In this document: piece by piece, positions 1 to 28,004 of the stretch
Layout: each line of letters begins with the position of its first letter
How positions within the stretch are numbered: the stretch's first letter is position 1
Source of the DNA: a virus
DNA length: 28,004 nucleotides
Strand: one strand, 5' to 3'
Virus record (IMG/VR): IMGVR_UViG_3300020214_000089
Location: 1-28,004 of that record
The notes under the pieces: generated by a model
The model's input: the letters and a program-made list of their open reading frames with translations, nothing else
Databases searched by the model: none
Told to the model about the DNA's origin: nothing
Position numbers and translations under genes: made by a program

Positions 1-3000
1 GGAACAGCAGCTATGGTTGCTGCAATGAGCGGGGCTGATCAAAAAATAACCAACATGCTATTTGGTATTTCTGCTATTGCTGGACTTCTCCCCTTGTTAA
101 TGAATCCTATTGGACTTTTAGTTGCTGCCGTTGCTGCAGTTGGTTTAGGCATGTGGAAATTAAGTTCTGATATAAAGAAAGCAAGAGAAGAGGGAATTTC
201 TCTTGCCAAAGCAATGTCAATGACAAGAGACAAACTGATCGAGTTATCAAAGGTTACTGGAACAGTGAGTGCTTCAGAGACAGCACGTCGTAAAAGAGAA
301 ACTCTCTTAACTGGAGCATCTGGAATTCAAAGAAAAACTGGACAAACCATACTTGAAAGCGACTTTGGAAAAAATCTTGTTAAGGATATAGAAACACAAA
401 AAAAATCTGGAGCATCTAATCAGCAGGTTGGAAAAAATATTGGAATTTCCCTTTCAAATGCCATTATGCAGGGCGTTGTTACAACAGAACAAGCAAAAAG
501 CATAGCAGCAGCACTTGGAGAAAAACTTGGAAGTTATGATATACCAGCACAAATTAGTGGAACTATAGTTAGCCTTGTAGGACCAAATGGAGAGAAGCTA
601 GAAAGTCAGCCATTGCAAGTTGCTCTTGAAATTAAAAAACAATCTATGGAACAACAGGCTCAAGCGTTTCAAAATGCGATAGCCAACAGGAAAAGTAATG
701 CTCTGAGCAATGTATTAGGTGCTGGGGGTGTTGTGGCTGGGGGTGTTGCAGCAACTGCTGCCACAGGTGGCCTACTTGCACCAGTAGCATTGGCCGCTAG
801 CGTTGCAGCGCTCACTACAGCAGCAGTTCAGGGAAGTAAAGTAAAAGCACACAATTTAGAACTTGATACAGCAGCAGTTCAGTTAGGTATTGAATCTGTG
901 GCACAGGGCCAGGGATTAGTAGATTCATTAAATAAACAATATGATAGTAAAATAAAACAGGCTAAAACTGCAGAAGAAATTGCCATACTAGAAGGACAAC
1001 GCAAATCTGCAATTGATGCAGTAAATAAAGAAAACGCCAAGACGTTAGATATTTTAATTAAGCAAAAAGATCAATTTAGTCCTGGAGCATTTGATGCTGC
1101 AATTAAAGCTGCTGCAGACACAATGTATAAAGAGGGACCAATGGCAGTGTTTAAAGACGAGACAATAAGCGCCCTTAAAGAACTTGAAAGTAGCAACTTT
1201 AAAACGATGCTTCAACTTGGACTTGCATCTGGAGATATGGATCCAAATCAAATTCTTTCCCTCATTAACATGGTAGAAAAAAATCCAGATATTAAATCTA
1301 GTATAAATTTAATAGTTGCACAAAGCGGAATGGCAGAAGCAAATGTCTTAATTGGGCTATTAGAGCGCTCTGGAGCAAATGAACAAACATATGAAATTAT
1401 TGTGGGCATTGCTGATCAGAGTCCAGAAAAAACAAAAGAGGTTCAGGCTGCTCTTGGAGTAATTTCAAATATTTTACCAGAATATGGTGTAAACGTTAAT
1501 ATGAATGTTAATGGACAAAAGAAACTTGAACAGGTAATGAAGTATCAACAAATGCTTTTAAATATGCCAAATCCATTAACTAAGGATACCGTTATTAAAT
1601 TAAGTGAACAAAATCCAGATGATCAAATACTTAAAGATATTCTTGCCAATTGGAATGCTTTATCTGGAGGCGCTGCATCAATTGATAAGTCCGTTGTAAC
1701 AAGATTTGCTGCAGTCTACGATGACCAAAATGTTAAAGATTTTTATACAACCTCTACTCAGGGTGCTGGTAAACCACAACTTGGTGGGGGAACAACTACA
1801 GCTGGTGATGCTGCTACATATTTATTACAAACCAAGGGTGTAACAGGAACAGGAAAAACTGGAACTGGATTAACTGGTGGTGGCGGTACTGGCGGTAAAA
1901 GAGACACAACGCTCGATCCAACTCTAAAAAGACTAAAATTTATTGCAGATGCAAGAATTGATGAATGGGGCGGAATTACAGAATTAGACAAAATTACTAA
2001 GGGCAAAGGAATTACCAGATTCAAAGGCATAACACAGCAACTTCTTACTGGTATTGGTAAGGGGGGTAAGGGTGGATTTAACAGAGAATTTATTGCAGCA
2101 CTTGAAGAGATGGATAAAGAGACTAGGGCAAAATTTATAAAAATAGGAAAAAATGGAAAAGTAATATTTAAAGATGCTGGCAAAGATCTTAAGAAAGCCT
2201 TTAATGAAAAGGCAATTAGAGAGTTTTCTGTAGCACAGCTTGAATCTACTCAAAACACTAAGGCACAGGGAGCAGCACTTGCCAAACTAAAGGCTGCAGG
2301 TGTTGATTCTGCTACTGCTCTTGAAATAGTAGCAGATGCAAATCTTGCGGTAGCAATTAATGCTAAAAACATAACAAGTGAAGAACTTGTTAAAATGGCA
2401 GAAGATGCTAAAACTGCCAAAGATGAAATGGAAAAATTAAATCTAGAAGTATTAAATCTAGCAGAAGGTTTGAAAAAAGATATTGGCAGCGCAGTAAAAA
2501 CAAATCAAGCACTACTGGTTGCAAGAGGTGCAGGTATCCTAGATCCAGAAATGTTAGAATATATTTCAAAAACTCCTTCTTTGGTCAATAACATATTAAG
2601 CCAAGGTGTTGGATCTGCAACTGCACAAGGTATCATGTCGTCTGTAAATGCAATGAAGGCTCTAGGAGATCAGACAAAAGCGCTGATTAATCCAGCAGAG
2701 GCTGCTTTGGAATCCTTTAAAAAACTAAAAGATGCTTCATTTAAAGTGCTTGATTTAAGACAGCGTCAAGCTCAGGCAAAATTTAATACCGGAATGAAAA
2801 GAACTGTAGACAGCTTTGTGTCTCTCAGTCAAGTAGTTAAAGATAAATTTAAGGGGATTTCTCTTAGAAATGCAATTAAGTCTGCAGAAGGAGATGTAGA
2901 TGCGGTAAATAAGAAAATCAGTGTAATACAAGATACTCAAATTAAGCCTATCGAGATACAGATTGAAGCAAAAGAGCGTTCAATAGATGACATAATGAAA

Positions 3001-4800
3001 GCTCTTAGGTATCAGGCCGAGGGTGTGAAAAAAGGATTTGAACTTCCTGCAGCAGCATATGAAGATATTGCAAAACAATTAAAAGATGAAATCGATGATT
3101 TAGAGTTAGAAATTGAGTTTGAGTTTAGAAGAAATATTGATGAGTTACAAGAGGAATCTTCTGATTTATCAAATGATCTAACATTAATGGATAGAGTCAT
3201 TGATGGAATAAACAAAAAATATGACAAGCAAGTAGAAGCTTTAGAAAAGGTTGCAAGCGCTAATCAAGAAATATTAGATCAACAAAGAAGTCAATTAGAT
3301 GTTGCTAGCGCACTTACCTCTGGTGATATAGCAGCTGCTGCTCGTGCAGCTCAAGAAGCAAGAGCACAGGCCGCTGCTCGTGCACAAGAAAGAGCTGGCA
3401 GAGCATTAGATGTAGCAAGAGCGGCTGAAATAGGTGGCGTTCGCTCTGCAAGCGGCATGACAAGAGAACAAATTGAACAGAGTCAATTTGAGATCGGTCA
3501 ACGAATATATAATTTAGAGGAACAATCAGAAGTTAGACAGCACAGGATTCGTAAGATAAAAGACGAAATTGATGCTGGTGAAAGAGCAAGAGAAGCATTT
3601 ATTAGAGAATCAGTTTTGCCTATTGAAAGAGAAATTGAAGGACTTCAGGCAAAGAAACAAGATCATGTTGATAGCATAGCAAAGCTTGAAGCACAAATTC
3701 TAGCAATACAAAATGAGATTTTGGGTCCTCTGCAAGCTGAAGCAGACATTCTTCAAAAAGAATATGACAATGCAATTGATCTTATTGATCAGGAAAAACA
3801 GCACTGGGAAGATGAATTAACTCATCTTGAGGCTGCTACAACAGCAACCACAGAATTTGCAACAGAAGCCGACAAAGTTAAAAAAGCATTTGATGCTGCG
3901 CTAAAAATTTATCAAGACATAAAAGATAAAACGGTAACAATAACGGTTAATTATGCTTATGGCAACACTGGAGCAGCAGGTAATACTGGTGCAACTGGTA
4001 ACACTGGAGCAACAGGCGATGTAGGCGGTCTTGGAAGCAGTACTATAACAGGCAATAGCGTAGTTACTGGAACAAGAGTTGTTGATGGAAGAACTATTGT
4101 GACTGGAACAACAAATTCAGCTGCTAGTACTGCCAGTGCAATAAATCCTTTTGTAGTTACTGGAACAAGAGTTGTTGATGGAAGAACTGTTATAACTGGA
4201 ACACAAAATAGAACTCTTGATCCAGCCTTTATACGCAGAAACGCAAGAATGTATGGTGGCAAGATTAGGACTATGATGGGTGGCGGTAGAGTAAAACCAA
4301 TATATCGTCCAATGGGTGGATTGATACCATATATGGCTAATGGTGGATTTAGACCTAGAGGTTCTGATACCGTGCCAGCAATGCTAACGCCAGGAGAGTA
4401 TGTCGTAAATAAGGCATCTACAAAATCATTTTTACCATTGCTTGAAGCTTTAAATGAAAGCAAATTCCCATCCGGCCTTGCAAATAGATTATCTGGTGGA
4501 TCTGACAACGTTAGAATAACAAGATCATTCAACATGCCCATGTTCGATGTCAGACCTGTATCAAATCTCAGTTTTATGCAGCCCTCTTATAACATTGCAA
4601 ACAACAATGTTTCAAACGCTCCAGTAAATACAAATGTGAAAAATTCTTCTGTTAGTGATAACTCTAGCGCAGTGTATAATTATAATGTTGGAATTAGTGT
4701 TGGTGGAACAGATGTCTCACCAGATAGCATAGCAAAGGCAGTAATGAGAGAAATAAAGCACGTTGATGCAAGAAGAGTTAGAAATCAAAGGGTATCATGA
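1..4800 (+). CDS. Tail tape measure protein (5' end outside window)
   Basis: This protein would set tail length and occupy the tail lumen before DNA ejection. The frame is open from base 1, so the first ATG at 13 is probably internal and the N-terminus is missing. At least 1599 residues are present. Residues below are counted from the ATG at 13. A hydrophobic stretch at about 14-50 and another at about 236-272 (Gly/Ala-rich) are typical of tape measure proteins. A long charged helical region at about 900-1290, rich in Lys, Glu, Gln and Ala, looks like coiled coil. It is followed by collagen-like triplets, a duplicated TGTRVVDGRT segment, and a C-terminal GSDTVPAMLTPGEYVVNK motif that recurs near the C-termini of phage tape measure proteins. 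The stop overlaps the next tail gene as ATGA. Size, position and composition together make the call strong; no lysozyme or peptidase domain was recognised. Confidence 0.93.
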   Translation, partial: GTAAMVAAMSGADQKITNMLFGISAIAGLLPLLMNPIGLLVAAVAAVGLGMWKLSSDIKKAREEGISLAKAMSMTRDKLIELSKVTGTVSASETARRKRETLLTGASGIQRKTGQTILESDFGKNLVKDIETQKKSGASNQQVGKNIGISLSNAIMQGVVTTEQAKSIAAALGEKLGSYDIPAQISGTIVSLVGPNGEKLESQPLQVALEIKKQSMEQQAQAFQNAIANRKSNALSNVLGAGGVVAGGVAATAATGGLLAPVALAASVAALTTAAVQGSKVKAHNLELDTAAVQLGIESVAQGQGLVDSLNKQYDSKIKQAKTAEEIAILEGQRKSAIDAVNKENAKTLDILIKQKDQFSPGAFDAAIKAAADTMYKEGPMAVFKDETISALKELESSNFKTMLQLGLASGDMDPNQILSLINMVEKNPDIKSSINLIVAQSGMAEANVLIGLLERSGANEQTYEIIVGIADQSPEKTKEVQAALGVISNILPEYGVNVNMNVNGQKKLEQVMKYQQMLLNMPNPLTKDTVIKLSEQNPDDQILKDILANWNALSGGAASIDKSVVTRFAAVYDDQNVKDFYTTSTQGAGKPQLGGGTTTAGDAATYLLQTKGVTGTGKTGTGLTGGGGTGGKRDTTLDPTLKRLKFIADARIDEWGGITELDKITKGKGITRFKGITQQLLTGIGKGGKGGFNREFIAALEEMDKETRAKFIKIGKNGKVIFKDAGKDLKKAFNEKAIREFSVAQLESTQNTKAQGAALAKLKAAGVDSATALEIVADANLAVAINAKNITSEELVKMAEDAKTAKDEMEKLNLEVLNLAEGLKKDIGSAVKTNQALLVARGAGILDPEMLEYISKTPSLVNNILSQGVGSATAQGIMSSVNAMKALGDQTKALINPAEAALESFKKLKDASFKVLDLRQRQAQAKFNTGMKRTVDSFVSLSQVVKDKFKGISLRNAIKSAEGDVDAVNKKISVIQDTQIKPIEIQIEAKERSIDDIMKALRYQAEGVKKGFELPAAAYEDIAKQLKDEIDDLELEIEFEFRRNIDELQEESSDLSNDLTLMDRVIDGINKKYDKQVEALEKVASANQEILDQQRSQLDVASALTSGDIAAAARAAQEARAQAAARAQERAGRALDVARAAEIGGVRSASGMTREQIEQSQFEIGQRIYNLEEQSEVRQHRIRKIKDEIDAGERAREAFIRESVLPIEREIEGLQAKKQDHVDSIAKLEAQILAIQNEILGPLQAEADILQKEYDNAIDLIDQEKQHWEDELTHLEAATTATTEFATEADKVKKAFDAALKIYQDIKDKTVTITVNYAYGNTGAAGNTGATGNTGATGDVGGLGSSTITGNSVVTGTRVVDGRTIVTGTTNSAASTASAINPFVVTGTRVVDGRTVITGTQNRTLDPAFIRRNARMYGGKIRTMMGGGRVKPIYRPMGGLIPYMANGGFRPRGSDTVPAMLTPGEYVVNKASTKSFLPLLEALNESKFPSGLANRLSGGSDNVRITRSFNMPMFDVRPVSNLSFMQPSYNIANNNVSNAPVNTNVKNSSVSDNSSAVYNYNVGISVGGTDVSPDSIAKAVMREIKHVDARRVRNQRVS
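3961..4032 (+). repeat. Collagen-like Gly-X-Y triplets in the tape measure gene
   Basis: Eight consecutive Gly-X-Y codon triplets (GNT, GAA, GNT, GAT, GNT, GAT, GDV, GGL) sit just after the coiled-coil part of the tape measure protein. Synonymous codons vary among the triplets, so this is not simple recent slippage. Gly-X-Y tracts are common in phage fibres but less expected in a tape measure. The tract may act as a flexible linker or a short trimeric collagen-like segment, in keeping with trimeric tape measures. Confidence 0.8.
4060..4188 (+). repeat. 36-bp perfect direct repeat, in frame
   Basis: The 36-bp unit at 4060-4095 beginning GTAGTTACTGGAACAAGAG recurs without mismatch at 4153-4188. 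The copies are 93 nt apart, exactly 31 codons, so the reading frame is kept. Each copy encodes VVTGTRVVDGRT, and the similarity continues weakly into a following TGT. Perfect identity at synonymous positions suggests a recent duplication within the tape measure gene. Confidence 0.9.
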
Positions 4801-5444
4801 CAACTTCAGCGTATTTAACTGGTAGAAAAAGATATCAACGTCCACAAGGAGTTCTGTGGTCCAACAACTCTGGAACCCTTACTGGTGGATACTACGTGCC
4901 TAACGGTATTGAAATTGGTGCTGATACCGCCGTAACAAGTGCAGTTTTATTGAATCAATTTATTATTTTGTCTGATCATAATAGAAGCGAACTTTCATTT
5001 ACACCGCAAAGAATTGAGCAGCGTCAAAGAACCATTAATGGTCGTATGAGGTCTTATCATATTGCAGATAAACTTCAAATAGGTTTTTCATGGAGTATGC
5101 TTCCCTCAAGATCGCATTATCAGGTAGCAGATTTTGACGATGAAACAGGAATATCTCCTTATCAAAACAATACACAAGAGTTTACAGCAGATGGTGGCGC
5201 TGGCGGGGTAGCAATATTGGACTGGTATAACAGCCATCCAGGACCATTTTGGATGTACCTAGCATACGATAACTACGCAAATTTTAAACAGGATGGAAAT
5301 GTTGTTGATGCCTCTTTTGGTCATCTTGATCAATATAATGAGGTTATTGAAGTATTCTTTACAGAATTTAATTATTCTGTAGTTAAACGTGGTGGCAATA
5401 ATTTTGACATGTGGAATATATCGGTAACGCTGGAAGAGGTCTAA
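4797..5444 (+). CDS. Minor tail protein, possibly distal tail (Dit-like)
   Basis: A 215-residue protein rich in Tyr, Asn and aromatic residues, with no signal peptide or membrane segment. The start at 4797 overlaps the tape measure stop (ATGA) and has AAAGGG four bases upstream, so the two genes are probably translationally coupled. Position directly after the tape measure is where siphophages usually encode the distal tail protein that joins the tube to the tip. The sequence itself shows no motif I can name; the N-terminal segment around TGRKRYQRPQG and the WMYLAYDNYANF region look like conserved structural cores. The role is inferred from gene order, and it could equally be another tail-tip component. 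Confidence 0.6.
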   Translation: MTTSAYLTGRKRYQRPQGVLWSNNSGTLTGGYYVPNGIEIGADTAVTSAVLLNQFIILSDHNRSELSFTPQRIEQRQRTINGRMRSYHIADKLQIGFSWSMLPSRSHYQVADFDDETGISPYQNNTQEFTADGGAGGVAILDWYNSHPGPFWMYLAYDNYANFKQDGNVVDASFGHLDQYNEVIEVFFTEFNYSVVKRGGNNFDMWNISVTLEEV

Positions 5445-8400
5445 ATGTTTGTAAGTGAAGCATTAAAGACTCACCTTGAAACATCAGCAACTGTAAGCAT
5501 AGAGTCCTTGGTTTTGGCCGAGTGGAACATGAACATGCCAGATAACATTTTTAAGGTAGGCAATTATCGTTATCGTCCAAGAGATGTTAATTCGATATAT
5601 CATACTCTTCCTTCAACTTTTGATCAATTAGATATTGGAGAATATTATACTGGCGCTACAGATGCCGATGTTGTAGTAGACGGCGGTTTTGATGATGATG
5701 ATAATCCACAACAGTTCACCTTAACCAAAGATAAAATGAAAATGATTTATTCTTTAGAGGATTGTTTAAAACCATTTAGACCTCGTTCTGGAGTAAACAA
5801 GGCTCTGTATGTTGCTGGAAGAAAGTTGGCAAACTCTGGCTCAAGACTTGCAGAGCGTCCAAGGTATTACATGTCATCTAGATATGATCAATTTAGATAT
5901 TGGACATCTTATAGAACTCAAGATGGAAATGAATATGGAATCGCAAAGAATGTATCGAATGGATTATATTTTATAGATGACGCTGCACCGTTTGTAGTAT
6001 ACGAAGAAAATGTTCCAACAAACAGAATAGTTATCAAAACTCAGACAAATGTTGGAGATGTTGACTTGGGTCCGTTTTCAACAAACACTGGAAGCATTGA
6101 CGATCCCCTATTTGGAGAATCAAATAAAACCACACCATCCAGATTTAAAATACAATGTCTTGAAGGCGATAACTGGGTAACTATATCTGATTTTACAGAA
6201 TTTAGCACAAGAGATGATGAAGACAATTCTCCCATATTTAGTTCTGATGGATATTTGCAGTTGGATTATGGATTAAAGATTCCTGATTTATACAAAGATA
6301 TTTTTATTTTTGCAGAACAACTTTCTTCGGATACCCTGCTTCCAGAAACCAATGTAGAGGGATATGCATATCTTGTTGTCGAAGAAGAGGGAGATCTTGG
6401 AACATTTCACATTTGGACTGGCTCTGAATATGAAACCTTTTCTCCAGAATATGGCTGGTCGCTAAAAACAGAAACGATTACAAATCAAACTAGTTTTATA
6501 ACTGATGTGACATCTCCAAAATCTTTTACAGATGCAGGAGATGGCTCTACAAAGTATAGAGAGTTTCAGTATATTCGAGGTATTCGTATTGCTGTTGAAA
6601 CAATGAACAAGCAGGACTCTACCTTTGATTTAATTGAAATGTCCCCTAGGCTAGTCGTTGATTTATCTGACAAGGTTATTGACTACAAAATTACAAAAGT
6701 TTTGTCTGATTTAGGAAATAGTTCTGTACCAGTTGGTCAGCTTACAGCATCTAACGGAGAAATGACGGTATTTGATGATGACCAAGCATTTAACGACAAC
6801 AACTCAAACAGCATAATTGCAGACTATTTAAGAAAAAATATAAAATTTAATTTTTATGAAAAAATAATTGATGTAGACGGTTCTGATTATTACGTTCCTA
6901 TAAAATGTTTATATTCAGATGGCTTTCCACAAGCAGATGTAACTGGAGCAACAGTGTCTCTAAGTCTCAGAGATTTTTATTTTTTCTTGGAGTCAATGCC
7001 AGCCCCAAGGCTACTGATGACACAAACATCTTTAAGCATGGCAATATCAACGCTTTTGGATTATATTGGATTTACTAACTATACCTTTAGAAGAACTACG
7101 GGACAATCTGATCCAATCATACCGTTTTTCTTTGTTGCTCCAGATCAAAATGTTGCAGAAGTTTTAACACAGCTTGCTGTAGCAACTCAGAGCGCTATGT
7201 TCTTTGATGAATACAACAACTTTGTTGTAATGACAAAAGAATACCTTCTTCCAGGAGCAGATGATAGGGATACGGACTTTGTTCTTTCTGGATCAAACAA
7301 TCAAACAGATAATGGAATTATAAAAAATCAAACATCTGGAAACTTGCCAAATGTAATTTCTATTGCGTCACAAGATAAAAAAGTATATAATGACGGGAAA
7401 ATTACCTATACAACAAGATACATACAGAGAACTTATGGAAGTTTGAGGCAGGCAAATCTTATTGATCGTGAAAAAACCTGGATATACAAGCCAGTTCTTT
7501 TATGGGAAGTTGCGGGAACAGAAAATCTTAAAACGATAAACGAGGTGGCATCAACTCAAAGTAGTTACGTTTTGTCAGCAATGCCAATCAATTCATCACT
7601 AACTACTAGCCCTCCTACAGTATCCGATGGTTTTGTGATAGATAATGTTTTAGATTTGGGTGAAAATGTTTATTGGCTAACAAGATATCAGGGATATCTT
7701 TATGCAAATGGAGAAATTATAAAATACGATGCTGTTCAGTATAGCGTAACAGGAACTGGAAATGTTTATATAAGCAGCAATCAAGAATATCAAAGATATT
7801 TTGCATCCCTCCCCTTCAATGGAAAAATATATCCAACAGGACTTATAAGAATATATTCTTTACCATTTTATGAAACAATAGATGGCAATACAAGAGCAAA
7901 GTCTGGATCAGTTCAACAACATGGTCGTGGTCAATTTGGAACACCCATTGTTGAGCATACTGCTGCAATCAATAGCTATTGGACAAACAACCAGAATGTT
8001 CGTGGATGCGAGATGCAAACTCAGTTTTTGTTTACTACTGTATTAGACGAAGATGTTAATGCTCCATCTACAACAACTGGCCCTGCTGGTGTAAATAATG
8101 CACTTGCTGCTCAAACCACAAGAAATGGCATCATAAAAAACTTTACAGCAACTAATTATTTGACCGAAACCGAAGTCAATAATTTAAAATCAACGCAAGC
8201 AGGAACCGTACAGTCTTCTGCATTGGTTATGAATGGTCCTTCTTTTAAAACCACAGAAACTCCAATAAATTTGGTTTCTTATGTTTATAAAAATTTAAAT
8301 AATGCATACAGGCACTTTGGAACTAGGATAAGAATTATTGGTAAGATAGAAAATAGTGAGGTTCGTGGACAAACGCCAATCGGTAGCATACCCTATTTTG

Positions 8401-9764
8401 AAGTGCCTGGCGTAGGAACAAATAAAAATCCAAGCATTGGTGGTGGATCTGGAGGCATGGCCGTTCTGTTAAACCCAGAAACAAACAATGGCTATTACTT
8501 TGAAATAGTTGCTCTAACAGAAAACAACATAGAGCAGTATTTGAAGACTGATTCAAAAACTGGTGAAAGCCAAATATCAATCAATAACGTTGTGTTTTAC
8601 AAAGTTAAAAAAGATGCTTCTAATAATAATGCTATACCGATTAAGCTTTATGGCGGACTAACAAAAATTTTGGTTGATGACGGAAGATTTACTGGTCAGC
8701 ATAGATTGATGGGTGAAGAAAATCCGACGGTATATGATTTATCAGTAGAATATCAAGATATTGGAAACACTCGTAGATTTTATTTGTACATTAATAACAA
8801 ACTAATAAAGATAGTAGATGATGCAGATCCTCTGCCCATTTATAATAATGTGGCGCTATTTGTTCGTGGATCTTCTAGATGTATGTTTGAGAACATATAC
8901 GCCCTAACAAATAATTATGCACAAAATACTGTATTCACAGTTGGAGAAACTCTGTCTAGTGCATTTGGAGACAAAGAAATAGATGCAAATGAAGCATTTA
9001 GGAAATATGCTATGAGTGGTCTAGTTCAATCGACCTATCTATCTGGTCTTAGTGCCCAACAACCACCCAAATACAATATGTATTTTGAAGAATTTGGAAC
9101 TATTATGCGTGAGTGTGCATATTTTGATGTTCGATATGATCGTGCATACCCCGCCCTTTATGCCAAACTTTCACCCACATTCAATAGAATTAAGGGATAT
9201 ACTGTTTCTGGATTTCAAGCAGATTCCTATGGAGCTGAATTTTTAATATTCAACACAACAGATACAGCATTGAGTTTAGACGAAACAACAGGAAATTATT
9301 TAAAAATTCAGGGTGTTACTTTTACACAAGATACAACACACGAACTTAGCGTAGACGAATATTATAAGAAGAAAAGCAATTTATCAGATCCAGAGTTTGG
9401 TATTGATTCAATAACAACATCTGCTCTTGTAGAAAAAGCGGTATATGATGAAATAAAGCTTAGTAGGCTAATATATGGTAAAAACGAATTCTCTTTAGAC
9501 AGCCTGTATATTCAGACTCCAGATCATGCAGAAGATTTGCTAGGATGGATTGTAAGTAAGACAAAGGATCCAAAGAAGGCTATTGGTTTGCAGATATTTG
9601 CAATACCAACACTTCAGCTTGGAGACGTTGTTACTCTTACTTATCAAGACTCTGATGGTCTCGATTTGGTAACAGACTCTGAAACAAGGTTTGTAGTATA
9701 TAATATTGAGTATAGTAGGTCAAATACTGGACCATCTATGACTATATATATGAGTGAGGTGTAG
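5445..9764 (+). CDS. Large minor tail protein (tail tip/Tal-like) with lectin-like insert
   Basis: A 1439-residue protein beginning directly after the preceding stop, with GAGG upstream of the ATG. The N-terminal part (about 1-60) and Asp-rich beta segments resemble large tail-tip proteins of actinobacteriophages that follow the tape measure and the distal tail protein. A region at about 945-1160 has the run of short beta strands seen in concanavalin A-like/LamG-like folds (YDLSVEYQDIGNTRRFYLYI, then NKLIKIVDD, then a closing FENIYAL). This suggests a glycan- or surface-binding insertion. The C-terminal part (about 1300-1439) looks like a baseplate-hub segment ending in SRSNTGPSMTIYMSEV. No peptidase or lysozyme motif was recognised. 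The likely role is tail-tip assembly and host contact. The lectin-like call rests on strand pattern only. Confidence 0.7.
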   Translation: MFVSEALKTHLETSATVSIESLVLAEWNMNMPDNIFKVGNYRYRPRDVNSIYHTLPSTFDQLDIGEYYTGATDADVVVDGGFDDDDNPQQFTLTKDKMKMIYSLEDCLKPFRPRSGVNKALYVAGRKLANSGSRLAERPRYYMSSRYDQFRYWTSYRTQDGNEYGIAKNVSNGLYFIDDAAPFVVYEENVPTNRIVIKTQTNVGDVDLGPFSTNTGSIDDPLFGESNKTTPSRFKIQCLEGDNWVTISDFTEFSTRDDEDNSPIFSSDGYLQLDYGLKIPDLYKDIFIFAEQLSSDTLLPETNVEGYAYLVVEEEGDLGTFHIWTGSEYETFSPEYGWSLKTETITNQTSFITDVTSPKSFTDAGDGSTKYREFQYIRGIRIAVETMNKQDSTFDLIEMSPRLVVDLSDKVIDYKITKVLSDLGNSSVPVGQLTASNGEMTVFDDDQAFNDNNSNSIIADYLRKNIKFNFYEKIIDVDGSDYYVPIKCLYSDGFPQADVTGATVSLSLRDFYFFLESMPAPRLLMTQTSLSMAISTLLDYIGFTNYTFRRTTGQSDPIIPFFFVAPDQNVAEVLTQLAVATQSAMFFDEYNNFVVMTKEYLLPGADDRDTDFVLSGSNNQTDNGIIKNQTSGNLPNVISIASQDKKVYNDGKITYTTRYIQRTYGSLRQANLIDREKTWIYKPVLLWEVAGTENLKTINEVASTQSSYVLSAMPINSSLTTSPPTVSDGFVIDNVLDLGENVYWLTRYQGYLYANGEIIKYDAVQYSVTGTGNVYISSNQEYQRYFASLPFNGKIYPTGLIRIYSLPFYETIDGNTRAKSGSVQQHGRGQFGTPIVEHTAAINSYWTNNQNVRGCEMQTQFLFTTVLDEDVNAPSTTTGPAGVNNALAAQTTRNGIIKNFTATNYLTETEVNNLKSTQAGTVQSSALVMNGPSFKTTETPINLVSYVYKNLNNAYRHFGTRIRIIGKIENSEVRGQTPIGSIPYFEVPGVGTNKNPSIGGGSGGMAVLLNPETNNGYYFEIVALTENNIEQYLKTDSKTGESQISINNVVFYKVKKDASNNNAIPIKLYGGLTKILVDDGRFTGQHRLMGEENPTVYDLSVEYQDIGNTRRFYLYINNKLIKIVDDADPLPIYNNVALFVRGSSRCMFENIYALTNNYAQNTVFTVGETLSSAFGDKEIDANEAFRKYAMSGLVQSTYLSGLSAQQPPKYNMYFEEFGTIMRECAYFDVRYDRAYPALYAKLSPTFNRIKGYTVSGFQADSYGAEFLIFNTTDTALSLDETTGNYLKIQGVTFTQDTTHELSVDEYYKKKSNLSDPEFGIDSITTSALVEKAVYDEIKLSRLIYGKNEFSLDSLYIQTPDHAEDLLGWIVSKTKDPKKAIGLQIFAIPTLQLGDVVTLTYQDSDGLDLVTDSETRFVVYNIEYSRSNTGPSMTIYMSEV

Positions 9765-9765
9765 T

Positions 9766-10743
9766 GTGTCATTTTTTTATAATACTGATTCTTTTATAGA
9801 TAATGATTACGGTGCTTTAGATAACGAGACACTTCTTGCTGAAATTAAGAAAAGAGCTGATGAGGAAGCAGAAAAAGCTAAGGCTAAACCAGGAGAAGAT
9901 GCATACTATAAGAGAGATGAGAAAACTGGCTTATCTCAAGCACAGGTAGACGCAAAAGCAGCACAGGCAGAAGCAGCAGAGGCAAAAAGAGCAGCAGAAG
10001 AAGCGTTTAAAGCGGCACAGGCAGAACAGGAAAGAATTAAACAAGAAAAAATTAGAAAAGGGACCGTATTTAAGTCAGAGACAATTACTATGCCCGCCAG
10101 TCAGTGTTATTCTGGAAAGGGCGTATATGAAGTTGGTTACAACTATTATGGAGAAACAATAAGCAAAACGTTTAAAGAATGTGCTGGTCCATTTAAACAA
10201 GAAGATACCCCTCCCCCTGGCGGCAATAGTGGTGGCGAATCAACAGAAAACAAAAAGGTTGATGCAACTCCTCCAACTTCATTAAACACATCACTACTTG
10301 CAACACCACCTCCACCACCAAAAACAGCACCAATAGATACAATTCTTTTTGACGACGATGCTGTTCCAATAGAGATAATGTCAGACTTGATACTTGAAAA
10401 TATCGGAGGGCATGAATTAATAAACATTGCTCGTAATGACACCATTAATGGACAGATTGTTGCATACCAGCCCATAAAAAATCTATCATCAATTCAGCAA
10501 CAGTATAATCCTAATAATATTGTTAGTCTTCAAGATACTTCGGACAAATATTTTGCTAACTTTTCTATTCAATTACAGAACAGTTTGTTAGAAGAGGGAG
10601 AGGGTAGCGGTCCTGATGGGGCCTACATCTTTATAGATTCGACTAGTGGAGATCTTATGGTAGAACTAATAAATGTCGATCCAGATCAACAGATGGAAGT
10701 AGAAATCAGTCAAAGTGGTACAATATATGAGGCGAGCATATAA
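9766..10743 (+). CDS. Putative minor tail/structural protein, coiled coil plus proline-rich linker
   Basis: I do not recognise a family. The chosen GTG start at 9766 lies one base after the preceding stop and has GAGG about six bases upstream; a GTG at 9754 would add four residues (MRCS) inside the previous gene. The product is 325 residues. Residues about 20-95 are a charged, Ala/Glu/Lys-rich predicted coiled coil. A short segment with two Cys follows (SQCYSGKG and FKECAGPF), then proline clusters (DTPPPGG, ATPPPPPKTAP) and an acidic, beta-rich C-terminus. The arrangement suggests an oligomeric rod, a flexible linker and a globular tip. Its place between a tail-tip gene and a fibre-like gene supports a structural role. 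Confidence 0.55.
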   Translation: MSFFYNTDSFIDNDYGALDNETLLAEIKKRADEEAEKAKAKPGEDAYYKRDEKTGLSQAQVDAKAAQAEAAEAKRAAEEAFKAAQAEQERIKQEKIRKGTVFKSETITMPASQCYSGKGVYEVGYNYYGETISKTFKECAGPFKQEDTPPPGGNSGGESTENKKVDATPPTSLNTSLLATPPPPPKTAPIDTILFDDDAVPIEIMSDLILENIGGHELINIARNDTINGQIVAYQPIKNLSSIQQQYNPNNIVSLQDTSDKYFANFSIQLQNSLLEEGEGSGPDGAYIFIDSTSGDLMVELINVDPDQQMEVEISQSGTIYEASI

Positions 10744-10745
10744 AT

Positions 10746-11867
10746 ATGATAACTAATACTGGTAAAAACATAATTGGCAAGTACCTGCTTGGTCAGGCAC
10801 CTGCATATGCCTCCTATATAGCTGTTGGAAGCGGCCCAAAACCCCTAGCAACTGCAGATGCATATGGAAACTACTCAGAAAAGCAGAATCTTGATTTTGA
10901 AATGTTTCGTGTGCCCATCTCATCCAGGGGATTCGTAACAGAGAATGACACAACCAAACTAGTATTAACAGCAGAACTACCGACAGAAGAAAGATATGAA
11001 ATAACTGAGGTTGGTCTGTATTCTGCAGGAACGAATCCATCTGCTGGTGCTTTTGATAGCAAAACTATTTTTGCATTTACCACAAATGAGGGATGGCAAC
11101 ACTATACTCAAACGTCTACAATTTCCATAAATGCTTATCCAGATCCATTAGATGATCCTGCTGATGATAATATTATTGGTGTTTCAGATTCAATATTTTC
11201 TACCAATGCTGACAACGCTATATTTTTCAAAACTGGCAGAGATGAGATATATGAGCGATGCAGATTTTTTAATAATATTATATTGTTTAAGGGAAATAGT
11301 TCAACGTTAACAACCTCTTCAACTGCTGCGTACTCGATCAACGCCTCAGCACGATATATTGGTTTGACTGGATTGGGCAGCATTGTTGACTTTACACAAA
11401 ATGCACCTACAGACGAACTGAGGTTTGCTTTTTCTTTAATTAATAAAAATGGTGGTTCTGGTGTATCTCCAGACAAAGTAAAAATATTAATAGATTTCTC
11501 TGCACCATCAAGCCAATATGCTAGATTTAAGATAGAGGCAGAGGATGGTGTGGGAGTTTTTGATTTTAATGCAAATAGATATTATGTTGTCACCAAACAA
11601 CTTCAGCAACTAGTTAAAACAAATGAATTTACTTGGGATGCTGTAAACATTGTAAAAATTTATGCATCGGTTGAGGTTAGCGGCACCCCAAGCAGTGATT
11701 ATTATGTGGCGGTTGATGCTTTGAGATTAGAAAATGTGGCGACCCTTAATCCACTTTATGGATTGACTGGATACTCCGTAATAAAAAACACAGGTGCAGA
11801 GACTATTGTCAAGTCTCCCAATACTAGCAATTATATTGAATTTAGATTTACTGTTGGAGTTACATGA
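10746..11867 (+). CDS. Tail fibre/receptor-binding-like minor tail protein
   Basis: A 373-residue protein starting two bases after the previous stop. The N-terminal segment (about 1-130) begins TNTGKNIIGKYLLGQAPAYA and continues SYIAVGSGPKP, then RYEITEVGLYS. This layout is typical of phage fibre proteins whose N-terminus attaches to the tail. The C-terminal half (about 150-373) is beta-rich and contains FTWDAVNIVKIYASV followed by YYVAVDALRLENV. That pattern recalls galactose-binding-like jelly rolls (carbohydrate-binding modules), where an aspartate precedes the closing strand. The gene ends in an ATGA overlap with the next tail gene. I infer a host-surface glycan-binding role from fold pattern and location. 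Confidence 0.6.
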   Translation: MITNTGKNIIGKYLLGQAPAYASYIAVGSGPKPLATADAYGNYSEKQNLDFEMFRVPISSRGFVTENDTTKLVLTAELPTEERYEITEVGLYSAGTNPSAGAFDSKTIFAFTTNEGWQHYTQTSTISINAYPDPLDDPADDNIIGVSDSIFSTNADNAIFFKTGRDEIYERCRFFNNIILFKGNSSTLTTSSTAAYSINASARYIGLTGLGSIVDFTQNAPTDELRFAFSLINKNGGSGVSPDKVKILIDFSAPSSQYARFKIEAEDGVGVFDFNANRYYVVTKQLQQLVKTNEFTWDAVNIVKIYASVEVSGTPSSDYYVAVDALRLENVATLNPLYGLTGYSVIKNTGAETIVKSPNTSNYIEFRFTVGVT

Positions 11868-12280
11868 TGACAAATAAAATATTAAGAATCCCAAGAAATC
11901 AATTGCCGCCAGTACAATCAAACAACAAATATTCTGTTAGATTTAGATTGATTTCAGAGGATAAAAATAGAATGTCTCACTGGTCACCAATATTCGTAAT
12001 TGACTCTACAGCTCCTACAAGCGTTCAGGGCGGAGTTGTTGTGAATGGATCAATTGTTACGGCAGTTTGGGGAGATGAAGAAGATAGACCAGAATATGAT
12101 GTTTTTGTTAAATTTGATGGAGGGGCATATGGCTATCATGGAACAACTCCCATAGAGACTTATTCATTTTTAAAAGGCGCAGCCACCAGCAACGTTAGAG
12201 TCACTGTTCAAATATCTGGGGCAGTTAAAGAAATTAATAATACCCTTAAGATTTTTGAGTCAAGTATAACATCCCTCTAA
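11864..12280 (+). CDS. Minor tail protein with fibronectin-III-like segment
   Basis: A 138-residue protein. Starts at 11864 (ATGA overlap) or 11867 are both possible; GGAG at 11855-11858 is compatible with either. The N-terminal half contains YSVRFRLISEDKNRMSHWSP, the kind of Y-x-V-R-x-R strand with a following W seen in FN3-like domains of phage tail proteins. The second half, around YDVFVKFDGGAYGYHGTT, gives further beta strands. Small FN3-like proteins often decorate tail tips or help adhesion. The domain call is from strand pattern, and the assignment to the tail module from neighbours. Confidence 0.5.
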   Translation: MMTNKILRIPRNQLPPVQSNNKYSVRFRLISEDKNRMSHWSPIFVIDSTAPTSVQGGVVVNGSIVTAVWGDEEDRPEYDVFVKFDGGAYGYHGTTPIETYSFLKGAATSNVRVTVQISGAVKEINNTLKIFESSITSL

Positions 12281-12281
12281 C

Positions 12282-12290
12282 TGGTATAAT
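12282..12290 (+). promoter_or_regulatory. Extended -10 promoter candidate (TGGTATAAT)
   Basis: A perfect TATAAT at 12285-12290 preceded by TGG lies in the 27-nt gap after the FN3-like gene. No good -35 hexamer is found at the usual 16-18 nt spacing, so it would rely on the extended -10. A start near 12297 would give a leader of only about 11 nt, with the Shine-Dalgarno AAAGGAG at 12297-12303 at the very 5' end. The same motif and the same 17-nt distance to the ATG occur at 21908-21916. Confidence 0.55.
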
Positions 12291-12307
12291 TGAAATAAAG
12301 GAGAATA

Positions 12308-12751
12308 ATGGCAAAAGTACCACTTCCAGAACGAGGCCAACCGCTAGATGTCACCTATATTTATCAGTTGGCTGAAACAATTAATGACGTGGCAACACAG
12401 GTGTCATCTGCCACATATAATTATACAACCATTGATACTGTCAGCGCAGGAAAACAAAATGTTAAAACGTCTGAGGCCAGGCTGATTGGGGGCTTTGTGG
12501 AGGTGGCAAATAATTCGACAGTGTCTGCGGGTAACGAAAAAACCTTTGCTTATAATTTCCCATCAGATTTTAAGTATGCTCCAATTGCAACCGCCACTCC
12601 AGTTAATATTGGAAACACTCCAGCGGGACAAAATGTAACCGTAATCTTGAAATCAGTCACAACCTCAAGAATAGAGGGCGTTGTTAGATTTGGTGCATCT
12701 GGAGATCTTTCTTTAGTCGTAAATCTAGTTATTATTGGCATTCCAAACTAA
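12308..12751 (+). CDS. Putative tail/structural protein, beta-rich
   Basis: A 147-residue protein with a strong Shine-Dalgarno (AAAGGAG) four bases before the ATG and its own promoter candidate immediately upstream. The N-terminal 30 residues are helical (VTYIYQLAETINDVATQV), and the rest is rich in Thr, Val, Asn and Gly, with alternating beta strands and a hydrophobic end (LSLVVNLVIIGIPN). Short beta-rich proteins of this sort at the end of a tail module are often fibre tips or attachment proteins that trimerise through the N-terminal helix. No catalytic motif is visible. Having its own promoter and ribosome site suggests it is made in larger amounts than its neighbours. Confidence 0.5.
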   Translation: MAKVPLPERGQPLDVTYIYQLAETINDVATQVSSATYNYTTIDTVSAGKQNVKTSEARLIGGFVEVANNSTVSAGNEKTFAYNFPSDFKYAPIATATPVNIGNTPAGQNVTVILKSVTTSRIEGVVRFGASGDLSLVVNLVIIGIPN

Positions 12752-12760
12752 GGGGAAATA

Positions 12761-12955
12761 TTGATTCTTCGTTGCATAAGGTGCAATGGCAGAATGTTTG
12801 TTGACAGGCAGTATTCTAGTCAGGTACACTTAGAGATATATTGTTTGATCTGTGGCAATCGAAGATTTTTTCATCCCCCGTCAAGCAGCAAGGAGGGTTC
12901 ATGGCTTATGGTCCAAGAAATATCGAGAGCAAAGACTATAATAACAAGCCTGTAA
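12761..12955 (+). CDS. Small zinc-ribbon protein
   Basis: A 64-residue protein starting at TTG, with AGGGGA at 12751-12756 four bases upstream. Two CxxC pairs (C5/C8 and C28/C31) separated by about 20 residues form a standard zinc-ribbon or rubredoxin-like knuckle, and the segment between them includes MFVDRQYSSQVHLEIY. The last third is unstructured, and its coding sequence overlaps the next gene by 55 nt in another frame. Small zinc ribbons of this kind are frequent in phages and usually bind nucleic acid or protein partners, but no specific role can be given. Cys spacing supports a real gene despite the TTG start. Confidence 0.65.
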   Translation: MILRCIRCNGRMFVDRQYSSQVHLEIYCLICGNRRFFHPPSSSKEGSWLMVQEISRAKTIITSL

Positions 12956-13443
12956 TTAAAGGAAACAAAAAAATATGGTTTCTTAATGGCGATCTTGTTA
13001 GATATCATCATAGCTCAAGATCTACTGGTATGGTGACTGTCTACAATATTACAAAAGATAGGCTAGAGACTTGCCTAAGATATGATTTTAGAAAAAACAG
13101 ACAAAGGGCATTTACTGTAACAGAAACAGCACAACTTGTCAATAGGCATCGAAAATATTTTCCATATTTAGTTAAGAAGGGTGTCATTCCGCCACCAATG
13201 GGATCTCAGTTTGGAGGAAAAAATCAATGGAGAGTGAGAGCATATTATTCTGAGTTGCAGGTAAAACAGATTCGTGATATACTTGCTAGTTATCATATGG
13301 GGAGACCTAGAAAAGATAAATTAATTACAAATAGTATTACTCCAACAAAACAGGAGTTGACACGCAGAATTGGTGATGGTATACTAACATATACAAAAAC
13401 AGAAGATGGAAGATTTATTCCAGTCTGGTCAGAAAAAATATAG
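12901..13443 (+). CDS. MerR-like HTH DNA-binding protein with AT-hook-like motif
   Basis: The start at 12901 is chosen because AAGGAGG lies at 12890-12896, four bases before the ATG; an upstream in-frame start at 12841 would place 20 extra residues inside the zinc-ribbon gene. The product is 180 residues. Residues about 70-125 hold a winged-helix segment, FTVTETAQLVNRHRKYFPYL, followed by a wing-like KNQWRVRAYYSE. This resembles MerR/excisionase DNA-binding domains. Directly after it, G134-R-P-R-K138 matches the core of an AT-hook. The Arg/Lys-rich N-terminus adds positive charge. Location between the tail module and the replication module makes it a candidate regulator of the switch between them, but this is inference. 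Confidence 0.6.
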   Translation: MAYGPRNIESKDYNNKPVIKGNKKIWFLNGDLVRYHHSSRSTGMVTVYNITKDRLETCLRYDFRKNRQRAFTVTETAQLVNRHRKYFPYLVKKGVIPPPMGSQFGGKNQWRVRAYYSELQVKQIRDILASYHMGRPRKDKLITNSITPTKQELTRRIGDGILTYTKTEDGRFIPVWSEKI

Positions 13444-13458
13444 TCCTTGGGAGGGGCA

Positions 13459-13668
13459 ATGGAAAACGAGAGCACAAAAGTATCAGTAACACTTGGCTAC
13501 ACACTTAATCTTGGTAACTTTCAGTCACTAAGAGTTGACTTGGGTGTTGTAGAAAATGTTCGAAATGGTGAAAATACGGAAGAGGCAATGAACCGTGTTT
13601 ATGATTTTGTTGAGAGCAAGGTAGTTGAAAAGGTCAACGAAGCAAAGGCAGAATTGGTAGCAGAGTAA
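13459..13668 (+). CDS. Small conserved phage protein of unknown function
   Basis: The start at 13459 follows GGGAGGGG at 13449-13456; a TTG at 13447 would add MGGA and lies within that ribosome site, so it is rejected. The 69-residue product begins with a beta hairpin (VSVTLGYTLNLGNFQSLRVD) and ends in a charged helix (about 32-69). The LGYTLNLGNF segment resembles small proteins I recall from unrelated phages, all without known function. It lies just upstream of the helicase cluster, so a link to DNA replication is possible but unproven. Confidence 0.55.
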   Translation: MENESTKVSVTLGYTLNLGNFQSLRVDLGVVENVRNGENTEEAMNRVYDFVESKVVEKVNEAKAELVAE

Positions 13669-13669
13669 T

Positions 13670-13978
13670 ATGGCTGAACGCAAAGACCGTATGGCTTTGC
13701 TCAGTCGGTATAACAAACTGCATTTGCAAAGGTACGAAACAAAATCTACGCTCAATCTTAATATTGAGCAATGGGCTGCCGATGCATTAATAGAATCTTA
13801 TGATATTTCGGTATGCTACGATTTATTGGAATATTATTTCAAAATATCTAAAACTCCGTCTTGGAATGATTTTTCTTACAATGCAGAGGATTTGCTTCGT
13901 GATAAAATGAGTATAGAACAAGATATCAAAGAGCGTAAAGAACGTAGACAAAAGGCTAAGGAATGGTTAAGTGATTAA
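13670..13978 (+). CDS. Hypothetical protein next to the helicase gene
   Basis: A 102-residue, mostly helical and charged protein starting two bases after the preceding stop, without a strong ribosome site, so probably translationally coupled. It contains SYDISVCYDLLEYYFKISKT followed by PSWNDFSYNAEDLL and a Lys/Arg/Glu-rich C-terminal helix. Its end overlaps the helicase start by 8 nt. Small helical proteins placed directly before a DnaB-type helicase are sometimes helicase loaders, but no motif here shows that. I do not recognise a family. Confidence 0.5.
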   Translation: MAERKDRMALLSRYNKLHLQRYETKSTLNLNIEQWAADALIESYDISVCYDLLEYYFKISKTPSWNDFSYNAEDLLRDKMSIEQDIKERKERRQKAKEWLSD

Positions 13979-15197
13979 TACTGAATCTAAATTAATTTCT
14001 GCAGTTCTTAATGATAAACAAATTTATGTTTTGCTTCAGGCAAACGTAGAAAATATTATGCGTACTCATACAGATGTGTGGCATTTTGTTCGTAAATATA
14101 CAGAGATAAATGGTTCGGTACCGCCAGTTTCTCTGGTAGTTGAAAAGTTTAGAGACTTTATACCAGAAAAAGAGGTGGGCGGAACAAAATATCATTTAGA
14201 AGAATTGCAGGTTGAGTATCTAAATGAAAGCATAAAAGATATTCTAAGATCTACAGCATCCGAGGTGCAGGCTGGAAACGGGGCTGTAGCACTTAATGAT
14301 TTAATTACAAAGACTTCAGAATTAAAGAAAAATATAGCAGCAGTTCGTGATATTGATGCAACAGATATTAAGTCTGCAATTGCATATTTTGAGAATGTCC
14401 GTAGGGAACACGAGTTAGGTAAGATAGGTATCAAAACTGGTCTGCCAGGATTTGACAATTATCTCCCATCAGGAATCATGCCAGGTCAGCTTGGTATCTT
14501 TCTTGCCTACCCAGGTATTGGCAAGTCGTGGCTATCGCTGTATTTTGCAGTGCAGGCATGGAAGCAGGGCAAGACTCCCTTAATCATAAGTTTTGAAATG
14601 TCTGAGGTAGAAGTTCGTAATCGTGTGTATACAATTATGGGAGAGGGATTGTGGTCGCACCGCAAACTTAGTAACGGACAAGCAGAATCAGAAATGTTAC
14701 AAAAGTGGCACAAAGACAAAATTGAAGGCAGGCCACGCTTTCATATTATTTCTAATGATAGCGGTGGTGAAATTACTCCGTCGGTTATTCGTGGAAAAAT
14801 AGATCAGTATAATCCAGACTTTGTCGTTGTTGACTATCTACAACTTATGACTCCAAATGAGAAAGCCGAAAATGAGACGGTACGTATGAAAAGTCTATCT
14901 CGTGAACTTAAGCTTATGTCTATTAGTGAAGAGGTGCCCATTATTGCTATCTCGTCTGCCACACCCGATAAGATTGCTAATTTAAATGCCGTGCCAACCT
15001 TGGGTCAAACTGCTTGGTCAAGACAGATTGCTTATGACGCTGATTGGGTTTTGGCATTAGGAAGAGAGGCCAATAGCGATGTTATTGAGTGTGCCTTTAG
15101 AAAAAATCGCAATGGATTTATGGGAGATTTTTTAGTTCAGGTTGATTTTGACAAGGGATATTATAAATATAAAGATTTCGAGTTAAAAAATGTTTGA
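13971..15197 (+). CDS. dnaB: DnaB-like replicative DNA helicase
   Basis: A 408-residue hexameric helicase candidate that would unwind DNA ahead of the polymerase. The GTG start has AAGGAA seven bases upstream and overlaps the preceding gene by 8 nt. The N-terminal helical domain (about 1-110) matches the DnaB-N region and is followed by a linker. The RecA-like motor starts near 160 with TGLPGFDNYLPSGIMPGQL. Walker A is G182-I-G184-K185-S186 within AYPGIGKSW, and Walker B is VVVD288YLQLM. A later SSATPDKIA and a SRQIAYDADWVLAL segment fit the remaining DnaB motifs. The gene is shorter than bacterial DnaB (about 450-470 residues), mainly at the N-terminus. The primase follows with an 8-nt overlap, in line with a helicase-primase pair. 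Confidence 0.9.
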   Translation: MINTESKLISAVLNDKQIYVLLQANVENIMRTHTDVWHFVRKYTEINGSVPPVSLVVEKFRDFIPEKEVGGTKYHLEELQVEYLNESIKDILRSTASEVQAGNGAVALNDLITKTSELKKNIAAVRDIDATDIKSAIAYFENVRREHELGKIGIKTGLPGFDNYLPSGIMPGQLGIFLAYPGIGKSWLSLYFAVQAWKQGKTPLIISFEMSEVEVRNRVYTIMGEGLWSHRKLSNGQAESEMLQKWHKDKIEGRPRFHIISNDSGGEITPSVIRGKIDQYNPDFVVVDYLQLMTPNEKAENETVRMKSLSRELKLMSISEEVPIIAISSATPDKIANLNAVPTLGQTAWSRQIAYDADWVLALGREANSDVIECAFRKNRNGFMGDFLVQVDFDKGYYKYKDFELKNV

Positions 15198-16113
15198 TGA
15201 ATTATATGCAGAAGAGCAGGTAAAGCGAGTCTTGGAGGGTGTCGGCATTGAAGTGGTATCAGAAACAGAAAGCAATTTTATGATTTTTTGTCCATTCCAT
15301 AGCAACTTCCGTACACCAGCAGGAACCATCTCTAAAGAAAAAGGTTTATTCTTTTGTTTTGGTTGCCAAATTAGCAAAAGTCTTGTTGAGTTTGTCATGT
15401 CTGTGTCCAACAGAACATATTTTGAATCTGTCAGATATATAAAGCAGAAGGATACAGAGACAGACATTACACGACTTGTAAACAAAAAACTATATGTGGC
15501 TCCTGATTTTTTTCAGTTTGACGAAATATTAATTAAAAGATTAAACAATCAGGCACAAGAAACACCAAAAGCCATGAATTATTTTTATAGTCGAAAAATA
15601 ACAAGAGAGTCCGTTATCAAGTTTGCTCTTGGATATTCAGACAAACAAGATTCTGTTACGATACCAATACAGTCTCCAGATGGAATGACTATTGGTTTTG
15701 TTGCAAGGTCTATTGAGGGCAAAGATTTTAAAAATACACCAGGTCTTCCAAAGTCAAAAGTGTTATTTAATTTACATAGAATAAAATCGTCTAGGTTTGT
15801 TTATGTGGTTGAGTCGTCTTTTGATGCGATTAGGTTGGATCAAGTAGGTTTCCCCGCAGTTGCTACCCTGGGGGCAAACGTTTCATCGGTACAGATGAAA
15901 TTGTTAGAAAAGTACTTCAGCGATGTTGTGCTGGTGGCAGACAATGATGAGGCAGGCTCTACAATGACAGAGCGTATACTTGGAAAAATAGGTTCTAAAG
16001 TTGCTGTCCTAAACATTGACAAAAAATATAAAGATATAGGCGAGATGAGCGATGAGGAAATAAAAAAACTAGAATACAAGTTTGACAACTCCATAGTCGC
16101 TATGCTAAAATAG
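15190..16113 (+). CDS. dnaG: DnaG-like primase (CHC2 zinc finger + TOPRIM)
   Basis: A 307-residue primase that would synthesise RNA primers. The zinc finger uses C34, H37, C56 and C59 (CPFH and CFGC), matching CHC2. The TOPRIM core has E208 (VVESSFDAIR) and D251/D253 (VADNDEAGST), the expected metal-binding residues. At about half the length of bacterial DnaG it lacks a separate C-terminal helicase-binding domain, as is common in phage primases. The start overlaps the helicase end by 8 nt and has only a weak ribosome site, so translation is probably coupled. The 3' end carries a promoter for the next gene. Confidence 0.9.
   Translation: MFDELYAEEQVKRVLEGVGIEVVSETESNFMIFCPFHSNFRTPAGTISKEKGLFFCFGCQISKSLVEFVMSVSNRTYFESVRYIKQKDTETDITRLVNKKLYVAPDFFQFDEILIKRLNNQAQETPKAMNYFYSRKITRESVIKFALGYSDKQDSVTIPIQSPDGMTIGFVARSIEGKDFKNTPGLPKSKVLFNLHRIKSSRFVYVVESSFDAIRLDQVGFPAVATLGANVSSVQMKLLEKYFSDVVLVADNDEAGSTMTERILGKIGSKVAVLNIDKKYKDIGEMSDEEIKKLEYKFDNSIVAMLK
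16082..16111 (+). promoter_or_regulatory. Sigma70-like promoter for the ssDNA-binding protein gene
   Basis: A perfect TTGACA at 16082-16087 is followed, after 18 nt, by TAAAAT at 16106-16111, with TGC immediately before it as an extended -10. The promoter lies in the last codons of the primase gene. A start near 16118 would give a leader of about 15 nt containing AAGGAG at 16120-16125. Extra transcription here fits the high copy number expected of an ssDNA-binding protein. Confidence 0.6.
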
Positions 16114-16132
16114 AAAAACAAGGAGAAAAATA

Positions 16133-16786
16133 ATGACAATTGTAAAAGGTTTAAAAAATATCAGCGCATTGGTTGATAAACCAAGATACGAAGGTGCTGG
16201 AGGCAAAGTCCGCTGGCTAAAGCTGGCTGATGGCCAATCAGTAAAAATTCGTTTTATTGAGGAACTAGATGAAGATTCTTCGAACTATAATGAGAGTAGG
16301 GGTCTTGCTCTAGTTGTAAAAGAACATACAAATCCAAAGGATTATAAGCGCCGTGCTCTTGACACAATGGAAGCAGAGGGTCGTGATTGGGCAGAGGAGA
16401 TGCATCGTAAAGATCCAAGGGCTGGATGGAGAGGACGTCTTCGTTTCTACTGTAATGTTCTAGTAGATGATGGTCTAGAAAATCCATATGTTGCTGTTTG
16501 GGCAATGGGCGTAAGCAAGCAATCTGCATTTAATACAATTCGTGAGTATGCACTAGAAACTGGTAGCATCTCAAATCTTACATGGAAGCTAAAGCGTAAC
16601 GGTCAGGGTACTGAAACCAGTTACACACTTATTCCAGCCACTCCAGATAAGGAGCCACATGACTGGTCTAAGATAGAGCCATTTCCATTAGAGAAGGCTC
16701 TCAACAAGATTCCATACGCCGAACAAGAGGCGTTTTATCTTGGTTTTGATACTCCAGGCAGTTCGTCTACGAACACCGACTGGTAG
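16133..16786 (+). CDS. Probable single-stranded DNA-binding protein (gp32-like)
   Basis: A 217-residue protein with a strong AAGGAG site before the ATG. The core (about 20-140) alternates beta strands with basic and aromatic residues (VRWLKLADGQSVKIRFIEEL, WRGRLRFYCNVLV, NPYVAVWAMG), the look of an OB fold in the gp32-like group of phage ssDNA-binding proteins. A following NLTWKLKRNGQGTETSYTLI hairpin is typical of that group. No gp32 zinc site was seen. The C-terminus ends in STNTDW and is only mildly acidic, unlike the strongly acidic tails of T4 gp32 or T7 gp2.5. Position between primase and polymerase supports the role. An unrelated OB-fold protein cannot be excluded. Confidence 0.7.
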   Translation: MTIVKGLKNISALVDKPRYEGAGGKVRWLKLADGQSVKIRFIEELDEDSSNYNESRGLALVVKEHTNPKDYKRRALDTMEAEGRDWAEEMHRKDPRAGWRGRLRFYCNVLVDDGLENPYVAVWAMGVSKQSAFNTIREYALETGSISNLTWKLKRNGQGTETSYTLIPATPDKEPHDWSKIEPFPLEKALNKIPYAEQEAFYLGFDTPGSSSTNTDW

Positions 16787-16789
16787 TAG

Positions 16790-19700
16790 ATGAACTACGT
16801 ACCCTTACATCTTCATACTCATTACTCGTTGTTTGATGGGATAGGTACTCCAGAAGAGTACATGGATCGTGCAACTAGTTTGGGTATGTCAGCGATTGCT
16901 ATCACAGACCATGGAACTCTTTCTGGTCATCGTGAGTTTTATCGCAATGCAAAACAAAGGGGTATTAAGCCAATACTTGGTTTAGAAGGATATATGTGTT
17001 CAGATATCTCTGATACTAGAGATAAGTCTGAGAGACAGGGTCAACAAGATCTTGTTTATAATCATATTATCCTTCTAGCCAAGAATCAAAAGGGTTTAGA
17101 AAATATAAACAAGATAAGCGAATTGGCTTGGACGGATGGGTTTTTTAGGAAGCCAAGGTTTGATTTTGCAATATTGCAGAAATATAAAGAGGGCGTTATT
17201 GTTTCTTCTGCTTGCCCGAGCAGCGTTCTCGTTAAGGCTCTTGAAGAAGAAGAGTTTGCCATAGCCAAGAAGCATATCTCTTGGTTTAAAAATGAATTTG
17301 GTGAAGATTATTATATAGAGACAATGCCTCACAATAAGCCAAAGATAAATAAATATCTCATAGATTTGGCAGATGAGTTTAATATTAAAGTTATCGTAAC
17401 TCCAGATTGTCATCATGTTGACGAGTCACAAAAAGAGATACAGGAATTCAAGTTGCTCATGAATACTCATGCTAAGGTTATTAAAAATGTATCATATGAA
17501 AAAACTAAGAAGTGTAAATGCATGATGGATAGGCTTGACATTCTCTACGGAAAGGATAGGGAGATAAGCTTTAGAGACTTTAAGATACACCTTTTGTCTT
17601 ATGACGAAATAAAAAATGAGATGGAAAAGCAGGGTATATTTAGAGAAGATATATATTCGAACACATTAGTGCTAGCAGATTCCGTTTCTGATTATGATAT
17701 TAAGGATGGTTTAGACCTGTTGCCAGCACAATATAAAAATCCAGATCAAGAGTTAGCAGATCTAGCATTTGCGGGCTTAGAAGAAAAAAGATTAAATAGC
17801 AACTGGCTTGGAAACGATATATATGAACAAAGACTTGAAGAAGAGTTATTGATTATTCGTGAAAAAAAATTCGCTCCATACTTTTTAGTAGTTCAAAATA
17901 TGATTGACTGGGCAAAGAAACAGGAAATACTAGTTGGTCCAGGTCGAGGATCTTCTGCTGGCTCTTTGGTTTGTTATTTGCTTGGTATAACAACTATTGA
18001 TCCAATAGAAAACGGACTTTTGTTCTTTAGATTTATTAATCCAGATCGCAACGACTTCCCTGACATTGACACAGACATTCAAGACTCTCGTCGTGAAGAT
18101 GTAAAAGACTACTTGGTTAGACAGTACAGACATGTTGCCTCGATCGCAACATTCTTGTCATTTAAAGATAAGGGGGTTGTTCGTGATGTTGCGAGGATAT
18201 TGGATATACCGTTAACAGATGTAAACAAGCTACTTAAGAATATTGATACATGGGATGATTATTGTACGTCAAAAACAAGTTTGTGGTTTAGAGAAAAATA
18301 TCCAGAGGTTGAAACTTATGGAGAACAATTGCGTGGAAGAATTAGGGGAACCGGAATTCATGCTGCTGGAGTTGTAACTAGTAAAGAACCAATATTTAGA
18401 TATGCCCCACTAGAGACAAGGTCATCAACTGGATCTGCTGAACGAATTCCTGTGGTTGGAATTGATATGCAGGAGGCTGAGAAAATTGGTTTGATTAAAA
18501 TTGATGCCCTTGGTCTAAAAACATTGAGCGTAATAAAAAGCTGTATTGATATTATAAAAGATCGAGAAGGAACAAAGATAGATATCTTATCTATAGACAT
18601 GGAAGATAAAAATGTATATGAAATGTTATCGGATGGACATACAAAGGGCGTGTTTCAGTGTGAGGCAGCCCCATATACCAATCTTTTAGTAAAAATGCGT
18701 GTAAAAAATTTGGCAGAGCTTGCTGCCTCCAATGCTCTCGTTCGTCCAGGAGCCATGAATACGATTGGTAAAGAGTATATTGCCCGTAAGCATGGTCGTA
18801 AAAAGATTAATTATTTAAACATGATACTGAAACCATTCACAGAAGAAACATATGGGTGTATCCTATATCAGGAACAGGTCATGCAGACCTGCGTACAACT
18901 CGGCGGTATGACAATGTCTGAGGCTGACCAGGTTCGCAAGATCATTGGTAAAAAGAAAAATGCAAGGGAGCTTGATGCGTTCACAGATAAGTTTATTAAG
19001 GGTGCTTCTGCTTATGTTGCTCCTAATACTGCCCTGGATTTATGGAAGGACTTTGAGGCTCATGCGGGATATTCATTTAACAAATCACATGCCGTTGCCT
19101 ATTCTACTCTCTCGTATTGGACAGCGTGGCTGAAATATTATTATCCGCTAGAATTTATGTTTGCACTTCTCAAAAATGAGAAAGACAAAGATACAAGAAC
19201 TGAATATCTGATTGAAGCAAAACGCATGGGCATTCAAGTCAAGCGGCCACACATCAATGATTCTGATGTTGATTTTAAAATTGAAGGCAGGGGTATACGT
19301 TTTGGTCTATCTGCTATAAAATGGATATCAAATACAATTGCAGAGAAATATATTGCAGCAAGACCATTTAATAGTTTTGCAGATGTTGAAAGTTTTACCT
19401 TTACCAAAGGAAATGGTGTAAACAGTCGTGCTATGCAGGCTATGAATTCTGTTGGTGCCCTCGATTTTAGAGACAACCCATCAGATGAAAAAAAGATAAG
19501 AGAAAATTTTTATGAATATCTCAATCTTCCAGAGTTTAATATACAGATACCACAACATTACTATGCACACATAAAATATATTGAAGAATATGAGGCAAAG
19601 GGTGCTTTCATATTGATGGGAATGGTAAAATCAATTAAGAGGTCAAAAGGTTGGTCAAGGTTGCAGTTATTAGACAAGACTGGAAGCGTGGGCATATTTG

Positions 19701-20080
19701 ATGAAGAAAACACGACTATCGAATCTGGTCGAACCTATATCGTTCTTGTAAATGATAATAGGATTGTATCTTCGATACCTGTGGATGAGATAAAAGACTC
19801 CAAGTCTACACTTGTTAAGTTTTTAAATTATAAGATGTTGCCATATAAGGGTGAAGAGATGTTTGTAGTTTCTTTTAACCCAAGAATAACGAAGAAAACT
19901 GGGAAAAGAATGGCATCTCTTACTCTTGCAGATTCATCTAGAGATTTACACGCTGTTACTGTATTTCCAAGCGCCTTCGCAAAAGCATATATGCATATAA
20001 AGCCAGGCAATGCATATAAATTTGAACTTAAAGAAATTAAAGATGGTACGACGATAATGGAGGATGTAATAAGTGTTTGA
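16790..20080 (+). CDS. dnaE: DnaE-type DNA polymerase III alpha subunit with intact PHP domain
   Basis: A 1096-residue replicative polymerase of family C. The N-terminal PHP domain (about 1-270) retains H9, H11, D16, H41, E66, H92, C142, D206 and H208. These align by motif with the nine metal ligands of actinobacterial DnaE1, where the domain is a 3'-5' exonuclease. The polymerase core has PGRGSSAGSL, the catalytic D425 and D427 in PDIDTD, and D572 in LIKIDALGLKTL. A helix-hairpin-helix region lies near 840-870 (RFGLSAIKWISN), and a C-terminal OB fold at about 940-1010 (FILMGMVKSIKRSKGW). The length is close to bacterial DnaE (about 1160). The gene follows the ssDNA-binding gene by 3 nt without a clear ribosome site. 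No separate DnaQ exonuclease is seen in the window, which fits intrinsic proofreading. Confidence 0.95.
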   Translation: MNYVPLHLHTHYSLFDGIGTPEEYMDRATSLGMSAIAITDHGTLSGHREFYRNAKQRGIKPILGLEGYMCSDISDTRDKSERQGQQDLVYNHIILLAKNQKGLENINKISELAWTDGFFRKPRFDFAILQKYKEGVIVSSACPSSVLVKALEEEEFAIAKKHISWFKNEFGEDYYIETMPHNKPKINKYLIDLADEFNIKVIVTPDCHHVDESQKEIQEFKLLMNTHAKVIKNVSYEKTKKCKCMMDRLDILYGKDREISFRDFKIHLLSYDEIKNEMEKQGIFREDIYSNTLVLADSVSDYDIKDGLDLLPAQYKNPDQELADLAFAGLEEKRLNSNWLGNDIYEQRLEEELLIIREKKFAPYFLVVQNMIDWAKKQEILVGPGRGSSAGSLVCYLLGITTIDPIENGLLFFRFINPDRNDFPDIDTDIQDSRREDVKDYLVRQYRHVASIATFLSFKDKGVVRDVARILDIPLTDVNKLLKNIDTWDDYCTSKTSLWFREKYPEVETYGEQLRGRIRGTGIHAAGVVTSKEPIFRYAPLETRSSTGSAERIPVVGIDMQEAEKIGLIKIDALGLKTLSVIKSCIDIIKDREGTKIDILSIDMEDKNVYEMLSDGHTKGVFQCEAAPYTNLLVKMRVKNLAELAASNALVRPGAMNTIGKEYIARKHGRKKINYLNMILKPFTEETYGCILYQEQVMQTCVQLGGMTMSEADQVRKIIGKKKNARELDAFTDKFIKGASAYVAPNTALDLWKDFEAHAGYSFNKSHAVAYSTLSYWTAWLKYYYPLEFMFALLKNEKDKDTRTEYLIEAKRMGIQVKRPHINDSDVDFKIEGRGIRFGLSAIKWISNTIAEKYIAARPFNSFADVESFTFTKGNGVNSRAMQAMNSVGALDFRDNPSDEKKIRENFYEYLNLPEFNIQIPQHYYAHIKYIEEYEAKGAFILMGMVKSIKRSKGWSRLQLLDKTGSVGIFDEENTTIESGRTYIVLVNDNRIVSSIPVDEIKDSKSTLVKFLNYKMLPYKGEEMFVVSFNPRITKKTGKRMASLTLADSSRDLHAVTVFPSAFAKAYMHIKPGNAYKFELKEIKDGTTIMEDVISV

Positions 20081-20120
20081 CGACAACGGAATACGCATAG
20101 ACCAAAGGAACATGGGGTAA
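20073..20120 (+). CDS. Possible 15-codon mini-ORF before the recA-like gene
   Basis: GTG at 20073 opens a short frame ending at TAA 20118-20120 and encoding MFDDNGIRIDQRNMG. GGAGGA lies about nine bases upstream, inside the end of the polymerase gene, and the start overlaps the polymerase stop. It fills most of the 47-nt gap before the recA-like gene. It may couple translation between the two genes, or be chance. Length alone gives little support. Confidence 0.2.
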   Translation: MFDDNGIRIDQRNMG

Positions 20121-20127
20121 GACTTTA

Positions 20128-21144
20128 ATGATAGCAACCATTGAAGATGTATTAGCACAATTAAATCCCAAACTAAGAAAAAACATTCTTGTTGGAGACG
20201 AAGTTCCTAAAACAGAATATGCTCCAACTCCAAGTTTTGGGCTAAATCGTGCTCTTAATGGTGGGTTCCCATATGGAAGACAGGTATTGGTTTGGGGCAA
20301 TAAGTCAAGCGCCAAGTCTTCTTTATGCTTACAAGTTGTCTCTATTGCACAAAAAGAGGGCAGAGTTTGTGCTTGGATAGATTCTGAGATGTCATATGAT
20401 AAGCTCTGGGCAGAAAAACTGGGGGTAGACATATCTAAACTAATTGTCTCTCAAGCAAGAACAATTAATGAAATGGTTGATGTCGGTGTAAATTTTATTG
20501 ATGCTGGTGTTGATATTATTGTTATTGATTCAATTACTTCTTTGTTGCCTGCAATTTATTTTGAAAAAGACTCCACAGAACTAAAACAGTTGGAAAATAC
20601 TAAACAGATTGGTGCAGAATCTCGTGATTTTAGCAATGCTTGGAAGATGCTCAACTATGCTAATAATAAACTTAAGCCAACTCTGTTGATCCTAATATCA
20701 CAGTCTAGAAACAATATTAATGCCATGTATACTAGCCAACAGCCAACTGGTGGTCAGGCCACAAAATTTTATTCATCTAGTGTGATTAAGTTATTTTCGT
20801 CCGAATCAGATAGTCAAGCGATCAAGGGAAAGATACGTGTTGGCGATAAGCTTATTGAAGAAAAAATTGGTCGCAAGGTTCGTTGGGAATTACAATTTTC
20901 TAAAACTTCGCCATCTTTTCAGAATGGCGAGTATGATTTTTATTTTAGGGGTGATAATATTGGGATTGATATTATTGGAGATCTTGTTGATACTGCCGAA
21001 CTTGCTGGTTTGTTTACAAGGACTGGTGCATGGTATCAACTAGAAGATGGCACAAAAGTTCAGGGCAGAGATGGCCTTGTTAATCGTGTTAAGGAAGACC
21101 TGGTTCTACAAGACATGATAAAAAATAAGTTGAACAATGTCTAA
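20128..21144 (+). CDS. recA: RecA-like recombinase
   Basis: A 338-residue strand-exchange ATPase candidate. The core begins with TPSFGLNRALNGGFPYGRQV. The P-loop is G57-N-K-S-S-A62-K63-S64, so the usual Gly before the Lys is Ala. Walker B is D129-IIVI-D134 followed by SITSL. An ISQSRNNINAMY segment and a following GGQATKFYSSS fit the RecA L1/L2 region and the conserved Gln. Length is close to bacterial RecA (about 350), but the C-terminal part is divergent. GGGG at 20114-20117 lies about ten bases before the ATG. The genes that follow encode nucleases and resolvases, in line with recombination-dependent replication or repair. The Ala62 substitution makes ATPase activity the point of doubt. 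Confidence 0.88.
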   Translation: MIATIEDVLAQLNPKLRKNILVGDEVPKTEYAPTPSFGLNRALNGGFPYGRQVLVWGNKSSAKSSLCLQVVSIAQKEGRVCAWIDSEMSYDKLWAEKLGVDISKLIVSQARTINEMVDVGVNFIDAGVDIIVIDSITSLLPAIYFEKDSTELKQLENTKQIGAESRDFSNAWKMLNYANNKLKPTLLILISQSRNNINAMYTSQQPTGGQATKFYSSSVIKLFSSESDSQAIKGKIRVGDKLIEEKIGRKVRWELQFSKTSPSFQNGEYDFYFRGDNIGIDIIGDLVDTAELAGLFTRTGAWYQLEDGTKVQGRDGLVNRVKEDLVLQDMIKNKLNNV

Positions 21145-21325
21145 AAATTTTACAGTTTATGAGGGGGCGTTTAAATGTAAAACTTGTAACAAGATAGTCG
21201 GAACAATAAGAGTCTATACAGATACTGGTATGGGGTCTTGGATGTGTCCCGATAAGCATTTATCAGAAGTTCAGGTTTACAAAGTTGGATATAAGAAAAC
21301 GAAAGAATATGAGCGAAAAGACTGA
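21137..21325 (+). CDS. Small zinc-finger protein
   Basis: A 62-residue protein overlapping the recA-like gene by 8 nt, with no clear ribosome site. C14 and C17 (FKCKTC) with C37 and H41 (WMCPDKH) form a likely zinc site; the C-terminal tail is Lys-rich. The FTVYEGAFKCKTC layout resembles small proteins I recall from other phages near recombination genes. It may bind DNA or a partner such as RecA, but there is no direct evidence for the role. Confidence 0.65.
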   Translation: MSKNFTVYEGAFKCKTCNKIVGTIRVYTDTGMGSWMCPDKHLSEVQVYKVGYKKTKEYERKD

Positions 21326-21614
21326 AAGTAAAAGAATAGGTGCTAAAAAGCACAAAAATTCTGGTCGCAATACAAAGAAGGGAGATGCGACTTGGAGAGA
21401 TTTTGTTATCGATTTTAAGGAGTCAGATAAATCTTTTACTATAAATCAAGAAATATGGGCAAAGGCTGTAACGGACTCTCTTAGGGCTGGAAAAGATAAG
21501 GCTCCAGCAGTTGTTATTGTTTTGGGCGAGGGTAACAAAAAAGTCCGTTTGGCACTAATAGAATTTGAACTACTAGATCAACTAACATGGAAGGCAGAAT
21601 ATGACAGAAAATAA
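21309..21614 (+). CDS. Putative Hjc-like PD-(D/E)xK nuclease (Holliday junction resolvase)
   Basis: The start at 21309 (ATG) is preferred over TTG 21285; it overlaps the previous gene by 17 nt. The 101-residue product has a basic N-terminus (RIGAKKHKNSGRNTKKGDA) followed by WRDFVIDFKESDKSFTINQE. The GDA aspartate and the DFK triad resemble the PD-(D/E)xK core of small archaeal-type resolvases. The next helix (IWAKAVTDSLRAGKDKAPAV) and strand (VVIVLGE) fit the family layout. DFK replaces the more usual ExK, which is allowed in the signature. Placement between RecA and a Cas4-like nuclease supports a branch-processing role. The family call is from motif recognition only. Confidence 0.5.
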   Translation: MSEKTESKRIGAKKHKNSGRNTKKGDATWRDFVIDFKESDKSFTINQEIWAKAVTDSLRAGKDKAPAVVIVLGEGNKKVRLALIEFELLDQLTWKAEYDRK

Positions 21615-21906
21615 AAATACAATAGAACAGATTAATGGTTTGACAGAAATTGCAGAGTATATGCAGGACGAGGAGCTTACTACTGCCCTAACGTTTATTG
21701 CTAAATTAATTATAAAGCCAGACATTCCCTTAAATGTTGCAACCATAGAAATTGTAAGGTTGCAGGCAATTGCAGCAAAAATGTCATTTAGGGCTACATG
21801 GATGGCAAATGTTGAGAAGGGCGATAGAAGTAAAAAGAATATTTACTATACCGCTGCAGAGGCTATTAACAACCTGGTATCTGCTTTAAAGTACACGATG
21901 CGCTAA
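21601..21906 (+). CDS. Hypothetical helical protein in the recombination cluster
   Basis: A 101-residue all-helical protein overlapping the previous gene by 14 nt. Notable segments are IIKPDIPLNVATIEIVRLQA and the C-terminal KNIYYTAAEAINNLVSALKY. The first looks like a conserved core of small proteins I recall from phages of Actinobacteria; none has an assigned role that I know. A helical adaptor for a neighbouring nuclease or recombinase is possible, judged only by position. It is the last gene before the promoter candidate at 21908. Confidence 0.55.
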   Translation: MTENKNTIEQINGLTEIAEYMQDEELTTALTFIAKLIIKPDIPLNVATIEIVRLQAIAAKMSFRATWMANVEKGDRSKKNIYYTAAEAINNLVSALKYTMR

Positions 21907-21907
21907 C

Positions 21908-21916
21908 TGATATAAT
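21908..21916 (+). promoter_or_regulatory. Extended -10 promoter candidate (TGATATAAT)
   Basis: TATAAT at 21911-21916 is preceded by TGA in the 27-nt gap before the Cas4-like gene. No good -35 is visible; TTTAAA at 21885-21890 would have a 20-nt spacer. The 17-nt distance to the ATG at 21934, and the flanking TAACTG and ATAATG, match the site at 12282-12290. A start near 21923 would place AAGGA (21924-21928) at the 5' end of the transcript. Confidence 0.55.
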
Positions 21917-21933
21917 TAACTAAAAGGATAATA

Positions 21934-22773
21934 ATGACTAAAAATCTAATAAAGCAGGTAATGATAAAAAGTGAAAAGATTGCGAAGGAAAAATCAGTAA
22001 GCTTTGATGTAACTGGTTTAACAGACGTAATTAATTCTGGTTATACAAAAAAACTAGTTCCAATAAAACAGACGAAGTATTCTTTTGCTCCGTCTACCGT
22101 TTGCTATCAGCATGGAGAGTGTCCAAGATACTGGTATCTGGCTTTTTCTGGTGCAACATTTGAAGATAAATCAGATGCATTTGGTGTAGCAAATAGAACA
22201 AACGGAAGCAAGAGTCATGAGAGGATCGAACAGGCCTTAATGGATTCTGGTATCGCTAAGATATTTCAGAAGGAAGACAGGCATACAAAAGAGATAAAAG
22301 ATTCAACAGAAGTTGAAATCAGTAACGAGAATCCTCCTATTTATGGATATGGTGATAGCATAATAAATTGGAATGGGAAAGAGGTTCTTGTTGAAATCAA
22401 AACTGTTCCCGTGGAAGGATTTGAACATAGAAAGAAAACTGGTAAAGCGAAAAAAGATCATATCATTCAAATACTTATATATATGAAAATTCTTGGTCAT
22501 AAGCATGGAATTATTATTTATGAAAACAAGAATAATCACCAGTTGCTTCCGATAGTAATTGAAGTCAATGATTATTATCGAGACTGGACAAACAAAGCAT
22601 TTCTATGGATGACAAATGTGCGAGCGGCGTGGATGAGAAACACCTTGCCAATAAAAAAATACAGAGCAAATTCGGTAATTTGTAGAGGATGTCCAGTCAG
22701 AAAAGACTGCGACTTGGCTGGCGAGGGTGTTGTTGAAATTGACTCGCTGGGAGGGTTGAGTGAAAAAATGTGA
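21934..22773 (+). CDS. Cas4/RecB-like PD-(D/E)xK exonuclease with Fe-S cysteines
   Basis: A 279-residue nuclease candidate. H95 (SHERIEQ), D141 (GYGDSII), E154-I-K156 (VEIKTV) and Q179/Y183 (QILIYMK) match the His, Asp, ExK and QxxxY motifs of the Cas4/RecB-type exonucleases. C57 near the N-terminus and C250, C253 and C259 (CRGCPVRKDC) near the C-terminus have the split arrangement of a 4Fe-4S cluster; C63 is an extra Cys. No CRISPR array or other cas gene is visible, so a role in end resection beside the RecA-like protein fits better than spacer acquisition. The gene has its own promoter candidate and an AAGGA site, and its 3' end overlaps the next gene by 14 nt. Confidence 0.85.
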   Translation: MTKNLIKQVMIKSEKIAKEKSVSFDVTGLTDVINSGYTKKLVPIKQTKYSFAPSTVCYQHGECPRYWYLAFSGATFEDKSDAFGVANRTNGSKSHERIEQALMDSGIAKIFQKEDRHTKEIKDSTEVEISNENPPIYGYGDSIINWNGKEVLVEIKTVPVEGFEHRKKTGKAKKDHIIQILIYMKILGHKHGIIIYENKNNHQLLPIVIEVNDYYRDWTNKAFLWMTNVRAAWMRNTLPIKKYRANSVICRGCPVRKDCDLAGEGVVEIDSLGGLSEKM

Positions 22774-23053
22774 GCAATGCTCTATGGTATTTGAACCAAA
22801 TGTGAGTTATCAGATATACTGCAGTGAAGTTTGTAGAGAAGAGGCTACAAAACAGAAGATTGCAGAAAGATATCAAATTCTAAGAACACAAAAGAGAATA
22901 GGTAAAAGAAGAATTTGTCTTGGGGGTTGTGGGACACAGCTTTCAATCTATAACGACTCTGGTTTTTGTGCCAACTGCAATGTTCATCAAAGGGCGGTAG
23001 AAAAGATGCTGAAGGAACTAAAGGGGTTCATAGAATATGAACAAGACAATTGA
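22760..23053 (+). CDS. Eight-cysteine putative double zinc-finger protein
   Basis: The GTG start at 22760 has GGGAGGG about five bases upstream, inside the end of the nuclease gene. The 97-residue product has two possible zinc sites: C4/C7 with C21/C25 (KKCEQC, YCSEVC), and C53/C57 with C70/C73 (CLGGCG, FCANC). A basic helix (about 26-50) joins them. The first site resembles small MYM/DUF2116-like zinc fingers of phage proteins. A nucleic-acid-binding role is likely. No enzyme motif is visible. Confidence 0.65.
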   Translation: MKKCEQCSMVFEPNVSYQIYCSEVCREEATKQKIAERYQILRTQKRIGKRRICLGGCGTQLSIYNDSGFCANCNVHQRAVEKMLKELKGFIEYEQDN

Positions 23054-23624
23054 TCATCCAGAACGAATTTGTGCTATAGATGCCAGCACCAACAGTTTTG
23101 CCTTTTCGTTTTACTGCTGTAAGAAAATATCTGATTGTGGAAAAATTGATTTTGAGGGGAACAATATATACGAAAAGGTAATTGATGCCACCATGAAGAC
23201 CAAGTCCTTTTTTGAGTTTTACAATAAGACAGAAGCAATTGTGATTGAACACACTATCTTTATGAATAGTCCAAAAACTGCTGCAGATCTTGCTATGGTT
23301 CAGGGTGCAATTATTGGTGGTGCTGGCCTTGCCAATATAAAAACTATTGGCAGAGTATCTCCTATAACCTGGCAGTCATTTTTAGGAAATAAAAAATTGA
23401 CTAAAGATGAGCAATTTAAAATACGATCTGCCAATATGGGCAAGTCAAATTCTTGGTATAAGGCATATGAGCGAGACTTTAGAAAGCGTCGTACGGTTAG
23501 GTTGCTAGAGGTCATATACGATAAAAAAATAGAAGATCACGATGTGGCAGATGCAGCGGGAATTGGTCATTGGGCTATCAACAATTGGGAGAAGGCCGTG
23601 AAATTTGACAAGGAGTGGTCATGA
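23037..23624 (+). CDS. RuvC-like Holliday junction resolvase
   Basis: A 195-residue protein of the RNase H-like fold. D15 (ICAIDAST), E71 (IVIEHTIF), and D169 with D172 (EDHDVADAAGIG) match the four acidic residues of RuvC-type resolvases in order and spacing. The GAIIGGAGL segment between them fits the usual helix. Compared with bacterial RuvC (about 170 residues), the region from about 115 to 160 carries a basic insertion (AYERDFRKRRTVR) that could contact DNA. The start overlaps the previous gene by 17 nt and the stop overlaps the next gene as ATGA. It would cut four-way junctions or branched DNA before packaging. Confidence 0.8.
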   Translation: MNKTIDHPERICAIDASTNSFAFSFYCCKKISDCGKIDFEGNNIYEKVIDATMKTKSFFEFYNKTEAIVIEHTIFMNSPKTAADLAMVQGAIIGGAGLANIKTIGRVSPITWQSFLGNKKLTKDEQFKIRSANMGKSNSWYKAYERDFRKRRTVRLLEVIYDKKIEDHDVADAAGIGHWAINNWEKAVKFDKEWS

Positions 23625-23776
23625 GTGTTAGAATGTATCAGAATGAGCTATGGCTCAGGAAGCGTTACCATATGGACAAAAAAAGTCCAGAAGATATAGC
23701 GAAGGAGTGTGGGGTAAGCATAGAGACAATTTATGTATACCTTGCCAAATTTAAATTAAGGAAATCGAAACGATGA
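23621..23776 (+). CDS. Small helix-turn-helix protein
   Basis: A 51-residue ORF with ATGA overlaps at both ends (23621-23624 and 23773-23776). Translation gives MSVRMYQNELWLRKRYHMDK, then KSPEDIAKECGVSIETIYVY, then a basic tail. The EDIAKECGVSIETIYVYL segment is a clear helix-turn-helix, with Ala and Gly at the expected positions. The tight double overlap and intact HTH make it convincing despite its length. Similar tiny HTH proteins in phages act as DNA-binding accessories; the target is not shown. Confidence 0.75.
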   Translation: MSVRMYQNELWLRKRYHMDKKSPEDIAKECGVSIETIYVYLAKFKLRKSKR

Positions 23777-24048
23777 ATGATAAAGAAAAGTTTATTATTA
23801 AGGTTGATCAAGTCAATAATCCTTATCATTATACCAACGATCCAAGTGGGGTAGAGGCAATTGAAATTACTAGACACAGAAATTTTAATGTTGGTAATGC
23901 CATAAAGTATCTCTGGAGGGCTGGGATTAAGGATGAATCTAAACATATAGAGGATTTAAAAAAGTCAATCTTTTATATTCAAGATGAAATTAACAGACTA
24001 GAGGGCAAATATGTCAAACGCAGAAATAGAATTAGTAAAACATCTTGA
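23773..24048 (+). CDS. DUF3310 family protein
   Basis: A 91-residue protein. NPYHYTNDPSGVEAIEITRH, then NVGNAIKYLWRAGIKDESKH, then IEDLKKSIFYIQDEI match the layout of DUF3310: an N-terminal P-x-HY, an IKYLWRAG core and an IEDLKKA-type helix. DUF3310 is widespread in tailed phages and sometimes labelled a nucleotide kinase, but its function is not established. The gene overlaps the HTH gene by 4 nt and the terminase small subunit by 38 nt. Confidence 0.85.
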   Translation: MNDKEKFIIKVDQVNNPYHYTNDPSGVEAIEITRHRNFNVGNAIKYLWRAGIKDESKHIEDLKKSIFYIQDEINRLEGKYVKRRNRISKTS

Positions 24049-24550
24049 TGAAATAAACAAGGTTGTTGAGGAGTATCTAAAGGGCAACGACCCGACAAGA
24101 ATATCAAAGACTCTTGACATACCACGCCAAAGAGTTGTTGCACACCTAAGTGAATGGCGTATTATGGCATCTGCTAACGACGCTATTCGTGCTCGTGCTA
24201 AAGAAGCACTTGTTGGGGCAGATGCACACTATACAAAATTAATCAATCAGGCCTATGAAGTTATTGAAGACGCTACCACCACATCAAATCTAACTGCAAA
24301 GACAGCAGCGATTAAACTTGTTATGGATATTGAAGCAAGACGAATCGATATGTTGCAAAAGGCTGGGCTGTTAGAAAATAAAGAATTGGCAGAAGAAGTA
24401 ATTCAGATAGAGAAACGACAAGAAGTTCTTGTTGGTATTCTTCGTGACATAGCCTCTGAACATCCGGAAGTAAGAGATTTGATTATGTCAAGACTGTCAA
24501 CAATAGCCAAAGAGGGTGAGGTAATCACAATTGTCCAAGATGTTCAATGA
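24011..24550 (+). CDS. terS: Terminase small subunit (probable)
   Basis: A 179-residue protein that would recognise packaging DNA. GAGGG lies five bases before the ATG. An N-terminal HTH (about 27-50, DPTRISKTLDIPRQRVVAHL) is followed by a long helical region (about 55-150), as in oligomeric terminase small subunits. The gene directly precedes and overlaps the large terminase subunit, the usual order. The sequence does not allow a family name beyond this. Overlap with DUF3310 in a different frame constrains both proteins. Confidence 0.75.
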   Translation: MSNAEIELVKHLDEINKVVEEYLKGNDPTRISKTLDIPRQRVVAHLSEWRIMASANDAIRARAKEALVGADAHYTKLINQAYEVIEDATTTSNLTAKTAAIKLVMDIEARRIDMLQKAGLLENKELAEEVIQIEKRQEVLVGILRDIASEHPEVRDLIMSRLSTIAKEGEVITIVQDVQ

Positions 24551-26312
24551 TTTTATTGATGCTCTGAAGGATGAGCAGTTTGAGACTATTCCTGTAGATG
24601 TGAATACATTTGTTGAGTCCCCAAATTATCTTGGACAGCCCCCACTCTCATTAATACAATACGATATTGTTGAGGCTATGAGTCAGGTCTATAAAAAACC
24701 AGACTTGATAAACTTATTAGGAACGGATATGGGGCCAAAGCATTATGAGAAATATACAAAAAACGAAATCATTTTACAACTTGGGAAGGGTAGTGGGAAG
24801 GACCATACCTCTACTATTGCCTGTGCTTATGTTGTTTATAAGTTACTATGCCTTAAAGACCCTGCTAGATATTTTGGAAAACCGACGGGAGATGCAATAG
24901 ACATCATAAATATTGCCATTAACGCAGAGCAGGCCAAGAATGTTTTTTTCAAGGGGTTCAAAAACAAAATTGAAAAATCTCCATGGTTTGCTGGAAAATA
25001 CAGTGACAAAGTAAATAGCGTTAGCTTTGATAAGTCGATAACAGTTTACTCTGGACACTCAGAGCGTGAATCTCACGAAGGTCTAAACTTATTTATGGCA
25101 GTTCTTGATGAAATTTCTGGTTTCTCTGCAGATATAGGAACTGGTAACGATCAAGGTAAAACTGCTGACAACCTTTATAAAGCGTTCCGTGGTTCTGTAG
25201 ATTCTCGTTTTCCTGATTTAGGTAAGGTTGTTCTTCTATCATTCCCTCGTTATTCGGGTGATTTTATTTCTAAAAGGTATGACGAAGTTGTTATGGAAAA
25301 AGAAGTGGTAGAAAGAAAACATAAATTTATTATAAATGAAGAACTTCCAGAGGGTCCAGACAATCAGTTTGAAATATCATGGGAAGAAGATCATATTATT
25401 TCTTACAAATACCCTAGAATGTTTGCTCTTAAAAGACCAACCTGGGAAGTAAATCCAACACGAAAGATAGAGGATTTTAAGGTAGCTTTTATAACGGATC
25501 TAGGGGATGCGATGATGAGGTTTGCATGTGTTCCAACATTTTCATCAGATTCTTTTTTTAAACAAAAAGATAAGCTAGAAAAATGCATGACATTAAGAAA
25601 TCCTATAGATAGTTTTAAGAGATTGGATTTGACTTTTAAGGCAGATCCTGATAAAGTTTATTATGTACATGCCGACTTAGCGCAAAAACATGACAAGTGT
25701 GCTGTTGCTATAGCGCATGTAGATAAATGGGTAAATGTACAGGTCATAAAGGACTACAAGCAGGTTGCTCCTATTGTTGTCGTTGATGCTGTGGCTTGGT
25801 GGGAGCCTAAAGTAGAAGGTCCTGTAAATTTATCAGAAGTAAAAAACTGGATAATAAATCTTCGTAGAGAAGGATTTAATGTTGGAATGGTTACGTTTGA
25901 CAGGTGGCAGTCGTTTGACATTCAACAGGAACTAAAAGCTGTTGGAATAAACACAAACACAGTTTCCGTTGCCAAAAAACATTATGAGGACCTTGCTATG
26001 ATGATTTATGAAGAAAGAATTGCAATGCCAATGATTCCTTTGCTTCTTGAAGAGATGAGTGAACTAAAGATTATGAGAAATAATCGAATAGATCATCCAC
26101 GCAAGAAATCTAAAGACTTGGCAGATGCCGTTTGTGGGGCGGTATTTGGAGCAATATCTCACACCAGTAGGGACTCTAATCTTGAGATTGAGGTTCATAC
26201 CTGGGGTTCTGCTAGTAGACTTGCAGAGAAAGAGAAATCTATGGTAGAATTGGAATCTAGGGAAATGCCTGACGATGTTAGAGATTTCCTGACAGAATAC
26301 AAACTTATATAA
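24531..26312 (+). CDS. terL: Terminase large subunit
   Basis: The ATPase-nuclease that packages phage DNA. TTG at 24531 gives 593 residues and has GGTGAGG at 24515-24521 about nine bases upstream; ATG at 24540 gives 590 but is 18 bases from that site, so TTG is slightly preferred. Numbering is from the TTG. Walker A is G85-KGS-G89-K90-D91, Walker B is V191-L-D193-E194 followed by IS. Nuclease acidic residues are D382 (YVHADLAQ), D457 (VTFDRWQ), and D529/D532 (SKDLADAV), the standard RNase H-like set. The small subunit overlaps by 20 nt. No portal gene follows; an exported protein does. Confidence 0.95.
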   Translation: MSKMFNDFIDALKDEQFETIPVDVNTFVESPNYLGQPPLSLIQYDIVEAMSQVYKKPDLINLLGTDMGPKHYEKYTKNEIILQLGKGSGKDHTSTIACAYVVYKLLCLKDPARYFGKPTGDAIDIINIAINAEQAKNVFFKGFKNKIEKSPWFAGKYSDKVNSVSFDKSITVYSGHSERESHEGLNLFMAVLDEISGFSADIGTGNDQGKTADNLYKAFRGSVDSRFPDLGKVVLLSFPRYSGDFISKRYDEVVMEKEVVERKHKFIINEELPEGPDNQFEISWEEDHIISYKYPRMFALKRPTWEVNPTRKIEDFKVAFITDLGDAMMRFACVPTFSSDSFFKQKDKLEKCMTLRNPIDSFKRLDLTFKADPDKVYYVHADLAQKHDKCAVAIAHVDKWVNVQVIKDYKQVAPIVVVDAVAWWEPKVEGPVNLSEVKNWIINLRREGFNVGMVTFDRWQSFDIQQELKAVGINTNTVSVAKKHYEDLAMMIYEERIAMPMIPLLLEEMSELKIMRNNRIDHPRKKSKDLADAVCGAVFGAISHTSRDSNLEIEVHTWGSASRLAEKEKSMVELESREMPDDVRDFLTEYKLI

Positions 26313-26313
26313 T
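26308..26313 (+). promoter_or_regulatory. Possible -10 element for the first exported-protein gene
   Basis: A perfect TATAAT overlaps the last codons and stop of terL, 22 nt before the ATG at 26336. It lacks a TGn extension and has only a weak -35 (TTTCCT at 26285-26290, 17-nt spacer). CTGACA at 26289-26294 is a better hexamer, but its 13-nt spacer is too short. AAGGAG at 26326-26331 then serves the gene. AT-richness makes a chance match possible. Confidence 0.35.
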
Positions 26314-26335
26314 GAATAATATAACAAGGAGAAAA

Positions 26336-27508
26336 ATGAATTCATTGAAAAAAATCGCTCTAGCCGTGGTTGCAGCCATGACTTTGGGCACCTTTATTGC
26401 AACACCTGCAAGTGCTGCTGTAATGACAGTCGCTGTATCTCTAGACGGAACCGCTAATACAACAAATTCCGCTATTGCTACACCTGCTGCATTGCCAGTG
26501 CCTGCTGATAACACAGTAGATGCTGCAGACGGACTACGCTTTATTGCAACTGTAGATACAGGAACATCAGTTTCTGCTACCTGCACAAATTGCACAATCG
26601 TATCTGCTTTGCATACTGCTGCTGCTCCAGTAACATCGGCATCAGGTTCTTCAAGCCTGACCATTGCAACTGGCACAGGAACAACTGCAACGTTTTATGT
26701 ATATACTAAAACGACAGCAATTGGAACCGTGGTTGTAACAAACCAGGGAACTACATTGACATATTATGTACAGGGAACTGCTGGAAAGATTAATACTCTT
26801 TCTGTAAATGCCCCTGCTTCTGGTGCTGCTGGCACCAAGCAAGATATTGTAGTAACTGCAACAGATTCATTTGGCAACAAAGTATCTGGCAAGTCACTTA
26901 CTGCAACTGTATTTGCTGCTTTGGGAACACTAGATTCCTCAACTGCAACAACTGGATCGGCATTGTCAGATTTTGGAACAGCAACCTTTAAGGTTACTTT
27001 GCCATCAACTGGCACACGTTCGCTAATTACATTTGCTCCAACAACTGCTGGAGATGCAACTACTGCAGACATAACTGGTCTTCCTGCTCGTGCGCTTGCA
27101 CCTTTTGCAGAGATTGCAGTTCGTGATCTTGTAGGAGAACTTGCTGCAGAGAAGGCTGCGCTTGCTGCTGAAAAAGCTGCTCGTGCTGCCGATAAGGCTG
27201 CTGCAGACAAAGCACTTGCCGATGCACTAGCAAAGGCTGCTGCTGATGCTGCTGCGCTTAAAGTAACTACTGATGCTGCTGCCGTTAAGGCTGCTGCTGA
27301 AATTGCAACCCTAAAGGCTGATGCTGTAACCGCCAAGGTTGCTTCAGACAAGGCTCTTGCAGATGCAAATGCTGCTGCTAAGGCACAACTAGATGCAGCA
27401 AATGCTGCAAATGCTGTTGCTCTAGCAGACATTAGGAAGGCGTTCAATTCCCTCGCTAAGAAGTGGAATAAAAAGAATCCAACTGCAAAGGTTGCTTTAA
27501 TTAAGTAA
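26336..27508 (+). CDS. Exported Ala-rich protein: signal peptide, Ig-like domain, coiled coil
   Basis: The start at 26336 is chosen because AAGGAG lies four bases upstream; ATG 26312 would overlap terL and bury the signal peptide. The 390-residue product begins MNSLKKIALAVVAAMTLG and ends its signal at TPASA, with likely cleavage after about residue 27. A beta-rich region (about 30-150, with CTNC at 83-86) precedes a segment at about 151-235 (KQDIVVTATDSFGNKVSGKS) resembling a bacterial Ig-like domain of the Big-1 type. An Ala/Lys/Asp-rich coiled coil (about 259-365) follows, ending in AFNSLAKKWNKKNPTAKVAL. There is no membrane anchor, LPxTG or enzyme motif. It would be exported to the cell envelope or surface, perhaps affecting adsorption, or be a virion component that uses a secretion signal. 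The role is unknown. Confidence 0.8.
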   Translation: MNSLKKIALAVVAAMTLGTFIATPASAAVMTVAVSLDGTANTTNSAIATPAALPVPADNTVDAADGLRFIATVDTGTSVSATCTNCTIVSALHTAAAPVTSASGSSSLTIATGTGTTATFYVYTKTTAIGTVVVTNQGTTLTYYVQGTAGKINTLSVNAPASGAAGTKQDIVVTATDSFGNKVSGKSLTATVFAALGTLDSSTATTGSALSDFGTATFKVTLPSTGTRSLITFAPTTAGDATTADITGLPARALAPFAEIAVRDLVGELAAEKAALAAEKAARAADKAAADKALADALAKAAADAAALKVTTDAAAVKAAAEIATLKADAVTAKVASDKALADANAAAKAQLDAANAANAVALADIRKAFNSLAKKWNKKNPTAKVALIK

Positions 27509-27523
27509 TCTAAACTTAAGATT

Positions 27524-27558
27524 AGAGTGGGATGTATTAGATCCCGCTCTTTTCTTTT
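27524..27558 (+). terminator. Rho-independent terminator after the exported-protein gene
   Basis: AGAGTGGGAT (27524-27533) pairs with ATCCCGCTCT (27541-27550) around a 7-nt loop, with one T-G wobble. TTTCTTTT follows directly. A smaller inverted repeat, TAATCT/AGATTA (27506-27524), overlaps the stop codon just upstream. This is the only convincing terminator in the window and separates the two exported-protein genes. The opposite direction lacks a T-tract. Confidence 0.85.
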
Positions 27559-27567
27559 GCAATAAAA

Positions 27568-27576
27568 TGATATAAT
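27568..27576 (+). promoter_or_regulatory. Extended -10 promoter candidate (TGATATAAT)
   Basis: A third copy of TGRTATAAT lies 10 nt after the terminator T-tract, with no good -35. A start near 27583 gives a leader of about 31 nt before the ATT at 27614, including GGGAG at 27602-27606. Together with the terminator it would give the second exported-protein gene its own transcription unit. Confidence 0.55.
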
Positions 27577-27613
27577 AGTCTTATTATAAAGTACGTATGC
27601 TGGGAGATTCAAA

Positions 27614-28004
27614 ATTAAAAACAACGTATTTCGTTTGATTCTTACAGCAATACTTGCTTTTGGTGTTTTTTTTACTCCAGCCCAAAGCAATCCAGATCCT
27701 TTGACTGAGGGCTATACAGAAATTTTAGAATTAAATAAAAAAGTAAATAATCTTCAATACAAGACACAATTTCAATCATTAATTGACATAGCAACAAATA
27801 AATACAACACCGCAGTGTCTGCCAAGACTACTAAAGACAATTCGTACACAGCATATGATCAGGCGGTAGCAGCACAGGCAACAGCGCTATCAGAAAAGAA
27901 TGCTGCTCAGGTTGCGGTAGATAGTCAAACCGTTACAGTAGCCACAGCCTTAACCAATAAAAACAACGCCAAAGACGCATTAGATACTGCTAATATAAAT
28001 CTTG
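27614..28004 (+). CDS. Exported coiled-coil protein with apparent ATT start (3' end outside window)
   Basis: The frame is open from 27590 to the window end, but has no ATG or GTG near its start. ATT at 27614 follows GGGAG by seven bases and gives MKNNVFRLILTAILAFGVFF, a complete signal peptide with a basic N-terminus and likely cleavage after TPAQS (about residue 25). TTG at 27635 would remove the basic residues, so ATT fits better. ATG at 27597 is in another frame and stops after 13 codons. At least 130 codons are present. The mature part is helical and rich in Ala, Thr, Asn and Lys (AAQVAVDSQTVTVATALTNK), probably a coiled coil. A start lost to an assembly or sequencing error is the main alternative. 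Confidence 0.65.
   Translation, partial: MKNNVFRLILTAILAFGVFFTPAQSNPDPLTEGYTEILELNKKVNNLQYKTQFQSLIDIATNKYNTAVSAKTTKDNSYTAYDQAVAAQATALSEKNAAQVAVDSQTVTVATALTNKNNAKDALDTANINL

Follow-up and report, generated by a model that had tools for sequence, protein, structure and literature searches.

The window, by which we mean the whole stretch of DNA analysed (an IMG/VR virus record of 28,004 bases), carries at its 3' end the first part of a gene for a PA14-type protein that appears to start with ATT (Table 1). The gene forms a unit of its own, in which the terminator of the upstream gene, an extended -10 box, a Shine-Dalgarno (SD) sequence and the ATT follow in that order; the -10 box was read directly and is not among the matches of our promoter scan, which requires a -35 box. 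The codons in frame 5' of the ATT (AGT ACG TAT GCT GGG AGA TTC AAA) are preceded by TAA 27587-27589, and a small out-of-frame ORF across the start region, closed by TGA 27636-27638, is probably non-functional. The preceding gene, for an exported coiled-coil protein, adjoins the terminase gene and has no Pfam or PHROG match; in many relatives a gene of its type precedes the PA14 gene, and these genes start always or nearly always with ATG.

Table 1. Features at the 3' end of the window
Feature	Position	Strand	Remarks
Upstream exported coiled-coil protein gene, ATG start	26312..27508	+	Serves as a secreted-protein control from this phage
Intrinsic terminator of the upstream gene, then T-run	27524..27550	+	1 found against 0.3 expected; fold z -5.37
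Extended -10 promoter TGATATAAT	27568..27576	+	Direct reading
13-codon ORF from ATG 27597, out of frame	27597..27638	+	Overlaps the start region; direct reading
Shine-Dalgarno GGGAG	27602..27606	+	7 nt before ATT; anti-SD duplex -7.3 kcal/mol
Start codon ATT (near-cognate, non-AUG), strongly supported	27614..27616	+	SD-spaced; same ATT in L002 and L003
Putative exported PA14-type surface protein gene, 5' part, 130 codons	27614..28004	+	Runs off the window; PA14 part lies beyond it
Signal peptide IKNNVFRLILTAILAFGVFFTPAQS	27614..27688	+	Cleavage probably before NPDP; by inspection and alignment with relatives

Complete relatives in IMG/VR are ~640-712 residues long, and the whole protein begun in the window would have ~700. 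They share one order of parts: signal peptide, long helix, PA14 domain, second long helix, Pro/Glu-rich part, conserved DMTDDQREKAQEV and a hydrophobic C-terminus that ends near Arg-Arg. By inspection of the window and its relatives, the N-terminus has the features of Sec export, namely a basic N-region, a hydrophobic core and, ahead of the cleavage site, small residues. Pfam PF07691 (PA14) matches the proteins of L016 (28.1 bits) and L008 (25.2 bits) above the cut-off of 24 and gives no match in L011. In the AlphaFold model (mean pLDDT 65.6), only the two long helices (52-146 and 314-429) are predicted with confidence; block values in the better parts of the PA14 region between them are 66-81, falling below 50 elsewhere in that region, and the rest is low. 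Foldseek nevertheless matches the central part to PA14 carbohydrate-binding domains (E 2e-5, probability 1.00, 14% identity). Its predicted fold is like that of the PA14 domain of Marinomonas MpAFP (5j6y, 6xa5), whereas the phage domain is set between two long helices, with a signal peptide and a C-terminal hydrophobic helix. Our reading is that a helical stalk carries the PA14 domain as its head, probably anchored at the cell surface. The gene occurs in many uncultured viruses from lakes. Actinobacterial hosts, likely Nanopelagicales of lakes, are suggested by a WhiB-like gene that lies close to some copies (L034) and by a terminase similar to those of Streptomyces phages. A tblastn search with L016 found no homologues in 50,697 GenBank phages, and the single weak match in GTDB genomes, to the Pro/Glu-rich part on a Christensenella contig, was taken as a low-complexity chance hit. 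The neighbourhood varies: in L016 a gene for a JmjC/cupin-like protein (5368-5943) separates the exported coiled-coil gene from the PA14 gene, an HslV/proteasome-like peptidase (8684-9208) and an exported protease-like protein (9412-10320) are encoded 3' of the PA14 gene, and an endolysin gene lies ~3.7 kb 3' of it. One neighbour family, found in 28 stretches, encodes a protein of repeated KI(P/K)-type units (MPKIKIPSIKIPSIKMPKFKMPKVNIPK...).

A sequence-only reading had placed the start at ATT 27614 on the strength of its SD sequence and of the signal peptide that it completes. Direct reading agrees that GGGAG lies at good spacing, with seven bases between, and that the stretch up to the hydrophobic core holds no in-frame ATG or GTG. 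Initiation at TTG 27635, which the same reading held to remove the basic N-region, would indeed give MILTAILAFGVFF, with the loss of basic residues K2 and R7. We consider it quite improbable that translation begins at this TTG or at another in-frame codon and that the ATT is merely leader. TTG is an ordinary minor start codon, accepted as a start, and it shares bases with the stop codon TGA of the small ORF (TTGA), so that coupling is possible; however, it has no SD (+0.6 kcal/mol), it sacrifices the basic N-region, 30 of 36 relatives starting with ATA, ATT or ATC have no other in-frame ATG, GTG or TTG upstream or within six codons downstream, and the second base of the start codon is invariant. 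An upstream in-frame start is ruled out in copies with TAA directly 5' of the start codon, as before the ATT or ATC of L059, L084 and L093; this arrangement was counted in three of the 36 ATA/ATT/ATC starts and in 43 of 68 TTG starts.

Even less probable is a programmed -1 frameshift in AAAAA joining ATG 27597 to the frame of the signal peptide. The window does have this ATG in another frame, followed by the run of five A, and an out-of-frame ATG whose ORF extends past the start occurs in 11 of the 36 ATA/ATT/ATC relatives; yet the ATG of the window lies upstream of the SD and lacks one of its own, its small ORF is common only to the window, L002 and L003, and the leaders of 25/36 ATA/ATT/ATC and 54/68 TTG copies contain no ATG in any frame, which excludes frameshifting in most copies. 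The family does not show the conserved upstream ORF and slippery site that mark genes with programmed frameshifting, as most leaders are free of ATG. As to an ATT created by assembly or sequencing error, a suspicion that a single contig end might raise, the chance appears negligible. L002, a separate IMG/VR record, has DNA identical to the window around the start, and L003, from a further metagenome, encodes a protein 87% identical and also has ATT at this place, which makes an assembly slip unlikely and refutes the error at the level of contigs. Neither contig has an ATG at the site or an indel joining ATG 27597 to the frame, the outcomes that the sequence-only reading had named as fatal to its proposal.

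The relatives extend this comparison to a whole family. A first scan with the window protein as query gave 20 IMG/VR loci, and alignment-based scans then found over 500 relatives apiece, the best 80 being retained from each. The resulting collection comprises 428 stretches (the window and IMG/VR loci), overlapping and many from one contig, so that distinct starts, although still related to each other, are the fairer count. The 390 stretches that could be parsed contain 142 distinct starts: 95 TTG, 26 ATA, 17 ATT and 4 ATC, with neither ATG nor GTG. Among the 38 stretches missed by the text rule, 37 were read with tblastn and all have TTG, ATA or ATT, while L246 runs off its end. About a third of the distinct starts (47/142) are thus ATA, ATT or ATC, a figure that includes L012, and the remainder are TTG. 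L012 has ATA at a weak SD but is a copy of L010 that carries a frameshift; leaving it out lowers ATA to 25. At L012:5900-6050, this L010-type gene has its signal-peptide region out of frame, as in a broken or misassembled allele. No readable relative among the 428 stretches starts with ATG or GTG, and the non-canonical start is thus conserved across the family. With a near-cognate codon other than ATG and GTG at the homologous, SD-spaced position of every readable relative, ATT 27614 is strongly supported as the start codon. The comparison with related phages that the sequence-only reading had proposed finds the same ATT in the two closest relatives, L002 and L003; across the family, what is conserved is the set ATT, ATA, ATC and TTG, from which ATG is excluded, and not ATT itself.

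An earlier set of 104 distinct start regions, after five hand corrections, consists of 68 TTG, 17 ATA, 15 ATT and 4 ATC. The corrections set L032, L037, L041, L064 and L096 to TTG, the automatic rule having taken a wrong anchor or an adjacent ATT; pairs of candidate codons at the start (ATA ATT in L072 and L090, ATC ATT in L069) were counted as ATT. All 104 start codons have T at the second position, and the first and third bases vary only within ATA, ATT, ATC and TTG, a pattern beyond chance. A check free of any such rule, in which all IMG/VR contigs were scanned with the decisive base left open, gave the same picture. The pattern AAGGGGGAAGGCAA-ATN-AAA occurs in 29 stretches and reads ATA in all of them (23 distinct contexts). 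Likewise, AGGAGTTATAG-NTG-ACTAGGAC occurs in 107 stretches, of which 80 were counted and read TTG in 80/80 (48 distinct contexts), the remaining 27 having gone into the 428-stretch census.

The avoidance of ATG is clear against 34 other gene families that neighbour the PA14 gene in these phages, examined under an identical SD rule. ATG accounts for 257/371, 200/264 and 97/116 of their SD-preceded starts at the loosest, middle and strictest cut (69-84%), shares that are probably underestimates since the rule examines 45 codons and is noisy for the controls, against 0/83, 0/78 and 0/38 in the PA14-gene family. Nor is this avoidance a trait of secreted proteins in these phages, because the neighbouring exported coiled-coil family has ATG in 34 of 35 strong-SD cases. 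Among families 1-29 listed, the large terminase (relatives of window 24531-26312) is alone in likewise combining numerous strong-SD starts with a low share of ATG, having 18 TTG, 13 GTG, 3 CTG and 2 ATG among 36. An overlap of its start with the previous gene is perhaps why ATG is scarce there, and this family indicates that those low in ATG need not all be regulated. Within the PA14-gene family, SD strength follows codon class: the mean SD energy is -9.65 kcal/mol before ATA, ATT or ATC and -7.30 kcal/mol before TTG (p 7e-14 over the 104 starts, kinship uncorrected). The window itself has only a moderate SD, at -7.3 kcal/mol.

On a quick protein tree built without the signal peptide and the start, the start codon changed at least 28 times, at least nine of them among ATA, ATT and ATC alone, and never to ATG; 14 gains or losses of TTG are forced by well-supported branches. 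Each of the four codons is one base away from ATG, and the ATA/ATT/ATC class never takes G as its third base. The leaders fall into at least four unrelated designs and a dozen odd ones, all without an ATG start. Four leader types (A-D) are distributed as a mosaic on the tree, with 24 changes among 92 rows; within type A the third base shifts among A, T and C in at least six changes, and TTG is fixed in types B, C and D. As leader types are swapped between phages, independent events must be fewer than sequence counts, some codon changes being exchanges of the 5' module. This mosaic, together with the fixed TTG of three types, might indicate that the avoidance of ATG is purely historical, a few near-cognate leader modules having spread by recombination with no selection at present. 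We regard this explanation as unlikely, given that changes at the third base, within type A and across the family, interchange A, T and C without ever yielding G, that unrelated leader designs all avoid ATG, and that drift to ATG would be favoured in most genes. Across the 104 distinct 5' ends, promoter, leader and signal peptide seem to pass between phages as one module, whichever protein body follows.

Almost all of these 5' ends have a recognizable promoter, with a TGnTATAAT-type box in 97/104 distinct leaders and a TATAAT-like one in 104/104. Compared with dinucleotide shuffles, the 63 distinct long leaders show the better folds (mean z -2.73; 39/63 at p 0.05 or less), and no such signal was found in 21 short leaders or in the leader of the window. 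RNAalifold predicted no consensus pairs on a MAFFT alignment of 38 leaders, probably because the hairpin arms are out of register. With short leaders and the window lacking a fold signal and no consensus pair, a 5' hairpin is not part of the rule. Leaders such as those of L009, L038, L058, L123 and L151 contain a 9-11 bp hairpin reaching from about the expected mRNA 5' end to just before the SD, with pairs that differ in kind between phages; it is absent from short leaders and from the window. In the leaders of L029, L033 and L065, GCAAGAG 5' of the SD can pair with CTCTTGC 3' of the start, placing SD and start in one loop. Among the three stretches searched against Rfam (L016, L038 and L009), no leader family exceeded the gathering score, the only matches being tRNAs.

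The absence of ATG from all readable copies suggests that evolution deliberately restrains the translation of this gene. The interpretation that we favour, with a probability of roughly three in four, is that ATT 27614 is the true start of a membrane-anchored surface PA14 protein of an actinobacterial phage, and that its family has been selected to initiate poorly, with ATG and GTG excluded. With an extended -10 promoter of its own and a clear SD, mRNA supply and ribosome recruitment look adequate; the mismatch of the start codon with the initiator tRNA would be the limiting step. Most likely, the secreted protein, which may be harmful or wasteful when made at full rate, would thereby be kept at a low, even level. 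It might have to be scarce because it is toxic to export, because it blocks receptors or because of its timing close to the lysis genes, all of which are guesses. Translation might also be sensitive to host IF3. A phage-encoded IF3 was found in 0/16 phage records, so that any IF3 control would rest on the host. TTG is only mildly weak, so strict IF3 control describes the property shared by the family less well than does an avoidance of efficient starts. The sequences show the position of the codon, the family-wide lack of ATG and the tie between SD strength and codon class, whereas the low protein level, the IF3 dependence, the surface anchoring and the reason for a low dose are inferred. More speculatively, the near-cognate start may act as a regulatory device: a strong promoter would supply abundant mRNA, often with a hairpin at its 5' end, and a fixed bottleneck at the start codon, dependent on IF3, would keep the sugar-binding surface protein at a dose that is low, has little noise or is released conditionally, for example when host IF3 runs short late in infection. 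Such a family would be the first known in phages to be defined by its exclusion of AUG; this extension is tentative, and we think it rather doubtful. The search for a tRNA with an altered initiator anticodon, covering the window and 24 loci, gave a tRNA-Met (CAT) only in L042 and L073, both TTG-started, and the ATA, ATT and ATC starts are therefore not explained by such a tRNA. The sequence-only reading had also suggested that the ATT might keep the protein low; by analogy with measurements on other genes in the accessible portions of PMC5472188 and PMC13009471, it may well do so.

The family, present on hundreds of contigs, tolerates every near-cognate tested, the efficient ones excepted. For work on initiation fidelity in actinobacteria, it offers start codons and SD sites that vary naturally on a single gene, and it points to a phage protein whose dose may matter. 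Gene callers limited to ATG, GTG and TTG cut off the signal peptide of the ATA, ATT and ATC copies, and such truncated calls could lead to the protein being mistaken for a cytoplasmic or virion protein. In bacteria, near-cognate starts are known from a handful of host genes; pcnB, with its AUU start, is grouped with infC and sigR as non-AUG genes discriminated by IF3. The kind of mechanism is thus already known; neither a precedent for this family in phages nor a conserved phage gene defined by the absence of AUG was found in the literature searched, and the accessible portions of PMC5472188, PMC13009471, PMC10158994, PMC6802176 and PMC10202952 describe no such phage family.

In the excerpts available of PMC5472188 and PMC13009471, IF3 represses start codons mismatched with the initiator tRNA, and AUU and AUA starts lower the yield, to ~10% of the AUG level in PMC13009471, where they accompany extended SD sites. 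The phage family fits selection against efficient initiation of the kind seen, as far as these excerpts go, in infC and sigR. It resembles infC, started by AUU, AUA or AUC, in a near-cognate third-base difference from AUG conserved across species; infC has a strong SD in S. aureus (PMC13009471) and an ATC start in Streptomyces (PMC5472188). It differs in that infC encodes IF3 and regulates itself, whereas the phage gene encodes a putative exported surface protein and also accepts TTG. With Streptomyces sigR, whose GTC start is repressed by IF3, the excerpt of PMC5472188 shows a shared actinobacterial context, strong SD and conserved non-canonical start (32/34 GTC and 2 GTT). By contrast, sigR is a host regulator using GTC or GTT, and a change to ATG, GTG or TTG raises SigR (PMC5472188), so that TTG, common in the phage family, is derepressed there. 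S. aureus cvfC1 (AUU) and ccpN (AUA) share, according to the same portion of PMC13009471, a conserved start, an extended SD and reporter expression at ~10% of the AUG level, and the stronger SD before ATA, ATT and ATC in the phage family is in line with these AUU/AUA genes; unlike it, cvfC1 and ccpN are chromosomal, neither phage-borne nor exported, and show no exchange among four codons.
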